Assembly: GCA_028342535.1 (NCBI GenBank)
Contig: JAOLWQ010000001.1
Coordinates: 248,001-312,000 of the forward strand
Direction of reading: 5' to 3'
Source of the DNA: Methylophilaceae bacterium
GTDB lineage: Bacteria > Pseudomonadota > Gammaproteobacteria > Burkholderiales > Methylophilaceae
Length of the DNA stretch: 64,000 bases
Within the stretch, counting starts at the first letter, position 1, and each line of letters begins with the position of its first letter. Both the position numbers and the translations under genes were made by a program. Shown here piece by piece: positions 1 through 64,000 of the stretch. The notes under the pieces were generated by a model, which saw only the letters and a program-made list of their open reading frames with translations, was not told the DNA's origin and did no database searches.

Positions 1-326
1 TTCATTTTTATGACATTAAATAAATTACAAGCAATTTCTTTTTGGTCACTTAAAAGCTCAAATGGGAAATTATATTTAGCTTTAAAGTTTTCATGAGATT
101 TTAAAGTATCTCTAGATATTCCAAAAATCTCCACATTCATTTTTTTAAACTTACTAATATTTTCTGTGAAGTCAATACCTTCATTCGTACAGCCCGGCGT
201 TGAATCTTTTGGATAAAAATAAATAACAACGTATTTGCCAATAAAATTTGATAAGTTAAAGGATAAATTTCCAGTCCCTTCTAGTTCAAAATTCGGTACT
301 TTTTCATTCAGAGTAATATTTTTCAT
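1..326 (-). CDS. bcp: Peroxiredoxin of the BCP/PrxQ family (3' end cut by window edge)
   Basis: This thiol peroxidase would reduce hydrogen and organic peroxides in the cytoplasm. It is not in the ORF track because its end lies outside the window; 108 codons are visible from an ATG at 326. The thioredoxin-like segment YFYPKDSTPGCT holds the peroxidatic cysteine at about residue 46. The resolving cysteine normally five residues later (as in E. coli BCP Cys50) is replaced by Ile. Another Cys near residue 100 aligns with E. coli Cys99. It lies 22 bp after the tonB-like gene on the same strand, so the two are probably co-transcribed. The family assignment is firm; the catalytic subtype (1-Cys or alternative 2-Cys) is inferred. 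Confidence 0.88.
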   Translation of the reverse strand, partial: MKNITLNEKVPNFELEGTGNLSFNLSNFIGKYVVIYFYPKDSTPGCTNEGIDFTENISKFKKMNVEIFGISRDTLKSHENFKAKYNFPFELLSDQKEIACNLFNVIKM

Positions 327-348
327 TTTGATAAATTGACCTTTTTTT

Positions 349-987
349 CTATTTAAGTTTAAAAGAAATCGGAACAGTTACGTTAAAAATTTTAGATTCA
401 AGCTCTTTCGGTGGTTTAGGAAAAGGAGAGGCCCTCTTCACCATATTTATTCCTTCATTATCTAAAACTTTAAAACCACTCTTTTCCTTAATTGTAGACT
501 TAATTAGATTACCTTGCCCATCAATTTTTAAATTAAGAATAATCTCTCCTTGCCATCCTCTCATTTTTGCTATTCGAGGATATTTTTTTTGTCTCGCTAT
601 AGCTTTAGTTAATTGAGCACTATAACTTTCAATTGTTTTTTTGATCGTAGAAGAGGTAGGGGCAACATTTTTTTTGACTATAGCTTTTGGTTCTGGAGTT
701 ATAGCTGGAACTTTTGGTTCTGGAGTTATAGCTGGAACTTTTGGTTCTGGAGTTATATTTTTTTTAATTGGTATAGGCTCTATTTTTTTTATAGCCTTTG
801 GTTCTGGTTCTGGTTCTAACTCTGGTTCATTCATTAAAATATCTATATTTAATTCTACTGGCAATGTTGTATCTTTGTAATTTAGTGATGGAATATAAAA
901 TAAAAATGCAGTATGAAGCAATACAGATAAAAGAATTGTTTCAGTTAAAGAAAAGCCTTGTTTATTTTGAAGAGACAAGTTCGGCAA
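349..987 (-). CDS. tonB: TonB family energy-transducing protein
   Basis: TonB links the inner-membrane proton gradient (through ExbB/ExbD) to TonB-dependent outer-membrane receptors. The 212-residue protein has a short cytoplasmic N-terminus, one hydrophobic anchor at about residues 16-34, a Pro/Glu/Lys-rich periplasmic linker at about 50-115 with repeated ITPEPK units, and a C-terminal TonB domain ending in a VTVPISFKL strand. The start codon appears to be TTG (MPNLSLQ). No exbB or exbD gene is adjacent, so the partners must be elsewhere. It is followed by the peroxiredoxin gene and preceded by a 71-bp gap after moeA. It could serve a dedicated receptor rather than being the general TonB. 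Confidence 0.85.
   Translation of the reverse strand: MPNLSLQNKQGFSLTETILLSVLLHTAFLFYIPSLNYKDTTLPVELNIDILMNEPELEPEPEPKAIKKIEPIPIKKNITPEPKVPAITPEPKVPAITPEPKAIVKKNVAPTSSTIKKTIESYSAQLTKAIARQKKYPRIAKMRGWQGEIILNLKIDGQGNLIKSTIKEKSGFKVLDNEGINMVKRASPFPKPPKELESKIFNVTVPISFKLK
685..757. repeat. 27-bp tandem repeat inside the tonB-like gene
   Basis: A 27-bp unit (on the plus strand beginning GGTTCTGGAGTTATAGCTGG) occurs about 2.7 times with exact 27-bp spacing. It encodes the nine-residue unit ITPEPKVPA of the periplasmic linker. In-frame copy changes would only lengthen or shorten the linker. Confidence 0.85.
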
Positions 988-1058
988 AGTATATGTTGAG
1001 AGCTAATTAAAAATTATAATTATAGCTTATTTGAAGAAAATAATTAATGAAATCAAGC

Positions 1059-2333
1059 CTATATAAAACTATCCATTAATTGAATATCTACTATTTCACC
1101 TGCTTTAATTGCACCCCTATCCATATTTAGGACTATGAAGCAATTTGCCTTACTCATGGAGCTGAGGATTCCAGATCCCTGTTGCCCTGTAGTTTTCACT
1201 TTCCACACTCCATTTGATTGAAATAATATACCTCTTTGAAATTCTGTTCTACCTGGCCTTTTAAAAATTGATTCTACACATTCTACTTTTAACAAAGGTA
1301 TCGTATCATCAATTTTTAATCCCATACGATTCTTGAGTGCATTCTGAACAATTTGATAAAAAGTAACCATTGCTGAAACAGGATTCCCCGGCAAACCAAA
1401 AAAGTCAGTTGTATTTATTTTTCCATAAGCCATTGGTCTACCTGGTTTAATCGATAATTTCCAAAATAAAACTTGACCAATTTCTTTTAAAACTTCTTTC
1501 ATATAGTCAGCTTCCCCAACAGATACTCCACCAGTAGTGACAATCACATCGGCTACTTTTGATGCTTTAAGGAGAGTATTTTTTATAATTATTTTACTGT
1601 CAGGGATGAGGCCTAGATCTATACATTCAACATTTAATCTATTGAGCATAGAGTGAATAGTAAAATGATTGCTATTATAAACTTGTCCTGATTTTATTTT
1701 TTCCCCTGCTTTAACAACCTCATCTCCTGTCGAAAAAAATCCTACTTTCAGTTTTTTAAATACTTTTACCTTAGCAAGACCTAAAGAAGCTATTAATCCT
1801 AGTTCTGAAGGGTAAAGTAGCGTTCCTTTACTCAAGACAATATCTCTTTGTTTAATGTCCTCACCACATTTTCTAATATTTGCACCAAATTTTGGCTTTT
1901 CAATAAAAGTTATTTCATTATTTGCATGTTTTACTAATTCAATTGGTATAACGGTATCTACTCCTTTTGGAATTTTACCACCCGTCATGATTTGAATTGC
2001 TTCACCGCTTTTAACCAAATTAGTAGAAGGTTTTCCAGCAAGCACTGTCTCTTTAACTGTTAATTTTTTTTTATTTTTCAATGAGGATATATTGAATCCA
2101 AATCCATCCATTGCTGAGTTATCATAATTTGGAACATTAATAGGGGATACTAAATCAACGGCAAGTACTCGATTCAAAGAATCCATGAGACTTACAGATT
2201 CAGTATCTTTGATTGGTTTTATAAAAGAACTGATTAGTTTTTTTGCTGATTCAATTTGCATTGCATTAGGATCATATTCGGCAAGACAGCCAGGCTCGTT
2301 TGATAAATCTTTAAGTGTAATTTTTTTCGACAT
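1059..2333 (-). CDS. moeA: Molybdopterin molybdenumtransferase MoeA
   Basis: MoeA inserts molybdate into adenylylated molybdopterin, the last step of molybdenum cofactor assembly. Family motifs include NSAMDGFG near the N-terminus, TGGKIPKGVDTVIP, the TTGGVSVGEADY segment and KPGRPMAYG with FGLPGNPVSA. The ORF track begins at 2405, but that would add an unrelated hydrophobic leader inside mobB. The ATG at 2333 (MSKKITLKDL) falls just after the mobB stop and gives about 424 residues, close to the family length. It is the last of four Mo-cofactor genes facing away from the formate dehydrogenase operon, whose FdsA subunit needs this cofactor. Confidence 0.93.
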   Translation of the reverse strand: MSKKITLKDLSNEPGCLAEYDPNAMQIESAKKLISSFIKPIKDTESVSLMDSLNRVLAVDLVSPINVPNYDNSAMDGFGFNISSLKNKKKLTVKETVLAGKPSTNLVKSGEAIQIMTGGKIPKGVDTVIPIELVKHANNEITFIEKPKFGANIRKCGEDIKQRDIVLSKGTLLYPSELGLIASLGLAKVKVFKKLKVGFFSTGDEVVKAGEKIKSGQVYNSNHFTIHSMLNRLNVECIDLGLIPDSKIIIKNTLLKASKVADVIVTTGGVSVGEADYMKEVLKEIGQVLFWKLSIKPGRPMAYGKINTTDFFGLPGNPVSAMVTFYQIVQNALKNRMGLKIDDTIPLLKVECVESIFKRPGRTEFQRGILFQSNGVWKVKTTGQQGSGILSSMSKANCFIVLNMDRGAIKAGEIVDIQLMDSFI

Positions 2334-2337
2334 AATA

Positions 2338-2925
2338 CTAGCCATCATAACCCTCAGATGTATCCAAATTACCAATAATAGTTTTATTTTTGCTAGAACT
2401 ATCATGTGTATAAAAGCTATATTGAACTATAAAATCTACTATTGAAGTTATGTCATTTAAATCAAAAGATGGAATTTTTATATCTAATAAAAGATCTGAT
2501 ACGATAGCTATGATATTTGAATCTTTTTCAAATAATAGCTCCTTAGAAATTTCTTTTCTATAAATTTCAATCTTTGGGTAACTCATATTTTTTAATCCTT
2601 CGATTAAAATAATATCAGCCTCAGAACTAATTTGAGCGATTGCTTGCTCTATATTGAATGTATCTTTCACATTTTCTGTAATAAGAGCAGATCGATGGTT
2701 ATTAAAAATTAAGGTTTGATGGGCCCCAGACTCTCTAAGACGAAAACTATCTTTTCCCGGGGTATCAATATCGAACTTATGATGAGCATGTTTTATTACT
2801 GAAATAATTAATCCTTTTTGTATTAATTGAGGGATTAGCTTTTCAATTAAAGTTGTTTTCCCACTTCCACTATTTGCAGCACAAACACCTATTACACAGG
2901 GGGATTTAATTATTTTCTTTTTCAA
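2338..2925 (-). CDS. mobB: Molybdopterin-guanine dinucleotide biosynthesis protein MobB
   Basis: MobB is a GTP-binding accessory protein that assists MobA in making the guanine dinucleotide form of the molybdenum cofactor. The Walker A motif NSGSGKTTL lies near residue 20, followed by the family's HAHH segment near residue 46 and DIILIEGLK around residue 105. The predicted start is TTG, and its first codons overlap the end of mobA by 20 bp, suggesting coupled translation. The C-terminal tail after about residue 170 is poorly conserved by eye. It sits between mobA and moeA in the cofactor operon. Confidence 0.9.
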   Translation of the reverse strand: MKKKIIKSPCVIGVCAANSGSGKTTLIEKLIPQLIQKGLIISVIKHAHHKFDIDTPGKDSFRLRESGAHQTLIFNNHRSALITENVKDTFNIEQAIAQISSEADIILIEGLKNMSYPKIEIYRKEISKELLFEKDSNIIAIVSDLLLDIKIPSFDLNDITSIVDFIVQYSFYTHDSSSKNKTIIGNLDTSEGYDG

Positions 2926-3481
2926 TTTTCGCTAACTCGCTAAGGTTGTTAATATTTATAAAAGCCTTTGGATCTGAAAAATTAACTGTTTTATAATTAT
3001 TTTCTTTAATCCACAATTCTACTTTTCTTCCTCCTGCACTAATAAAATCTTCTAAATTTTTCAAAAGAGAGCGATGACACAGCATAAATACAGGCTCTAA
3101 ACGATCAAAAAGACTTGGTAATATTATAGTCGGACCTTTATCTTTAATACAAAAGCTTAACTTTTCCACTAAGTTTATGGGTAAGAATGGGCAGTCATTA
3201 GGACAAAATTGTACCCAGTTTTTTTTTGCGTAAAATAATCCTGCTTGAATTCCTGCAAGGGGACCGGTTTTATTTAGAATAAGGTCATCGAATTGAATAT
3301 TTTTTGGGAATATTTCAACAGAATGGTTTGTGTTAATTGATACATAAGAAACTTGCTCTATCAATCTATCGTATACATGTTCAATTAAGGGTTTATCATG
3401 TAATTCGATAAGAGATTTATTTGTACCCATTCTTTTTGATTCCCCACCTGCCAGAATTACTCCTTCTATTTCAGTATTCAA
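2906..3481 (-). CDS. mobA: Molybdenum cofactor guanylyltransferase MobA
   Basis: MobA transfers GMP from GTP to molybdopterin, giving the MGD cofactor used by formate dehydrogenases of the DMSO-reductase family. The N-terminal nucleotide-binding signature ILAGGESKRMGTNK begins near residue 9, and the GPLAGIQ and CPNDCPFLP segments typical of the family follow. It has 191 residues, the usual size. The start is TTG, directly abutting the moaA stop codon (TAA-TTG). Downstream mobB overlaps it by 20 bp. Its presence fits the need of FdsA for a bis-MGD cofactor. Confidence 0.92.
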   Translation of the reverse strand: MNTEIEGVILAGGESKRMGTNKSLIELHDKPLIEHVYDRLIEQVSYVSINTNHSVEIFPKNIQFDDLILNKTGPLAGIQAGLFYAKKNWVQFCPNDCPFLPINLVEKLSFCIKDKGPTIILPSLFDRLEPVFMLCHRSLLKNLEDFISAGGRKVELWIKENNYKTVNFSDPKAFININNLSELAKIEKENN

Positions 3482-4465
3482 TTAACCACCTGTATGAGAC
3501 ATAAATCTAACAACAGCTGGCTTGCTATCAGAAAGATCAAAGGTATGAGATTCTGGCTTAATTCTCATGCTGTTTATGATAGCCTCTATTATTGGGCCAT
3601 CATCATGTGGGCTAGCTTTAATTAAGGGAAGCAGCTCTACTTTTTCTTCATGCCCAAGACATAAAAACAACTCACCTTTGCAACTTATTCTGACTCGATT
3701 ACAGCTACCACAAAAATTGTGGCTATGAGGTGATATTAAACCAATTTTTGTATTTGAGTCATTAACTTGCCAATATTTGGCAGGCCCTCCAGTAGCAAAG
3801 TTTGATTTTGAAAGTTTATAATGATTTTGTAGCGAATTTAATATGTCATCATTACTAACAGAGGTTTCATTTCTATTAAATTGAGTCCCCCCAAGAGGCA
3901 TTTCTTCAATAAATGAAATATCAAAACCAGAATCAATGGCAAAATCAACCAGGTTAAAAACTTCATGCTCATTTAAATTATTCATCAAAACGACATTCAA
4001 TTTAATTTTTTTAAAACCTATCTTTTTTGCATGCTGAATACCTTCTAACACTTCATTCAATTTTCCAATTCTAGTCATACGCATAAAAGTATCAGGATCT
4101 AAACTATCAAGGCTGATATTAATTCTTTCAACGCCAGAATTTTTAAGCATAGAAGCTTTATGTTTTAATTGGCTACCATTTGTTGTTAATGTTAATTCTT
4201 TTAAATGATTTTCTTTGTCAATTGTTTTAAATAACCAATCTATATTCCTTCTTACTAATGGCTCACCGCCTGTAATTCTAACTTTCTCAACACCTAGACC
4301 ATTGAATATCCTTACCACTCTGGCAATTTCTTCTAATGACATTAGGTCATTCTTAGGTATAAATGTCATTTTCTCAGACATGCAATAAACACATCTAAAG
4401 TCACATCTGTCTGTAACCGAAACTCTTATATAATTTATTTTTCTATTGAACTGATCTATAAGCAT
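3482..4465 (-). CDS. moaA: GTP 3',8-cyclase MoaA (radical SAM)
   Basis: MoaA carries out the first committed step of molybdenum cofactor synthesis, converting GTP to 3',8-cyclo-7,8-dihydro-GTP. The radical-SAM cluster ligands are Cys21, Cys25 and Cys28 in CDFRCVYC. The second, substrate-binding cluster is seen as CGSCNRVRISC near residue 253 with a later Cys in FLCLG. The protein ends in the Gly-Gly tail needed for activity (SHTGG). It has 327 residues, normal for the family. It is the first gene of the minus-strand cofactor operon and is divergent from fdsG across 166 bp, so the enzyme and its cofactor supply share one intergenic control region. Confidence 0.96.
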   Translation of the reverse strand: MLIDQFNRKINYIRVSVTDRCDFRCVYCMSEKMTFIPKNDLMSLEEIARVVRIFNGLGVEKVRITGGEPLVRRNIDWLFKTIDKENHLKELTLTTNGSQLKHKASMLKNSGVERINISLDSLDPDTFMRMTRIGKLNEVLEGIQHAKKIGFKKIKLNVVLMNNLNEHEVFNLVDFAIDSGFDISFIEEMPLGGTQFNRNETSVSNDDILNSLQNHYKLSKSNFATGGPAKYWQVNDSNTKIGLISPHSHNFCGSCNRVRISCKGELFLCLGHEEKVELLPLIKASPHDDGPIIEAIINSMRIKPESHTFDLSDSKPAVVRFMSHTGG

Positions 4466-4581
4466 AATGGTCCTATAATAACTTTAATGCATTATTTAAA
4501 CTCTTCGGGCTTTTATTACTTTATAATTTTAGCTTAAAAGAGGGTTAACAATCTCAATGAGATGACTTATTAATCTTAAAG

Positions 4582-4587
4582 TATAAT
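4582..4587 (+). promoter_or_regulatory. Predicted -10 element for the fds operon
   Basis: A perfect TATAAT lies 44 bp before the fdsG ATG in the divergent moaA-fdsG gap. The best -35 candidate at the right spacing (TGAGAT, 4558-4563) is weak, so either an activator or another sigma contact may be needed. No clear matching element was seen for moaA on the other strand. This is a by-eye prediction only. Confidence 0.4.
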
Positions 4588-4631
4588 GGCTTTAAACTAA
4601 ATAGAGAGAAAAAAGAGAAGAAAATTTTAAA

Positions 4632-5105
4632 ATGACTTTATCTACTTCACAATTAGAACAAATACAGGTACATATTGAAAAATATCTAAATGTTCCAGGC
4701 GCATTACTCCCTTTAATGCATTCTATTCAAGACGATCTTGGATTCGTTCCAGAAGAATCCTATAAGCCGATTTCAAAAGCTTATAATTTATCGGTAGCTG
4801 AAATTCATGGTTTTGTTACTTTTTATCATCATTTTAGAACACACTTACCAGGAAAAAATATTCTACAAATTTGTCGCGCTGAATCTTGCCAGGCTATGGG
4901 ATCGGAAAATATTGAAAATTATTGCCAAGAAAAATTGGGAATTGACTACCACCAAACAACCAAAGACAATTCAATTACTCTAGAACCAGTTTATTGTTTA
5001 GGAAATTGTGCCTGCTCACCTGCAATTATGATCAATGAAGACGTAGTTGGGCGAGTAACTCCAGAAAAAATTGATCAAATCATTAAGGAAGCTAGAGAAA
5101 GCTAA
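4632..5105 (+). CDS. fdsG: NAD-dependent formate dehydrogenase gamma subunit FdsG
   Basis: FdsG is the NuoE-like electron-transfer subunit of soluble NAD+-dependent formate dehydrogenase. It carries a [2Fe-2S] cluster bound by CRAESC (C-x4-C, about residue 81) and CLGNC (C-x3-C, about residue 122), in a C-terminal thioredoxin-like fold. The N-terminal helical part is also typical of NuoE. It has 157 residues, normal for FdsG. The fdsB start overlaps its stop (TAATG). As first gene of fdsGBA-fdhD-fdsD, it is the cue that this is the Fds/complex-I-like type rather than a membrane formate dehydrogenase. Confidence 0.94.
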
Positions 5106-6652
5106 TGTCATATAAAATTTTTATTCCCAGAGATTCAAGTTCAATATCATTAGGTGCCGATAAGGTTTACCAAGAAATATTAAATGAAGCTAAGAAAAGA
5201 AATATTGATATTAATATTGTTCGTAATGGCTCTCGAGGTTTGTTTTGGCTTGAGCCAATGATTGAGGTAGAGACTTCTAAAGGAAGGGTAGCATATGGTC
5301 CAGTATCTATTTCTGATATTACCTCACTATTTGAAATTGAGTTTTTCTTAGGGAATACCCATCCATTATGCTTAGGAATTACAGAGGATATAAAGTGGTT
5401 GAAAAATCAAGAAAGATTAACTTATGCGCGTGTTGGTATAACAGACCCTATTAGCATTGACGACTATGAGAGACTAGATGGATTTAAGGGTCTTAAAAAT
5501 TCTCTTAAGTTAACACAAGAGAATATTGTTAAAGAAATTGCTGATTCTGGTTTACGAGGCAGAGGGGGTGCAGCATTTCCAACTGGCATAAAATGGAAAA
5601 CAGTTTTAGATGCTCCATCGGAAAAGAAATACATTGTTTGTAATGCAGATGAAGGCGATTCCGGAACTTTTTCTGATCGAATGATAATGGAAAATGACCC
5701 TTTTGTTTTAATTGAGGGGATGATTATTGCAGGGTTAGCTGTCGGAGCAGATCAAGGCTATATATATTTACGTTCCGAATATCCTCATGCTCTAAAGATT
5801 TTAAATGAAGCAATTGCTAAAGCCCTAGAAAAAAATTATTTAGGTGAAAATATTCTTGGGTCAGACTTTTCATTTAATCTAGAAGTGACTCGCGCTGCTG
5901 GAGCTTATATTTGTGGAGAGGAAACTTCTTTACTTGAGAGTCTTGAAGGGAAAAGAGGAATGGTAAGGTATAAGCCACCATTGCCAGCTATTGAAGGTCT
6001 TTATGGAAAGCCCACTGTAGTTAATAATGTTATCTCTCTAGCAACAGTTCCAATCATTATGGATAAGGGGGCTTCTTTTTATGCCGATTATGGAATGGGC
6101 CGCTCTAAAGGTACCCTTCCTATTCAATTAGCTGGTAATTTGAAACAGACAGGATTAATAGAAAAAGCTTTCGGTATTTCACTACGAGAACTTTTATATG
6201 ACTTTGGAGGTGGATCTGCAACTGGAAAACCAATCAAAGCTGTCCAAGTTGGAGGACCTTTAGGTTCATTTTTACCTGAGGAACAATTCGATACCCCATT
6301 AGATTATGAAAAATTTAGTGAAATAAAAGCTGTTGTTGGCCATGGCGGTATAGTTGCATTTGACGATACAGTTGATATGTCCAAAATGGCAAGATACTCT
6401 TTTGAATTTTGTGCAATTGAATCATGTGGAAAGTGCACGCCATGTAGAATTGGGTCAACTCGAGGAATGGAAGTTATTGATAAAATTAAAGAAGGTGTAG
6501 ATCAAGAGAAAAATGTCTCTTTATTAAGAGATCTTGGAGATACTATGGTAAATGGCTCATTATGCGCAATGGGAGGGATGACACCTTTTCCAGTTTTAAG
6601 TGCTCTTAATTATTTTCCTGGAGATTTTGGACTTGAAAAAACAGAAACTTAA
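5105..6652 (+). CDS. fdsB: NAD-dependent formate dehydrogenase beta subunit FdsB (diaphorase)
   Basis: FdsB passes electrons from the iron-sulfur chain to NAD+ through FMN, making NADH from formate oxidation. It is a NuoF homologue with an extra N-terminal thioredoxin-like region of about 100 residues. The FMN/NADH-binding segment GRGGAAFPTGIKW lies near residue 152. YICGEETSLLESLEGKRG follows near residue 268, and the [4Fe-4S] ligands in ESCGKCTPCRIGSTRG lie near residue 440, with a further Cys in NGSLCAMGG. The 515-residue length matches the family. It overlaps fdsG by one base and is 101 bp upstream of fdsA. Confidence 0.95.
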   Translation: MSYKIFIPRDSSSISLGADKVYQEILNEAKKRNIDINIVRNGSRGLFWLEPMIEVETSKGRVAYGPVSISDITSLFEIEFFLGNTHPLCLGITEDIKWLKNQERLTYARVGITDPISIDDYERLDGFKGLKNSLKLTQENIVKEIADSGLRGRGGAAFPTGIKWKTVLDAPSEKKYIVCNADEGDSGTFSDRMIMENDPFVLIEGMIIAGLAVGADQGYIYLRSEYPHALKILNEAIAKALEKNYLGENILGSDFSFNLEVTRAAGAYICGEETSLLESLEGKRGMVRYKPPLPAIEGLYGKPTVVNNVISLATVPIIMDKGASFYADYGMGRSKGTLPIQLAGNLKQTGLIEKAFGISLRELLYDFGGGSATGKPIKAVQVGGPLGSFLPEEQFDTPLDYEKFSEIKAVVGHGGIVAFDDTVDMSKMARYSFEFCAIESCGKCTPCRIGSTRGMEVIDKIKEGVDQEKNVSLLRDLGDTMVNGSLCAMGGMTPFPVLSALNYFPGDFGLEKTET

Positions 6653-6704
6653 GCATAAACTTATAACTTAACTTAATAAAATTAATAACTTAATGGAATG
6701 TTAG

Positions 6705-6761
6705 ATGATTGGGGCAAAATCCCAATTAAAATTACTGCCAAAAGCACAAAATTATGGATGA
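6705..6761 (+). CDS. Possible 18-codon leader ORF overlapping the fdsA start
   Basis: In the fdsB-fdsA gap an ATG opens a short frame reading MIGAKSQLKLLPKAQNYG. It stops at a TGA inside the second codon of fdsA (ATGGATGA). Neither this ATG nor the fdsA ATG has a strong Shine-Dalgarno sequence, so coupled translation of fdsA is conceivable. It may equally be a chance ORF, or the remnant of an N-terminal extension of FdsA in another frame. There is no homology evidence. Confidence 0.2.
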   Translation: MIGAKSQLKLLPKAQNYG

Positions 6762-9597
6762 TACAAAAGATTTCGGAACACCGAAAAAAACATCAGAAAA
6801 GCTCGTCGATTTAAACATTGATGGCATAAATATATCTGTTCCTGAAGGGACATCAATCATGCGCGCAGCTTCAGAAGCCGGTGTATCAGTTCCGAAATTG
6901 TGTGCCACAGATAGTTTAGATCCTTTTGGCTCATGTCGATTATGTCTCGTAGAAATAGAAGGCAAGCGAGGCTATCCAGCATCTTGTACTACTCCAGTAG
7001 AACAAGATTTAAAAGTACATACCCAAACACCAAAATTAGCTGATATTAGAAAGGGTGTGATGGAGTTATATATCTCTGATCACCCATTAGACTGTTTAAC
7101 CTGTGCCACAAATGGTGACTGCGAACTTCAAGACATGGCTGGAGCAGTTGGCTTAAGAGATGTTCGCTATGGCTATGAGGGCGAGAATCATCTGGAATCG
7201 GAAAAAGATGAATCTAACCCATATTTCACCTTTGACCCATCAAAATGTATCGTATGCTCAAGGTGTGTAAGAGCATGTGAAGAGGTTCAGGGAACATATG
7301 CTTTAACCATTGATGGAAGAGGATTTGAATCAAAAGTTTCTGCTGGAAATAAAGATTTTATGGATTCAGAATGTGTCTCTTGCGGAGCTTGTGTCCAAGC
7401 CTGCCCCACAGCAACCCTAGTAGAAAAAAGCATTATTGATCATGGACAGCCAGAAAGATCAGTAACAACAACTTGCGCATATTGTGGAGTTGGTTGCTCT
7501 TTTAATGCTGAGATGCAAGGCGAAGAAGTGGTTAGGATGACACCAAATAAGGATGGTGGAGCTAACCATGGACATTCTTGTGTAAAAGGTCGATTTGCTT
7601 GGGGATATACAACTCATAAAGATCGTATAACAACTCCGATGATTAGGAAAAGCATTAAAGACCCGTGGAAAAAAGTTTCTATGGAAGAGGCAATTAATTA
7701 TGCAGCGTCAGAAATTAAAAGAATACAAAAAAAATATGGATTTGATTCAGTAGGCGCAATTTCATCATCAAGATGCACTAATGAAGAAACTTATTTAATG
7801 CAAAAAATTGTCAGAGCAGCATACGGAAACAATAATATTGATACCTGCGCAAGAGTTTGTCACTCCCCAACAGGTTATGGATTAAAGTCTACAATAGGTG
7901 AGTCTTCTGGTACACAAAATTTTGATTCAGTTATGAAGTCAGATGTCATCATGGTAATTGGAGCAAACCCGACAGATGGCCATCCAGTATTTGCTTCACA
8001 AATGAAAAGAAGATTAAGAGAGGGCGCTAAATTAATTATTGTTGACCCAAGAGAGATAGATTTAGTTAAAAACACCCCACATGTAAAAGCAGACTTCCAT
8101 CTAAAGCTAAAGCCAGGAACTAATGTAGCAACGATAAACTCATTGGCACACGTTGTTGTTAAAGAGGGACTGCTAGATGAAGATTTTATTAAAAATAGAT
8201 GTGAATCGGAAGCGTTTAATTTTTGGAAGGATTTCATCTCAAAAGATGAAAACTCCCCTGAATTTTTAGAGTCAGAAACAGGTATTCCTGCTGATTTAGT
8301 TAGGAAAGCTGCTAGATTATTTGCACAAAAAGGTAACAGTGCAATTTATTACGGACTAGGTGTGACTGAGCATAGCCAGGGATCAACAATGGTTATGGGA
8401 ATAGCTAACCTTACAATGGCTACTGGTAATATTGGAAGGGAAGGTGTTGGTATTAATCCATTAAGAGGCCAAAATAATGTTCAAGGCGCATGTGATATGG
8501 GTTCGTTTCCACATGAATTTCCTGGATACAGACATGTATCAGATTTAGCAACAAGAAATTTATTTGAAAGCTCATGGAATACTAAATTATATGATGAGCC
8601 AGGATTAAGAATTCCGAATATGTTAGATGGTGCCATATCCGGTAAATTTAAATCAGTTTATTGCGAAGGTGAAGACATTGCACAGTCTGATCCAGATACT
8701 CAGCATGTAACACATGCTCTAGAGTCTATGGAATGTGTAATCGTACAAGATTTATTTTTAAACGAAACAGCTATGTATGCTCATGTATTTTTGCCGGGAT
8801 CATCATTTTTAGAAAAAAATGGTACCTTCACAAATGCTGAAAGAAGAATTTCTAGAGTTAGAAAAGTGATGTCACCGAAAAATGGTTATGAAGATTGGGA
8901 AATAACTCAAATGCTTTCAAATGCCTTAGGGTACCCAATGAATTATAAACATGCTAGTGAAATTATGGATGAAATTGCAGAATTAACTCCACAATTCCAA
9001 GGCGTTAGTTTTGATAAGTTAGATAAATTAGGAAGTATTCAGTGGCCTTGCAACGAACAACATAGCGAAGGTACACCTACAATGCATGTTGATGAATTTG
9101 TTCGAGGAAAAGGAAAATTCTTTATTACAGAATATATTCCTACCACTGAAAAAGTTAATAATAAATTTCCTCTTATTTTAACAACAGGTCGTATATTAGC
9201 TCATTATAATGTTGGAGCTCAGACAAGAAGGACAAATAATATAAAGTGGCATGATGAAGATTTGATTGAAATTCACCCTCATGATGCTGAAGATCGAGGA
9301 ATAAATGAACAAGATTGGGTTGGTATTAATAGTCGTGCAGGCGATACGGTTTTAAGAGCAAAAATAACTGATCGCGTTCAGCCTGGCGTTGTGTATACAA
9401 CTTTTCATCATCCAGTATCAGGTGCAAATGTAATAACAACTGATAATTCAGATTGGGCAACAAATTGCCCAGAATTTAAAGTTACAGCCGTTCAGGTAAC
9501 AAAAGTTACACAACCTTCGGATTGGCAAGAAAATTATCAAAAATTTAGTGAGAAACAAATCGATCTTGTAAAAAAGAATGAGGAAAAGGTTAATTAG
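6754..9597 (+). CDS. fdsA: NAD-dependent formate dehydrogenase alpha (catalytic) subunit FdsA
   Basis: FdsA oxidises formate to CO2 at a bis-MGD molybdenum centre. Domain order is: N-terminal [2Fe-2S] ferredoxin with CATDSLDPFGSCRLC near residue 50; a NuoG-like His/Cys cluster (HPLDCLTCATNGDC); two ferredoxin-type [4Fe-4S] motifs (CIVCSRCVRAC and CVSCGACVQACP); then the molybdopterin oxidoreductase part beginning TTCAYCGVGCSF near residue 247. The catalytic position is Cys369 in CARVCHSPT, the cysteine version of the selenocysteine seen in E. coli FdhF. The molybdopterin-binding C-terminal domain includes TGRILAHYN. It has 947 residues, normal for FdsA. The start at 6754 gives the conserved DFGTPKK N-terminus. 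Confidence 0.96.
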   Translation: MDDTKDFGTPKKTSEKLVDLNIDGINISVPEGTSIMRAASEAGVSVPKLCATDSLDPFGSCRLCLVEIEGKRGYPASCTTPVEQDLKVHTQTPKLADIRKGVMELYISDHPLDCLTCATNGDCELQDMAGAVGLRDVRYGYEGENHLESEKDESNPYFTFDPSKCIVCSRCVRACEEVQGTYALTIDGRGFESKVSAGNKDFMDSECVSCGACVQACPTATLVEKSIIDHGQPERSVTTTCAYCGVGCSFNAEMQGEEVVRMTPNKDGGANHGHSCVKGRFAWGYTTHKDRITTPMIRKSIKDPWKKVSMEEAINYAASEIKRIQKKYGFDSVGAISSSRCTNEETYLMQKIVRAAYGNNNIDTCARVCHSPTGYGLKSTIGESSGTQNFDSVMKSDVIMVIGANPTDGHPVFASQMKRRLREGAKLIIVDPREIDLVKNTPHVKADFHLKLKPGTNVATINSLAHVVVKEGLLDEDFIKNRCESEAFNFWKDFISKDENSPEFLESETGIPADLVRKAARLFAQKGNSAIYYGLGVTEHSQGSTMVMGIANLTMATGNIGREGVGINPLRGQNNVQGACDMGSFPHEFPGYRHVSDLATRNLFESSWNTKLYDEPGLRIPNMLDGAISGKFKSVYCEGEDIAQSDPDTQHVTHALESMECVIVQDLFLNETAMYAHVFLPGSSFLEKNGTFTNAERRISRVRKVMSPKNGYEDWEITQMLSNALGYPMNYKHASEIMDEIAELTPQFQGVSFDKLDKLGSIQWPCNEQHSEGTPTMHVDEFVRGKGKFFITEYIPTTEKVNNKFPLILTTGRILAHYNVGAQTRRTNNIKWHDEDLIEIHPHDAEDRGINEQDWVGINSRAGDTVLRAKITDRVQPGVVYTTFHHPVSGANVITTDNSDWATNCPEFKVTAVQVTKVTQPSDWQENYQKFSEKQIDLVKKNEEKVN

Positions 9598-9604
9598 AAT
9601 CTAA

Positions 9605-10420
9605 GTGACTCGATCTAAATTTATTCAAACAAAAAAAACTGTAACACTTGCAAAAGCCCATAAAAGTTCATCTATAAAAGATGAAGTCCAAGAAAATATA
9701 GCAGAAGAAACCCCAATTGCTCTAATTTATAATGGAATATCTCATGTTGTAATGATGGGTTCACCATCTGATTTAAAAGATTTTGCAGTAGGATTTTCTG
9801 TTACAGAAGGAATTGTAAATAATATATCTGATATATATTCAATTGAAATAAACTGCAAAGATGAGGGTATTGAGTTAAATGTTGAAATTTCTTCTGAATG
9901 CTTTGCAAAGCTAAAAGAGGTTAGAAGAAATTTAATTGGCAGAACTGGGTGTGGACTTTGTGGAGCAGAGAGCTTATCTCAGGCAATGAGAATGCCTAAA
10001 GTAGAAATTTCTAATCCACATTTTCATTCTAAGCATATTCTTAAAGCACTAAAAAACTTCTCTAATAATCAAACATTACAAAAAAAGACTGGTGCAACTC
10101 ATGCATCAGCTATATTCTCAGCAACAGGAGAGTTAAAGATAATTCGTGAGGATGTTGGACGACATATAGCTTTGGATAAATTAATAGGAGCTAGCCTTAA
10201 AAATAAAATTGACGAAAGTGATTTTGTTGTTACATCTAGTAGAGCCAGTTATGAGATGGTTCAAAAAATTGCATACTTTAATTTAAAACTTTTAGTCGCA
10301 ATTTCTGCACCAACTGGTCTAGCGATTAGGATGGCAGATAATCTTGATATTACTTTGATTGGATTTGCTAGAGAAGCAAGGTATACAATATATAGTCACA
10401 ACCAAAGAATTATAGAGTAA
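9605..10420 (+). CDS. fdhD: Formate dehydrogenase sulfurtransferase FdhD
   Basis: FdhD transfers sulfur to the molybdenum cofactor before it is inserted into formate dehydrogenase, which is essential for activity. The hallmark CGLCG motif is at Cys116-Cys119, followed by AESLSQAMR. The C-terminal half holds the conserved HASAIF segment, REDVGRHIALDKLIG and SRASYEMVQK. It has 271 residues, normal for the family. The start is GTG, seven bases after the fdsA stop, with a purine-rich stretch inside the end of fdsA. It sits between fdsA and fdsD, as in other Fds operons. Confidence 0.95.
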   Translation: MTRSKFIQTKKTVTLAKAHKSSSIKDEVQENIAEETPIALIYNGISHVVMMGSPSDLKDFAVGFSVTEGIVNNISDIYSIEINCKDEGIELNVEISSECFAKLKEVRRNLIGRTGCGLCGAESLSQAMRMPKVEISNPHFHSKHILKALKNFSNNQTLQKKTGATHASAIFSATGELKIIREDVGRHIALDKLIGASLKNKIDESDFVVTSSRASYEMVQKIAYFNLKLLVAISAPTGLAIRMADNLDITLIGFAREARYTIYSHNQRIIE

Positions 10421-10429
10421 AATTCCACA

Positions 10430-10639
10430 ATGAATAATAATTTAGTTACTATGGCCAACCAAATTGGAGGTTTTTTTAAAAGCTACCCGGATAAAGAGCA
10501 GGCTACGAAAGATATTGCTGGGCATATGAAGAAATTCTGGCCACCTATTATGCGAAAAGAAATAGCTGATTATGTTGCATCATCAAAAGAAAATTTACTG
10601 GATGATATGGTTAATGATGCAGTAAAAAAATATTTATAA
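10430..10639 (+). CDS. fdsD: Formate dehydrogenase delta subunit FdsD
   Basis: FdsD is a small protein required for assembly or stability of Fds-type formate dehydrogenase. The 69-residue product has the family's NQIGGFF segment near residue 11, a KFWPPIMR stretch in the middle and a helical C-terminus. It begins nine bases after fdhD and closes the operon. Its stop is only two bases from the convergent end of the glycosyltransferase gene. Confidence 0.9.
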   Translation: MNNNLVTMANQIGGFFKSYPDKEQATKDIAGHMKKFWPPIMRKEIADYVASSKENLLDDMVNDAVKKYL

Positions 10640-10641
10640 AG

Positions 10642-12288
10642 CTAACGATTAGTTTCTTTAGCTAGTAAAACAAAATAATTTTTATCTATTAAGCGCCTAC
10701 CTTTCCAAATTTCCCCCCACAATCTATATTCTGCTGGTATATTTTTCTCTTCAGTTAGTGATACTAATGCTAGCCTACAATCTTTATTTTCTAAATTCGG
10801 ATTAGTGCCTTTAATTCCAGAATAGTAATGTAATAAGTCGATTTGACTATCAGATAGATTGTTAACATAGACACAAGTTGAGCTCTTTATAAGTTGTTGT
10901 TTAACGTCAGTGAAAATTAGCTTGTATTCTTTACGATTATCAATAAATGGCCCCCATAGGGTTATTAATGTTACCCATACCATTGTTATCCCTAATGCCC
11001 AGTTTGAGATTGCTGATCGGTTAGTTATTTTAAATTTAATAATTGAAACTAACCATAGCGATGTTATCACTAAAGCAAATATGAAACTAAATAATTCAAA
11101 TTCAGCTACATAGTTTGAGGATTGATAAAACATACGATCATATATTATTTCAGGCATTGTAAACATCATTGCAAACCAACCTAACCAAATTAGAAAGCCA
11201 ATAAAACCAAAAATTAATATACCAAACCAATTCAAAGCGCTTGAGGTCCCTCTATTTAATCTATCAATTCCGCCAACAGCAATAAGCGATAATGGAATAG
11301 TGAATGGAATGAGGTTTGTTTGGTTGGCTTGCCCTGTAGTAGAAATTATTATTAATAAAACTGAAAAGAAAATAATTGGGATTTGTAGCTTTCTTTGACT
11401 TAATATTAATCGGTAATCTTTAGTGATAAGCCAAATTGCAAGCGGAAGAGCTGGCCAAGTAAACCATAAAACTCCCTGTAGGTGATACTTAAATAATAAC
11501 TCAGGTGAGAACTTTATTATTTTTATCCAGGATAAAAAAAGTTCTGGCTCTAGGTAGTTAAATGAATATAACCATGGACTGATTACTAGGATAGCTATAG
11601 TTGCAGATATACTAATGAATATAAAATACCTTTTATTTCTCCAATTTTTAAAAATCAGTAAAAACAAAGACGATAAAAAAATAACTACTAGAGGAATCAT
11701 TCCACCTGATAAAAATGCCACTCCTGAACCAAAGCCAAGAACCATACTGGCCCGAAAAGGCCTTCGAAAATATAATGAAAAAGCATATAGAGCCATTGTG
11801 TAACCAAGAAGTGTTGCTATTTCTGGCATTAAGCTATGAATATTTAATATTAAACCAACTGAACCTAAAAAAATTAAACCAGCTTGACGACCAAATCCTT
11901 GACCCCATAATTCTCTTGTCATCAACCCAAGACTTGTTAATGTTAAGCTAATCCATAAAATATTTGATAATCTGGCTGCATCATGCAACGTTAGTAGGGG
12001 TGAAAAAATTTTACCAAATACTGCAGCAATATAAGGATACAAAGGAGGATGCGTTATTATATTTTCACTTGCAGCCATTGGAAGAATTATATGATTATTT
12101 TGAATGATATCTAAAATAATACTAATTGAGGTCGATTCTAATGGGCGCCATGGCTCATGTCCAATTAAGCCAGTGAAGAGAAAAATTAGAGTTAATACAA
12201 AAAACAAATGTAATTTTGTTTTTTCCCCAAGATTTTTTCTTGGCGTTGACATATTTCCTTGCCAGTCGTGATCAAGATCAAATTTCAT
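10642..12288 (-). CDS. Multi-pass membrane glycosyltransferase (GT-C, ArnT/PMT-like)
   Basis: This is a predicted polytopic membrane protein of 548 residues with roughly ten or more hydrophobic segments and a soluble C-terminal domain after about residue 450. The first large loop carries HEPWRPLES and HPPLYPY, resembling the lipid-linked sugar transferase (PMT_2/ArnT) fold, which uses polyprenyl-phosphate sugars and acts on the periplasmic face. Substrate and acceptor cannot be told. The first 12 residues are hydrophilic, and an alternative start is Met13 (MSTPRKN, 12252). It lies alone between fdsD (convergent) and rpmE (same strand, separated by a terminator), so the context gives no pathway. 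Confidence 0.7.
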   Translation of the reverse strand: MKFDLDHDWQGNMSTPRKNLGEKTKLHLFFVLTLIFLFTGLIGHEPWRPLESTSISIILDIIQNNHIILPMAASENIITHPPLYPYIAAVFGKIFSPLLTLHDAARLSNILWISLTLTSLGLMTRELWGQGFGRQAGLIFLGSVGLILNIHSLMPEIATLLGYTMALYAFSLYFRRPFRASMVLGFGSGVAFLSGGMIPLVVIFLSSLFLLIFKNWRNKRYFIFISISATIAILVISPWLYSFNYLEPELFLSWIKIIKFSPELLFKYHLQGVLWFTWPALPLAIWLITKDYRLILSQRKLQIPIIFFSVLLIIISTTGQANQTNLIPFTIPLSLIAVGGIDRLNRGTSSALNWFGILIFGFIGFLIWLGWFAMMFTMPEIIYDRMFYQSSNYVAEFELFSFIFALVITSLWLVSIIKFKITNRSAISNWALGITMVWVTLITLWGPFIDNRKEYKLIFTDVKQQLIKSSTCVYVNNLSDSQIDLLHYYSGIKGTNPNLENKDCRLALVSLTEEKNIPAEYRLWGEIWKGRRLIDKNYFVLLAKETNR

Positions 12289-12306
12289 ATTAATTTAATC
12301 ATATAC

Positions 12307-12336
12307 AAAAAAAAGCAGCTTAGCTGCTTTTTTTTT
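12307..12336 (-). terminator. Rho-independent terminator after rpmE
   Basis: A GCAGC-TTA-GCTGC stem-loop is flanked by A8 and T9 runs, so it can work on both strands. On the minus strand it follows the rpmE stop by about 27 bp and precedes the glycosyltransferase start, which implies a separate promoter for that gene. Confidence 0.8.
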
Positions 12337-12363
12337 AATGCATATAATATAAAGTAAATAATT

Positions 12364-12564
12364 TTACATTCCGTATTTTTTCTTGAATTTTTCAACTCTA
12401 CCAGCTGTATCAAGAATTTTTTGTTTTCCAGTGTAAAAAGGATGACATAAAGAACAAACTTCGATAGTCATATCTTTACCAATAGTTGACTGTGTTTTAA
12501 ACTTATTACCACAACTACAGGCTACATTAATTTCTGGATAATTAGGATGTGTATCTTTTTTCAT
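12364..12564 (-). CDS. rpmE: 50S ribosomal protein L31 (zinc-binding form)
   Basis: L31 binds at the central protuberance of the large ribosomal subunit. The 66-residue sequence begins [12 protein letters not shown] and has the four zinc ligands as CSC (Cys16, Cys18) and CSLC (Cys37, Cys40), marking it as the zinc-containing paralogue. The C-terminal HPFYTGKQK and RVEKFKKKY segments are typical. It follows rho on the same strand with a 76-bp gap containing an inverted repeat, and is followed by a strong terminator. Confidence 0.96.
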
Positions 12565-12600
12565 AATAATTTATAATCTTTTGAATTTAAGAACTGAATT

Positions 12601-12630
12601 ATCATTGATATTTTCAAAAAAATCAATGAT
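12601..12630. repeat. Perfect 9-bp inverted repeat between rho and rpmE
   Basis: ATCATTGAT and ATCAATGAT are exact inverse complements separated by 12 bases. The dyad lies just after the rho stop and 37 bp before the rpmE start on the minus strand. It is AT-rich and has only a modest U tract, so it is a weak terminator at best. It could be a protein-binding site or an mRNA stem controlling rpmE. Confidence 0.5.
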
Positions 12631-12640
12631 TTGTTTAGGT

Positions 12641-13897
12641 TTACTTCCTCATACTGTTAAAGAAGTCATCATTGTTTTTAGTTGATTTGACTTTGTCTAA
12701 AAGGAATTCCATTGCTTCTACATCTTCCATTGGGTAAAGTAGCTTTCTTAAAACCCAAATCTTTTGTAAAATTTCTTGAGGGATTAATAATTCTTCTCTA
12801 CGTGTACCCGACTTGTTTACATTGATTGCTGGATATGTTCTTTTTTCAGCCATTTTACGATCAAGATGAATCTCCATATTTCCAGTACCTTTAAATTCTT
12901 CGTATATCACGTCATCCATTCGAGATCCGGTATCAACTAAAGCTGTAGCAATTATCGTTAAAGAGCCACCCTCTTCAATATTTCTAGCTGCTCCAAAAAA
13001 ACGTTTTGGTTTCTGGAGCGCATTTGCATCAACGCCACCAGTCAGAACTTTTCCTGAAGAAGGTATTACTGTATTGTAAGCTCTTGCAAGTCTTGTAATT
13101 GAGTCAAGAAGAATTACAACATCTTTTTTATGCTCAATTAATCTTTTTGCTTTTTCAAGAACCATATCTGCTACTTGGACATGCCTTGTTGCTGGTTCAT
13201 CGAAGGTTGATGCAACTACTTCGCCTTTGACAGAACGGGTCATTTCTGTAACCTCTTCAGGTCTCTCATCTATTAACAAGACAATTAGAGAAACATCTGG
13301 GTGATTTGAGGTTATTGCGTGAGCAATATTTTGTAACATAACAGTTTTACCACTCTTTGGGCTTGCAACTATCAATCCCCTCTGCCCTTTTCCTATAGGA
13401 GCTATCATATCAATCACTCTACTTGTATTATTCTCCTCACCTCCTGAGTCTCTTTCAAGAGTTAGTGGTTCAGTTGGGAATAAAGGGGTGAGATTTTCGA
13501 ATAGAATTTTATTTTTTGTATTTTCTGGAGCGTCGTTATTAACTTTATCCACTTTAACTAAAGCAAAATACCGCTCACTATCTTTCGGTGTTCTAATTTC
13601 ACCCTCAATGGTGTCTCCAGTATGAAGGTTAAATCGTCTAATTTGGGATGGTGATACATAAATATCATCCGTACCAGCCAAGTATGATGCTGCAGCTGAT
13701 CTTAAAAATCCAAAACCATCCTGAAGAACTTCTAATGTGCCATCACCAAATAACGTATCGCCATTTTTTGCTTTATTTTTTAGAATCGCAAATATAAGAT
13801 CTTGTTTACGCATTCTTCCTGTATTTTCTATCTTATCTGCAATTGCTAAATCAACAATTTCAGAAACGGGTAAGTGTTTTAAGTCAGATAAATGCAT
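12641..13897 (-). CDS. rho: Transcription termination factor Rho
   Basis: Rho is the hexameric RNA-dependent ATPase that terminates transcription at C-rich unstructured sites. The ORF track starts at 13954, but the conserved N-terminus is [14 protein letters not shown], giving a start at 13897 and 418 residues, almost the same as E. coli Rho (419). The N-terminal RNA-binding domain contains DGFGFLRS near residue 65. Walker A is ASPKSGKT near residue 180, Walker B is [16 protein letters not shown], and the Q/R-loop segment [18 protein letters not shown] follows. It begins four bases after the thioredoxin stop, so the two are probably co-transcribed, as in many proteobacteria. Confidence 0.96.
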
Positions 13898-13901
13898 ATA
13901 T

Positions 13902-14228
13902 TTATAAAATACTATCGATAAAAGCTGTAAGTTGCGATTTTGACAAGGCGCCAACTTTTGTGGCCTCTACATTTCCATTTTTAAAAATCATTAAAGTGGG
14001 AATTCCACGAACACCATATTTTTGAGGAGTTTTTTGATTGTCATCGATATTAACTTTAGATATTTTTAATTTCCCAGCATATTCAGCTGTAAGAGAATCT
14101 AAAATAGGAGCTATCATTTTGCACGGCTCACACCATGGTGCCCAGTAATCTACCAAGACTGGAATGTTTGATTTTAATACTTCTTCTTCAAAGGTTTCAT
14201 CAGTTAGATGAGAAATGGTATCACTCAT
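13902..14228 (-). CDS. trxA: Thioredoxin with WCEPC active site
   Basis: Thioredoxin is the cytoplasmic dithiol reductant for ribonucleotide reductase, peroxidases and others. The 108-residue protein has the full thioredoxin fold: buried Asp27, active site Trp32-Cys33-Glu34-Pro35-Cys36, and the cis-proline loop [11 protein letters not shown]. The residue after the first active-site cysteine is Glu instead of the nearly invariant Gly of WCGPC thioredoxins, which may change its redox potential or partner choice. It is immediately upstream of rho, the same linkage as E. coli trxA-rho, supporting the identification as the main thioredoxin. Confidence 0.93.
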
Positions 14229-14328
14229 ATTTTATTTAGGTACTTTTTTAAAATTTTTAGTTTGAGGTATTTAGGGTTATTGATATTTATTGCTTGAAAA
14301 CAAATGATAATGCAAAAAAATATTATAA

Positions 14329-14922
14329 TCAATATTTATTTTTAAAGCTCTCATCCAATTCAAATAAAGGAACAACTAACTTAACCCCTTTTGATGATTT
14401 AGCAATTTGAATTGCTTCATCAGCTTCTTTGTTATTAACTATACCAAGCAGATATATAACATCGTTCTCTGTCATAATTTTTACATGTAAAGGATGAACT
14501 TCATTTTTTAATTCTAGAAATAATCTTGTTTTAACATTGCTTGTAGTTATTGTATCTTTTGCTCTTTGTTTTAGTTTATTGACTTTACTAACTTCAATTT
14601 TATTATGAACTGTTTTAACATTTTCTAATTTTGACAGTACATCAGTTATTTTGTTTTTTACTTCTTCATTGGGCACTTGACCCACTATAACAATGGCTTT
14701 ATTGAAAACTGCTATATTAAAATGACTTTTTTGTTTCTGATTATCGACAATCTCTTGAACTGGAGCCCATGTCGACATAAATATTTTATTGTCCGAGATT
14801 TGGACTTCAGTTGATCTTCTATCTGCTATTGATGAAGGAATTGCCAATATCGTTGATGGAGCACATCCTACCAATTGGGTGATAAATATAATAAAAAGTA
14901 TGAAAAGCTTGTATGATTTCAT
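14329..14922 (-). CDS. BON-domain outer-membrane lipoprotein (DolP/YraP-like)
   Basis: A predicted lipoprotein of 197 residues with signal peptide and lipobox LVGC (Cys20). Two BON domains (about residues 48-115 and 120-190) resemble E. coli DolP, which binds phospholipid at the outer membrane and supports BAM function. It is divergent from rsmI across 66 bp. In many gamma- and betaproteobacteria, dolP, rsmI, yraN and diaA lie together, so the neighbourhood supports the assignment even though yraN and diaA are absent here. Confidence 0.8.
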   Translation of the reverse strand: MKSYKLFILFIIFITQLVGCAPSTILAIPSSIADRRSTEVQISDNKIFMSTWAPVQEIVDNQKQKSHFNIAVFNKAIVIVGQVPNEEVKNKITDVLSKLENVKTVHNKIEVSKVNKLKQRAKDTITTSNVKTRLFLELKNEVHPLHVKIMTENDVIYLLGIVNNKEADEAIQIAKSSKGVKLVVPLFELDESFKNKY

Positions 14923-14988
14923 TAATAATTATTATATAGCTAAAAAAATTTTTTAGAAACTAAATTAAATAAATCTTAAATATTTATT

Positions 14989-15825
14989 ATGGATACTTGT
15001 TTATATCTTGTTGCAACACCAATTGGAAATCTTGAAGATATAACTTTAAGAGCTATAGAAATATTGAAAAAAGTTGATTTAGTTGCTTGCGAAGACACAA
15101 GAACAACCAACAGATTATTGGCCCATTACGGTATTAAAAAAAAATTAATATCCTTTCATCAGCATAATGAAAAAAATAAAACTGAATTTTTAGTAAATGA
15201 ACTTTCAAATGGAAAATCAATTGCCTATACTTCTGATGCAGGAACCCCTGCCATAAGTGATCCTGGGGCCTTCTTGGTAAATCAAGCATTAAAGTTAGGC
15301 ATTAAAGTTTCACCAATACCTGGACCATCTTCGCTTGCAACAGCTTTTTCTGTATCGGGGATTGAGTCAACGCATTTTCAATTTTATGGCTTCCTCCCCA
15401 ATACAGCTAGTAAATCTAAGAAATTGCTCCAGAAGATATACAGCCAGACACTACCCACAATTATTTTTGAATCCCCTCATAGAGTTTTAAAAACTTTGTC
15501 TTTAGTGGAAAATATTTTTGGCCCTATGCATGAAATATTTATTGCCAGAGAGCTTACTAAAATCTATGAAACAATCTATAAAGATGAGGTTAAGTCTATA
15601 ATAGAGAGATTAGAAAGTCATCCTAAAGAGCAAAAGGGAGAATTTGTGATTATTTTAACTCCACCAATGAAGGAAATTGAAAATAATGAAACGATACCTA
15701 TAAATGAAGCATTAAAATTAATGATGAAGGAGTTACCTTTAAATCAATCGGTAAAACTTATTTCTTCAATATTTAAAAAAAATAAAAAGCAAGTTTATAA
15801 TCAAGCATTGGAAATAAAAAAATGA
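14989..15825 (+). CDS. rsmI: 16S rRNA (cytidine1402-2'-O)-methyltransferase
   Basis: RsmI adds the 2'-O-methyl group to C1402 of 16S rRNA, next to the N4-methylation made by RsmH (also encoded in this window). The tetrapyrrole-methylase-type fold is recognised from YLVATPIGNLEDITLRA at residues 6-22, CEDTRTTNRLL, YTSDAGTPAISDPG and PGPSSLATAFSVSG. It has 278 residues, normal for the family. The pyrC start overlaps its stop by four bases (ATGA), so the two are translationally coupled. Confidence 0.95.
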   Translation: MDTCLYLVATPIGNLEDITLRAIEILKKVDLVACEDTRTTNRLLAHYGIKKKLISFHQHNEKNKTEFLVNELSNGKSIAYTSDAGTPAISDPGAFLVNQALKLGIKVSPIPGPSSLATAFSVSGIESTHFQFYGFLPNTASKSKKLLQKIYSQTLPTIIFESPHRVLKTLSLVENIFGPMHEIFIARELTKIYETIYKDEVKSIIERLESHPKEQKGEFVIILTPPMKEIENNETIPINEALKLMMKELPLNQSVKLISSIFKKNKKQVYNQALEIKK

Positions 15826-16856
15826 CTGAATTAATTATTATAAAGCCTGATGATATGCATCTTCATCTTCGAGAGGGAGACATACTTAAGTATGCCTGTA
15901 AAGATACTGCAAAACAATTTGCTAGGGCAATTGTTATGCCGAACTTACAAGCCCCAATTATAAGTGTCGATCAAGCCGAAAAATATTATCTGGATATAAA
16001 AAAGAATGTTGGAATCTATAATTTTGAACCATTAATGACTCTTTTTTTTACTGATTTATTAAATAGCGATGAAATTAAAAAAGTAAGTGACTCTGAGATC
16101 GTTCATGGCATTAAGCTTTACCCATCAGGAGTGACGACTAATTCTGATAATGGAATTGATTCAATTGAAAAGTGTTTTAATATTTTTGAATTAATGCAGA
16201 AGCATGAAGTACCATTATTAATCCATGGTGAGACAAATGATAAAAGTGTAGATATCTTTGACAGAGAAAAAGTTTTTATTGATAGACATTTAAGTCAAAT
16301 ACATAGTAAATTTCCAGACCTTAGAATTGTATTTGAACACATATCCACCAAGGAAGCGGTTGATTTTGTTATAGGTACAAATGATAAAGTAGGTGCAACA
16401 ATTACTCCACAACATATACTTTTAGATAGAAATGACCTTCTTTCAGGTGGTATTAAGCCACACCATTATTGTTTACCCATACTTAAAAGAACAGAGGACC
16501 GTTTAGCAATAATAAAGGCAGCCGTCTCTGGATCGCAAAAATTCTTCTTAGGTACTGATAGTGCGCCTCATTTTAGACACCAAAAAGAAAGTAGTTGTGG
16601 GTGTGCAGGAATTTATTCTGCAGTTTGTGCAATCGAGTTATATGCTTCAATTTTTGAATCAGAAAACGCATTAGATAAGCTTGAAAATTTTAGTAGTAAG
16701 TTCGGAGCTGAATTTTATAAGTTACCTTACAATGATTTAAAGATAAAGCTAATAAAGAAAGAATTTCAGATACCAGATAAAATTAAAATTGGTACTGAAG
16801 AAATCATACCTCTTTTTGCTGGTGAAACTTTGCCTTGGCAATTATCTGAAATATAA
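15822..16856 (+). CDS. pyrC: Dihydroorotase
   Basis: Dihydroorotase cyclises carbamoyl aspartate to dihydroorotate in pyrimidine synthesis; pyrD of the same pathway lies at the far end of the window. The metal-binding HLHLREGD is near residue 13. GIKLYPSG near residue 102 contains the lysine that is carbamylated to bridge the two zinc ions. LIHGE, FEHIS and FLGTDSAPH supply further ligands and the catalytic Asp. It has 344 residues, matching the E. coli type. It overlaps rsmI and is followed 24 bp later by rnpB. Confidence 0.96.
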   Translation: MTELIIIKPDDMHLHLREGDILKYACKDTAKQFARAIVMPNLQAPIISVDQAEKYYLDIKKNVGIYNFEPLMTLFFTDLLNSDEIKKVSDSEIVHGIKLYPSGVTTNSDNGIDSIEKCFNIFELMQKHEVPLLIHGETNDKSVDIFDREKVFIDRHLSQIHSKFPDLRIVFEHISTKEAVDFVIGTNDKVGATITPQHILLDRNDLLSGGIKPHHYCLPILKRTEDRLAIIKAAVSGSQKFFLGTDSAPHFRHQKESSCGCAGIYSAVCAIELYASIFESENALDKLENFSSKFGAEFYKLPYNDLKIKLIKKEFQIPDKIKIGTEEIIPLFAGETLPWQLSEI

Positions 16857-16880
16857 CTAAAAGTGTTAAAATAGTAACTT

Positions 16881-17165
16881 AAGTTGACTAGGCAGTCGCT
16901 ATATAGTTTTCTATATAGAGGAAAGTCCGGGCTCCATAGAGCAGAGTGATGGCTAACAGCCATACGCCGCGAGGTGAGGAATAGGGCCACAGAGACGAGC
17001 GTATTTAGTTACGGTGAAACGCGGTAACCTCCACTCGGAGCAAGGCCAAATAGGGTAGCATTGACACGGCTCGTGTTGCTACCGGGTAGGCTGCTTGAGC
17101 ATGCGAGTAATTGCATGCCTAGATGAATGACTGTCCAAGACAGAACCCGGCTTAACGGTCAACTT
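16881..17165 (+). ncRNA. rnpB: RNase P RNA (bacterial type A, compact)
   Basis: This is the catalytic RNA of ribonuclease P, which trims tRNA 5' ends. Core signatures are GAGGAAAGTCCGGGCTCC (P4 5' side, about 16919), GGAGCAAGGCCAAATAGGG, GGGTAGGCTGCTTGAG, TAGATGAATGACTGTCC and the 3' ACAGAACCCGGCTTA. The ends pair as AAGTTGAC and GTCAACTT (P1). The length of about 285 nt is well below the 377 nt of E. coli. By comparison, the region between the GGGCCACAGAGA and CTCCACTCGGAGC segments is cut to about 40 nt, so P12 and P13/P14 appear lost or greatly reduced. Bounds are set by the P1 pairing. Confidence 0.95.
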
Positions 17166-17205
17166 AAACTTATATCTAACTAATTGATGAATAAAGAAAA
17201 AAGTT

Positions 17206-17235
17206 AAAAAAGCGCTTGCAAAGCGCTTTTTTTTT
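17206..17235 (+). terminator. Rho-independent terminator after rnpB
   Basis: AAGCGCTT-GCA-AAGCGCTT forms a strong stem followed by a T run of nine bases, 40 bp after the RNase P RNA. The stem also contains the predicted -35 hexamer (TTGCAA) of the mraZ promoter, so terminator and promoter overlap. Confidence 0.85.
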
Positions 17236-17244
17236 GCTTATAGT
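17216..17244 (+). promoter_or_regulatory. Predicted mraZ (dcw cluster) promoter
   Basis: TTGCAA (17216-17221) and TATAGT (17239-17244) are separated by exactly 17 bp and match the sigma-70 consensus at 4/6 and 5/6 positions. Transcription would start near 17250, immediately before the MraZ-box-like repeats. It would drive the long mraZ-to-cca run. Prediction by eye. Confidence 0.5.
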
Positions 17245-17252
17245 GCACTTGT

Positions 17253-17278
17253 AAGGGAAAAAGTGGTTATTTGTGGGA
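17253..17278 (+). promoter_or_regulatory. MraZ-box-like direct repeats
   Basis: Three pentamers, AAGGG, GTGGT and GTGGG, begin at 17253, 17263 and 17273, exactly 10 bp apart. E. coli MraZ binds TGGGN repeats separated by 5 bp (10-bp period) in the leader upstream of its own gene. Position, spacing and G pattern fit autoregulation of the dcw cluster, although only the third repeat is a full match. Confidence 0.55.
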
Positions 17279-17334
17279 AATTATTAAACGAGACTAAGGG
17301 CGTTCAGTAATTTCCCATCTTTTTAGGTGTACAT

Positions 17335-17772
17335 ATGTTTAAAGGGGCAACACTACTAAATATTGACGGAAAGAACAGGTTAGCAATTCCAACAAAGTAT
17401 CGCGAGGAATTATTAACTGGCTCATTAGTATTGACTGCTCACCCTCATGGATGCCTCCTTCTATACCCAATTGCTGCATGGAGACCTATACAGGAAAAAA
17501 TAATGCAGCTTTCAAGTTTTGATAAAAAATCAAGTGGATTACAAAGGCTATTAGTTGGCTATGCTGAAGATTTATCTTCTGATAATGCTGGAAGATTATT
17601 AATTTCTTCTGCATTAAGAGATTATGCATCCATTGATAAGAGCTTAATGTTTGTAGGACAAGGAAGCCATTTTGAGTTATGGAGCAAAGAGAACTGGACT
17701 AAACAAATTAAACAAATAAAGATTAATGATAAAGGCGAGCTTCCTGATGAGTTAGGAGGTTTTTCTTTATGA
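17335..17772 (+). CDS. mraZ: Transcriptional regulator MraZ
   Basis: MraZ is a DNA-binding protein with two SpoVT/AbrB-like half domains that represses the dcw cluster by binding repeats in its own leader. The 145-residue product begins MFKGATLLNIDGKNRLAIPTK, the first half domain. The second half domain is recognised by DNAGRLLISSALRDYA near residue 82. An AGGTG Shine-Dalgarno sequence precedes the ATG. The rsmH start overlaps its stop (ATGA). Three MraZ-box-like repeats lie 57-82 bp upstream. Confidence 0.95.
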   Translation: MFKGATLLNIDGKNRLAIPTKYREELLTGSLVLTAHPHGCLLLYPIAAWRPIQEKIMQLSSFDKKSSGLQRLLVGYAEDLSSDNAGRLLISSALRDYASIDKSLMFVGQGSHFELWSKENWTKQIKQIKINDKGELPDELGGFSL

Positions 17773-18706
17773 CAATTTATTCTCATATCCCTGTGATGCT
17801 AAAAGAGGCTATTGATGCTTTATCTGTAAAGCCAAACGGAACTTATTTAGATTGCACTTTTGGTAGAGGGGGGCATTCAAGTGAAATTTTAAAGCTTCTC
17901 AGTAATAAAGGAAGATTGATAGCTTTCGACAAGGATCTGGATGCAATTAATGAAGGAAAAAAAATATCAGATAAGAGATTTGAAATAGAGCACTGCACCT
18001 TTTCGGAGATAGAAAAAATATTAAAAAAAAAAATATTAAAAAATTGGATGGCATATTAATGGATTTAGGTATTTCATCTCCACAAGTAGATGAAGCTAAA
18101 AGAGGCTTTAGCTTTAGATTTGATGCAATATTAGATATGAGAATGAATCAAACTAAAGGGATAACTGCTGCAGATATAATTAATACATATGAAGAAAAAG
18201 ATTTAATACATGCTTTAAAAACCTATGGCGAGGAAAAATTTGCTAGAAAGATAGTAAAAGCAATAATTGAACATCGGGAAACAAAAGGGCCAATAACAAT
18301 GACATTAGAATTGGCTGAATTAATAAAAAACACAGTCCCTAAGAGAGATTTAAAAAAAGATCCAGCAACAAAAACATTTCAAGCGTTGAGAATACTAGTC
18401 AACAAAGAAATGGAGGAGCTAGAGAATACTCTGCCAACGGTTTTTAATTATTTAAAACCTAAAGCTCGGTTAGTAGTTATTAGCTTTCATTCTTTAGAGG
18501 ATCGAATCGTAAAAAATTATACTAAACATAAAATAAAGACTGATTTTATTCCAAAAAATATTCCTATCAAGGCATCTGAAATAAAGCTAGCTCCTTTTAA
18601 GATTGTCCAAAAAATGAGCACACCAACACTTGAAGAGATTGAAAGAAATCCAAGATCAAGAAGTGCAAAATTGAGAGTAATAGAAAAAGTAATGGAGGCA
18701 ACATGA
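17769..18706 (+). pseudogene. rsmH: rsmH (mraW), 16S rRNA (cytosine1402-N4)-methyltransferase, split by a -1 frameshift
   Basis: RsmH methylates N4 of C1402 in 16S rRNA. The reading frame is broken: ORF 17769-18059 encodes the N-terminal SAM-binding part (YLDCTFGRGGHS). ORF 18044-18706 continues with DGILMDLGISSPQVDEAKRGFSFR and runs intact to the usual C-terminus (ISFHSLEDRIVK, RSRSAKLRVIE). The break falls in the A11 run at 18023-18033 or the A6 run at 18038-18043. Adding one A to either run restores a normal protein of about 312 residues. Possible causes are a sequencing indel, recent loss, or polymerase slippage or ribosomal frameshifting at A AAA AAA. The intact downstream half argues against old decay. 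Confidence 0.85.
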
Positions 18707-18960
18707 AATTAAACTTAATTTTATTTGTTGTTTTAATAATTTGCGCTCTAACAACAGTTAATTTTAAACATTTAACGAGAAACAGTTTTGCAGAATTAGA
18801 TGAAGAAAATAAAAATACTTTGGATTTAAAAGATCAGCAAACAATGTTAAGGATAGAAGAATCATCTGAATCAAGAATTGAAATTATTGAGCAAATAGCA
18901 AAGCAAAAAATAAATATGTACATTCCAAGTAAAGAAGAAAAAAAAGTGATAATTAGATGA
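18703..18960 (+). CDS. ftsL: Cell division protein FtsL
   Basis: FtsL is a small bitopic divisome protein that joins FtsB and FtsQ and activates septal murein synthesis by FtsWI. The 85-residue product has an N-terminal membrane segment (about residues 3-19) and a heptad-like helical periplasmic part (about 30-70). Sequence conservation in this family is low, so the call rests mainly on topology, size and position between rsmH and ftsI. Start and stop overlap its neighbours by four bases each (ATGA). Confidence 0.85.
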   Translation: MKLNLILFVVLIICALTTVNFKHLTRNSFAELDEENKNTLDLKDQQTMLRIEESSESRIEIIEQIAKQKINMYIPSKEEKKVIIR

Positions 18961-20723
18961 TTAAAATTAAATCTAGAAAAGAATATTTTGAATTATCAAC
19001 GGCTAGGAGGCGAATAATCTTAATATTTATGCTTGGAGTTTTTGTAATTTTGTTTGCTCAAGCAGTTAAATTAGCTGCTTTTGAAAAAGATAAGTTACAA
19101 AAGGAGTCAAGGCAAAGACAGCATAGGGCATTAGATTTATTTCCATATAGAGGTAAAATTTTAGATCGTAATGGCTCACTATTAGCAGAAAGTACACCAG
19201 TTTATTCAATTATGGCCGATGCAGCTTTAGTAAATTTCAAAGATATAGATCCTATTGCCCAAGCTAAGCTTAATAAGCAAAAGAAGCAGTTAGCGAAGCT
19301 ACTTAGATTAAGTACAAAAGATTTAAATAAAAATCTTAAAGATAAAAGTAAAAGAAATGCTCCTCTTAGAAAAAATATTGCCCCTGATACTAAAATGAAA
19401 ATTATGGCACTTAAAATATCGGGTATTAGTTCAAATAAAGTATATAAAAGATTTTATCCTGAAAATGGACCAGTTGCACATGTTGTAGGATTCACTGGAA
19501 GTGATGGCGTTGGTCAGGAAGGAATAGAAATGTTGATGAATAAAATTCTTGCTGGAGAAAAAGGAAGAATAATTAATCGTATAGATAAGAATAGAAGAGT
19601 AGTTGGAGAAGTTCAACAAATAAAATTACCAAAAGATGGAGAAGATATAAAGCTAACGATTGATTTACGGTTACAAAATGAGGCTTATAACGCCCTTCGA
19701 AAAGCAGTAGAAAAGCATGAGGCAATATCCGGATCTGCTGTCCTATTAGATGCCAAGACGGGGGAAGTGCTTGCAATGACAAACTACCCCTCCTTCAACC
19801 CTAATGGCTATAATAAAGTAGGTGATTTCATAAAGAATCGTGTGGTTACCGATGTGTTTGAGCCTGGCTCAACGATGAAGCCTATTAGCCTCGCTGCAGC
19901 TTTAGAGAGAAAAGTTGTAACTACAAGTACTCTAATTGATACTGGTAAAGGTGCCTATAGATATGAGGGTAAGTTTATACGTGATACGCATCCACATGGA
20001 GAAATAGCTGTAAAAGACATAATTAAGGTATCTTCAAATATAGGCTCAGCTAAAATAAGCGAGAAAGTTAGCTCAAATAATTTAGCCGCAATGTATAGAA
20101 AATTCGGTTACGGGATAAAGACAGGCATTAATTTTCCAGGAGAGGTGAGTGGATCTGTAAGGAATCATACAACCTGGAAAAAAATAGATCATTCGAGAGC
20201 GAGCTATGGATATGGAATGAATTCAACACTTATTCAAACTGCTCAAGCTTATACAGTTTTTGCTAATGAAGGAAAACTAAAACCAATATCTCTAATTAAA
20301 GGAGATGATCCCAAAATAAGTAAAAGAGTATTGTCACCTAAAACAACAAAAGATATGTTGCTTATGTTGGAATCTGTAACTGATGATGATGGAGGAACTG
20401 CACCTAAGGCTAAAGTTTATGGTTATCGAGTGGCTGGAAAGACAGGAACAACAAAAAAATATATGGATGGAGAGTATGTTAAAAATAAATATATTGGGAC
20501 TTTTGTAGGATTAGGGCCTGTATCAAACCCAAGGTTTGTAATGGCAATTATGATTGATGAACCTTTGGCAGAAAAAGGATATTCGGGTGGCAGGTTAGCT
20601 GGCCCTGTTTTTAGTAGAGTTATGTCAAAAGCATTTGAATGGTACAGTATTGATGCTGATGGATTAGAATTAGAGGGTATACAAAATAAAAAAGGGGACT
20701 ATGCTGATAAGTCAAAATTATGA
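18957..20723 (+). CDS. ftsI: Peptidoglycan D,D-transpeptidase FtsI (PBP3)
   Basis: FtsI crosslinks septal murein and is the target of PBP3-specific beta-lactams. A short cytoplasmic tail and one membrane anchor (about residues 20-40) are followed by the PBP dimerisation domain (RGKILDRNGSLLAES near residue 65). The transpeptidase domain has nucleophile Ser305 in GSTMKP, SSN near residue 361 and KTGTTKK near residue 499. It has 588 residues, normal. It overlaps both ftsL and murE by four bases, so translation is coupled. Confidence 0.96.
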   Translation: MIKIKSRKEYFELSTARRRIILIFMLGVFVILFAQAVKLAAFEKDKLQKESRQRQHRALDLFPYRGKILDRNGSLLAESTPVYSIMADAALVNFKDIDPIAQAKLNKQKKQLAKLLRLSTKDLNKNLKDKSKRNAPLRKNIAPDTKMKIMALKISGISSNKVYKRFYPENGPVAHVVGFTGSDGVGQEGIEMLMNKILAGEKGRIINRIDKNRRVVGEVQQIKLPKDGEDIKLTIDLRLQNEAYNALRKAVEKHEAISGSAVLLDAKTGEVLAMTNYPSFNPNGYNKVGDFIKNRVVTDVFEPGSTMKPISLAAALERKVVTTSTLIDTGKGAYRYEGKFIRDTHPHGEIAVKDIIKVSSNIGSAKISEKVSSNNLAAMYRKFGYGIKTGINFPGEVSGSVRNHTTWKKIDHSRASYGYGMNSTLIQTAQAYTVFANEGKLKPISLIKGDDPKISKRVLSPKTTKDMLLMLESVTDDDGGTAPKAKVYGYRVAGKTGTTKKYMDGEYVKNKYIGTFVGLGPVSNPRFVMAIMIDEPLAEKGYSGGRLAGPVFSRVMSKAFEWYSIDADGLELEGIQNKKGDYADKSKL

Positions 20724-22168
20724 GCAATCAATTAAAAAAGCTATTAACTGAATTTGAATATTTAGAGCAAAATAGTATAAATATCAAAAAAGGCTCAATT
20801 TTTTTAGCTTACCCCGGTGAAATAAAAGATGGACGGCATTATATTAATGAGGCTATAGAAAAAGGAGCTGCTGCAATAATATACGACCCATTAGATTTTG
20901 AATGGGACGCCCAATGGAAATTACCAAATTTACCAGTAAAAAATTTAAAAGATAATATTTCAAATATTGCAAGCGAGTTTTATGATCACCCATCAAAAAA
21001 AATTAATTTAATAGGCGTAACAGGCACTAATGGTAAAACTTCAAGTGTATTTTGGATAAACCAATGCCTTAAAAATTTAGACAGAAAAGCTACAATGATT
21101 AGCACGATTGGTTATGGCTTTATTAATAATTTATACCCAACTAAAAATACAACACCTGATGCAATTGAAATTCAAAAAATAATAAATAATTTTAATATTA
21201 ATAAGGTTCAGGATGTATGTATTGAAGTATCTTCTCATGGGATTAAGCAAGGAAGAGTAGCCGGTATTGATTTTGATGTCAGGGTATTTACGAATCTTTC
21301 TAGAGATCATCTAGATTATCATGACTCTATTGAAAGCTACGCAAATATAAAAAAAGAATTTTTATTGGATGCTAAGAAGGGTAACTTAGTTATAAATATT
21401 GACGATCCACTAGGTAAAAAAATTTTTCAAGAATCAGTATTAGATGAATCTAAAAAAATATCTTTTGGTATAGATAGAATATGCACACTGCAAGCAAAAA
21501 ATCTTGTGACAGAAAATAAAATAACAAAATTTGACTTAATATATCAAGATAAAATTATTGAGGTAACGGCTTCAGTAGTTGGAAGATATAATATCTATAA
21601 TATTTTAGGCGTAATTGGGACTTTGATCTCTTTAGGTCATCAGATAAAAGACATTATTCCAGTATTAAAAATCTTAAACTCAGTTCCTGGAAGAGCAGAA
21701 GAATTAGAAATCGATTTGGATAATTATCCGAAAGTTATTATAGATTACGCTCATACTCCCGACGCTCTTAAAAATATACTAGAGTCCTTGAAAGTTTTAA
21801 AATACAAAAAATTAAATCTTGTTTTTGGATGTGGGGGAGATAGGGATCAAGGTAAAAGAAAAGAAATGGCAGTGATTGTTAATCAATACGTAGATTTTGT
21901 AGTTGTAACTTCTGATAATCCAAGAAATGAAGAGCCAAAGAAAATAATTGATGACATTTGTGAAAGTTTAATTATTCCAAATATTGCAGTAGAGGATAGA
22001 GAGAAAGCAATTAAAGAAGTATTAAAAAATTCTGATATTAATGATGTAATTCTAATTGCAGGGAAAGGGCATGAAACATATCAGGAAATAAAAGGGGTTA
22101 GAAAACCTTTTTCAGATAGGTTAATAGCAAAAAAATATATGGCCAGATACTTTGGAGTAGAAAATTAA
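20720..22168 (+). CDS. murE: UDP-MurNAc-L-Ala-D-Glu:meso-diaminopimelate ligase MurE
   Basis: MurE adds the third residue of the murein stem peptide in the cytoplasm. The ATP-binding loop is GVTGTNGKTS near residue 99, with NTTPDA and EVSSHG following and HTPDAL near residue 344. The DNPRNEEP motif near residue 405 is the signature of enzymes that select meso-diaminopimelate, agreeing with dapA elsewhere in the window. It has 482 residues. Its last codons contain a GGAG Shine-Dalgarno sequence that appears to serve murF, whose AUU start overlaps the murE stop. Confidence 0.96.
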   Translation: MSNQLKKLLTEFEYLEQNSINIKKGSIFLAYPGEIKDGRHYINEAIEKGAAAIIYDPLDFEWDAQWKLPNLPVKNLKDNISNIASEFYDHPSKKINLIGVTGTNGKTSSVFWINQCLKNLDRKATMISTIGYGFINNLYPTKNTTPDAIEIQKIINNFNINKVQDVCIEVSSHGIKQGRVAGIDFDVRVFTNLSRDHLDYHDSIESYANIKKEFLLDAKKGNLVINIDDPLGKKIFQESVLDESKKISFGIDRICTLQAKNLVTENKITKFDLIYQDKIIEVTASVVGRYNIYNILGVIGTLISLGHQIKDIIPVLKILNSVPGRAEELEIDLDNYPKVIIDYAHTPDALKNILESLKVLKYKKLNLVFGCGGDRDQGKRKEMAVIVNQYVDFVVVTSDNPRNEEPKKIIDDICESLIIPNIAVEDREKAIKEVLKNSDINDVILIAGKGHETYQEIKGVRKPFSDRLIAKKYMARYFGVEN

Positions 22169-23510
22169 TATTACATTAAAAAAGATTGTAGAGATTACAA
22201 ATGGCTCTTTTATAGGCCCAGTAGACTTTTTAAAAACTAAGATTTCAACTATCACGATAGATTCAAGAAATGAAAAAAAATGTGACTTATATATTGCAAT
22301 AATAGGAAAGAAACATAACGGTAATCAATTTATAGAAGCAGTACTTAAAAATAGTGCTAAATTTGCAATTATTTCTAACCCTAAATTTCATTCAAAAAAT
22401 ACTATTTTAGTAGAAAGCGGGAATAAAGCATTAGCAAATATCGCTTTATTTATCAGAGATCAAATTAAACCAAAAATAATTGCTATTACAGGAAGTAATG
22501 GAAAAACTTCAACAAAAGAAGTTTTAGTATCTATTATGAATAAATATTTAGGCAAGGATAAATTATTATATACAGCAGGTAATTTTAATAATGATATTGG
22601 GTTACCACTTACACTTCTGAATCTTAAGGAAAGACATAGTCATGCTGTATTAGAATTAGGTATGAATCATGCTGGGGAAATTGCTAAACTTACAAAAATT
22701 GCTAAACCTGATATTGCTTTAATTACCAATATTGGCGAAGCACATATTGAGAATTTTAAATCTAAAGACAATATTGCAGAAGCAAAGAAAGAACTTCTAA
22801 ATAATTCAGATCAACTTGAAACTTCGATATTACCCAGAGATGATGCGTATTATAAATTTTTAGCCAAAGGTAAAAATAATTTAAATAAAATAACTTTTGG
22901 CTTCACAAAAGAAGCAACAATAAACTGTAAGGTATTAACTAGGCAAAAAATAACTATCAGCACCCCCAAAGAAAATTTTGACGTCAAAATAAATTTATTA
23001 GGTAGGCATAATATTAGTAATATTCTTGCTGCATGTGCATGCAGTTATGCTTTAGGCATACCTACAAATATAATTAAAGAAGGAATAGAGGCTGCTAAGC
23101 CATTTCCTGGAAGGCTTGAGATTATAGATAGCATCAGTGAGGCAATTATAATTAATGACAGTTATAACGCTAACCCAAGCTCTATGAGAGAGGCTGTAGA
23201 TGTTTTAGCATCAATGAAAGGAAAGAAAATTTTAGTTATTGGAGATATGGCTGAACTCGGAAACAATACAGATAAATACCATCGAGAGTTGGGTGAGTAT
23301 ATTAAAAAATCTCAAATAGACTTTACCTTAGCTATTGGGAGCCATACAAAAATAACTATGCAACAACTAGATAAAAATGAATTTTGGTTTGACTCGAAAG
23401 AGGCTCTTTTAAGCAAACTATTAAAGATAATAGATTCTAAATCAATTATATTAGTTAAAGGCTCTCGATTTATGAGAATGGAAGAACTTATTAGTAAAAT
23501 TATTTTATAG
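22164..23510 (+). CDS. murF: UDP-MurNAc-tripeptide:D-Ala-D-Ala ligase MurF, probable AUU start
   Basis: MurF completes the murein precursor by adding D-Ala-D-Ala. The ORF track begins at an internal ATG (22536), which would remove the N-terminal domain and the P-loop. The frame is open back to 22161 and encodes NITLKKIVEITNG, a typical MurF N-terminus, then TIDSRN and the ATP loop AITGSNGKTSTKE. No ATG, GTG or TTG exists between the upstream stop and the homologous region. ATT at 22164 is preceded by GGAG with six-base spacing and overlaps the murE stop, so it is the best start. Later motifs include ELGMNHAGEI, GRHNISN and NDSYNANPSSM. This gives about 448 residues, normal for the family. Confidence 0.9.
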   Translation: MNITLKKIVEITNGSFIGPVDFLKTKISTITIDSRNEKKCDLYIAIIGKKHNGNQFIEAVLKNSAKFAIISNPKFHSKNTILVESGNKALANIALFIRDQIKPKIIAITGSNGKTSTKEVLVSIMNKYLGKDKLLYTAGNFNNDIGLPLTLLNLKERHSHAVLELGMNHAGEIAKLTKIAKPDIALITNIGEAHIENFKSKDNIAEAKKELLNNSDQLETSILPRDDAYYKFLAKGKNNLNKITFGFTKEATINCKVLTRQKITISTPKENFDVKINLLGRHNISNILAACACSYALGIPTNIIKEGIEAAKPFPGRLEIIDSISEAIIINDSYNANPSSMREAVDVLASMKGKKILVIGDMAELGNNTDKYHRELGEYIKKSQIDFTLAIGSHTKITMQQLDKNEFWFDSKEALLSKLLKIIDSKSIILVKGSRFMRMEELISKIIL

Positions 23511-23519
23511 GAAATAATA

Positions 23520-24623
23520 ATGTTATTAGAATTATTTAGGTGGTTATCTGCAGATATTCAAGGATTTAATGTTTTTAATTATATTTCTCTAAGGGCTGTA
23601 TTGGCTGTCATTACTTCCCTATTAATTTCATTTTGTTTTGGCGGTTGGTTTATTAGGAAGTTAGGTGAATACAGTTTGGGTCAATATATCAGGAATGATG
23701 GACCAGAAGGTCACCTTGTAAAATCCGGAACGCCGACAATGGGGGGAGGGTTAATATTAATTTCAATTATTATTTCAACATTATTATGGGCAGACCTTGG
23801 CAATAGTTATATTTGGCTTTTACTAGTTGTGACCACTTCTTTTGGTTTAATAGGTCTGATTGATGATATTAGTAAGATTCAAAAGAAAAAAGGTGATGGA
23901 ATTACAGCATTTCAAAAGTTTATACTGCAATCAATTATCGGTATTGGAGTTGCCTGCTATTTATTTTTTTCAGCTGGAAGCCCACAAGAAACAAATTTAT
24001 TGATTCCATTTTTTAAAGATTTAAGTATACCGTTAGGTGGGCTAGCTTTTATTTTACTTAGTTATTTAGTAGTGGTTGGAAGCAGTAATGCGGTTAACTT
24101 AACTGATGGGCTTGATGGCTTAGCTATTATGCCAGCTGTTATGGTAATCAGCGCATTAGGAGTTTTTGCATATGTTGAAGGTAATACAATCTTTGCAAAT
24201 TACCTCAGTATCCCATATATTGAAGGAGCGGGTGAGCTGACTATATTTTGTGCTGCATTAGCCGGGGCAGGCTTAGGATTTCTTTGGTTTAATGCATATC
24301 CAGCAGAGGTATTTATGGGGGACTTAGGTTCTTTATCAATTGGAGCTGCAATGGGCACACTTGCAGTGATTGTAAGACAAGAAATTATTTTAATAATTAT
24401 GGCTGGAATTTTCGTGGTGGAAACAATTTCAGTAGTAATTCAAGTTAGTTACTTTAGGTATACCAAGAAAATATCTGGCAAAGGAAGACGGATTTTTTTA
24501 ATGGCCCCGCTTCATCACCACTATGAAAAAAAGGGCTGGAAAGAAACGCAAGTTGTTGTGAGATTTTGGATCATCACTATGATGCTTGTTCTTATTGGCT
24601 TAGCTAGTCTAAAAATTCGTTAA
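23520..24623 (+). CDS. mraY: Phospho-MurNAc-pentapeptide transferase MraY
   Basis: MraY transfers phospho-MurNAc-pentapeptide to undecaprenyl phosphate, making lipid I at the inner membrane. The 367-residue polytopic protein carries GTPTMGGG near residue 74, the catalytic region LIGLIDD near residue 115, [13 protein letters not shown] near residue 194, [18 protein letters not shown] near residue 259 and the C-terminal [14 protein letters not shown]. It starts nine bases after murF with a GGAAATAATA leader and ends in TAATG shared with murD. Confidence 0.96.
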
Positions 24624-25957
24624 TGAATGAAAATATCAATCATGTGTTAATTTTAGGCTGCGGGCAAACTGGTTTATCTATTGCGAAATATTTAGATAGC
24701 AATACAAAAATATCTTTTTATGATGAAAGTAAAACAGCTTTGGATAATGCTAGAAATTTATTCGGTACTAAAAAAAATTTATATTTCCTTGGTGACTTAA
24801 AAGAACTACTTTTTGAAAACGTTGATTTTGTTGCAATTAGTCCTGGAGTAGATCCTAGACATCCTTTATTAAAAAGAATGATAAAGAAAGGTGTAACTTT
24901 CCATAATGATATTTCATTATTTTTTGAGAAAAAAAATTTATTAGGAATAAAAGTAATTGCTGTGACAGGCACAAATGGTAAAACTACTGTTTGTTCTATG
25001 ATTGAGCAAATTGCTTTGGAATCAGGATTAAAGGCAAAGGCAGTAGGTAATATAGGACTTCCAATATTAGATATAGATCAAGTAGAAACCCTAGACCTTT
25101 TAATTATTGAATTATCAAGTTTTCAACTGGAATTACTTAATAAGGCAAAAATTGATGTAGGTGTAATTTTAAATATTTCAGATGATCATATGGATAGATA
25201 TGATTCATTTAAACAATATTTTCAAGTAAAAGCAAAATTATTTGACTTAGCAAAAATTAATATTATTAATCGAGATGACAACAAATTAGATGCTTTAATG
25301 CATAAAGCAAATCTATCTTTTGGTATCTCAGAATCTAACAATAAATACGATTATATTTTGTCAGATAATAATCACTCCCCCTCTATAGAAAGAGGAGATG
25401 GGTTTGCTATTGAATTGAATTCTTTAAAGCTGATAGGAGAACATAATAAATTTAATATTATGGCTGCAATAGCATGTATTAAATCTATCTTGCCGAATTT
25501 TAAGCATTTTAAAATTGGTAATTTAAAAGGTGTTAATCATCGGCTAGAGCGTTTAAAAAACCTACAAGGTATTGAGTTTTATAATGATTCAAAAGCAACT
25601 AATGTAAATGCAACAATTACAGCCTTAAAAAGCTTTGATAAAAAAAATATTTTTTTAATTGCTGGTGGCGATAGTAAGAACCAGATTTTAAAACCTTTAG
25701 AAAAGTATTTAAAGCAAGGGGTATCATCTTTGTATTTAATTGGCCAAGATGCACATATATTTGAAGAAAACTTTAATTTTATAAAGTCACTAAAGATTAC
25801 GAGTCATAAGTTGATGAAAGATGCAGTTTTATCTGCTTATGAAGATGCAGAGGCAGGAGATATTGTTTTACTATCGCCTGCATGTGCAAGCTATGATATG
25901 TATAAAAATTATAAAGAGCGCGGCGATGAATATAAATCTATTGTGGAAGAGTTATAG
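24623..25957 (+). CDS. murD: UDP-MurNAc-L-alanine:D-glutamate ligase MurD
   Basis: MurD adds D-glutamate to UDP-MurNAc-L-Ala. It has a Rossmann-like N-terminal domain (LILGCGQTGLSIAKYL), the ATP loop VTGTNGKTTVC near residue 114, IELSSFQLE near residue 159, the NHRLERL segment near residue 306 and FYNDSKATN near residue 321. It ends with LLSPACASYDMYKNYKERG, typical of the family. It has 444 residues. The start overlaps the mraY stop, and ftsW follows after three bases. Confidence 0.96.
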   Translation: MNENINHVLILGCGQTGLSIAKYLDSNTKISFYDESKTALDNARNLFGTKKNLYFLGDLKELLFENVDFVAISPGVDPRHPLLKRMIKKGVTFHNDISLFFEKKNLLGIKVIAVTGTNGKTTVCSMIEQIALESGLKAKAVGNIGLPILDIDQVETLDLLIIELSSFQLELLNKAKIDVGVILNISDDHMDRYDSFKQYFQVKAKLFDLAKINIINRDDNKLDALMHKANLSFGISESNNKYDYILSDNNHSPSIERGDGFAIELNSLKLIGEHNKFNIMAAIACIKSILPNFKHFKIGNLKGVNHRLERLKNLQGIEFYNDSKATNVNATITALKSFDKKNIFLIAGGDSKNQILKPLEKYLKQGVSSLYLIGQDAHIFEENFNFIKSLKITSHKLMKDAVLSAYEDAEAGDIVLLSPACASYDMYKNYKERGDEYKSIVEEL

Positions 25958-25960
25958 GTT

Positions 25961-27133
25961 ATGAAACTTTTTTCTTCTCAAAAAAATTACAATCTTCCAA
26001 TTTATGATTACAATTTGATATGGGCTACTCTTTTATTATTAGGTATAGGGCTAGTTATGGTGTATTCGGCATCAATTGAGGTGGCGGCTACTGAGCAAAA
26101 ATATGGATATCAACATTATTATTTTTTAGTGAGACAGTCAGCCTATCTTCTGATCGCTTTTATTTGTGGATATATTACATTCTTAATACCGGTTTATTTT
26201 TGGCAGAGATGGGCGCCCTATCTATTTTTAGCAGGAGGAGTTCTTTTAGTATTGGTCTTGATCCCTGGTATTGGTCTAAAAATTAATGGAAGTAGAAGGT
26301 GGCTTTCATTGGTGGTAGCAAATTTTCAACCAACCGAGCTCGTTAAACTTTTTACAGTCATGTATGCATCTGATTATGTTTTAAGAAAATCAAAGCAAAT
26401 GAGGACTATTGTAAAAGGATTCTTACCTATGCTTGGAGTAATGATTGTGACTGGATGGTTAGTTTTTGTAGAGCCTGATCTTGGTGCTTTAATCGTAATT
26501 ACTGCAATTGCAATGGGGATACTTTTTTTGGGAGGGTTGACTTTAAGGGTTATTTTAAGTTTAGCAATATTAGCTCCAATTGGGGTATGGGGAGCAATTC
26601 AAATTTCACCCTATAAACAAGCAAGAATACAAGGATTTTTAGATCCATGGAGCCCAGAAAATGTATTCAATTCCGGTTATCAAACAACGCAAGCACAAAT
26701 GGCTTTTGGTAATGGTGAATATTTTGGCACAGGAATAGGAACTAGTTCTGCAAAACTTCAATTTTTACCTGAAGCACATACAGATTTTATTATGGCAATT
26801 ATTGGAGAAGAATTTGGCTTATTCGGGGTTGCAATCGTCCTATGTTTATTTGCATTTCTAATAGTAAGAATGTTTGGTATTGCGAAGGAGTCAATTAAAA
26901 ATAATAAATATTTTGCGGCTTTAATGGCTCAAGGGATAGCTATATGGTTTTCGATTCAATGCACAATTAATATAGCTGTAAATTTAGGATTATTTCCAAC
27001 CAAAGGTTTAACACTGCCATTACTCTCTTTTGGGGGCAGTAGCATCTTAGTGAGTATTATTGCTATAGCTATTGTGCTTAGAATTGATCATGAAAATAGA
27101 AGAAATTTACGGGGACAACATTATAATAAATAA
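25961..27133 (+). CDS. ftsW: Lipid II glycan polymerase FtsW
   Basis: FtsW is the SEDS-family septal murein glycosyltransferase that works with FtsI. The 390-residue multi-pass membrane protein has WATLLLLGIGLVMVYSAS in the first membrane helix. It also shows the conserved INGSRRWL segment near residue 102, the QPTELVKL loop near residue 117, and FVEPDLGALIV near residue 169, which contains the catalytic Asp of SEDS proteins. LPEAHTDFIMAIIGEEFG near residue 268 and LPLLSFGGSSIL near the C-terminus follow. murG starts at or just before its stop. Confidence 0.95.
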   Translation: MKLFSSQKNYNLPIYDYNLIWATLLLLGIGLVMVYSASIEVAATEQKYGYQHYYFLVRQSAYLLIAFICGYITFLIPVYFWQRWAPYLFLAGGVLLVLVLIPGIGLKINGSRRWLSLVVANFQPTELVKLFTVMYASDYVLRKSKQMRTIVKGFLPMLGVMIVTGWLVFVEPDLGALIVITAIAMGILFLGGLTLRVILSLAILAPIGVWGAIQISPYKQARIQGFLDPWSPENVFNSGYQTTQAQMAFGNGEYFGTGIGTSSAKLQFLPEAHTDFIMAIIGEEFGLFGVAIVLCLFAFLIVRMFGIAKESIKNNKYFAALMAQGIAIWFSIQCTINIAVNLGLFPTKGLTLPLLSFGGSSILVSIIAIAIVLRIDHENRRNLRGQHYNK

Positions 27134-27143
27134 ATTTAAGGTA

Positions 27144-28220
27144 ATGGTTGCTGCTGCGGGAACAGGTGGTCATATATATCCAGGCCTTGCAATTTCAGAA
27201 TATTTTTTGGAGCAATCTATTCCTGTTTCATGGGTCGGAACACCAAAAGGCATGGAAAATAGTTTGGTAGATAAATATAAAATTCCTTTTTATTCAATAA
27301 GCATTTCTGGAATTAGAGGTAAGGGTTTGTTACCTTGGATCAACCTCCCATTTATGCTGTTCAAATCAATACTTCAGTCTATAAAGGCATTAAGAACGGA
27401 AAAACCAAATTTTGTAATAATAATGGGCGGCTATATAGGTATACCAATGGCAATCGCATCTAAAATACTAGGAATACATTTAATTATTCATGAGCAGAAT
27501 GCTGTACCAGGATTATCAAATAAAGTAATTTCTATCTTTGCTAATAAAATATTTTGTGGATTTAAAAATAGTTTGAAGAAAGCGAAAGTAATAGGAAACC
27601 CAATAAGAAAAAAAATATTGAATATTAGCAATCCTCAGCAAAGATTTAAAAATAAAAAAGGCCCACTAAATATTCTTATTTTAGGAGGGAGTTTAGGCGC
27701 AAGTACTTTTAATAGTTTGTTGCCTCCAATCTTGAATAAATTTAATAGTGAGCAAGTATCAATTATTCATCAATCAGGAGAAAAGCACTATGAAGAATTA
27801 ATGAGAACATACAAGAGTTTAGCAATTGGTGAAGTTGAAAAAAATCCCCCTTGGTTATTGAGTACAGAAAAATTTATATACGATATTGAGGAAAAATATG
27901 AATGGGCGGATATTGTTATTGGTAGATCTGGAGCACTTACTGTATCAGAATTTATGGAAGCAGGTATTGCATCAATATTAATACCTTATCCTTATGCAGT
28001 TGATAATCATCAGTATCATAATGCAAAAATATTAGAAGATAAAAAATCAGCTATTATTATTAATGAAAACGAAATTAACAATAAACTTTTACAAATACTT
28101 AAAAAAATAAATAGAAAAGAATGTTTTTTGATGGCATTAAGAGCAAAAAAAAATAAATTAAATTCGAATGTAGCTAATAAAATATATTTATATTGCAAAG
28201 AAATAAATAATGAAAAATAA
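27144..28220 (+). CDS. murG: UDP-GlcNAc:lipid I N-acetylglucosaminyltransferase MurG
   Basis: MurG converts lipid I to lipid II on the inner face of the membrane. The GT-B fold shows AAGTGGHIYPGLA at the N-terminus, HEQNAVPGLSNK and GNPIRKK in the middle, LILGGSLGAS, GRSGALTVSE and PYPYAVDNHQYHNA. The start is uncertain. The ATG at 27144 lacks the first residues of the opening strand (FKV). An in-frame ATT at 27120, four bases after GGGGA, would give MIINKFKVMVAAAG, closer to the family. The ORF-track start at 27072 is a TTG well inside ftsW and seems too long. murC overlaps its end by 11 bases. Confidence 0.93.
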   Translation: MVAAAGTGGHIYPGLAISEYFLEQSIPVSWVGTPKGMENSLVDKYKIPFYSISISGIRGKGLLPWINLPFMLFKSILQSIKALRTEKPNFVIIMGGYIGIPMAIASKILGIHLIIHEQNAVPGLSNKVISIFANKIFCGFKNSLKKAKVIGNPIRKKILNISNPQQRFKNKKGPLNILILGGSLGASTFNSLLPPILNKFNSEQVSIIHQSGEKHYEELMRTYKSLAIGEVEKNPPWLLSTEKFIYDIEEKYEWADIVIGRSGALTVSEFMEAGIASILIPYPYAVDNHQYHNAKILEDKKSAIIINENEINNKLLQILKKINRKECFLMALRAKKNKLNSNVANKIYLYCKEINNEK

Positions 28221-29586
28221 AATAAAAAATATACATTTTGTAGGTATTGGGGGCTCTGGCATGAGTGGTATTGCTGAAGTTATGCATAATTTAAAATTTA
28301 ATGTTCAAGGTTCAGATCTTGGAAAGTCAGAATCAATTCGACACTTAAAAAAAATAGGTATAAAAGTTTTTAATAAACACCTGGAAGAAAATATTAAAAA
28401 TATAGATGTACTCGTTGTTTCAGCGGCTATTTTAGAAAAAAACCCTGAAGTTAAGGCAGCAAATAAACAAAAAATACCAATTATTCCAAGAGCAGAAATG
28501 TTATCTGAATTAATGAGATTTAAAAAAGGTATTGCAGTCGCAGGTACACATGGAAAAACTACTACTACTAGTTTGATCGCATCAATACTATCTGAGGGCA
28601 AACTTGATCCAACATATGTAATTGGGGGCAGGCTTAATTCAATGAATGCAAATGCGAAACTTGGTGATAGTAATTTAATGATTGTTGAAGCAGATGAATC
28701 AGATGCATCATTTCTTCATTTAAATCCTGTAAATGCAATAATTACTAACATTGATAATGATCATTTAGGAACATATCAAAACAATTTTGAGATTCTCAAG
28801 CAAACATATATAGACTTTGCTCATCAAGTACCATTTTATGGGACAATTTTTTTATGTGCAGATGATAAGCATGCTAAAAGTATTATGGCAAAAATTTCGA
28901 GACCAATAGTCACATACGGTTTAAAAAATAAAGTCGATATTCAAGCAGTAAATATCAAACACACAGGTAATATGGTGAACTTTGATGTGATAGACAAAAA
29001 GTATGGTCACAATGAATTTAATATTACAATTAATTTTCCTGGAGAACATTTTGTAAGAAATACTTTGGCGGCGATAGCAATTGGATTAGAGTATGGCGTT
29101 TCAAAAAATAATATACAAAAGGCCCTTACTAATTTTAAGGGCGTAGCCAGAAGATATGAAATTTATAACAATGTTCTTATAGAAGGTAAAAGAATTAAAG
29201 TTATAGATGATTATGGTCACCATCCAACAGAGATTGAAGCAGTATTAAGAGCTACAAAAAAAGGGTTTAGGAATAAAAAAATTAATTTAGTATTTCAGCC
29301 ACACCGATTCTCTCGAACTAAAGACTGTTACGAAGAGTTTATTAGGGTTTTAAAAATTCCAGATAAGATATTTATTTTCGATATCTATTCGGCTGGAGAG
29401 ATAAATGATAAAAATATTTCAACAAAAATTCTAATGAAATCAATGAAACATAAAGCAATGCATTACTTACCTAATTTTAAGACAGCAAAAAATATTGTAG
29501 CTAACTTAATTGAAGATGATTCAATTCTGATAATAATGGGCGCTGGATCAATAGGAAATTTTACCCAACAAATTATTGAAAAATAG
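28210..29586 (+). CDS. murC: UDP-N-acetylmuramate:L-alanine ligase MurC
   Basis: MurC adds the first amino acid (L-Ala) to UDP-MurNAc. HFVGIGGSGMSGIAEV is at residues 9-24, the ATP loop VAGTHGKTTT near residue 114, EADESDASFL near residue 160 and NIDNDHLGTY near residue 180. The family's DDYGHHPTEI near residue 336 and FQPHRFSRTKD near residue 363 are also present. It has 458 residues. It overlaps murG and is followed three bases later by murB. Confidence 0.96.
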   Translation: MKNKIKNIHFVGIGGSGMSGIAEVMHNLKFNVQGSDLGKSESIRHLKKIGIKVFNKHLEENIKNIDVLVVSAAILEKNPEVKAANKQKIPIIPRAEMLSELMRFKKGIAVAGTHGKTTTTSLIASILSEGKLDPTYVIGGRLNSMNANAKLGDSNLMIVEADESDASFLHLNPVNAIITNIDNDHLGTYQNNFEILKQTYIDFAHQVPFYGTIFLCADDKHAKSIMAKISRPIVTYGLKNKVDIQAVNIKHTGNMVNFDVIDKKYGHNEFNITINFPGEHFVRNTLAAIAIGLEYGVSKNNIQKALTNFKGVARRYEIYNNVLIEGKRIKVIDDYGHHPTEIEAVLRATKKGFRNKKINLVFQPHRFSRTKDCYEEFIRVLKIPDKIFIFDIYSAGEINDKNISTKILMKSMKHKAMHYLPNFKTAKNIVANLIEDDSILIIMGAGSIGNFTQQIIEK

Positions 29587-29589
29587 AAT

Positions 29590-30471
29590 ATGGATAAAAA
29601 TACAATTCATTACGATGTAGATTTAAAAAATTTTAACAGCTGGAAAGTTGGCGGAGCTGCTGAGCAATTTTTAATTTGTGACGAAAAAGACATTCTTGCC
29701 CATCTTATTAAGAAAAAAGAAATTAAACTACCAATTACATTTGTTGGTCTTGGATCGAATTTGCTAGTTCGAGATGGGGGCATTAAGGGAACTGTAATAG
29801 TAATGAATGGTGGATTAAAAAAAATACATAATGATGAAAATCTAATTTATGCAGAAGCTGGAGTAAGTTGTTCTAAGTTATCTAGATTTTCAGCTAAAAA
29901 AGGTTTAGCTAACTCTGCTTTTTTTTCTGGTATTCCAGGTACAGTTGGAGGAGCATTGGCTATGAATGCAGGATGTTATGGTTCTGAGACATGGGATTAT
30001 GTTCAAAAAGTATTAATGATCAATTTGAACGGAGATCAAATTGAAAGAAACAGATCAGAATTTGAGACTAGCTATAGAGAAGTAAAAAATGACAATAAAG
30101 GTGAATTTTTCATTGCTGCTTGGTTTAATTTTCCAAAAGGAGATAAAGAAAAATCTGAAAATAAAATAAAGGAACTGCTGGCTCATAGAAAAGAAACTCA
30201 ACCTTTGAATTGGCCAACAGCTGGGTCAACTTTTCGAAACCCTAAGAATAATTTTGCTGCAAAGTTAATTGAAGATTGTGGTTTAAAAGGATATCAAATT
30301 GGAGGGGCACAGGTATCAGAAAAACATGCAAATTTTATAATTAATCTCGGAAACGCTAGCGCTTTAGATATTGAAAAAATAATTAACTATATTCAAAAAG
30401 AAGTATATAAAAAGACAAATATTCAGTTATTAAGAGAAATAAAGATAATTGGAGAAGAAATTGGAAGCTAA
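29590..30471 (+). CDS. murB: UDP-N-acetylenolpyruvoylglucosamine reductase MurB
   Basis: MurB uses NADPH and FAD to reduce enolpyruvyl-UDP-GlcNAc to UDP-MurNAc. NSWKVGGAAE begins the FAD-binding domain, GLGSNLLVRDGG lies near residue 54, GIPGTVGGALAMNAGCYG near residue 115, SYREV near residue 161 and PTAGSTFRNP near residue 213 (with the catalytic Ser). The 293-residue length and lack of the long insert suggest the short, type II form. The end carries the GGAG sequence that seems to serve ddl. Confidence 0.95.
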   Translation: MDKNTIHYDVDLKNFNSWKVGGAAEQFLICDEKDILAHLIKKKEIKLPITFVGLGSNLLVRDGGIKGTVIVMNGGLKKIHNDENLIYAEAGVSCSKLSRFSAKKGLANSAFFSGIPGTVGGALAMNAGCYGSETWDYVQKVLMINLNGDQIERNRSEFETSYREVKNDNKGEFFIAAWFNFPKGDKEKSENKIKELLAHRKETQPLNWPTAGSTFRNPKNNFAAKLIEDCGLKGYQIGGAQVSEKHANFIINLGNASALDIEKIINYIQKEVYKKTNIQLLREIKIIGEEIGS

Positions 30472-31369
30472 AGATTTTGGAAAGGTAGCTGTATTAATGG
30501 GTGGAACATCGAATGAAAGAGAAATTTCATTAGAGAGTGGTGCAGCAGTTTTGGAAGCACTTCATAGAAAAAAAATAACTGCTTTACCATTTGATCCAAA
30601 AAAAGATAATTTAAATGAATTAAAATTATTTGATAGGGCTTTTATTTGCTTGCATGGAAAAGACGGTGAAGATGGGGAAATTCAAACATTTCTTGAAGCT
30701 ATAGAGTTGCCTTACACTGGGAGTGACATCCCTTCATCATCTTTAGGTATGGATAAATTCAAAAGCAAAACAATTTGGAAATCAAAAAAAATTACAACAC
30801 CTAATTTTATGCTGGTTAATCATGTAAATGATTTTGAGAAGGCTTCTAATTATTGTGGACTGCCTTTTTTTATTAAACCAGCCAATTCTGGGTCAAGTAT
30901 TGGTATAGCAATAATAAATAAAAAAAATGATTTTATCTTTGCTTTTGAGGAAGCGTATAAAATTGATAAAATTGTTATCGTGGAATCTTTTGTTGTCGGT
31001 AAAGAGTATACGTTACCAATTATTGATAATAAACCATTCCCTATTATTGAGATTAAACCTAAAACAGAATTTTATGATTATGAAGCCAAATATCTAAGGG
31101 ATGATACTGAGTTTATTTGCCCAGCAAATATTACTGTCCCTTTTGAGAAAAATATTAATACATTATGCATAAATGCATTTAATTCTATCGGGTGTAGTGG
31201 TTGGGGGCGAGTTGATTTTATAATTGATAAAAATAATGATATTTACATTATTGAAATCAATACAGTACCTGGAATGACCAATCATAGTCTTGTTCCAATG
31301 TCTGCAAGTTATGCAGGAGTTGAATTTGATGATTTAGTAGTGATGATTTTAGAGACATCAAATGCTTGA
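30461..31369 (+). CDS. ddl: D-alanine:D-alanine ligase
   Basis: Ddl joins two D-Ala residues for MurF. The ATP-grasp signatures are VLMGGTSNEREISLESG at the N-terminus, LHGKDGEDGEIQ near residue 65, PYTGSDIPSSSLGMDK near residue 87, KPANSGSSIG near residue 140, EINTVPGMTNHSLVP near residue 265. The ORF track starts at a TTG (30449), but the in-frame TTG at 30461 has GGAG six bases upstream and gives MEAKDFGKVAVLMGG, so it is preferred (302 residues). Either way it overlaps the end of murB. Confidence 0.95.
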   Translation: MEAKDFGKVAVLMGGTSNEREISLESGAAVLEALHRKKITALPFDPKKDNLNELKLFDRAFICLHGKDGEDGEIQTFLEAIELPYTGSDIPSSSLGMDKFKSKTIWKSKKITTPNFMLVNHVNDFEKASNYCGLPFFIKPANSGSSIGIAIINKKNDFIFAFEEAYKIDKIVIVESFVVGKEYTLPIIDNKPFPIIEIKPKTEFYDYEAKYLRDDTEFICPANITVPFEKNINTLCINAFNSIGCSGWGRVDFIIDKNNDIYIIEINTVPGMTNHSLVPMSASYAGVEFDDLVVMILETSNA

Positions 31370-32105
31370 TAGTCAAGGCTCAATAAAAAAAGCAACAACC
31401 TTTGTATACTTATTAATATTTATAACCTCAATTTTTTTATTTTATCAGCTACTAACGAGTTCAAAATTCCCTATAAATGAAGTGGGAATAAAGGGGGAGT
31501 ATGAGAATGTTAATAAGAGCCAAGTTGATTTAATTAAAAATAAATATATAAAAAAAAATTTTTTTGCCGTAAGCCTTCAAGACACAAGAAAAGCCTTTAA
31601 AAAATTACCTTGGATAAGAGATGTAAGTATTAGAAGAGATTGGAATAAGTTTGGGCTACTAGTTGAAATAGAATCTCATAAACCAATAGCTAGATGGAGG
31701 AATCGAGGCCTTGTTAATAGTTATGGAGAGATATTTCATGCTGCTTATGAAGATAATTTGCCATTATTTGTAGGGCCAGATGAGTTTGTTGATGAAATGA
31801 CAGTAAAATATAATCAAATAAACAAAATTCTTAAGAAAGAGTTGATGCAAATTGGTACAATTTCATTATCTAAAAGATTATCTTGGGAAATTCATACAAA
31901 TAATAATATACGTATTTTTTTGGGTAAAGAAGATAATGATATTTTAAGAAAATTAAATTTATTAATAGAAAATTATCAATTTATTTTATCTGAATTAAAA
32001 AGTAGAGTTGAGTATGTAGATCTTCGATATAAAGATGGATTTTCAGTAAAGAAATTAAATGAAAAATTATATAAAATTAATAAAGAAAAAAAGATCCCTT
32101 TATGA
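31362..32105 (+). CDS. ftsQ: Cell division protein FtsQ
   Basis: FtsQ is a bitopic divisome scaffold bridging FtsL/FtsB and later components. The 247-residue protein has one N-terminal membrane helix (about 12-30), a POTRA domain starting FPINEVGIKGEYENV (about 36-105), and the beta-rich FtsQ domain with PWIRDVSIRRDW and GRVEYVDLRYKDGFSV-like C-terminal features. It overlaps ddl by eight bases and ftsA by four. Position between ddl and ftsA supports the assignment. Confidence 0.93.
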   Translation: MLDSQGSIKKATTFVYLLIFITSIFLFYQLLTSSKFPINEVGIKGEYENVNKSQVDLIKNKYIKKNFFAVSLQDTRKAFKKLPWIRDVSIRRDWNKFGLLVEIESHKPIARWRNRGLVNSYGEIFHAAYEDNLPLFVGPDEFVDEMTVKYNQINKILKKELMQIGTISLSKRLSWEIHTNNNIRIFLGKEDNDILRKLNLLIENYQFILSELKSRVEYVDLRYKDGFSVKKLNEKLYKINKEKKIPL

Positions 32106-33361
32106 ATAATGTCATACCACCAATATTAAAAAGTAAAAATGATCAGAGCAATATAATTTCTGCTCTTGATATAGGCACCTCTAAAGTTGTTGTAATTGTT
32201 GCTGAGTTACAATCTGATGGTATTTTGAAAATAATTGGCAAAGGTCAACATATTTCAAAAGGTTTAAAAAAAGGCGTTGTTATTAATATTGAACAAACAA
32301 TGCAAGCTATTCAGAGAGCGGTAGAAGAAGCAGAATTAATGGCAGATTGCAAAATAACTGAGGTATATACTGGCATTGCTGGAAGCCATATTAAAAGTAT
32401 TAATTCTCATGGCATGGTAATTATTAAAGATGAGGAAGTAACTCAAATGGATGTTGATCGAGTCAGGGAAACAGCTGAATCTGTAAAACTCCCAACTGAC
32501 CAAGAGGTTCTTCATGTTATAGATCAAGAATACATGGTCGATGACCAACAAGACATCAAACAACCTATTGAGATGAGTGGAAGCAGGCTTAATGTTAAAG
32601 TTCATATTATTTCTGGCTCTATTGCAGCAAGACAAAATATTATTAAATGCATTAAGCGATGTGGACTAGAAGTGACTCATCTAGTATTCCAGCCTTTAGC
32701 ATCGAGTGAAGCAGTTTTAACTCAGGATGAGAAGGAATTAGGTGTTTGTTTGGTAGATATTGGGGGGGGCACTACAGATATTGCTGTAATTAAAAATAGC
32801 GCATTCCAACACACTGCTGTTATTCCAATTGCTGGGGATCAAGTAACTAATGATATTGCTACTGCTTTCCAAACCTCAACCCTATCTGCAGGTGATATTA
32901 AGGAAAGATACGGAGCTGCTATGCCAAGCTTAGCATCAGATCAGATTATCGAGATACCTCTTGTAGCAGGGCAAGAAACAAAAAGAATAACTACTCAAGC
33001 TTTAGCACAAGTTATAGAACCAAGAATTGAAGAACTTTTTGAAAAAATTCAAAATGAAATACATAGGAGCCGAATGGGAAGTACTATTGCTTCAGGCATT
33101 GTTATTACTGGTGGATCTTCAATGCTTAAGGGGATGGTGGAGTTAGGGGAGAAAATATTTGGGATGCCTGTTAGAATCGGAATACCTAGAGATATTGATG
33201 GACTTTTGCAGGTTGTTGAAAATCCAAGATATTCTACCGGAGTAGGTTTATTAATTATGGGTAAGAATGACTTACAAAACAGTATGAACCAGGCGGGCTC
33301 AGGAAATTCTATTAGCCATATTCTAAAAAGAGCAAAAATGTGGTTTCAGGGAAACTTTTAA
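32102..33361 (+). CDS. ftsA: Cell division protein FtsA
   Basis: FtsA is an actin-like ATPase that tethers FtsZ to the membrane. It has SALDIGTSKVVVIVAE near residue 20 (phosphate 1), the 1C subdomain about residues 85-165, CLVDIGGGTTDIAV near residue 216 (phosphate 2), and GIVITGGSSMLKGM near residue 336 (adenosine loop). The C-terminal amphipathic helix (KRAKMWFQGNF) would insert into the membrane. It has 419 residues. It overlaps ftsQ by four bases, and ftsZ follows 18 bp later. Confidence 0.96.
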   Translation: MNNVIPPILKSKNDQSNIISALDIGTSKVVVIVAELQSDGILKIIGKGQHISKGLKKGVVINIEQTMQAIQRAVEEAELMADCKITEVYTGIAGSHIKSINSHGMVIIKDEEVTQMDVDRVRETAESVKLPTDQEVLHVIDQEYMVDDQQDIKQPIEMSGSRLNVKVHIISGSIAARQNIIKCIKRCGLEVTHLVFQPLASSEAVLTQDEKELGVCLVDIGGGTTDIAVIKNSAFQHTAVIPIAGDQVTNDIATAFQTSTLSAGDIKERYGAAMPSLASDQIIEIPLVAGQETKRITTQALAQVIEPRIEELFEKIQNEIHRSRMGSTIASGIVITGGSSMLKGMVELGEKIFGMPVRIGIPRDIDGLLQVVENPRYSTGVGLLIMGKNDLQNSMNQAGSGNSISHILKRAKMWFQGNF

Positions 33362-33379
33362 TACGATACGGGGTAATTT

Positions 33380-34591
33380 ATGTTTGAAGTCGTAGAAGGT
33401 AAGAAGCAAAAAGCCATTATTAAAGTTATGGGTGTAGGTGGCTGCGGAGGGAATGCTGTTGATTATATGATTGAAAAAAATGTAATGGGTGTTGAGTTCA
33501 TTTGTGCAAATACTGACCTTCAATCTTTAAAGAAAAGCCAAGCAAATACTATTGTCCAAATCGGAGAGATATTAACCCAAGGCCTAGGTGCAGGTGCACG
33601 ACCAGATAAGGGAAAGCAAGCTGCATTAGATGATAAAGATAAAATAATTGATGCTCTTGAAGGTGCAGATATGCTCTTTCTAGCTGCTGGAATGGGTGGA
33701 GGAACTGGAACTGGAGCAACTCCCGTAATTGCTCAAATTGCGAAAGAGTTAGGCATATTAACTGTTGCTGTTGTAACAAAACCTTTTAATTTTGAAGGGA
33801 GAAGAGTTCAAGTTGCCAATGATGGAATTGAGGAGCTTGTGACTCATGTGGACTCACTTATTACAATACCAAATGAAAAATTAATGGGGGTTTTAGGCCC
33901 AGATGTGACTTTTGTAGATGCATTTGGAGCTGCAAATGATGTTTTATATAGTGCAGTGCTAGGGATTGTTGAGATTATAAATAATCCAGGATTAATTAAT
34001 GTTGACTTTGCAGACGTTAAAACGGTTATGAGTGAAATGGGAATGGCAATGATTGGTTCAGGTATGGCAGAGGGCTCAGATAGGGCAACTATTGCCACAA
34101 AGCAAGTCGTAGCATGTCCATTATTGGAAGATGTTAATCTAAATAATGCCAAAGGAATGTTGGTAAATATTTCTGCAAGTAGTGAATTTAAAATGAAAGA
34201 ATATCATGAGGTAATGAATATAATTAAGCAATATGCTGCAGAAAATGCACATGTAATAGTGGGAAATGTTATAGATGATGCAATGGGAAACCATATAAGA
34301 GTTACCATGGTCGCTACAGGATTAGCCTATCAAAAAGAAGAAGAAAAATTAAATATGGAAAATAGATTAGAAGAAAAAAGTGGTGAAGTTATACGTGAGT
34401 TTATTTATAATCCTGATACAGAATTAGGGGAAGATGATAAAGAGATTCAAGAAATTTCAGAAGGTGATGATGGATATAATCCAAGTGTATTTGGATCTAA
34501 TACATATAATGAAGATAGTCCGAATGATGTTGCAATGACAGATGAAGAAGAATTCGATACCCCAACTTTCATGAGAAGAAAAAATAAATGA
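33380..34591 (+). CDS. ftsZ: Cell division GTPase FtsZ
   Basis: FtsZ polymerises into the Z ring. The GTP-binding part starts KVMGVGGCGGNAVDYMI, with the tubulin signature GGGTGTGATPVIA near residue 107 and NVDFADVKTVMSEMG near residue 206 (T7 loop). A short acidic linker (about 335-390) leads to the conserved C-terminal peptide DTPTFMRRKNK that binds FtsA. It has 403 residues. A CGGGG Shine-Dalgarno-like sequence precedes the ATG. lpxC overlaps its stop (ATGA). Confidence 0.97.
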   Translation: MFEVVEGKKQKAIIKVMGVGGCGGNAVDYMIEKNVMGVEFICANTDLQSLKKSQANTIVQIGEILTQGLGAGARPDKGKQAALDDKDKIIDALEGADMLFLAAGMGGGTGTGATPVIAQIAKELGILTVAVVTKPFNFEGRRVQVANDGIEELVTHVDSLITIPNEKLMGVLGPDVTFVDAFGAANDVLYSAVLGIVEIINNPGLINVDFADVKTVMSEMGMAMIGSGMAEGSDRATIATKQVVACPLLEDVNLNNAKGMLVNISASSEFKMKEYHEVMNIIKQYAAENAHVIVGNVIDDAMGNHIRVTMVATGLAYQKEEEKLNMENRLEEKSGEVIREFIYNPDTELGEDDKEIQEISEGDDGYNPSVFGSNTYNEDSPNDVAMTDEEEFDTPTFMRRKNK

Positions 34592-35535
34592 TTTTTCAAA
34601 GAACAATAAAAAATAAAGTCAGTGCTGTTGGGGTGGGTTTACATACAGGGCAAAAAGTTCGTATTGTATTAAAGCCAGCGATAGAAAATAGTGGAATAAT
34701 TTTTAAAAGGACAGATTCTAAGCTACCAATAGAAATAAAAGTTGAGCCGAAAGCTGTAAAAGAGACTCAATTATCGACAACAATTGGAAAAGGTGAATTC
34801 AAGATTTCAACAGTTGAGCATCTAATGTCTGCTTTATCTGCTTCAGGGGTAGATAATATTTTGATTGAGGTTGATGGCTCTGAAATACCTATTATGGATG
34901 GAAGCTCTATCTCATTTGTATATTTAATAAAGTCAGCAGTAGTTTGTGAACAATTAGAATTTAAAAAATTTGCTGTGATTAAAGATACAATTAAAGTAGA
35001 AGATGGTGAAAAGTTTGCTAAATTTGAACCTTATCAAGGATTTCTAGTTGATTTTACGATTGATTTTCCGCATCCAGCTTTTAAAAAAGAAAATAGCCAT
35101 GTTGAAATAGATTTTTTTAAAGACTCTTATGTGAATCATATTAGTAGAGCGAGAACATTCGGCTTTATGCAAGAAGTAGAATATCTAAGATCTAATGGAT
35201 TAGCTCGAGGTGGCTCATTAGATAATGCTATTGTTTTGGATGAATATAAGATATTAAATGATGAAGGTTTAAGATATTCAGATGAATTTGTGAGACACAA
35301 AATTTTAGATGCATTAGGAGATTTATATATGATTGGTATGCCTATTATTGGTAAATTTGAAGCATTTAAATCAGGACACGAGCTAAATAATAAATTACTT
35401 AGGTTAATGTTAGAGCAGAAATCAAAATGGGCAGTAGAGAATTTAGATCTTGAAGATAAAAGAAGTGCTTCATTAGCAAGTGATTATGCTAAAGATAAAA
35501 ATGATTTTAGTGTTAAGCATTTAGAAATAATATAA
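34588..35535 (+). CDS. lpxC: UDP-3-O-acyl-N-acetylglucosamine deacetylase LpxC
   Basis: LpxC catalyses the committed step of lipid A synthesis. QRTIKNKVSAVGVGLHTGQKV is the N-terminal signature, STVEHLMSAL near residue 75 provides a zinc His, and EFVRHKILDALGDL near residue 233 supplies the other zinc ligands His and Asp. GHELNNKL near residue 260 contains the catalytic His. It has 315 residues, slightly longer than E. coli LpxC. It ends the dcw cluster as in E. coli, and its stop overlaps the next small gene (TAATG). Confidence 0.96.
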   Translation: MIFQRTIKNKVSAVGVGLHTGQKVRIVLKPAIENSGIIFKRTDSKLPIEIKVEPKAVKETQLSTTIGKGEFKISTVEHLMSALSASGVDNILIEVDGSEIPIMDGSSISFVYLIKSAVVCEQLEFKKFAVIKDTIKVEDGEKFAKFEPYQGFLVDFTIDFPHPAFKKENSHVEIDFFKDSYVNHISRARTFGFMQEVEYLRSNGLARGGSLDNAIVLDEYKILNDEGLRYSDEFVRHKILDALGDLYMIGMPIIGKFEAFKSGHELNNKLLRLMLEQKSKWAVENLDLEDKRSASLASDYAKDKNDFSVKHLEII

Positions 35536-35717
35536 TGATATTTGCTAAATTAATAATATTTCTTCTCTGTATTTTTTTGGCTGTGATGATTGGATTTTTT
35601 CTTTTTACAAAAAATAAAAAATATCTATCTTTAGCTAGAGATGCAATTAAATATTTAATTTCTATGGCACTTATCATTGTAGTCATTTATTTTTCACTAA
35701 GATATTTACGTATATAA
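35535..35717 (+). CDS. Small two-helix membrane protein, unknown function
   Basis: A 60-residue hydrophobic protein with two predicted membrane helices (about residues 4-25 and 38-57) joined by a short basic loop (FTKNKKYLSLARD). I do not recognise a family by motif. It is translationally coupled to lpxC (TAATG) and lies four bases before the epimerase-like gene, so it is very probably expressed. A role at the membrane linked to envelope assembly is only inferred from position. The tight overlaps on both sides argue that it is a real gene. Confidence 0.65.
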   Translation: MIFAKLIIFLLCIFLAVMIGFFLFTKNKKYLSLARDAIKYLISMALIIVVIYFSLRYLRI

Positions 35718-35721
35718 ATTA

Positions 35722-36609
35722 ATGAAAGTAATCTCTATTTTCGGGGGAACTGGATTTATTGGAACTGAGTTAATCAATCAGTTAGTAAAAATTTCTTTTA
35801 AAATTAATGTATTTACCCGAAAAAAAAATAAAGCAGATCATTTAAGATCTCTCCCCGGAGTCACAATATTAGAATTTTCTTCAAAAAATTTTTTATCAGC
35901 TAAGCTAAAAGACTCAGATATTATAATAAATCTTGTCGGGATTCTTCATGAATCTAAGAGAGAAAAATTTTCAACAGCACATGAAGATTTTGTTTCCAAA
36001 CTAATAAAGTATGCTCAAAAAAACAATATAAACAGACTAATTCACTTAAGTGCATTAGGTGTAAATAGGATATCAGAAAGTAGATATTTGCATTCTAAAT
36101 ATAAGACGGAACTTATTATTAGAAATAATTTTAAGGCACATAATTGGACAATATTAAGACCTTCGATTGTATTTGGAAGAAATGATAAATTTATTAACTT
36201 ATTCAAAATTATTGTTCGGTTTTTGCCTGTAATATTTTTAATAGCTCCAAAATCCGAATTTCAACCCATTCATGTTGATGATTTAGTGAATATAATAATA
36301 AAAACAATTGTTAATAAAAAAACGTATAAGAAGACTTATAATTTAGGCGGTCCTAAGAAACTCACTTTGTATGAGATTGTTAATTTAATAACTAAATGTG
36401 ATAAAAAGACAAATGTTATTATTAGTTTAAATAAGACAATGTCATATATATTGGTTAGATTATTAATGCTATCGCCAATAAAAGTTATTACAACAGATAA
36501 TTTGAAGTCAATGGAAATTAGTAATACCGTAATGAGAAATGATGCATATAGTTTTATGCGTTCCCTAAAAGAACTAAGTACTTATTTAACTAACTATAAA
36601 AAAAATTAA
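35722..36609 (+). CDS. NAD(P)-binding epimerase/dehydratase-like protein (atypical SDR, NDUFA9-like)
   Basis: The N-terminal Rossmann motif FGGTGFIGTELI (residues 7-18) and the fold order of extended or atypical short-chain dehydrogenases are visible. IINLVGILHES lies near residue 72, RLIHLSALGVN near residue 110, ILRPSIVFGRNDKF near residue 146 and PIHVDDLVNII near residue 181. The Ser/Tyr/Lys catalytic triad is not in its classical form, so it may bind NAD(P) without normal dehydrogenase chemistry, like the complex I accessory subunit NDUFA9 family. The substrate is unknown. It lies three bases upstream of cca, as seen in several betaproteobacteria. Confidence 0.75.
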   Translation: MKVISIFGGTGFIGTELINQLVKISFKINVFTRKKNKADHLRSLPGVTILEFSSKNFLSAKLKDSDIIINLVGILHESKREKFSTAHEDFVSKLIKYAQKNNINRLIHLSALGVNRISESRYLHSKYKTELIIRNNFKAHNWTILRPSIVFGRNDKFINLFKIIVRFLPVIFLIAPKSEFQPIHVDDLVNIIIKTIVNKKTYKKTYNLGGPKKLTLYEIVNLITKCDKKTNVIISLNKTMSYILVRLLMLSPIKVITTDNLKSMEISNTVMRNDAYSFMRSLKELSTYLTNYKKN

Positions 36610-36612
36610 TAT

Positions 36613-37767
36613 ATGAAAATCTTTCTAGTTGGTGGCGCTGTCAGAGATAAAATACTAGGTATTCCAGTACATGATAAAGACTATTTAGTCGTAGGAAGCA
36701 CCCCAGAAGAGATGGTTAAATTAGGCTTTAAACCTATTGGAAAAGATTTTCCTGTATTTTTACATCCCAAAACTAAAGACGAGTATGCCCTTGCAAGAAC
36801 AGAGAGGAAAGTCGGTAAAGGTTATCATGGATTTAAATTTTATACATCACCTGATGTAACACTCGAGCAAGACCTAAGAAGAAGAGATATTACGATAAAT
36901 GCAATAGCCGAAGATAGGGATGGGAATATCTATGACCCATTCAATGGTAAAGATGATATTAAAAATAAAATTATTCGACATGTCAGCAACGCATTTATCG
37001 AGGACCCTTTGAGGGTTTTGAGGGTAGCTAGATTTGCATCATTGGATATTCAATTTAAAGTCCAGTCAGAAACATTAGTTTTAATGAAAAAGATGGTATC
37101 AAGTGGTGAGCTTAAGTCTTTATCAGTGGAGCGAGTCGTGACGGAGATTACAAAGGGTTTAGACGGTCGGAACCCAGATATTATGATTCACTACCTTTGT
37201 GAGTGCGGCGCACTGAATGAATTGCTTCCTGGACTTAATCCTAATCCAGATACATCTTTAGACTTTGTCAGTCTAGGGTTAGCAATGAAGGAGTCCACAA
37301 TCTCTTTGTCAGTTGAATCTAAAATCATAATGTTGTTATTGGTTCCTTACTTTGGTAAGTATTCTTTATTGAGCGCTGATAAGATCGCCTTAGAACAAAT
37401 AGAACCCTTATTAAAATACTTAAAACTTTCAAGCCTATCCCGTGAAATATTTAAGGGTATTAAAAATGAAGAGCAAAACCTTAAATATTTTTTAAAATTA
37501 AGCCCAGAAGCTAAACTAGATTGCTTATACCGACTTGATTTTTTTCGTCGCCGAAATATCATTTCAGAGATCTTGAATATCATTACTATGTTCTATAAGG
37601 CATTTGAGAATGCGACCTCAACAAATGATGAAATTAAGAAATTCCTAGATCTTTTCTCTGGAGAAATCAACCAATTAAGAAGTAAGTTGGACACCTCAAA
37701 ATCAGGAGATGAAATTAAAAAGTTGATATATCAAAATAGACTTTCTGTCCTTAAAAAAATTAGTTAA
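36613..37767 (+). CDS. cca: CCA-adding tRNA nucleotidyltransferase
   Basis: This enzyme builds or repairs the 3' CCA end of tRNAs. The class II head is clear: [20 protein letters not shown] (residues 4-23) with the catalytic DxD, then [12 protein letters not shown] near residue 89 and [14 protein letters not shown] near residue 131. The protein is 384 residues, shorter than the 412 of E. coli. The HD phosphohydrolase motifs found in the C-terminal half of many proteobacterial enzymes (such as CHDLGK) are not present, so this version probably lacks phosphatase activity. Its last eight bases overlap the convergent HAD gene. Confidence 0.93.
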
Positions 37768-38377
37768 CAATTAAATCTCTTAGTTTAGTTATTTTCTTAT
37801 CTATATATGATGGATTTTCTTTTTCATTAGTTAGCCATATTGTAGATAATCCAAATTGATTAGCTGTTTCAAGGTTCTCTTTAACATCATCTACAAAATT
37901 AGCTACTTTAATTTTATATTTCTTTATAAAAAATTCCATTGAAGTGGCGCTTGGCTTTGCTATATAATTTGCATCTTCTATGCTAAAAATTCCATCAAAG
38001 TAATTTTCAATCTGACATATCTGCAGTACTTTATTTGTATAATTTCTAGGTGCATTTGTGTAGAGTATCTTTTCTCCATTTATCGAAGTTAATACCTTTA
38101 TTAAGTCTGGCATAGGCACAATTAATTCTTCAAAATTTTCAAGTGTATGAGTAACTTCTAAAAATTCAGTTGGATTTATATTATGGTGCTTTATTAATCC
38201 TTCGATAGTAGCTCCATAATAGTCCCAATATTGCTGTCTTAATCTATCTGCTTCTGTAATGTTAATTTTTACTGATTTACTGATGTATTGATTAATTTTT
38301 TGATTAATTATCGGAAATATGTTTTTTTGTGCATCATGTAAGGTGTTATCAAGGTCGAATATCCAGGTGTCTTTCAA
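37760..38377 (-). CDS. HAD-family hydrolase, pyrimidine 5'-nucleotidase-like
   Basis: A 205-residue haloacid-dehalogenase-type phosphatase. Motif I is FDLDNTLHD with the nucleophile Asp8, motif II is LYTNAPRNY near residue 107, motif III is the Lys in [10 protein letters not shown], and motif IV is [12 protein letters not shown] near residue 167. The cap and motif order resemble the SDT1/pyrimidine 5'-nucleotidase subgroup, which dephosphorylates UMP or CMP and similar molecules. The start is TTG, one base after the argB stop, so it is probably the third gene of an argA-argB operon. The link to arginine synthesis is unclear. Confidence 0.8.
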
Positions 38378-38378
38378 A

Positions 38379-39236
38379 TTACTGATCCTTTATAAGGGTT
38401 CCAACACCCTGATCTGTTAATATTTCTAATAATAATGCATGTTCAACTCTTCCATCAATGATATGCACAGTATTTACTTTATGCTTAGCAGCATGAACTG
38501 CAGAGTTTATTTTAGGGAGCATGCCTTCAGATATGGTTCCATCAGCTATTAGCCTTCTAATTTCTTTTGGAATTAGACCTGTAATTAGATTATTTTTTTT
38601 ATCTAAAACACCTTTTGTATTAGTCATTAGTACTAATTTTTCAGCATTTAAAATCTCTGCAAATTTTGAAGCTACAACATCAGCATTAATATTATAAATT
38701 TTATTATCATTACCTATTCCAATTGGGGCAATAATTGGAATGACCCCATTATCTGTAAGATGCTTCATAAAGGATGGGTCGATACTCACTATTTCACCAA
38801 CATAACCAAGATCAATTGATTTACTCTGAACTTTTAATTTTTTAGCTTTGATAATCCCAATTGTTTTTTTATTACTATAGCTTTTACCATCCCCACCATT
38901 TTCTTTAATTAGTGAAACAATTTCTTTGTTGATATCATTTAAGACATTTGCAACGATTGTCATAGTTTCCTCATCGGTGACTCTTATTCCTTGCTCAAAT
39001 AATGGTTTCTTCCCCAATTTATTAAGAGACTTATTTATTTGAGGGCCTCCACCATGAATAACCACCGGATTCATTCCAACTAATTTAAGGAGTACTACAT
39101 CTTTAGCAAATGATTGCTTCAACTTATTATCAACCATAGCATTACCACCAAACTTAATAACAATCGTTTTACCAAAAAATTTTTTGATATAAGGAAGAGC
39201 TTCGCTTAAAACCTTTGATTTTTCGTTTGGAGTCAT
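38379..39236 (-). CDS. argB: Acetylglutamate kinase
   Basis: ArgB phosphorylates N-acetylglutamate, the second step of arginine synthesis. The amino-acid kinase fold shows [11 protein letters not shown] near residue 26, [14 protein letters not shown] near residue 58, the VTDEETM segment, and [15 protein letters not shown] near residue 180 (nucleotide and substrate binding). [13 protein letters not shown] and GGMLPK-like [13 protein letters not shown] follow. It has 285 residues, the arginine-sensitive cyclic-pathway size class. It starts three bases after the stop of the HTH-ArgA fusion gene, so the two are in one operon. Confidence 0.95.
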
Positions 39237-39239
39237 ATT

Positions 39240-40778
39240 TTATAACCTTTTGATAAAGTATTTAGAATTTCGTTCGATAGTATAGGTTTTCTTTCTTGTA
39301 TCGGGAATAAGTTTTCTATCTGTTAAGGAAAAATCGTTCTCAATAAACCAATGTTCCGATTGGGTTGTGAGTATAAATAATTTTTGTATATTTTTATTTA
39401 TCGCAATTTGCTCACAAAATTTTAATAATTTCTTTCCATAACCTAGATTCTGATAATTCTCATGAATGGCAAAGCAAGCCACTTCTATCATTTCTTCATA
39501 TTGATATAAAGCGACAGTTCCAATTATATTATGGCCATGCTCAATAACATAAAATGAGTTTATATCTTTATCTATATTATTATTTATTCTATCAATAAGA
39601 ATACCTTCTTTCTCCAAGGGCTCAATAATATTTATTATCTGTTTAATATCCCTTATTGTCGCAGCTCTAATATTTTGTAGAGAATGCTCTGTTAGGACTG
39701 TTCCAGAGCCTTTATCTGTGAATATTTCCTCTATGACTGAGCCATCAATATTCCTATTTATTAAGTGTACTTTTTCAATATTATTTTTGATAGCATATAA
39801 GCTACTTTTGAGAATATTGAAATCATGATAAGAAATAAAAGGCGCATTGTTTGGATCTTCAATACTTTCAATTAAATGTTTAGCTTTAGAAATAGTTAAT
39901 TCTGGAATTAACTCCCCACGGATATTTAAAATTCCATTTGTGTTTATGTAATAAATTAATTTTTCAGCTTTTATTGCTTGCGCCACATGTGCAGCAGTTT
40001 GCTCATAAGATAAATTGAATATATCTCCAATAGGCGAATAACCTAGGGGTGAAATAATGACAATCTCTCTATTATTTAACTTATCAGTTATGGCATTAGT
40101 ATCAATTTTTCTTATCTGCCCTGTTAGCTCCATATCTACACCATCAATCACACCTAGCGGCCTTGCAGTAATGAAATTTCCACTAGACACTTTAATATTA
40201 CTTCCAAGCAACGGAGAGTCCAAGATGCCTGAAGACAGAGTAGCCTCAATATTTGTTTTTATTATCCCATTTACCTCTACTATATCGTTTAACATTTCCT
40301 TTTTTGTAACTCTAATATTTCTAATTAATTTATTTTTATTTATTTTTCCTTTTAATTTATTATCAATTTGCGGTCTGATTCCATGAACTAAAATAATATT
40401 TATATTCATTGAATGTAATAAATTAATATCACAAGCGATTGATTTTAATTGATTATCACTAATAACTTCACCCCCTAATGCAATAACAAAGGTTTTATTA
40501 TTAAATTGGTTAATAAATTTTGCAGATAGTCTAAAATTTTCAATAAAACTTTTGGCCTCACTAACTAATTTATTTTGAGGAGAAACTTTGTCAAAAAATA
40601 CTAATGGAGATACATTAAAAGCTAAAGATAATTTTTCGAGCAAATTAAAGCTTATCTTTAATTCATTCCTCTCAATTCTAGATAGGTTGCCGGGATCTAA
40701 ATTTAATAGATTTGCTAAACAAGCAAGCGTCATATTTTGTTCTTGGCGCAATTTTCTTACAATTTGACCTGGGTTCAT
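39240..40778 (-). CDS. argA: N-acetylglutamate synthase ArgA with fused N-terminal XRE-type HTH domain
   Basis: The C-terminal 440 residues are a classical ArgA, making N-acetylglutamate from glutamate and acetyl-CoA. The kinase-like arginine-sensing domain has KTFVIALGGEVISDNQ, LLHSMNINIILVHGIRPQID and NIRVTKKEM. The GNAT domain ends LFILTTQSEHWFIENDF. Before it lies an uninterrupted extra domain (residues about 5-65) that reads as a helix-turn-helix of the XRE/Cro class: IVRKLRQEQNMTLACLANLL then PGNLSRIERNELKIS and LLEKLSLAFNVSPLVFF. The protein is 512 residues against 443 for E. coli ArgA. Two TGTA-N5-TACA dyads sit around its promoter, so it may be an arginine-responsive autoregulator. 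No alternative start at the ArgA boundary is needed. Confidence 0.92.
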   Translation of the reverse strand: MNPGQIVRKLRQEQNMTLACLANLLNLDPGNLSRIERNELKISFNLLEKLSLAFNVSPLVFFDKVSPQNKLVSEAKSFIENFRLSAKFINQFNNKTFVIALGGEVISDNQLKSIACDINLLHSMNINIILVHGIRPQIDNKLKGKINKNKLIRNIRVTKKEMLNDIVEVNGIIKTNIEATLSSGILDSPLLGSNIKVSSGNFITARPLGVIDGVDMELTGQIRKIDTNAITDKLNNREIVIISPLGYSPIGDIFNLSYEQTAAHVAQAIKAEKLIYYINTNGILNIRGELIPELTISKAKHLIESIEDPNNAPFISYHDFNILKSSLYAIKNNIEKVHLINRNIDGSVIEEIFTDKGSGTVLTEHSLQNIRAATIRDIKQIINIIEPLEKEGILIDRINNNIDKDINSFYVIEHGHNIIGTVALYQYEEMIEVACFAIHENYQNLGYGKKLLKFCEQIAINKNIQKLFILTTQSEHWFIENDFSLTDRKLIPDTRKKTYTIERNSKYFIKRL

Positions 40779-40780
40779 AT

Positions 40781-40793
40781 TGTATTTTTTACA
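40781..40793. promoter_or_regulatory. Dyad TGTA-N5-TACA just before argA (operator-like site 1)
   Basis: TGTATTTTTTACA lies two bases upstream of the HTH-argA start codon, in the leader. It shares half-sites and spacing with the dyad at 40833-40845. It would fit a dimeric HTH protein; the HTH domain of ArgA itself is the obvious candidate, but this is inference. Confidence 0.4.
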
Positions 40794-40816
40794 TATTTAT
40801 TGATAGTAATTAGATA

Positions 40817-40846
40817 ATTATAAGCTAAATAATGTAATTTATACAA
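40817..40846 (-). promoter_or_regulatory. Predicted promoter of the argA-argB operon
   Basis: On the minus strand a perfect TATAAT (40822-40817) lies 39 bp before the ATG. At 18-bp spacing the -35 candidate is TTGTAT (40846-40841), a weak match that lies within the dyad of site 2. Transcription would start near 40810. Confidence 0.45.
40833..40845. promoter_or_regulatory. Dyad TGTA-N5-TACA over the argA -35 region (operator-like site 2)
   Basis: TGTAATTTATACA has TGTA and TACA half-sites around a 5-bp AT core. It overlaps the rsmE stop codon and the predicted -35 of argA, a classic repressor position. Its centre is 52 bp from that of site 1, close to five helical turns, allowing both to be held on the same DNA face. 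Confidence 0.45.
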
Positions 40847-41576
40847 TATCTCCATACTTATATTGTAATATTGATAATATACAAATAGGCGCAGTTTCTG
40901 TACGAAGAATTCTTGGCCCTATTTTGATAGGTAAAAAACCTTTTTGAATGGAATAATCTAATTCTTCTTCAGTAAAATCACCTTCTGGACCAATTAAAAC
41001 TTTTATGTCTTTTTTGGTTTTATGAATATTACTATCTAAGGATTCGGCTGCTTGAGGGCTTAAAATTATTTTAGTACCTTTGTCAGATTCTTCGACCTTA
41101 TCAAGGTATTTGATAATATTTACTGGCTTGTGAATTATCGGTATTTCTGCGCGTCCACATTGCTCACAAGCTGCAATAGAAACCTGACGCCAGTGTAATA
41201 TTTTTTTTTCTATCTTTTCATTTTTAATTTTCACTATACTTCTTTCACATACAATTGGTTGAATCTCAGTGATTCCCAGTTCAGTTGTTTTTTGAATAAT
41301 CAAGTCCATTTTTTCACTGGAAGTAAGCGACTGTAAGAGAGTTACTCTTATATTTGATTCATTTTCAATACTTTTCTTTGATTTAATTGATACTTCAACT
41401 TGGCGCTTAATTATACGAATCACATATCCTGTGTAGTCCGACCCATCACCGTTAAATAAAATTAATTGATCATTATTTTTTAGGCGCATTACTTTTAGAG
41501 CATGGTGAGCAGCAAACTCATCCATGACAATTGTTTCATTAATATTTATGGGTTTAGAATGGTAAAATCTATTCAC
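40839..41576 (-). CDS. rsmE: 16S rRNA (uracil1498-N3)-methyltransferase
   Basis: RsmE methylates U1498 of 16S rRNA in the assembled small subunit. The protein has an N-terminal PUA-like part (AAHHALKVMRLKNNDQL) and a SPOUT methyltransferase domain with the knot region VLIGPEGDFTEEELD near residue 190 and LGPRILRTETAP-like IGPRILRTETAPI near residue 220. It also carries the family's CERSIVK and EQCGRAEIP segments. It has 245 residues. The start is GTG. It lies 60 bp upstream of the HTH-argA gene, whose promoter overlaps its stop. Confidence 0.95.
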   Translation of the reverse strand: MNRFYHSKPININETIVMDEFAAHHALKVMRLKNNDQLILFNGDGSDYTGYVIRIIKRQVEVSIKSKKSIENESNIRVTLLQSLTSSEKMDLIIQKTTELGITEIQPIVCERSIVKIKNEKIEKKILHWRQVSIAACEQCGRAEIPIIHKPVNIIKYLDKVEESDKGTKIILSPQAAESLDSNIHKTKKDIKVLIGPEGDFTEEELDYSIQKGFLPIKIGPRILRTETAPICILSILQYKYGDIV

Positions 41577-41632
41577 TGGATTTTGAAATAATTTATTAAC
41601 ATTATCTTAATGATACAGAATGGAGAAAAGTT

Positions 41633-42202
41633 TTGGTTAGTTTAAATACACCAGTGTGTAATTTTGGCTGGAAGGCAAAGCCATTTAATTTAGTGGGGGT
41701 TGATAATAAATCATGGACTCTTAATAAAGCTAAAGGTGAAAATGGTCTACTAATAATGTTTATTTGTAATCATTGCCCTTATGTTAAAGCTATTCTTCCA
41801 CGCTTAATTCAAGACCTTTCAGAATTAAAAAAATATGGCATTAACTCAATTGCAATTTCTAGTAATGACGTTGTAAATTATCCTCAAGACTCATTTGAAG
41901 AAATGAAGAAATTATCAGTTTTACATAACTTCACTTTTCCATATATTTTTGATGAGTCTCAATCTATTGCAAAATCTTATCATGCAATTTGTACCCCAGA
42001 TTTCTTTGGATTTAATAGTAAATTAGAATTGCAATATCGTGGGCGATTCGACTCAACTGGAAGAGATGATAAGCCTCCCAAAGATAACCAAAAAGATTTA
42101 TATGAGGCTATGAAATTAATTTCTAGCACCCAAAAGGGACCAGAAACTCAATTCTCAAGCATTGGTTGTTCATTAAAATGGAAAGAAGTCAATCAGAATT
42201 AA
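41633..42202 (+). CDS. Thioredoxin-like/AhpC-TSA family protein
   Basis: A 189-residue thioredoxin-fold protein. The active-site-like motif is FICNHCPYVKA near residue 45 (CxxC at Cys-Asn-His-Cys), with the family segments ISSNDVVNYPQDSF and TPDFFGFN. This subgroup of AhpC/TSA-like proteins is common in proteobacteria and cyanobacteria, but its partner is not established. The start appears to be TTG, with GGAG about seven bases upstream. It is divergent from rsmE, and the 115-bp gap to tkt suggests separate transcription. Confidence 0.8.
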   Translation: MVSLNTPVCNFGWKAKPFNLVGVDNKSWTLNKAKGENGLLIMFICNHCPYVKAILPRLIQDLSELKKYGINSIAISSNDVVNYPQDSFEEMKKLSVLHNFTFPYIFDESQSIAKSYHAICTPDFFGFNSKLELQYRGRFDSTGRDDKPPKDNQKDLYEAMKLISSTQKGPETQFSSIGCSLKWKEVNQN

Positions 42203-42317
42203 ATAGCAGATATCTTGATTGAATGCTTAGTTTAGTGAATAATTCTAAATTAAATTAGATAAATACAAAGAAAGCCTTTTTGGCTGTGTTAAGAAATATA
42301 ATTAGGAGATAAATATA

Positions 42318-44306
42318 ATGGCAACAAGACAAGATTTAGCAAATGCAATCCGAGCACTATCAATGGATGCAGTTCAAAAAGCAAAGTCAGGACATCCAGG
42401 CGCACCTATGGGCATGGCTGAGATTGGTGAAGCACTTTGGAATCATCATTTGAGCCATAATCCAACCAATCCTGAATGGGCTAATCGTGATCGCTTTATT
42501 CTTTCAAACGGCCATGGATCAATGCTTATTTATTCACTCCTTCACTTAACTGGCTACGATCTCCCAATGAAGGAGATTGAAAGCTTTAGACAATTACATT
42601 CTAAATGTGCGGGTCATCCAGAATATGGATATGCACCTGGTGTCGAAACGACAACTGGACCATTAGGCCAGGGAATTAGTAATGCAGTAGGTTTTGCAAT
42701 GGCAGAAAAACTTCTTGCTAATGAATTTAATAAGCCAGGGCATGATGTTGTTGATCATCATACTTATGCTTTTCTTGGCGATGGCTGTTTGATGGAGGGT
42801 GTATCGCATGAAGCGTGTGCACTTGCAGGCACTTGGGGGCTTGGTAAATTAATCGCTTTTTGGGATGACAACGGCATTTCTATTGATGGGCATATTGATG
42901 GTTGGTATACCGATGATACTGCAAAAAGATTTGAATCTTATGGTTGGCATGCGATAAGAGATGTTGATGGTCATAATCCTGATGCCATTGAAAAAGCTAT
43001 CCAAGAAGCTAAAAAAATAACGGACAAACCAACAATGATTTGTTGTAAAACTATTATTGGGAAAGGGTCACCAAATAAATCTGGTTCGCATGATTGTCAT
43101 GGAGCCGCTCTTGGTGATGATGAAGTTGCCTTAGTAAGAAAGGAAATAGGATGGGAACATGCGCCTTTTGTTATCCCTCAGGATGTATATGATGGTTGGA
43201 ATCAAAAAGAAAAAGGCCAAGCTAGAGAAGCTGCATGGAATACTAAATTTGATGCTTATTCTAAAGAGTTTCCAGATTTAGCTTCTGAATTAAAGAGGAG
43301 GATGTCTAATGATCTCCCAGCTAATTGGAAGAAAATTTCTGAAGACTTGATTAAAGATGCAAATGCTAAAGCTGAAAAATCAGCAACTAGAAAGGCTTCC
43401 CAGAATGCGATTACATCCTTAGCAGAATTTTTACCAGAATTTGTTGGTGGTTCAGCGGATCTAACAGGTTCAAATTTAACAAGTTGCCCAAGCTTCAAAC
43501 ATGTCAGCGGTAAAAATCCAGGAAACTATATTTCTTATGGTGTTCGAGAATTTGGAATGGCTGCAATTATGAATGGGATGGCTCTTCACGGAGGTATTTT
43601 ACCTTTCGGCGGCACTTTTCACATATTTACTGACTATATGCGTAATGGTATGAGAATGGCTGCATTAATGAAAAAAAGAGTGATTTATGTTCTAACTCAT
43701 GATTCAATCGGGCAGGGTGAGGATGGTCCAACACATCAACCAATAGAAACAACGTCAAGCCTTCGCTACATTCCAAGAATGGAAGTATGGCGCCCATGTG
43801 ATGCAACAGAAGTTTCGACTGCTTGGGTCGCAGCTGTTGAGAATCTAGAAAATCCGACAAGTTTGGTATTAAGTCGTCAAGGCACAAGTTTTATTACTAG
43901 AACAGATGTACAAATAGCGAATATTCGAAAAGGTGGCTATATTTTATCGGATACTGAAGGCAAAGCTGACGTTATAATAATTGCTACAGGCTCTGAAGTA
44001 GGCTTAGCGATGGACTCACAAGCAACTCTTAAAGAAAGTGGCGTAAGCGTTCGAGTAGTATCAATGCCATGTACTCACGCTTTCGATCGCCAAGAAAAAA
44101 AATATCAAGATAGTGTTCTTACACCAGGTGTAAAAAGAGTATCTATTGAAGCTGGCGTAACAGATTTTTGGAGAAAGTATGTTGGTCTAGATGGGGCATC
44201 TGTAGGAATTAATACATACGGTGAATCTGCTCCAGGTGCCGATCTATTCAAACATTTTGGATTTACTGTTGAAAATGTTGTTAAAACAGTAAAATCAATT
44301 ATTTAG
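42318..44306 (+). CDS. tkt: Transketolase
   Basis: Transketolase moves two-carbon units between sugar phosphates; in methylotrophs it serves the rearrangement phase of the ribulose monophosphate cycle. The thiamine-diphosphate-binding part shows [19 protein letters not shown] near residue 22, [32 protein letters not shown] and the GDGCLMEG start of the ThDP motif near residue 156. The pyrimidine-binding domain contains [19 protein letters not shown] near residue 409 and [16 protein letters not shown] near residue 465. It has 662 residues, normal. An AGGAG Shine-Dalgarno sequence precedes the ATG. It is followed by gap, pgk and purC. Confidence 0.96.
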
Positions 44307-44391
44307 TATTTGGAATAAGGTCTTATTAGTTTAGGATTAAGCCATTTTTAAGCGCTAATGATTAATCTTAAAGTATTATATGTATTCAATT

Positions 44392-44414
44392 AAGGCATCT
44401 TCAAAAGGTGCCTT
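44392..44414 (+). promoter_or_regulatory. 10-bp hairpin in the leader of gap
   Basis: AAGGCATCTT-CAA-AAGGTGCCTT forms a ten-base-pair stem (one G-T wobble) with a three-base loop, 21 bp before the gap start. TATTAT at 44374-44379 could be a -10, which would put the hairpin in the 5' leader. The following AATTTCTT is a weak T tract, so it might instead be the tkt terminator or an attenuator. Confidence 0.5.
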
Positions 44415-44435
44415 AATTTCTTGTGAGGAAGTTTA

Positions 44436-45452
44436 ATGACTATAAATATTGCTATATCTGGGTTTGGAAGAATCGGTAGGTTGGTGTTAAGAGCATTATA
44501 CGAATCAAAAAGAACCGATGTTAGGGTAGTAGCTATTAATTGCAGTCGAGGTGATATTAAAAGCCATGCACACCTTATTAAATATGATACTGCTCACGGG
44601 CGTTTTGAGGGAAAAGTTAAAACTACCGAGGATTATTTTATAGTCAATGGTGATAAAATTAAATACTTTAATACCAAAAATTCCGAAGAGCTAACCTGGA
44701 AAGATCATAAAGTTGACGTAGTTTTAGAATGTACCGGTGCTTTTAGAGGAAAATCATCCAGTTATTTTCATATAGATCAGGGCGCTAAAAAAGTTCTAAT
44801 TTCAGCGCCAGGTGAAAAAGATGTAGATGCTACAATTGTATATGGCGTTAATCATAATATTTTAAAATCTACTGACTTGGTCGTTTCAAATGCATCCTGC
44901 ACTACCAATGGACTTGCACCTATTGCTAAAGTTATTCAAGATCAAATTGGAATTGAGTCAGGCTTAATGAATACTATTCATTCATACACAAACGACCAAT
45001 CACTATTAGACAATATGCATGTTGACATTCGACGTGCCAGAGCAGCTGCTGCTTCAATGATTCCTTCTAAAACTGGAGCCGCTGCTGCAATAGGGTTAGT
45101 GATTCCGGAACTTATGGGTAAATTAGATGGTATTGCTATTCGCGTTCCAACTACTAATGTTTCTTTAGTAGACCTTACATTTACACCCTCAAAAAAAACT
45201 ACTAAAGAAGAAGTGAATAAAATAATGCAAGAGGCAGCACAAGGCCCTCTTAAAGATATATTAGTCTACAATGACGAATCCTTGGTATCAGTTGATTTTA
45301 ACCATACAACAGCCTCAAGCTACTTCGATTCAACCCTCACAAAGGTGAGTGCAGATGGAAGCTTGGTTAAAGTATTCGCTTGGTATGATAATGAATGGGG
45401 ATTTAGTTGTCGTATGCTGGATACTGCAGTTGCTATGATGAATGCAAAATAA
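44436..45452 (+). CDS. gap: Glyceraldehyde-3-phosphate dehydrogenase
   Basis: GAPDH interconverts glyceraldehyde 3-phosphate and 1,3-bisphosphoglycerate. The NAD-binding motif [15 protein letters not shown] is at residues 7-21 and the catalytic [12 protein letters not shown] near residue 151 contains the nucleophilic Cys. [10 protein letters not shown] follows, then [22 protein letters not shown] near residue 200. It ends with the [14 protein letters not shown] signature. It has 338 residues. GAGGAAG precedes the ATG. pgk follows six bases later, forming a glycolytic/Calvin-like block with tkt. Confidence 0.96.
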
Positions 45453-45458
45453 ATTATT

Positions 45459-46640
45459 TTGAATATGAATTGTATTAGTGATTTTGACCTAAAAGATAAA
45501 AAGGTTCTAATAAGAGCCGACCTAAATGTTCCAATTCGGTCTGGAACAATTTCTTCAGAAAATAGGATTCAAGCTTCACTGCCGACTATTTTATATGCCA
45601 TGAAAGAGGGTGCAAAAGTTATGGTAACTTCTCATCTTGGAAGGCCAGATGAGGGACATTTCTCAATTGAAGACTCTCTTGAGCCAGTGGCAATATATTT
45701 AAGTAAACATTTAAATCAAACAGTTCCGTTAATTAAGAATTGGACTTCCGAAACATTTAATGTAAATTCCGGGTGCTTGGTAGTTCTTGAAAACTGTAGA
45801 TTTAATATTGGGGAAACTTCAAACAATTCAACTTTATCTAAAAAATATGCTGATTTAGCAGATATTTTTGTGATGGATGCATTTGGAACAGCACATAGAA
45901 AACAAGCATCAACTTATGGAGTCGCTGAGTATTGTGATCAGGTTTGTGCAGGTAAATTATTTTTAAGTGAATTAAAAGCTCTCAATAAAGTTCTTTTAGT
46001 TCCACAGCTCCCAATGGTTGCAATAGTAGGTGGAAGTAAGGTTTCCACAAAGCTTAGCATCTTAGATACTTTGTCTGATCGAGTTGATCAATTAATTTTA
46101 GGTGGAGGCATTGCTAATACTTTTTTAAAAGCCCAAGGCTTTAATATTGGAAAATCTTTATACGAAGAAGATTTTATTCCATCAGCGAAAGCAATAATTA
46201 AAAAACTAGAAAGTCGAGGTGCATCATTACCAATTATTACAGATGTTGTTTGTGGTAAAAAATTTGATGCCAATGAACTTGCAGTAATGAAAAGTATTAA
46301 TGAAGTAGAACATGATGACATGATTTTTGATCTTGGGACAGCTTCGATGAATGCAATAAATGAAAAAATTAAAAAAGCTAAGACTATTTTATGGAATGGT
46401 CCAATTGGGGTATTTGAATTTAAACAATTTTCAAAAGGTACCGAATCATTAGCTCATGCAGTTGCAAATTCGTCTGCATTCTCATTGGCTGGGGGTGGAG
46501 ATACTATTGCTGCTATTGAGGCTATTGGTATGGAGAAAAATATTTCATATGTATCAACAGCTGGTGGAGCTTTTTTAGAGTTCGTGGAAGGAAAGAAATT
46601 ACCTGCTATAGAGATATTGGAAAAAAGATTTAAAAAATGA
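45459..46640 (+). CDS. pgk: Phosphoglycerate kinase
   Basis: PGK makes ATP and 3-phosphoglycerate from 1,3-bisphosphoglycerate. The N-terminal domain carries VLIRADLNVPIRSG near residue 15 and VTSHLGRPDEG near residue 56, with LENCRFNIGE near residue 109. The C-terminal nucleotide-binding domain shows VGGSKVSTKLSIL near residue 190 and ILWNGPIGVFEF near residue 310, then LAGGGDTIAAIE near residue 346. It has 393 residues, normal. The purC start overlaps its stop by four bases. Confidence 0.96.
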   Translation: MNMNCISDFDLKDKKVLIRADLNVPIRSGTISSENRIQASLPTILYAMKEGAKVMVTSHLGRPDEGHFSIEDSLEPVAIYLSKHLNQTVPLIKNWTSETFNVNSGCLVVLENCRFNIGETSNNSTLSKKYADLADIFVMDAFGTAHRKQASTYGVAEYCDQVCAGKLFLSELKALNKVLLVPQLPMVAIVGGSKVSTKLSILDTLSDRVDQLILGGGIANTFLKAQGFNIGKSLYEEDFIPSAKAIIKKLESRGASLPIITDVVCGKKFDANELAVMKSINEVEHDDMIFDLGTASMNAINEKIKKAKTILWNGPIGVFEFKQFSKGTESLAHAVANSSAFSLAGGGDTIAAIEAIGMEKNISYVSTAGGAFLEFVEGKKLPAIEILEKRFKK

Positions 46641-47524
46641 CTACCTTAACTCAAACTTCTCTTTCAAGTCTTAAGTTATTAAATCAAGGAAAAGTCAGAG
46701 ATATTTATGATATTGATGATGAGAATATATTGATTGTAACGACGGATCGCTTATCTGCATTTGATGTCATCATGAATGAGCCTATACCTTTTAAAGGTGA
46801 AGTTTTAACTAAAATGGCTAGTTTTTGGTTTGAAAAGTTTAACTCTGTCATACCAAATCATTTGACACATAAAAATCCTCTTGATTTTGTAAATAAAAGT
46901 GAATCAGATCAAATTATTAATCGTTCTATTATTGCAAAAAAACTCAATCCTATACCAATTGAGGTAATTGTTCGAGGGTATATTATTGGAAGTGGTTGGA
47001 AAGAGTATGTATTAAGCAATTCAATTTGTGGAATTAATTTACCTACGGGACTTAAATTAGCAGAACAACTTTCTAGCCCTATTTTTACTCCTTCGAGCAA
47101 AGCTGAAGTTGGTAACCAAGATGAGAATATTTCACTAAAAGAATGTGAAAATTTAATAGGTAAGGAATTAACTAGTCAGTTAAATTTAATCAGTTTAGAT
47201 TTATATAAAAAAGCCTACGAGTTTGCATACAATAAAGGAATAATTATTGCGGATACTAAATTTGAATTCGGGTTAGATAATTTAGGCAAGATTCATATTA
47301 TTGATGAAATTCTTACACCTGACTCATCCCGATTTTGGCCAAAAGAATCTTATCAATTAGGGATTTCACCACCAAGTTTTGATAAACAGTATGTAAGGGA
47401 TTGGCTTGAATCAACTAGTTGGAATAAGTCTCCTCCACCTCCAGCTTTGCCAGATGATGTTATTCATAAAACAAGTGAAAAATATCGTCAAGCATTTCTT
47501 AAGCTAACGGGAGAAAAGATTTAA
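46637..47524 (+). CDS. purC: Phosphoribosylaminoimidazole-succinocarboxamide synthase
   Basis: PurC (SAICAR synthetase) joins aspartate to CAIR in purine synthesis. The ATP-binding start LNQGKVRDIYDIDDENILIVTTDRLSAFD (residues about 15-43) is clear in part, followed by PIEVIVRGYIIGSGWKEY near residue 107 and FTPSSKAE near residue 152. IHIIDEILTPDSSRFWP near residue 218 is also present. The 295-residue form is the longer type common in betaproteobacteria and eukaryotes. It overlaps pgk and is followed at once by a strong bidirectional terminator. Confidence 0.95.
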   Translation: MTTLTQTSLSSLKLLNQGKVRDIYDIDDENILIVTTDRLSAFDVIMNEPIPFKGEVLTKMASFWFEKFNSVIPNHLTHKNPLDFVNKSESDQIINRSIIAKKLNPIPIEVIVRGYIIGSGWKEYVLSNSICGINLPTGLKLAEQLSSPIFTPSSKAEVGNQDENISLKECENLIGKELTSQLNLISLDLYKKAYEFAYNKGIIIADTKFEFGLDNLGKIHIIDEILTPDSSRFWPKESYQLGISPPSFDKQYVRDWLESTSWNKSPPPPALPDDVIHKTSEKYRQAFLKLTGEKI

Positions 47525-47553
47525 AAAAAACCTGCCTAATGGCAGGTTTTTTT
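47524..47553. terminator. Bidirectional terminator between purC and hppA
   Basis: CCTGCC-TAAT-GGCAGG is flanked by A7-8 and T7 runs, giving a canonical Rho-independent terminator on both strands. It ends the plus-strand tkt-gap-pgk-purC run and, on the minus strand, lies 17 bp after hppA. Confidence 0.88.
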
Positions 47554-47569
47554 AAAACTTAATTATTTA

Positions 47570-49597
47570 TTAACCTAGTAACGGTACAATTAATAATGCC
47601 ACTATATTAATAATTTTAATAAGTGGGTTAATTGCAGGACCAGCCGTATCTTTATATGGATCTCCAACGGTATCTCCTGTCACGGACGCTTTGTGAGCTT
47701 CTGAACCTTTTCCACCATGATTCCCATCTTCAATATGTTTTTTCGCATTATCCCAAGCACCACCACCAGTACACATTGAGATTGCAACGAATAAACCGGT
47801 AATAATTGTACCCATTAGCATACCACCAAGACCTTGTGCACCAAGAGGAGATAAACCAACTAATACAGGAACTACCACAGGCAGAAGTGAAGGCACCACC
47901 ATTTCTTTTATTGCTGACGTAGTAAGTAAATCTACTGCTTTAGCATAATCTGGCTGACCTTTTCCAGTCATGATCCCTTTAATAGTTTTAAATTGACGTC
48001 TTACTTCTTCAACTACAGCAGTAGCTGCCCTTCCTACCGCCTCCATTGCCATAGCAGCAAATAAGTAGGGTATTAAGCCCCCAATAATTAAACCAATAAT
48101 TACATTCGGATTGCTTAAGTCAAAATTTGTTCCAATACCTGCAGCATCTAATTTATGCGTGTAATCAGCAAATAATACCAATGATGCTAGCCCTGCAGAA
48201 CCAATTGCATAACCTTTGGTGACCGCTTTTGTTGTATTACCCACAGCATCTAATGGATCAGTAATATTTCTAACACTTTGAGGCATACCAGCCATTTCAG
48301 CAATACCACCAGCATTATCTGTAATTGGCCCATAAGCATCTAAAGCTACAACAATACCTGCCATACTTAGCATCGCTGTTGCTGCAATAGCAATACCATA
48401 GAGTCCAGCAAAGTCATAAGCAGTATAAATTGCTAAACAAACTGAAAGTACAGGAATCGCAGTAGACTTCATTGAAATCCCAATTCCAGCAATAATATTC
48501 GTTGCGTGACCAGTTTCTGATGCTTTTGCAATGTGTTGCACTGGTGCATATTGAGTACCAGTATAGTATTCTGTAATCCAAACTAAAATAGCTGTTAAAA
48601 CCAAACCAACAACTGATGAGTAAAATAATGACATAGCAGAATAACTACCTGATTCTGTTGTAAAGCCATCCACAAACATCATTTGCGTTACATAATAAAA
48701 AGCAATTGCGGAAAGAATTCCAGCTATAGCCAATCCCCTATAAAGAGCCGGCATCACATTAGACATTTTTGGTGATGCTTTAACAAAGAAGCAACCAATA
48801 ATAGAAGCAACAATAGATACTGCACCAAGATATAGTGGATATAAGACAGCATCTCCACCACCTGAAACTATTAAGTGCCCGAGTACCATTGTTGCAATAA
48901 TTGTTACTGCATATGTTTCGAAAAGATCTGCAGCCATACCAGCACAATCACCAACATTATCACCAACATTATCTGCAATCACTGCAGGATTTCTAGGATC
49001 ATCTTCAGGTATTCCTGCCTCAACTTTTCCAACGAGGTCAGCACCTACATCAGCACCTTTTGTAAAAATACCACCACCTAATCTTGCAAAAATAGAGATT
49101 AAAGATGAACCGAATGCAAATCCAATTAATGGGTTAAGTTTATCTGGTGTTCCGCCAAGATAACAATAAAAACCTGCAACACCTAGTAAACCAAGACCAA
49201 CAACTAGCATCCCTGTAATTGCACCACCTTTAAATGCAACATCAAAAGCTTGAACAATTCCTTTAGTTGCTGCTTGAGCTGTTCTTACGTTTGCACGCAC
49301 TGAAACATTCATACCAATAAATCCACAGGCACCAGATAACACTGCACCTAGAACAAATCCTAAAGCAGTTTCTGGCCCAAGGGGGGAAAATCCAATTAGG
49401 AGCGTTAAAATAATACCTACAATGGTTATAGTTTTATATTGTCTGGCAAGATAAGCTGAAGCCCCTTTCTGTATTGCCCCTGCAATCTTTTGCATTTTTG
49501 CATTACCGGACGGTAAGCTAATAATCCATTTTGACATTATTGCCCCGTAAAGTACGGCAAGAATTCCTGCACCTATTGCGATGTTAATTACTGACAT
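47570..49597 (-). CDS. hppA: K+-independent membrane-bound proton-pumping pyrophosphatase
   Basis: HppA couples hydrolysis of pyrophosphate to proton export across the inner membrane. The 675-residue protein has about 16 membrane helices and the catalytic segments [21 protein letters not shown] (in part, near residue 180), [16 protein letters not shown] and the C-terminal [19 protein letters not shown]. The subtype marker reads GNTTKA near residue 453: a Lys at this place marks the K+-independent family, whereas Ala marks the K+-dependent family. The ATG follows a near-perfect GGAGG sequence. It would recover energy from biosynthetic pyrophosphate, useful for a streamlined C1 user. Confidence 0.96.
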
Positions 49598-49627
49598 TGA
49601 TTTCCTCCAGATATTTGTTTTTTTTAA

Positions 49628-49641
49628 GTCTTATACAAGAC
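49628..49641 (-). promoter_or_regulatory. Small inverted repeat in the hppA leader
   Basis: GTCTT-ATAC-AAGAC lies about 30 bp upstream of the hppA start. It is short and could be a leader hairpin or a chance palindrome. The rest of the 149-bp gap is AT-rich with no promoter I would trust. Confidence 0.25.
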
Positions 49642-49746
49642 CTAAAAAATGAATGCGTAATTATCACATTTTTTAATCTATCTCACAATATAATATCGCT
49701 AAAATATTTTTAAAAAATTGAAATTGATTGAATATACTAGTTAAAT

Positions 49747-50544
49747 TTAGTTAAACAACATCAAAAAACCAATAATTAAGAGCATAGAGGAGAATAATTT
49801 TTTAACATTTGCATCAGAAATTTTTAGAAGCCAGTTTGCAGAAAGTTTTACAAAAAATAAGCTTGGTAAAGTTAGGAACAAGATGGCTGGCAAATAAACA
49901 AATCCAAACATATAGTTATTTATTGGTTCGAAATATAGAGAATTAATAAAGATACTTATTGAAGCTCCAAGTCCGATTAGAAAACCAAGCGCACTTGATG
50001 TACCGATAGCCAATTTTGCAGGTATTTTGTGTCCAATTAAAAACGGAACAAATAAAGTGGCGCCACCAATCCCAACTAAACCAGAAATTATAGAAAAGAT
50101 AAAGCCAACTAAATTGGATACAAAATTATTTGTAATTAACGAATTATTAATAATAAAGTTTGCTTTATGACTATAGATTCTATAAGCAATAAAGAAGGTA
50201 TATATGATGAAGAAATATTTGAGGATCTTGCCCGGAAAGATATTAATAATATAACCAATTAATAGAGCGCCAAAGATAATCCCAATTACAAATTTATGAA
50301 TAATTTTATAGTCAACATTCTTATTTATTGTGTGTGCATAAGTAGCCATTGCTCCTGTTATAACCATTGATGCTAATGAAGTACTTATTCCATAAAGGAT
50401 TGCTTGATCTAAAGGAATATTTGAGAATGAAATTAGTGAGTATGTAATAACAGGAACGATTATCAATCCACCACCTAGGCCAAAAAGGCCAGCAGCTATT
50501 CCTGTGAGAACCCCTGTCAAAAGAAAAATAAATACTTCAATCAT
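49747..50544 (-). CDS. TauE/SafE-family membrane permease
   Basis: A 265-residue protein with about eight hydrophobic segments. The family repeats are visible as TGIAAGLFGLGGGLIIVPV near residue 14 and SGLVGIGGATLFVPFLIG near residue 157. Members export sulfite, sulfoacetate or other small organosulfur or carboxylate anions, but the substrate here cannot be told. It is translationally coupled to the upstream DUF721 gene (TAATG). Confidence 0.85.
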   Translation of the reverse strand: MIEVFIFLLTGVLTGIAAGLFGLGGGLIIVPVITYSLISFSNIPLDQAILYGISTSLASMVITGAMATYAHTINKNVDYKIIHKFVIGIIFGALLIGYIINIFPGKILKYFFIIYTFFIAYRIYSHKANFIINNSLITNNFVSNLVGFIFSIISGLVGIGGATLFVPFLIGHKIPAKLAIGTSSALGFLIGLGASISIFINSLYFEPINNYMFGFVYLPAILFLTLPSLFFVKLSANWLLKISDANVKKLFSSMLLIIGFLMLFN

Positions 50545-50954
50545 TACTTATTTTGAAAAATTTTTTTTAAATATGTTTTAAGCGGTGAGTCAGAAATCCT
50601 TTTAGATAGATTTTTCATCTGATTCACAGATGATATTGATGTTTTATTTACTTTTCTTTTAGGATTAGGATTTTTTAGAGCAATTTTAATCTTTATTTTC
50701 TTTAACTTTACAGGGCTGTTTATATTTAGTTTCTTTAAAATTGAAGATGAGATCATTTTAACTCTATGACCTACGGTATTGCTTGCTACTTCAACTATAA
50801 GTATTTCGCCAAGCCTATCTTTAACTCTAACATGTGGACGTATTTCATCTGATATAGCCTTTAGAAATTCATCTTGTATGGCATCTAGCTCAACTTTTTT
50901 TTGCCCATATTCGTAAAAAACTTTAGCTTGGAATAACTTTTTTATTGGCTCCAT
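50544..50954 (-). CDS. DUF721 (DciA-like) protein
   Basis: A 136-residue basic protein with a DUF721 domain over about residues 1-95: ILIVEVASNTVGHRVKM near residue 52 and the adjacent LKKLN. In bacteria without DnaC or DnaI, DUF721-domain DciA loads the replicative helicase DnaB; whether this short form does so is inferred. The C-terminal 35 residues are Lys/Ser-rich and look disordered. It is divergent from the M23 peptidase gene and part of the DUF721-M23-secA neighbourhood usual in betaproteobacteria, which supports the family call. Confidence 0.75.
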   Translation of the reverse strand: MEPIKKLFQAKVFYEYGQKKVELDAIQDEFLKAISDEIRPHVRVKDRLGEILIVEVASNTVGHRVKMISSSILKKLNINSPVKLKKIKIKIALKNPNPKRKVNKTSISSVNQMKNLSKRISDSPLKTYLKKIFQNK

Positions 50955-50998
50955 ACTATATAATGCTACATTAATTTTATTAAATCAGATGAACCTTA

Positions 50999-51892
50999 AT
51001 GAAAATAATTTTTATTGGGAAAGAAACATCCAAACCTAAAACTATAAGTTTTACTTTTTTTGTTTTTACTATTTTTCTTTTGTGTTGTTTAGCTATTTTC
51101 TTGTTTAACTATTATCTTGAATATAAAAAAATAAATAGTGAAAAAAGATTAGAGAATTTTAAATTAACTAGCGAAACATTGACTAGTAGATATGATTTTG
51201 ATATTTACGTTGAACAAATTGGTGAGCTATATTCTAGAATTCTTGATATTGACCAACAGACAGAACGCTTGCAAGATATAATTAAAAAACAAATTTTAGG
51301 GAAAGAAAAGCTACCAAAATTAAAAAAAGAAGATAAATTAGATGGAAAAGGTGGTCCATTTATTGGTCAGAAGATTAGTCATAACAATATTCAAAAAAAT
51401 TTAGGAAGACTTATGCAGAGTATGAAAGTTAGAGAAGAAATTTATAACAGAATGGAAGCTATACTCTTAAACCAATCAGTTCTTAGAGAAACTTTACCTT
51501 CATTATATCCAGTTAATGTACCCTATACCTCGTCTTCATATGGATGGAGGAGAGATCCAATATTAGGAAAGAGGGCAATGCATGAAGGAATTGATTTTAG
51601 TGCCGCACACGGTGAATCTATATACGCAACAGCTGGAGGAATAGTAGTATATGCTGGAAAAAAAGGAGCGTACGGAAATTTAGTTACTATTAATCACGGC
51701 GGTGGACTTCAAACAAGATATGCTCATATATCTAAAATACTAGTTAAAAAAGGCGACATTGTAAAAAAACAAGATTTAATAGCATTTGTAGGCAATACTG
51801 GCCGCTCTACAGGCCCACATTTACATTATGAAATAAGGCTTAATAAAAAATCTCTTGACCCTAAACAGTACCTTAAAAGAAAAATAAAATAA
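50999..51892 (+). CDS. M23-family peptidase (LytM domain), membrane anchored
   Basis: A predicted murein endopeptidase or activator in the periplasm. The 297-residue protein has one N-terminal membrane helix (about 20-40), a coiled-coil stretch (about 45-110) and a C-terminal LytM domain (about 180-290). Zinc ligands are seen as HEGIDFSA (H-x3-D) and GPHLHYEIR (HxH), with RYAHISK between. All metal-binding positions are present, so it may be catalytically active rather than an EnvC-like degenerate activator. It lies three bases upstream of secA. Confidence 0.88.
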   Translation: MKIIFIGKETSKPKTISFTFFVFTIFLLCCLAIFLFNYYLEYKKINSEKRLENFKLTSETLTSRYDFDIYVEQIGELYSRILDIDQQTERLQDIIKKQILGKEKLPKLKKEDKLDGKGGPFIGQKISHNNIQKNLGRLMQSMKVREEIYNRMEAILLNQSVLRETLPSLYPVNVPYTSSSYGWRRDPILGKRAMHEGIDFSAAHGESIYATAGGIVVYAGKKGAYGNLVTINHGGGLQTRYAHISKILVKKGDIVKKQDLIAFVGNTGRSTGPHLHYEIRLNKKSLDPKQYLKRKIK

Positions 51893-51895
51893 ATT

Positions 51896-54532
51896 ATGTT
51901 AAAAAAAATCCTTAATACTTTCTTTAATAGTCGAAATGACCGACTTTTAAATGAATATTCCAAAAAAGTTAAATTAATTAATGAGTTGGAGCCTCAATTA
52001 AAGACGCTCAAAGATGCTGACTTTAAAGCTAAAACAAAAGAATTTAAAAGTCGAGTTAAAGCTGGAGAGAAATTAGAAGATTTAATTATCGAGGTGTTTG
52101 CCCATGTTCGTGAAGCAAGTGTTAGAACTTTGGGAATGAGGCATTTCGATGTTCAGTTAATGGGGGGCATGGCTCTCAATGATGGAAAAATTTCAGAAAT
52201 GAGAACTGGTGAAGGTAAGACTCTTGTAGCTACTCTGACAGTTTATTTGAATTCCCTAACAGAAAATGGAGTTCATGTTGTAACAGTCAACGATTATTTG
52301 GCACAAAGAGACGCTGAGTGGATGGGTAAGTTGTATAAGTTTTTAGGGTTAACTGTAGGAGTTAATTTATCTAGAATGGACCCCAAAGATAAGAAAGTAG
52401 CTTATGCATCAGATATTACTTATGGAACAAATAATGAATTTGGCTTTGATTACCTTAGAGACAATATGGTTTATACAAAGGAAGAAAGGGTACAGAGACC
52501 ACTGAGTTATGCTGTTATTGATGAAGTAGATTCAATTCTAATTGATGAGGCAAGAACCCCTTTGGTTATATCAGGTCAAGCAGAAGATAATATTGATCTA
52601 TATTCTAAAGTAGATAAAGTAGTTTCAAAGCTTAAAAGACAAGAAAAAGAAGACACAAAGGGAGATTACTGGGTTGATGAAAAAGCAAATCAAGTTATCT
52701 TATCCGACGAAGGCCATGAGAATACTGAGGGTATTTTAGTTAAATTAGGAATTTTACCAAAAGGTTCAAACTTATATGACCCTGCATATATTAACTTAAT
52801 ACATCACGTTAATTCCGCATTAAAAGCACATTATATTTTTATTAAAGATAAGGAATATGTTGTAAAAGATAATGCAATTACAATTATTGATGAGTTTACG
52901 GGAAGAATGATGCCTGGTAGGCGCTGGTCAGATGGGCTTCATCAAGCAATTGAGGCGAAAGAAGGGGTTGAAATTCAAAAAGAGAATCAAACACTTGCCA
53001 GCATAACTTTTCAGAATTATTTCAGAATGTATAAAAAACTTTCGGGAATGACAGGTACTGCAGACACTGAGGCCGAAGAATTTAGCCAAATTTATAACTT
53101 AGAAACAATTATTATTCCTCCTCATCGTCCAACAATAAGAATTGATCAGGGAGATAAAATATATCGTACAAATTCAGAAAGATACGAAGCTGTAATTGCT
53201 GATATTAAAAATTGCCATGCTAAATCTCAACCTGTTTTAGTGGGAACCACTTCAATTGAAAACTCTGAATTTATTTCTAATATTCTTAATAAAGAAAAAT
53301 TACAACATCAAGTATTAAATGCGAAACAGCATGAAAAAGAAGCCCATATAATAACTCAAGCTGGCCAACCTGGGATGATCACTATAGCTACAAATATGGC
53401 TGGTAGGGGAACAGATATTGTATTAGGTGGAAATATTAAGCCCGAAATTGACATACTTGATAAAGTAAAAGATAAGAAAAAAATTACTGATTTAGAAATT
53501 AGGTGGAACAAGAGGCATCAAGAAGTTATTGATGCTGGTGGACTTCACATTATCGGAACAGAAAGGCATGAATCAAGAAGAATAGATAATCAATTAAGAG
53601 GAAGAGCTGGACGTCAAGGTGACCCTGGGTCCAGTGCATTTTATTTAGCACTAGATGATTCACTATTAAGGCTTTTTGGTGGCGATAGAGTAGCATCAAT
53701 TATGGATAAGCTTAAACTTCCTGAAGGCGAGGCAATTGAGCACACAATGGTAACAAGGTCTGTGGAAAGTGCTCAGAAAAAAGTTGAAGCTAGAAATTTT
53801 GATAGTAGGAAACAATTACTTGAGTACGATGATGTACCAAATAATCAAAGAAAAGTTATATACGAACAACGAAACGACATAATAGATAGCTCTAATATTC
53901 AAAAAAGTGTTGATCAGATAAGGGAGGATGTTGTAACTGAGACAGTTTATGAATATATTCCTCTTGAAAGTATCGAAGAAATGTGGGACATCAAAGCATT
54001 AGAAAAAAGATTAAAAGCAGATTATGCAATTAAAGTGAATATAAAGTCTTGGTTAAAAAAAGAGCCAAATATAGCAATTGACCAAATTGCTGACAAGATT
54101 AAAGATGAGGCTAATAAAAATTACCGATTAAAAGAGAAGCAAGCAGGTAACGATGTTATGCATCATTTTGAAAGATCTGTTATTTTGCAGATAATAGATC
54201 AAAATTGGCGAGCACACCTATCATCATTAGATCAATTAAGACAAGGAATAGGCTTAAGAGCTTATGGACAAAGAGATCCAAAACAAGAATTTAAAAAAGA
54301 AGCATTTGGATTGTTTGAGCAATTGTTAGAAAAAATTAAGTTTGAGATAACAAGAGTTTTAATGCTTGTCCAAGTTAAAGACGAGCAACAAGTAGATGAG
54401 ATGGACAGAAAGAATGAAGCTAAATTGCAATCAGTCGAATCTAAAGAGCCGCCAAAAAAAGTTTCTCGTAATGATCTTTGTCCATGCGGAAGTAAAAAGA
54501 AGTATAAGTATTGTCATGGTAAATTGATTTGA
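51896..54532 (+). CDS. secA: Preprotein translocase ATPase SecA
   Basis: SecA drives unfolded preproteins through SecYEG. Walker A is [13 protein letters not shown] near residue 102, the DEAD-like [17 protein letters not shown] near residue 207, the crosslinking-domain region about 230-370, [14 protein letters not shown] near residue 383, [14 protein letters not shown] near residue 503, and [17 protein letters not shown] near residue 563. The C-terminal zinc motif [14 protein letters not shown] that binds SecB is intact. It has 878 residues, normal. The DUF1289 gene overlaps its stop. Confidence 0.97.
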
Positions 54533-54714
54533 TTGAAGAAGATCTTAATCATGATTTGTCGCCATGTATAGGAGTTTGCCAATACAATGATGAAGATTTA
54601 TGCAGTGGATGCTTTAGAACATCGAAAGAAATTTCTCAATGGTCTGATATGACAATAGAAGAAAAAAAGAAAATTATTAATTTGTTACCATCTAGAATGG
54701 AAGATTTATTTTAA
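54529..54714 (+). CDS. DUF1289 small cysteine protein
   Basis: A 61-residue protein with [21 protein letters not shown]: four cysteines in C-x3-C and C-x2-C pairs, probably binding a metal, then a helical segment with the typical ISQWSDMT. The DUF1289 family has no firmly established function. The start is TTG, overlapping the secA stop by four bases, so it is translationally coupled. Its stop overlaps the convergent nth gene by four bases. Confidence 0.85.
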
Positions 54715-55349
54715 TACTTTAGGTGTTTACTTGTGTATTCGCATAATTCTTTAATGACACATCTATTGCAATCCGGATTTCTAGCTTTACAAACATACCT
54801 TCCATGAAGTATTAGCAGATGATGGGCATCAACTAGAAACTCACTTGGAGTTAGTCTTGTAAGTTTTAATTCGACAGCTAAAGGAGTTTTAGCAGTCGCT
54901 AATTTAATTCTATTTGAGAGTCTAAAAATATGAGTATCAACTGCGATAACAGGCTCTTTAAAAATAGTATTTAATATTACATTTGCTGTTTTTCTTCCAA
55001 CCCCAGGTAAATTTTCCAATTTTTCTCTGCTATTAGGTATTTCCCCTGAGTATCTTTGAGCAATAATCTCACTAGTTTTATGAATATTTTTAGCCTTAGT
55101 ATGAAACAGCCCTATATTTTTGATTAGCGACTCTATTTTAATTATTGATAGAGAGCTTATTTTTTCAGCAGTATTCGCTATTTTAAATAAGTGGATAGTA
55201 GATTTATTTACTGAGATATCTGTAGCCTGGGCCGATAAAATTACTGCGATTAAGAGTTCAAAAGGACTATTATATTTTAGCTCAGTGGAGGGATTGGGAG
55301 TTTTTTTCTTTAGAAGAGAGAAGATCTTTCTTCTTTTTTCAATGTTCAT
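54711..55349 (-). CDS. nth: Endonuclease III
   Basis: Nth is a DNA glycosylase/AP-lyase removing oxidised pyrimidines. The helix-hairpin-helix LPGVGRKTANVIL near residue 113 includes the catalytic Lys, and VDTHIFRLSNR near residue 137 the catalytic Asp. The [4Fe-4S] cluster is bound by CKARNPDCNRCVIKELC (C-x6-C-x2-C-x5-C) at the C-terminus. It has 212 residues. It follows rsxE by two bases, the same rsx-nth linkage as in E. coli. Confidence 0.96.
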   Translation of the reverse strand: MNIEKRRKIFSLLKKKTPNPSTELKYNSPFELLIAVILSAQATDISVNKSTIHLFKIANTAEKISSLSIIKIESLIKNIGLFHTKAKNIHKTSEIIAQRYSGEIPNSREKLENLPGVGRKTANVILNTIFKEPVIAVDTHIFRLSNRIKLATAKTPLAVELKLTRLTPSEFLVDAHHLLILHGRYVCKARNPDCNRCVIKELCEYTSKHLKY

Positions 55350-55351
55350 TT

Positions 55352-55978
55352 TTATTCTTTTTGATCTACCCAGTTAACTAAAGCAATTAAGAGTGCAAGC
55401 CCTAAAAAAGCACCTGGGGGAAGAATAGCTAAAAGAAAACCACTATATTCATCAAAGAAATTGATACTAATTCCACTTAAAGCTTGTCCAAAAACTAAAT
55501 CAAATCCTGAGAATAAAGTACCTTGCCCTAAAAACTCTCGCATTCCACCTAATATGATTAATACAAAACATAGTCCTAAGCCCATAAATAAACCATCATA
55601 AAAAGAAGGCAATGTTGAATTTTTTGAAGCAAAAGATTCTACTCTTGCTAGTACAATGCAATTAGTCACTATAAGTGGAATAAATATACCTAGTGCTTTA
55701 TATAAGGGCTCAGCAAAAGCATGAATAGATAAATCAACTACAGTTACTAGTGCTGCAATTACTAGTATAAATATAGGGACTCTAACCTCATCAGGGACAA
55801 ATCTTCTAATTGGAGAGATTGAGCTATTGGCAATTATCATAACAAACATGGTTGCTAATCCAAGACTCAAGCCATTTATTACATTAGTAGTAATTGCTAG
55901 TGTTGGACACAATCCTAATAATTGGATTGTTCCAGGATTTTGTTTCCATAATCCATCAATTACAGCTTCTTTAAACAT
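55352..55978 (-). CDS. rsxE: Electron transport complex subunit RsxE/RnfE
   Basis: A six-helix membrane subunit of the Rnf/Rsx ion-pumping or electron-transfer complex, homologous to NqrD. KNPGTIQLLGLCPTLAIT-type N-terminus (here NPGTIQLLGLCPTLAITT) and LGGMREFLGQGTLFSG near residue 145 are visible. An ATG at 55978 is preferred over the TTG at 55981 in the ORF track; both overlap the rsxG stop. It closes the rsxABCDGE order seen in gammaproteobacteria and is followed by nth. Confidence 0.94.
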   Translation of the reverse strand: MFKEAVIDGLWKQNPGTIQLLGLCPTLAITTNVINGLSLGLATMFVMIIANSSISPIRRFVPDEVRVPIFILVIAALVTVVDLSIHAFAEPLYKALGIFIPLIVTNCIVLARVESFASKNSTLPSFYDGLFMGLGLCFVLIILGGMREFLGQGTLFSGFDLVFGQALSGISINFFDEYSGFLLAILPPGAFLGLALLIALVNWVDQKE

Positions 55979-56603
55979 CAATACCCATTTTTAATTTATT
56001 TTCTTTAAAATATATAAGCGCTTCATTTATTGCAACGATTACTGCTCTTGCTGTAATTGTTGCACCAGAAACATAATCAAATTTACCCTGATCTTTTTTT
56101 ACTCCCCATTCCAATCGAGAAGTATTTTTTAATGATGAAGCAGTGAAAATATTAATCCATTCACTTTTATTAATATCAATATAATCTCCTAAGCCAGGTG
56201 TTTCTTGATGTTTTATAACCCTTGTTCCTAAAATATTACCTTTCGAATTAATACCGACTAAAATTTTTATTTCTCCACTATAGCCATTAGGAGCTCTTGT
56301 TTCTATTATAACTGCAGTTACTTTACTTCCTTTCTTTGCAACATATGCTTTTATTGGTGAATTATTTTTTAATCTTTGATTAGGAGGAATTTCAATATAA
56401 CTATTTATCAAGTCATTGTTATAAATTTCTTTTTTAACAACTTGTAGAAGTAATCTTTCTTTTGCCTCTGCTTCACTTTTTAATATAATAGGATTAGTTT
56501 CATTGTAAACAAATTCTAGTATTGTTGAAAAAATTACTCCAAAAATTATCATAACTAATACAGTTCGTCCTACTATCTTATTCTTTTTAATAAAATTATT
56601 CAT
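55971..56603 (-). CDS. rsxG: Electron transport complex subunit RsxG/RnfG (flavoprotein)
   Basis: RsxG carries covalently bound FMN on the periplasmic side. One N-terminal membrane helix (about 12-32) is followed by a soluble domain. The FMN attachment signature SGATIT near residue 180 contains the threonine that receives FMN (by family knowledge, through ApbE). GLGDYIDINKSEWI near residue 135 is typical. The ATG at 56603 (MNNFIKK) is a better start than the TTG at 56609. It overlaps rsxD and rsxE by a few bases. Confidence 0.93.
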   Translation of the reverse strand: MNNFIKKNKIVGRTVLVMIIFGVIFSTILEFVYNETNPIILKSEAEAKERLLLQVVKKEIYNNDLINSYIEIPPNQRLKNNSPIKAYVAKKGSKVTAVIIETRAPNGYSGEIKILVGINSKGNILGTRVIKHQETPGLGDYIDINKSEWINIFTASSLKNTSRLEWGVKKDQGKFDYVSGATITARAVIVAINEALIYFKENKLKMGIDV

Positions 56604-57606
56604 GACCAAAGACTTTTGGTTGTGTTAGTGAGTCAATTAAAGGCACACATATGTTCATTAAAATAACTGCAAAAGCTATTCCTTCTGGATAACCACCAAA
56701 TACTCTTATTAAATAGACTAAAAGGGCTACACCAAAAGCAAAGAATATTTTACCTTTCGGGGTTGTTGGCCCACTCACTGGATCAGTAATAATAAAAAAT
56801 GCACATAGTAAAGTACCTCCACTAAATAGATGTATAAATGGAGATAAATAACGAGTCGAATCAACTAGCCAGAATATAGAAGAGATCAAGGCTAAGCTTA
56901 TTAAAAATGTAATAGGCAAGTGCCAAGTGATTATTTTCTTAATCCACATAAAAATACCACCTATCAAAAAACTAAGGCTAATAATAATTGAAGCATTAAA
57001 ATATGAGTTAATCGGCATGCCTTTAGTAAAATTTACTTCGTAAGGCCTGTTTAAAAGAATTTGAGTTTTAATATAATCAAGAGGAGTGGCACTTGAGACA
57101 CTATCAATAACGTCTTTTGTTCCATACACAAATATTTGTATTTGTTGTGCTAGATTAAAGTCTAATAAATGAGATGCAGGTAATGGCCATTTAGTCATAA
57201 CAGCAGGAAAAGATATAAGTAGAACAGCATATCCAATCATTGCGGGATTAAATAAATTGGAACCTAGACCACCATAAAGATGTTTAGCAACAATAATTGT
57301 AAAGAATGTCCCAATAACAATAATCCACCATGGAGCTATAGAGGGTATTGATATGGCTAATAGACTAGCTGCAACTATAGCGCTTCCATCAGTGATAAAT
57401 AATTTAATAGGTAAATTTCTTATTTTCAAAATAAAATATTCAAAAATGAGAGCAGTAATAATGGCAATAGTAAGATTTAGAAGTATTCCAATACCGAAAA
57501 AAAATACACAGGCTAAAGTGCCTGGAACAAGTCCTAGCATCACTAGCATCATAATCCAAGTTACACTTGGTGCTTTTTTAATAAATGGTGATTGTTGATT
57601 AATCAT
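56596..57606 (-). CDS. rsxD: Electron transport complex subunit RsxD/RnfD
   Basis: A membrane subunit of 336 residues with about nine to ten helices, homologous to NqrB. HLYGGLGSNLFNPAMIGYAVLL near residue 108 is the family signature (seen in part), and SSATPLDYIKTQ near residue 165 marks the region of the flavin-binding threonine. The C-terminal FGGYPEGIAFAVILMNICVPLID is also typical. It overlaps the rsxC stop (TAATG). Confidence 0.94.
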   Translation of the reverse strand: MINQQSPFIKKAPSVTWIMMLVMLGLVPGTLACVFFFGIGILLNLTIAIITALIFEYFILKIRNLPIKLFITDGSAIVAASLLAISIPSIAPWWIIVIGTFFTIIVAKHLYGGLGSNLFNPAMIGYAVLLISFPAVMTKWPLPASHLLDFNLAQQIQIFVYGTKDVIDSVSSATPLDYIKTQILLNRPYEVNFTKGMPINSYFNASIIISLSFLIGGIFMWIKKIITWHLPITFLISLALISSIFWLVDSTRYLSPFIHLFSGGTLLCAFFIITDPVSGPTTPKGKIFFAFGVALLVYLIRVFGGYPEGIAFAVILMNICVPLIDSLTQPKVFGHE

Positions 57607-59132
57607 TATATATTTTTTTCATTTTTAATCCGATCCATTGCAGCTGCAATCTCTGCCCTTTTTTCTTCTATCAATTTTAATTTATCAGTGTTCGTATTTT
57701 CTGCCTTTCGTTGAGCATTTCTTTCAGCGCGCTCTTTTTTCTCTCTGTCTAATCTCAATATTCTAAAATCATTTCTTTCACGAGCAATATCAGCTTCTTC
57801 TGCAGCTATAGATTGGGAAATAATTTCACTTTTAGCATATCTATAAAATTGCACAAGTGGTATGTTACTTGGACATACGTAAGAGCAACAACCACATTCA
57901 ATACAATCAAATAAATTATAGTTTTGTGCTTTTTCAAATTGATCTGATTTTGAAAACCAAAATAACTCTTGAGGCTGTAATGAAACTGGACACGCTTCGG
58001 CGCATTTAGAACACCTAATACATGGAAGGGGTTCTTCAGTGACCTGAATCATTTCAGGCTCAGCACTGATCACGCAATTCATTGTCTTAGTAACTGATAC
58101 ATCAATTGATGGAAGTGTGAACCCCATCATTGGCCCACCCATAAGGAAAGTATTATTTTTTATTTTTTGCCCACCTGCATCTTTTACTAAAGATCGAAGA
58201 GGTGTGCCAAATAATACTTCATAATTTCTAGGCTCTTTTATATTCCCTGTAATAGTTACAATTCGACTTAAAGAAGGTTCACCATATTGAATAAATCTAA
58301 AAATGGCAACAATTGTAGCAACATTAAACATTTGAATACCATATTCTGACGATCTTTTCTCTTTAGGTATTTTTATCCCATTTATTAGAAAAATAAGTCT
58401 TTTAGCATCTCCACTTGGATAAATAGTAGGAACAACTTTAATATAAATATTAGGTTTTTTTTCAATTAAACTAGAAATAATTTTAAATGCTTCTAGCTTG
58501 TTATCTTCAATGCCAATGATTGTTTCTTCAGCACCTAGCAATGACTGAACTAACTCGATACCCTCAATCAAGTCTTTACCTCGCTCCCTCATCAACATGT
58601 CATCACATGTAATATATGGTTCACATTCTGCTGCATTTATGATTAAAGTTTTAATTGGGCTATTTCGATTAGTACCTAACTTAAGATGACTTGGAAATGC
58701 TGCACCGCCCAAACCAACAATTCCAGAATTAAGTAATAATTTATTTGTTTCCTTTAAGCTAATATTTTTCCAGTCAATAGGAAATTTTTTTACCCATTTA
58801 TCATTATTGTCAGGAATTAATGTGACACAAAAATCTGGCAATCCAGATGGATGTGGAATTAATAATTTTTCTATAGATTTAATTTTTCCTGAAGTTGGAG
58901 CATGAATAGCTGCTGATATATTTCCATCTGCCTCTGCGATTAACTCTCCTTTTAAAACTTGATCACCAACTTTTACTCTCAATTTTGCCATCTTACCAAT
59001 ATGCTGCCTAAGTGGGAGTCTTATCTCAGATGGAATTGGTAACGATTTAATAGTTTTCTTTGTTGAGATATCTTTTTTGGTTTCAGCCTGGATGCCACCA
59101 TTAAATTTAAATATTTTATCTAATAATTTCAA
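57606..59132 (-). CDS. rsxC: Electron transport complex subunit RsxC/RnfC
   Basis: RsxC is the cytoplasmic flavin and iron-sulfur subunit that takes electrons from NADH in Rnf-type complexes. [13 protein letters not shown] near residue 142 resembles the complex I NuoF FMN site, and [17 protein letters not shown] near residue 167 is typical. Two [4Fe-4S] motifs are [12 protein letters not shown] near residue 375 and [12 protein letters not shown] near residue 414. The start is TTG. At 508 residues it lacks the long Ala-rich repeat tail of E. coli RsxC (740 residues), ending in a short Glu/Lys/Arg-rich helix. Confidence 0.95.
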
Positions 59133-59695
59133 TTATTAACCTTTTTTTCAGAGACGGCGATTGAATAAACGGGGTATTTCCATTTCCAATTTTCAGCATT
59201 TTCTTCTATTGGCTCCATAGTAATACAATCTACCGGGCAAGGAGGTAAGCATAACTCACAACCAGTACATTCTTTTTCAATTATGGTGTGCATTTGTTTG
59301 GCTGCTCCTAAAATTGCATCTACTGGGCATGCTTGAATACAAAGTGTGCATCCTATACACGTATCTTCGTCAATAAATGCAATTGCTTTTGGCTTGCTTA
59401 TTCCATGTGATTCATTAAGAGGCTTATATTCAACCCCCATTAATTCTGCAAGCGCCCTAACTCCTTTTTCTCCTCCTGGAGGACACTGATTAATGTCAGC
59501 ATCGCCCTTTGCAATAGCAGTCGCATAAGGTTTACACCCTGGGTAACTACACTGCCCACATTGAGTTTGAGGCAAAATTGAATCAATTTTTTCAATAATT
59601 GGATCGCCTTCAACTTTAAATTGTACTGATGAAAAACCAAGAACTAGCCCAATAATTACAGCTAAAAATAATATTATTAATATAGAGGTCAACAT
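59129..59695 (-). CDS. rsxB: Electron transport complex subunit RsxB/RnfB (ferredoxin)
   Basis: RsxB is an iron-sulfur subunit with an N-terminal membrane anchor (about 2-22). A four-Cys motif [13 protein letters not shown] near residue 46 plus a Cys in INQCPPGG bind one cluster. Two ferredoxin-type [4Fe-4S] motifs follow: [12 protein letters not shown] near residue 113 and [15 protein letters not shown] near residue 143. It has 188 residues. It overlaps rsxA and rsxC by one to four bases, and rsxA-rsxB junction reads TAATG. Confidence 0.95.
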
Positions 59696-60276
59696 TACTT
59701 ATCTAGCCCAATAAAACCCATAAACGCTAAACTCATTAGCGCTGCCGTTATCATCGCAATGGCACTGCCCTGAAAGGGTTGAGGAATATGGGCTCCTTCT
59801 AATCTTTCTCGAGTTGATGAAAAAAGAATCAGTACAAAAGAAAAACCTAAAGCCCCACCAAATCCAAAAACAGCTGATTCTAGTAATGTATGGCTAGCTT
59901 GAGCATTTAATAATGGAATGCCTAATACAGCACAGTTTGTAGTAATTAGAGGTAAAAATATTCCAAGCATTTTATATAAAACAGGAAAATTTTTTTCCAT
60001 TAACATTTCTGTGAATTGAACAACGGCAGCAATCACAACAATAAAAGTTAATGTTCTTAAATAAATAAGATCATTAGGCTCAAGAAGGTAATGATTAATT
60101 GCCCAACTAGTCATTGAGCCAATTGTTAAAACAAATGCCGTAGCTGCAGACATACTGATAGATGTTTCAAGCTTCTTAGAAACACCCATAAATGGACAAA
60201 GACCAAGAATCTTAGTGAGCACTATGTTATTAACAAGGACTGTACTAATTATAATTAAAAGGTAATTATTTAACAT
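59695..60276 (-). CDS. rsxA: Electron transport complex subunit RsxA/RnfA
   Basis: A six-helix membrane protein of 193 residues, homologous to NqrE. The family signature [21 protein letters not shown] (in part, near residue 23) and [12 protein letters not shown] near residue 108 contain the conserved cysteines that hold a membrane iron-sulfur centre between RsxA and Rsx[23 protein letters not shown] near residue 140 is also typical. It is the first gene of rsxABCDGE-nth. Its promoter should lie in the AT-rich gap shared with dapA. Confidence 0.95.
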
Positions 60277-60483
60277 ATTCTTGAATTATAGATGATTAAT
60301 ATCTCCTAAGCCTCTATTTTAAGTATAAAATTAGTGAAACTATAACAATATTTTTATATAAAAAAAAAGAATAATAAATTATTTATTTATATTTTTTTGT
60401 TATATATATAAAAATAGATAAAAATAAAATTTCTTACTGTTTCTAGTAGAATATAAATTATTTTTTTGACTATGGAATTAATT
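60277..60483. promoter_or_regulatory. Very AT-rich divergent control region between rsxA and dapA
   Basis: About 200 bp with long A and T runs and almost no G or C, between two divergent operons. TAGAAT at 60447-60452 is a possible -10 for dapA but lacks a good -35. No clear operator or small ORF was seen. Its composition suggests intrinsic bending and a nucleoid-protein target, which is inference. Confidence 0.4.
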
Positions 60484-61353
60484 ATGTTTCAAGGTAGTAT
60501 CGTTGCTTTAGTGACTCCAATGAACTCGGATGGTTCAGTTGATATAGGTAATTTTAGGAGCCTACTTGATTTTCATATTGAAAATAAAACAGATGGAGTT
60601 GTTGTCTTAGGGACTACAGGAGAATGCCCAACAGTCGATTTTGACGAACACACTTTTTTAGTCAAAGAAGCCGTTTCTCATATAAATGGAAGAATTCCAG
60701 TAATTGCTGGCACTGGAGCCAACTCAACTAAAGAAGCAGTATTTTTAACTCAATCAGCAAAAGAAGTTGGTGCAGATGCTTGTTTACTAGTTACACCTTA
60801 TTATAATAAGCCAAATCAGCAAGGCTTATTCGAACATTATAAAGCTATAAACGACGCAGTTAATATACCGCAAATATTATATAACGTGCCGTTACGAACG
60901 GGTTGTGATTTAAAAAATGAAACTGTTATTCTGTTAAGCCAACTCTCAAATATAATTGGAATAAAAGATGCAACTGGAGAATTGGAACGTATTGATTTTC
61001 TAAAAGATAAAGTGAAGAATAATTTTATCTTTATTAGTGGTGATGATCTTTCTTTTCTAGATTATATGGAAAGAGGAGGTTGTGGAGTGATTTCGGTAAC
61101 AGCAAATGTTAAACCAGACTTAATGCATAATATTTGTAATAGTATTTTGAATGGAGATATCAAAAAATCAAAAAATATCAATAATCAATTAAGTAGTCTT
61201 CATGAAGCAATGTTTATCGAATCTAATCCAATACCAGTAAAATGGCTTTTAAATTATTTAGGGTTAATTAATGAAGGTATTAGACTGCCCTTAGTCGAGC
61301 TTGATAAGAAATACCACACTAATCTAATTGAGGCTTTTAAATCTATTAAATGA
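60484..61353 (+). CDS. dapA: 4-hydroxy-tetrahydrodipicolinate synthase
   Basis: DapA condenses pyruvate with aspartate semialdehyde on the way to lysine and meso-diaminopimelate, used by MurE. The ORF track starts at 60466, but the ATG at 60484 (MFQGSIVALVTPM) matches the family. GTTGECPTVDFDEH near residue 43, the LLVTPYYNKPNQQGL segment near residue 103, and NVPLRTGCDL near residue 134 are present. The Schiff-base Lys is in IGIKDATGELER near residue 161. It has 289 residues. bamC overlaps its stop (ATGA), the same dapA-bamC linkage as in E. coli. Confidence 0.95.
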   Translation: MFQGSIVALVTPMNSDGSVDIGNFRSLLDFHIENKTDGVVVLGTTGECPTVDFDEHTFLVKEAVSHINGRIPVIAGTGANSTKEAVFLTQSAKEVGADACLLVTPYYNKPNQQGLFEHYKAINDAVNIPQILYNVPLRTGCDLKNETVILLSQLSNIIGIKDATGELERIDFLKDKVKNNFIFISGDDLSFLDYMERGGCGVISVTANVKPDLMHNICNSILNGDIKKSKNINNQLSSLHEAMFIESNPIPVKWLLNYLGLINEGIRLPLVELDKKYHTNLIEAFKSIK

Positions 61354-62708
61354 GAAATTTTTTTATACTTTCTTTATTTCTATCACTAACTTCATGTGCT
61401 GATATGGATATATTAACGGATAACGAAATTGTAGATGCAATTACTCAGCCAGATTATGTAAGCTCATCTAGAGCTAAGAAGCTCGATGTACCTCCTGATT
61501 TAAGTGATATTGAAAGTAATGTTGAATATGGGGTTCCCGGAGAGGCTGTTTCTTACAAAGATTACGAAGATGCTAAGAGAGTAGGATTTACAGAAGTGAA
61601 GGTTCTTCAAGATCCGGAGGGGATGAAAATTGTTAAATCTGGAAATTTACGATGGCTTGTAGTTTCTGAGTCTCCTGATAAATTATGGCCACATTTGGAA
61701 GGTTTTTGGCAGGAATTAGGGTTTGGTATTAAAACTTTAAATAAAAGAACTGGTGTAATGGAGACAGAATGGATTAAGTCATCTAAATTAAAATTTGATA
61801 ATAAGAAAAAAGGAATGGCTAGTAGATTTGATGCCTGGCTAGATGGCTTATCAAATTTAGCTGATAGAAGAAAGTTTAGAACACGAATTGAAAATGGGCT
61901 AGAAAAAAATACTTCAGAGATTTATATTTCGCAAAGAAGTATTGTTGGAATGGATGATGAGGCAAGAGAAAGAATTAAGAGAATGAAAGATGGGTCATAT
62001 TCAACGGATATTTATAAAATTCAGGAATATATTCCGGGTGATGAAGAAGAGGCAAAAGAAATTACTGAGAAGCTTCAAACAGAAATGAATATGGATGAAT
62101 ATGAAATTAATGCAGAAATACTTAGAAGGTTAATGACGAAGTTAGGAATGACAGACCTTAATGCAGAAAAGGTATTGGCAAATCCTATAGAAAAGAAGAA
62201 TGCAACACTTGTTGAGAATAAACGAGGAAATTATTTATTACTAAATGATCCTTATGACCGATCTTGGAGAAGATTATCATTAGCTTTAGATATTATTGGC
62301 TTTGTAACTGAAGATAAAAATAGGTCGGAAGGTATCTTCTACGTTAAATACAAAGATTTAGAATTAGAGAAATCGAAGAAGGTGAAGAAGGGGTTAATTG
62401 ATAAACTAGCATTTTGGGATGATGACGAAGAAGAGCAAAGGAAAAAAGAAGAAGAAGAAAATTTAAATAATAAAGATGAATCAGAGGAATTAGAAGTTAT
62501 AGAAGATAAGTCATTAACGGAAGAAATCATGAGCTTTTGGGGATCTGATGATGAAAAAGGGCTTGGGAAAAATGAAAAAAGATATCGCATAAGAATTAAG
62601 GAAGACCAAACTGGAGTCAGAGTTTTTATAGATTATCCAAATGGTAAATTAAATAATACAATGACTGCACAGAGTATTTTAAATATTATTTACGAACACT
62701 TGAGGTAA
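61350..62708 (+). CDS. bamC: Outer-membrane assembly lipoprotein BamC (NlpB)
   Basis: BamC is a lipoprotein of the BAM complex that inserts outer-membrane beta-barrel proteins. The signal peptide ends in lipobox LTSC (Cys16). The unstructured N-terminal segment holds KKLDVPPDLSDIE, which in family members binds BamD. Two helix-grip domains follow, about 90-200 and 285-450. At 452 residues it is about 100 longer than E. coli BamC. Part of the extra length is a very acidic, low-complexity insert at about 353-395 (DDDEEEQRKKEEEEN and following) inside the second domain. It is translationally coupled to dapA. Confidence 0.87.
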   Translation: MRNFFILSLFLSLTSCADMDILTDNEIVDAITQPDYVSSSRAKKLDVPPDLSDIESNVEYGVPGEAVSYKDYEDAKRVGFTEVKVLQDPEGMKIVKSGNLRWLVVSESPDKLWPHLEGFWQELGFGIKTLNKRTGVMETEWIKSSKLKFDNKKKGMASRFDAWLDGLSNLADRRKFRTRIENGLEKNTSEIYISQRSIVGMDDEARERIKRMKDGSYSTDIYKIQEYIPGDEEEAKEITEKLQTEMNMDEYEINAEILRRLMTKLGMTDLNAEKVLANPIEKKNATLVENKRGNYLLLNDPYDRSWRRLSLALDIIGFVTEDKNRSEGIFYVKYKDLELEKSKKVKKGLIDKLAFWDDDEEEQRKKEEEENLNNKDESEELEVIEDKSLTEEIMSFWGSDDEKGLGKNEKRYRIRIKEDQTGVRVFIDYPNGKLNNTMTAQSILNIIYEHLR

Positions 62709-62754
62709 ATAAGTAATTGATATTTACCTTAATTTAGATAGCTAAAGTCATAAT

Positions 62755-63765
62755 ATGTACAATATAATTCGATTCTTTTTGTTTATTTTTAACCCTGAAT
62801 TTGCTCATCATTTAGCAATGAATTCACTAAAAATATTTAATTATTTAGGCTTTCTAAGCTTCTTATCACAAAAAATAAAATGTAAGCCAAGATTAATTAT
62901 GGGTCTAAAGTTTGATAACCCAGTTGGACTTGCAGCCGGACTCGATAAAAATGCTGAATATATTGATTGTTTATCAAAACTGGGATTTGGTTTTATTGAA
63001 GTTGGGACTGTAACCCCAAAACCTCAGGCAGGCAACCCAAAACCACGATCATTTAGATTAACTAAAGAAGAGGGGATTATAAATAGATTTGGTTTTAATA
63101 ATGATGGCATTGACAAGGTAATAAAAAATATTCAAAAATCTAAATTTAAGGGTATTTTAGGCATTAATATTGGGAAGAATTTTGATACACCAATTAGTAA
63201 GGCTACAAATGATTACCTTATATGTTTTAGGAAATCATATTTATTTGCTAGCTACATTGTATTAAATATTTCCTCTCCAAATACTAAGAATCTTCGTAAA
63301 TTACAGGAATTCAAAAATTTAGAAGAATTACTAAAAGTAATTAAGGGTGAACAAAAAGTACTATACAAAAAGTATGGAAAATACGTACCTTTCTTACTTA
63401 AAATTTCCCCCGACAATACAAATTCGCAACTTACTTCTATATGTAAATTGCTAAAGAAGTATAAAATTGATGGCGTAATAGCCACTAACACGACCCTATC
63501 TAGAAGTGAGATTGGAAAATCTCCCAAGAGGCATGAGTCAGGTGGTTTATCTGGCCTTCCATTAAAATCAAGCTCATTAAAAACTTTAAAATTTTTAAAA
63601 TTAAGTCTGAATGGTAAAATTCCAATTATCGGCGTTGGAGGAGTGATGTCAGGTAAGGATGGTAAAGAAAAAATTGATAATGGGGCAGAATTAATCCAAA
63701 TATATTCGGGTTTAATTTTTAAGGGACATAAATTAATTTATGAACTATGTAGAGAGATTGGATAG
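62755..63765 (+). CDS. pyrD: Dihydroorotate dehydrogenase (quinone), class 2
   Basis: PyrD oxidises dihydroorotate to orotate and passes electrons to quinone at the inner membrane. The hydrophobic N-terminal helices (about 1-40) mark the membrane-associated class 2. NPVGLAAGLDKNAEYID near residue 58, FIEVGTVTPKPQAGNPKPR near residue 80, NRFGFNNDG near residue 110, NISSPNTKNLR near residue 170 (catalytic Ser) and IATNTTLSR near residue 242 follow. GVGGVMSGKDGKEKI near residue 299 binds the FMN phosphate. It has 336 residues. The next gene starts inside its end. Confidence 0.96.
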   Translation: MYNIIRFFLFIFNPEFAHHLAMNSLKIFNYLGFLSFLSQKIKCKPRLIMGLKFDNPVGLAAGLDKNAEYIDCLSKLGFGFIEVGTVTPKPQAGNPKPRSFRLTKEEGIINRFGFNNDGIDKVIKNIQKSKFKGILGINIGKNFDTPISKATNDYLICFRKSYLFASYIVLNISSPNTKNLRKLQEFKNLEELLKVIKGEQKVLYKKYGKYVPFLLKISPDNTNSQLTSICKLLKKYKIDGVIATNTTLSRSEIGKSPKRHESGGLSGLPLKSSSLKTLKFLKLSLNGKIPIIGVGGVMSGKDGKEKIDNGAELIQIYSGLIFKGHKLIYELCREIG

Positions 63766-64000
63766 TATAGAGTCAAAACCATATTTATTTTCATACAGAA
63801 GGTGTCCATATGCAATGAGAGCTAGAATGGCACTTGTAGAATCTAATATTGATTTTGATCTATATGAAATATCCCTTCGAAATAAGCCACATGAAATGCT
63901 AGCTATTAGCTCAAAAGGAACAGTCCCCATTCTAAAATTAAATCAATTAGTATTAGATGAAAGTTTAGATATAATGAAATGGGCTTATAAAAATAGTAAT
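63740..64000 (+). CDS. Glutathione S-transferase family protein (3' end cut by window edge)
   Basis: Not in the ORF track because it runs off the window; 87 codons are visible. YLFSYRRCPYAMRARMAL near residue 15 is the N-terminal thioredoxin-like domain of a GST-family protein with a CPYA active-site motif. ISSKGTVPILKL contains the cis-proline that contacts glutathione, and DESLDIMKWAY the following helix. The start may be the ATG at 63740, overlapping pyrD by 26 bases, or the TTG at 63758 (MDSIESKPY). The cysteine-type motif suggests a role nearer to thiol transfer or disulfide exchange than classical detoxification, which is inference. Confidence 0.8.
   Translation, partial: MNYVERLDSIESKPYLFSYRRCPYAMRARMALVESNIDFDLYEISLRNKPHEMLAISSKGTVPILKLNQLVLDESLDIMKWAYKNSN

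Follow-up and report, generated by a model that had tools for sequence, protein, structure and literature searches.

A Cro/XRE DNA-binding head on N-acetylglutamate synthase of the Methylophilaceae and its predicted operator at argA

The N-acetylglutamate synthase (ArgA) of the Methylophilaceae carries a Cro/XRE helix-turn-helix (HTH) at its N terminus, and the promoters of its gene carry a conserved palindromic box, in most cases more than one copy of it. The reading that we favor, with a probability of roughly 0.7, is that this HTH-ArgA is a single-target trigger enzyme: it would repress the argA-argB operon from which it is expressed, and its binding to DNA would probably be modulated by arginine. 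As judged from sequence, predicted autoregulation of argA by HTH-ArgA is well supported; three steps are inferred, namely contact of the HTH with the boxes, repression upon binding and modulation by arginine. In its makeup the protein is a trigger enzyme, in which one chain joins an enzyme to a DNA-binding domain and the predicted operator lies at a gene of the enzyme's own pathway.

In the mechanism that we propose, each ArgA subunit would make N-acetylglutamate and bear a Cro/XRE head. Paired heads on the ArgA oligomer would bind 15-bp palindromes flanking the argA promoter, and bound heads would block RNA polymerase, leaving argA-argB repressed. Arginine, the end product, would be the co-repressor, binding beside the N-terminal helix and moving the helix that is joined to the HTH. 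A fuller version, in which one arginine-binding event both inhibits catalysis and sets the paired HTH heads on two or three operators across this ArgR-less family, has in our judgment about even odds. If true, the feedback loop would be unusually compact, with catalysis, allosteric inhibition and transcriptional repression of one step in one protein.

An earlier note on this DNA had suggested that the protein could be a trigger enzyme, sensing arginine and controlling transcription of argA-argB. The control part of that proposal has gained support from the paired candidate operator, which is conserved, is almost confined to argA and occurs where the fusion occurs; the arginine-sensing part is, by analogy with homologous enzymes, probable. 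The architecture was not known to the note's author from earlier descriptions, and our literature search, in a library short of subscription papers, likewise found nothing relevant on HTH-ArgA or its operator. What appears to be new is the predicted argA operator of the Methylophilaceae, a 15-bp palindrome, and, relative to trigger enzymes of the PutA and NadR type, the enzyme itself and its predicted single target.

The fusion gene and its product

In the window (the whole stretch of 64,000 nucleotides that was analyzed), the HTH-ArgA gene is a single uninterrupted frame that starts with ATG and occupies exactly positions 39240-40778, as the earlier note had reported, on the minus strand. Its 512-residue product consists of a Cro/XRE HTH (residues 1-62) and a complete N-acetylglutamate synthase. 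The features of the gene are as follows.

39240..40778, minus strand: HTH-ArgA fusion gene, 512 codons and stop
40593..40778, minus strand: Cro/XRE helix-turn-helix, residues 1-62 (HTH_3 score, five-helix model, SinR-DNA fold match)
40671..40694, minus strand: recognition helix, residues 29-36, PGNLSRIE (modeled as helix H29-36; conserved)
40551..40592, minus strand: variable linker, residues 63-76 (conservation; length differs among genera)
39684..40550, minus strand: N-terminal helix and amino-acid-kinase-like domain with the arginine site, residues 77-365 (PF00696)
39243..39683, minus strand: GNAT acetyltransferase domain, residues 366-512 (PF00583)

Residues 1-74 alone give a significant match to HTH_3 (PF01381; E 4.9e-10, 39.7 bits against a cut-off of 23), and the Cro/XRE-like stretches to which the note had pointed are found in the protein; the fusion is far beyond chance, with the same head present family-wide. 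Both enzyme domains named there, kinase-like and GNAT, are likewise matched (PF00696, PF00583), and the equivalog models score above their cut-offs: residues 74-512 match NF003641 (ArgA) with 505.6 bits (cut-off 344) and TIGR01890 (ArgA) with 439.6 bits (cut-off 202.9), each over the whole model length. By these scores the region is a classical ArgA, for which N-acetylglutamate synthase (NAGS) activity, a hexamer and arginine inhibition are predicted.

A structure model of full-length HTH-ArgA was poor (pLDDT 61, from an alignment of nine sequences), and the HTH was therefore modeled and fold-searched alone. The result is a canonical five-helix XRE domain with pLDDT 92-96 over residues 1-60, and its best fold match is DNA-bound SinR (3zkc; TM 0.74/0.89, rmsd 1.1). 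No in-frame ATG, GTG or TTG occurs over the stretch from about residue 46 to about residue 124, so that a headless ArgA could not arise by ordinary internal initiation.

Distribution and conservation of the fusion

An ArgA match is present in 147 of 150 Methylophilaceae genomes and in all 24 genera, and most of the alignments run through the HTH. Where the local alignment ends at residues 59-76, the frame at each locus inspected still has an HTH with GNLSRIERG; the sole exception has an assembly gap at the HTH position (locus L065). In one metagenome-assembled genome, the argA match is split over three frames (L040:5001-6514), probably by sequencing errors in the assembly, possibly in a broken gene. 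The HTH head is thus common to ArgA across the genera of the family.

Outside the Methylophilaceae, surveys of the order (349 genomes) and of the phylum (398 genomes) gave no intact ArgA frame reaching into an HTH among the best approximately 150 matches listed; in the listed matches, ArgA begins near model positions 51-78. Elsewhere in the class, the long frames with related HTHs that were inspected turned out to be other regulators or the frames of other genes, and were rejected as fused ArgA. The fusion looks like a family-wide acquisition that was then retained, even where the genome measures about 1.2 Mb.

Across 29 diverse members, the mean fraction of the most frequent residue is 0.88 in the recognition-helix columns (28-38), 0.72 in the kinase-like domain, 0.66 in the GNAT domain and 0.35 in the linker, which differs between genera in both length and sequence. 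Conservation of the recognition helix above that of the enzyme domains is the pattern that a working DNA-binding surface should show, and DNA binding is predicted from it. The residues of the DNA-contact helix are thus kept across homologs; their loss was the outcome that the note had named as counting against it.

Paired palindromes in argA promoters

Reading of the argA upstream regions first revealed repeated palindromes, from which a weight matrix was then built. The consensus in Methylophilaceae argA promoters is a 15-bp palindrome, WTGYR-WWWWW-YRCAW. In the window, the argA promoter contains the following elements.

40832..40846, unstranded: candidate operator box 1, TTGTATAAATTACAT (shares positions with the stop codon of rsmE and with a possible -35)
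40817..40822, minus strand: TATAAT, predicted -10 (18 bp past the TTGTAT of box 1, ahead of box 2)
40780..40794, unstranded: candidate operator box 2, ATGTAAAAAATACAA (spaced 52 bp from box 1; its end lies 1 bp ahead of the argA start codon)

The two boxes bracket a perfect TATAAT. A strict sigma-70 consensus scan of the window called no promoter, at argA because TTGTAT is a weak -35. Throughout the family, a -10-like hexamer lies downstream of the upstream box, mostly at 17 bp, with a mean similarity of 4.5 of 6 positions compared with 3.4 in shuffled sequence. This layout fits repression by occlusion of the polymerase, were the boxes to be occupied. As box 1 overlaps the rsmE stop codon, the last codons of rsmE appear to double as regulatory DNA in these streamlined marine genomes.

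With a threshold of at least 11 bits and expectations taken from dinucleotide shuffles, a box is present in 68 of 69 family argA promoters (3.9 in shuffles), and in 46 of them it recurs as two or more copies (0.05 in shuffles), counts that are not independent events because the species are related. Some promoters, several from the genus of the window among them, have only one box above the threshold. Box pairs (n = 52) are spaced by 22 to 52 bp overall, with 29 pairs at 28-32 bp, 3 at 41-42 bp and 17 at 50-52 bp, so that the main classes correspond to about three, four and five helical turns. Since the matrix had been trained on the same promoters, it was rebuilt from the boxes of two genera only as a check on circularity; on 36 promoters of other genera, this second matrix found a box in 33 (4.0 expected) and a pair in 25 (0.13 expected).

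Promoters outside this set gave chance levels: a box occurs in 0 of 30 argC promoters, in 1 of 30 argD promoters and, without any pair, in 1 of 18 argA promoters of non-fused betaproteobacteria, at loci located by BLAST. Other arginine genes were accordingly dropped as targets, with no box at argC and no pairs at argD, argF or argG (argJ, argH and carA are outside this set).

At the genome level, a strict two-box pattern matches 33 places in 61 family genomes, compared with none for the reversed pattern, and 22 of these places, in 20 genomes, lie directly upstream of argA by coordinates. The single-box pattern has 16 matches in the genome of the window, compared with 5 for the control; 14 are intragenic and the only two non-coding ones are the argA pair. 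Single boxes in GC-richer genomes were followed and set aside, as about half of the inspected sites are intragenic and their contexts hardly recur.

Among places off argA, genome G021 has an argA-like two-box site between a divergent TetR-like regulator and an apparent class-III aminotransferase (L227:2001-2047, also L235), possibly a second target in that lineage or a chance match. A near-identical two-box match is common to three genomes of a single genus (G019:C1:2542143, G081:C1:1196163 and G066:C4:477716), at what is apparently the same orthologous place, which reads like coding sequence.

The arginine site and the absence of ArgR

K273 and E351 of HTH-ArgA align with K201 and E270 of the NAGS of Neisseria gonorrhoeae and are invariant in the 29 members, and the arginine motif E-(L/I)-(F/M)-(T/S)-x-x-G-x-G-T is intact as EIFTDKGSGT at residues 351-360. 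In N. gonorrhoeae NAGS, arginine bound next to the N-terminal helix shifts that helix, and the hexamer becomes about 10 Å wider and about 20 Å flatter (PMC4490483). The HTH is attached through the short variable linker just ahead of the N-terminal helix that is homologous to the one moved by arginine, so it would be natural for arginine to affect DNA binding. By this analogy, arginine probably modulates DNA binding through the N-terminal helix. Biological logic would favor arginine as a co-repressor, with the opposite sign as the alternative.

No genome scored above the cut-off for ArgR (PF01316), either among 100 of the Methylophilaceae or among 150 of the order, fusion-less relatives included, and a domain search found no PF01316 DNA-binding domain in the HTH-ArgA protein. 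Because ArgR is also missing from the non-fused relatives, the lack of it is no specific reason for the fusion. HTH-ArgA is a concrete candidate for the control of arginine synthesis in a group without ArgR, and with the operator consensus at hand, the idea can be put to the test directly in methylotrophs that grow in culture.

Alternative explanations

The same operator and HTH evidence would be equally compatible with an ArgA that represses itself simply by its concentration, or that senses glutamate, acetyl-CoA or N-acetylglutamate, arginine being irrelevant to DNA binding. The linker, variable in both length and sequence, might weaken allosteric coupling, which would suit such a reading. 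We nevertheless regard it as unlikely, since the HTH adjoins the helix that arginine moves in the homolog; that the arginine site is invariant also speaks against it, though weakly, as feedback inhibition requires the site as well. We see less room still for the boxes belonging to another regulator, with the ArgA HTH serving a different DNA target or role. The connection between HTH and box is drawn from sequence, and a box of this type would be generic for XRE regulators, of which there are many; yet the ranges of box and fusion coincide, the argA promoters of non-fused betaproteobacteria lack pairs, and a regulator devoted almost solely to argA and kept over about 20 genera would be less economical than autoregulation.

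Two further readings seem very improbable. The HTH might be a relic or an oligomerization module that has lost DNA binding, as the enzyme part is complete in itself and relatives function without an HTH, but a recognition helix at 0.88, compared with 0.72 and 0.66 for the enzyme domains, argues against such a loss, as does the retention of the HTH in genomes of about 1.2 Mb together with conserved operators. Equally hard to credit are the palindromes as hairpins of a leader RNA: every box is nearly self-complementary and box 2 sits where a ribosome-binding site is expected, but the stems are very short and A/T-rich, the pairs hold set spacings, and box 1, lying upstream of the predicted -10, would fall outside a message from that promoter.

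Comparison with known trigger enzymes and arginine regulators

Self-repression by HTH-ArgA would have its nearest parallels among trigger enzymes of Escherichia coli. PutA also joins an enzyme and a DNA-binding domain in one chain, although its DNA-binding fold is a ribbon-helix-helix, not an HTH; it is a different enzyme of a catabolic pathway and is switched by membrane association when proline is present. NadR and BirA, like HTH-ArgA, have an HTH ahead of an enzyme from the controlled pathway, of Cro type in NadR too, but the enzymes and effectors differ, and the predicted target of HTH-ArgA is almost solely argA. PutA, a proline catabolic enzyme and repressor, is classed as a single-target trigger enzyme that binds only beside its own gene, and NadR and BirA are described as multi-target (PMC8249747).

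Residues 67-512 of HTH-ArgA are homologous to the classical hexameric NAGS/ArgA proteins (N. gonorrhoeae 2r8v, E. coli, Pseudomonas aeruginosa), with which the arginine motif is shared; unlike HTH-ArgA, these have no HTH among the matches listed outside the Methylophilaceae. ArgR/AhrC would share the proposed role, arginine-responsive repression of arginine genes, and ArgR is also a hexamer. Its domains are unrelated, it is not an enzyme, and it controls many arginine genes, whereas the HTH-ArgA boxes are missing at argC and argD. The head resembles the XRE regulators SinR and C.Esp1396I in fold and sequence, but these are stand-alone regulators without an enzyme domain. Should the favored reading hold, annotation of Methylophilaceae ArgA as a plain enzyme would need correction, and the protein would offer a clear structural test of how ligand state could travel from an allosteric ring to DNA.

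Extent of the operon

In the window, argA is directly followed by argB.

38379..39236, minus strand: argB (TIGR00761, 206 bits; start 3 bp past argA; predicted to share its operon)

The same arrangement, with argB next after argA on the same strand, is found in 57 of 70 loci. Since argC and argD lack operators, control seems confined to the first two steps of the pathway. One base pair after argB, on the same strand, lies a HAD gene of the pyrimidine 5'-nucleotidase type (37760-38377; TIGR01993, TTG start), which may also belong to the argA-argB operon.

Follow-up and report, generated by a model that had tools for sequence, protein, structure and literature searches.

The question raised by this locus is which factor, if any, recognizes two inverted repeats placed around the argA promoter, and whether that factor is the argA product itself, an N-acetylglutamate synthase (NAGS) that begins with a helix-turn-helix (HTH) domain. 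We studied the locus in a window of 64,000 nucleotides, meaning the whole stretch of DNA that was analysed, from a 1.19-Mb draft genome whose nearest named relatives are Methylophilaceae of the OM43 type. The features that the argument needs are as follows.

37760 to 38377, minus strand: gene for a HAD-family hydrolase, after argB
38379 to 39236, minus strand: argB, acetylglutamate kinase, starting 3 bp past argA
39240 to 40778, minus strand: argA, N-acetylglutamate synthase, a fusion of HTH, amino-acid-kinase and GNAT domains of 512 amino acids
39699 to 39728, minus strand: arginine-site motif EIFTDKGSGT, residues 351-360 of ArgA
40590 to 40778, minus strand: Cro/CI-type HTH domain, residues 1-63 of ArgA, recognition helix at 29-36
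40780 to 40794, minus strand: candidate proximal operator, ATGTAAAAAATACAA on the minus strand, core 40781-40793, position and symmetry kept across Methylophilaceae
40817 to 40822, minus strand: argA promoter -10 hexamer, TATAAT
40832 to 40846, minus strand: candidate distal operator, TTGTATAAATTACAT on the minus strand, core 40833-40845, conserved
40841 to 40846, minus strand: -35 position, TTGTAT, part of the distal operator, 18 bp before the -10 hexamer, 3/6 consensus bases
40839 to 41576, minus strand: rsmE, the upstream gene, with its stop codon inside the distal operator

Domain searches place ArgA in both the NAGS and the Cro/CI (Xre) HTH families. The HTH_3 domain (PF01381) was found at residues 7-59 with 35.2 bits, above its curated cut-off of 23, together with AA_kinase and Acetyltransf_1, and the protein matched NCBIfam NF003641 (505.6 bits, cut-off 344, residues 74-512) and TIGR01890 (439.6 bits, cut-off 202.85) with the AAK plus GNAT architecture of the NAGS equivalog. 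The closest solved relatives of the HTH by sequence are restriction-modification C proteins such as C.Esp1396I (E ~4e-6), SinR also being among the PDB matches, and residues 67-512 align with the Neisseria gonorrhoeae NAGS (2R8V), so that the HTH joins the N-terminal helix of the synthase. An AlphaFold model, low in confidence overall (pLDDT 64.5, 8 sequences) and used for the HTH helices only, has these helices at 18-25 and 29-36 (block pLDDT 69-90, residues 1-60), with a separate helix at 73-92. Arginine bound next to the N-terminal helix of the Neisseria enzyme displaces this helix and changes the shape of the hexamer, and the arginine-site motif of NAGS is E-(L/I)-(F/M)-(T/S)-X-X-G-X-G-T (PMC4490483). 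The arginine site of ArgA is intact, as E351-IFTDKGSGT-360 fits the published motif; further, K273 and E351, which were matched by eye from the alignment to Neisseria K201 and E270, are invariant in 8 relatives.

Both dyads were re-located where the first-pass annotation had put them, the proximal core (TGTATTTTTTACA) at 40781-40793 with its centre at 40787 and the distal core (TGTAATTTATACA) at 40833-40845 with its centre at 40839, 52 bp away, and the perfect minus-strand TATAAT reported between them is present. The rsmE-argA gap is 60 bp, and this gap plus the rsmE stop codon contains both repeats. The proximal dyad ends 2 bp short of the argA ATG and lies downstream of the predicted transcription start; among OM43 relatives, several have it extending into the argA start codon (e.g. 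TTGTATTTTATGCAA). The stop codon of rsmE (gene end at 40839) and the -35 position both fall within the distal dyad; the GTATAA half of this dyad is partly rsmE coding sequence and the TTACA half lies past the stop. Thus one dyad does cover the -35 region and the other does lie by the start codon, as had been proposed, but the -35 hexamer is poor (3/6) and a consensus promoter scan reported no promoter. Of 89 relatives, 56 have a TATAAT match of at least 5/6 at a distance of 15-19 bp from the distal TTG, compared with ~21% of random placements. The TTG of the distal site doubles in part as a -35 signal and in part as rsmE coding sequence. The rsmE-argA-argB-HAD order is retained in all 39 loci tested, and argA and argB likely share one operon.

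We also observed a possible third operator at 40863-40877 (TTATCAATATTACAA on the minus strand), within the 3' end of rsmE, upstream of the distal dyad by 31 bp. This candidate is a perfect TTGTC-N5-TACAA in the three closest relatives (L028, L029 and L030), located around -97 to -99 relative to the ATG; it is partly supplied by LSILQ codons and may be a coding coincidence. In two other relatives the argA match itself is irregular: it is fragmented across 2166 bp in L024 (FRAM18_bin317), which suggests that this assembly carries a frameshift or an insertion, and in L114 (G181) the HTH region is out of frame beside an N run, probably through an assembly fault.

How often such repeats arise was assessed by pattern searches. 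Five copies of TGTAN5TACA lie in the window where 1.15 are expected, a count reached by 1 of 100 shuffles; genome-wide the pattern has 30 copies and its reversed control 19. After annotation of the flanks of all 30 copies, the 28 away from argA were all found inside open reading frames, and the only pair in a non-coding context is the one in the argA gap. Given these counts, the motif alone marks nothing. At the 30-copy density the expected number of pairs within 52 bp is ~0.04 for the whole genome, by simple arithmetic that ignores local AT richness. The earlier argument that the pair is improbable by chance therefore stands for the pair, but the motif is not rare and the argument is not decisive alone, so the question is settled by conservation across species. 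One copy, in the murF region, first seemed intergenic and falls in the murF reading frame. This murF-like frame (22161-23510) contains a perfect TTGTA-N5-TACAA and lacks an ATG, GTG or TTG around the place next to the end of murE (22168) where its start is expected, through a sequence error or the use of an unusual start codon.

We collected argA upstream regions across Methylophilaceae, oriented by tblastn, and scored dyads as TTGY-N7-RCAA with at least 7/8 half-site matches against dinucleotide shuffles (n=200). The TTGY consensus was derived from the same sequences as those tested; the shuffles and the outgroup were scored identically with it. In 42 non-redundant regions (<85% identical) we found 74 dyads, compared with a shuffled mean of 14.75 and a maximum of 29 in 200 shuffles, and 26 of the 42 had a dyad pair, compared with 1.6 (maximum 6) after shuffling. 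By contrast, 40 argA upstream regions from other families of the order showed no dyad excess (10 vs 7.2 shuffled). Exact TGTAN5TACA is found at both dyads in the four species closest to the window, whose ArgA is 80-100% identical, with a spacing of 50-52 bp, and again in seven genomes of the KB13 lineage (45-47% ArgA identity), with a spacing of 41-42 bp. Other Methylophilaceae genera have the same layout as TTGY-N7-RCAA, with T or C as the fourth base and usually a spacing of 30 bp. The footprint of the rsmE-argA gap is thus one of paired dyads kept family-wide, even at ~46% ArgA identity. Sites are degraded or altered in some lineages (L031-L034, L040-L043 and L070-L078). Upstream of argA in L031, L032 and L034 the operator is possibly in transition; the distal site of L031 has apparently drifted to a TTATC/GATAA-like palindrome, and its proximal site reads TTGC-N7-GCAA.

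The spacing of the pair is also constrained. When the best pair was free to fall at any distance of 15-80 bp, the 39 representatives gave 29-31 bp in 24 regions, 41-42 bp in 2 and 50-52 bp in ~9, with ~3.5 scattered. These distances correspond to about 3, 4 and 5 turns of B-DNA, and the phase persists despite the change in length; the roughly five turns first noted for the 52 bp at this locus are one member of that series. Spacing near whole helical turns is what two protein dimers on one helix face would need.

The distribution of the HTH follows that of the dyads. A profile of the Methylophilaceae HTH found no such domain on 40 ArgA proteins of related families, and in a 300-genome sample of the order, most of the matches listed outside Methylophilaceae begin near residue 70. 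One genome outside the family, G314, seemed to have a match from residue 13 and was discarded as an HTH carrier, having no HTH match to the profile. Fusion and paired dyads therefore co-occur in Methylophilaceae, and both are absent from the 40 sampled argA of related families. We also searched for ArgR (PF01316), which was detected in 9 of 14 positive-control genomes and in none of 187 Methylophilaceae genomes above cut-off (two weak matches fell below it); on this ground ArgR was rejected as the argA regulator.

The best-supported reading, and the one first suggested for these repeats, is that HTH-ArgA recognizes them: the co-occurrence of fusion and dyads, the phased spacing and the survival of the pair at ~46% ArgA identity all point to it. 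Judged from sequence, the dyads are very probably operators of HTH-ArgA at its own promoter, and the enzyme, as an arginine sensor, probably turns off expression of its own gene. The N-terminal HTH would bind both dyads at the argA(-argB-HAD) promoter, with one HTH dimer over the -35 position and spacer and the other over the stretch from the transcription start to the argA start codon, and occupancy of these operators would block RNA polymerase. As the dyads lie on about the same helix face (3, 4 or 5 turns), a multimeric ArgA could hold both simultaneously. With the HTH fused straight onto the NAGS N-terminal helix that arginine moves, arginine probably strengthens DNA binding, and it would do so together with inhibiting catalysis, so that one protein would serve as enzyme, arginine sensor and repressor. 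DNA binding, repression, a co-repressor role for arginine and bridging by a multimer are what we infer from these features. In its fullest form, the model would have hexameric ArgA bridging the two phased operators, with arginine at the kinase-like domain shutting off catalysis and clamping the promoter, and the whole replacing ArgR across the family; we offer this version tentatively and rate it somewhat short of an even bet. DNA looping between the dyads may contribute, and for the commoner 30-bp spacing side-by-side cooperative binding fits equally well.

C proteins of restriction-modification systems autoregulate through paired dimer sites. The kinship of the HTH to C proteins such as C.Esp1396I, together with the poor argA -35 hexamer, would suit a related scheme in which HTH-ArgA at low occupancy of the distal site activates a weak promoter and represses it at high occupancy through the proximal site. 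We consider this switch unlikely, since the distal dyad lies over the -35 and spacer rather than upstream of the -35, a placement typical of repression, and AT-rich genomes commonly have weak -35 hexamers.

Binding of the dyads by a separately encoded regulator, with the ArgA HTH having another role or other target genes, appears quite improbable, even though further Xre-type regulators can exist in these genomes. Dyads and HTH fusion are present together and absent together across families, and the half-site base varies with HTH residue 40: all 39 rows with Q at this residue have C-type half-sites, and of the 50 rows with L, V, I or M there, 38 have T-type ones. The raw association is strong and suggestive of co-evolution, but the residue-40 class changes only twice on the tree, so the association, which is not significant once corrected for relatedness (one or two independent changes), does not count as independent evidence. 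Nor is there any sign of a wider regulon for the sites. Enrichment of the motif upstream of arg genes, which the first-pass annotation had led one to look for, was not seen in the genome-wide scan beyond argA. Further, the 15-mer TTGTAN5TACAA is not enriched in nine relatives (20 in total vs 35 for the control). A wider arg regulon was rejected on this result and on the position of the 28 other copies inside genes. The 15-mer nevertheless matches the argA promoter in 6 of the 9 relatives (five confirmed from flanks, G108 by position), which fits an operator dedicated to argA, and the regulon appears to be argA alone.

The repeats might instead act as RNA hairpins in the transcript, in control of translation or at the end of rsmE transcription. 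Palindrome conservation alone cannot separate a DNA role from an RNA role, and the folding of the distal stretch (-4.8 kcal/mol) is somewhat better than that of its shuffles (z -2.4). However, this repeat lies upstream of the predicted argA transcription start, a search for a terminator-like site found none, and folding of the proximal repeat yields just -0.5 kcal/mol (z about 0), too weak for a hairpin; we rejected this reading as very improbable. That an AT-rich gap simply yielded functionless TGTA/TACA palindromes is hardly credible, common as the core pattern is in the genome, given family-wide enrichment far above shuffles, conserved phase and survival at 46% protein identity, and as far as sequence allows the shuffle and outgroup tests refute a chance origin.

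If HTH-ArgA does repress its own gene, it would both resemble and differ from several known systems. It shares with the classical NAGS of N. gonorrhoeae (2R8V) the kinase-like and GNAT domains and the arginine-site motif, residues 67-512 being matched, but adds an N-terminal Cro/CI HTH of ~63-70 residues on the helix that arginine moves. A review of NAGS nowhere mentions a helix-turn-helix or DNA binding (PMC4490483), and among titles and abstracts we found no description of an HTH-NAGS fusion. The C.Esp1396I-type C proteins have the same HTH family and paired-operator autoregulation but are small and stand-alone, without an enzyme domain, whereas ArgA is an enzyme fusion. Arginine-dependent control of arg genes, the job that HTH-ArgA would do, is that of ArgR/AhrC acting at ARG boxes; the TTGY-N7-RCAA operators are unlike ARG boxes and apparently serve argA alone rather than the whole pathway. 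The fusion is family-wide in the Methylophilaceae, methanol-eating bacteria of water and soil. It would provide a mechanism of arginine control for this family of streamlined methylotrophs, abundant in fresh water and the sea, in which ArgR is not detected; the 3-, 4- and 5-turn spacings with TTGT or TTGC half-sites form a natural series for the joint evolution of operator and HTH.

PutA, BirA and NadR are enzyme-repressors, also called trigger enzymes. HTH-ArgA has what marks this class, namely a DNA-binding domain on a metabolic enzyme and conserved sites at the enzyme's own promoter. As in those proteins, one polypeptide would be enzyme, ligand sensor and probable autorepressor (here as predicted from sequence), but its enzyme, ligand and DNA-binding domain are all different from theirs. 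If this is true, an allosteric amino-acid synthase joins the short list of self-repressing enzymes.
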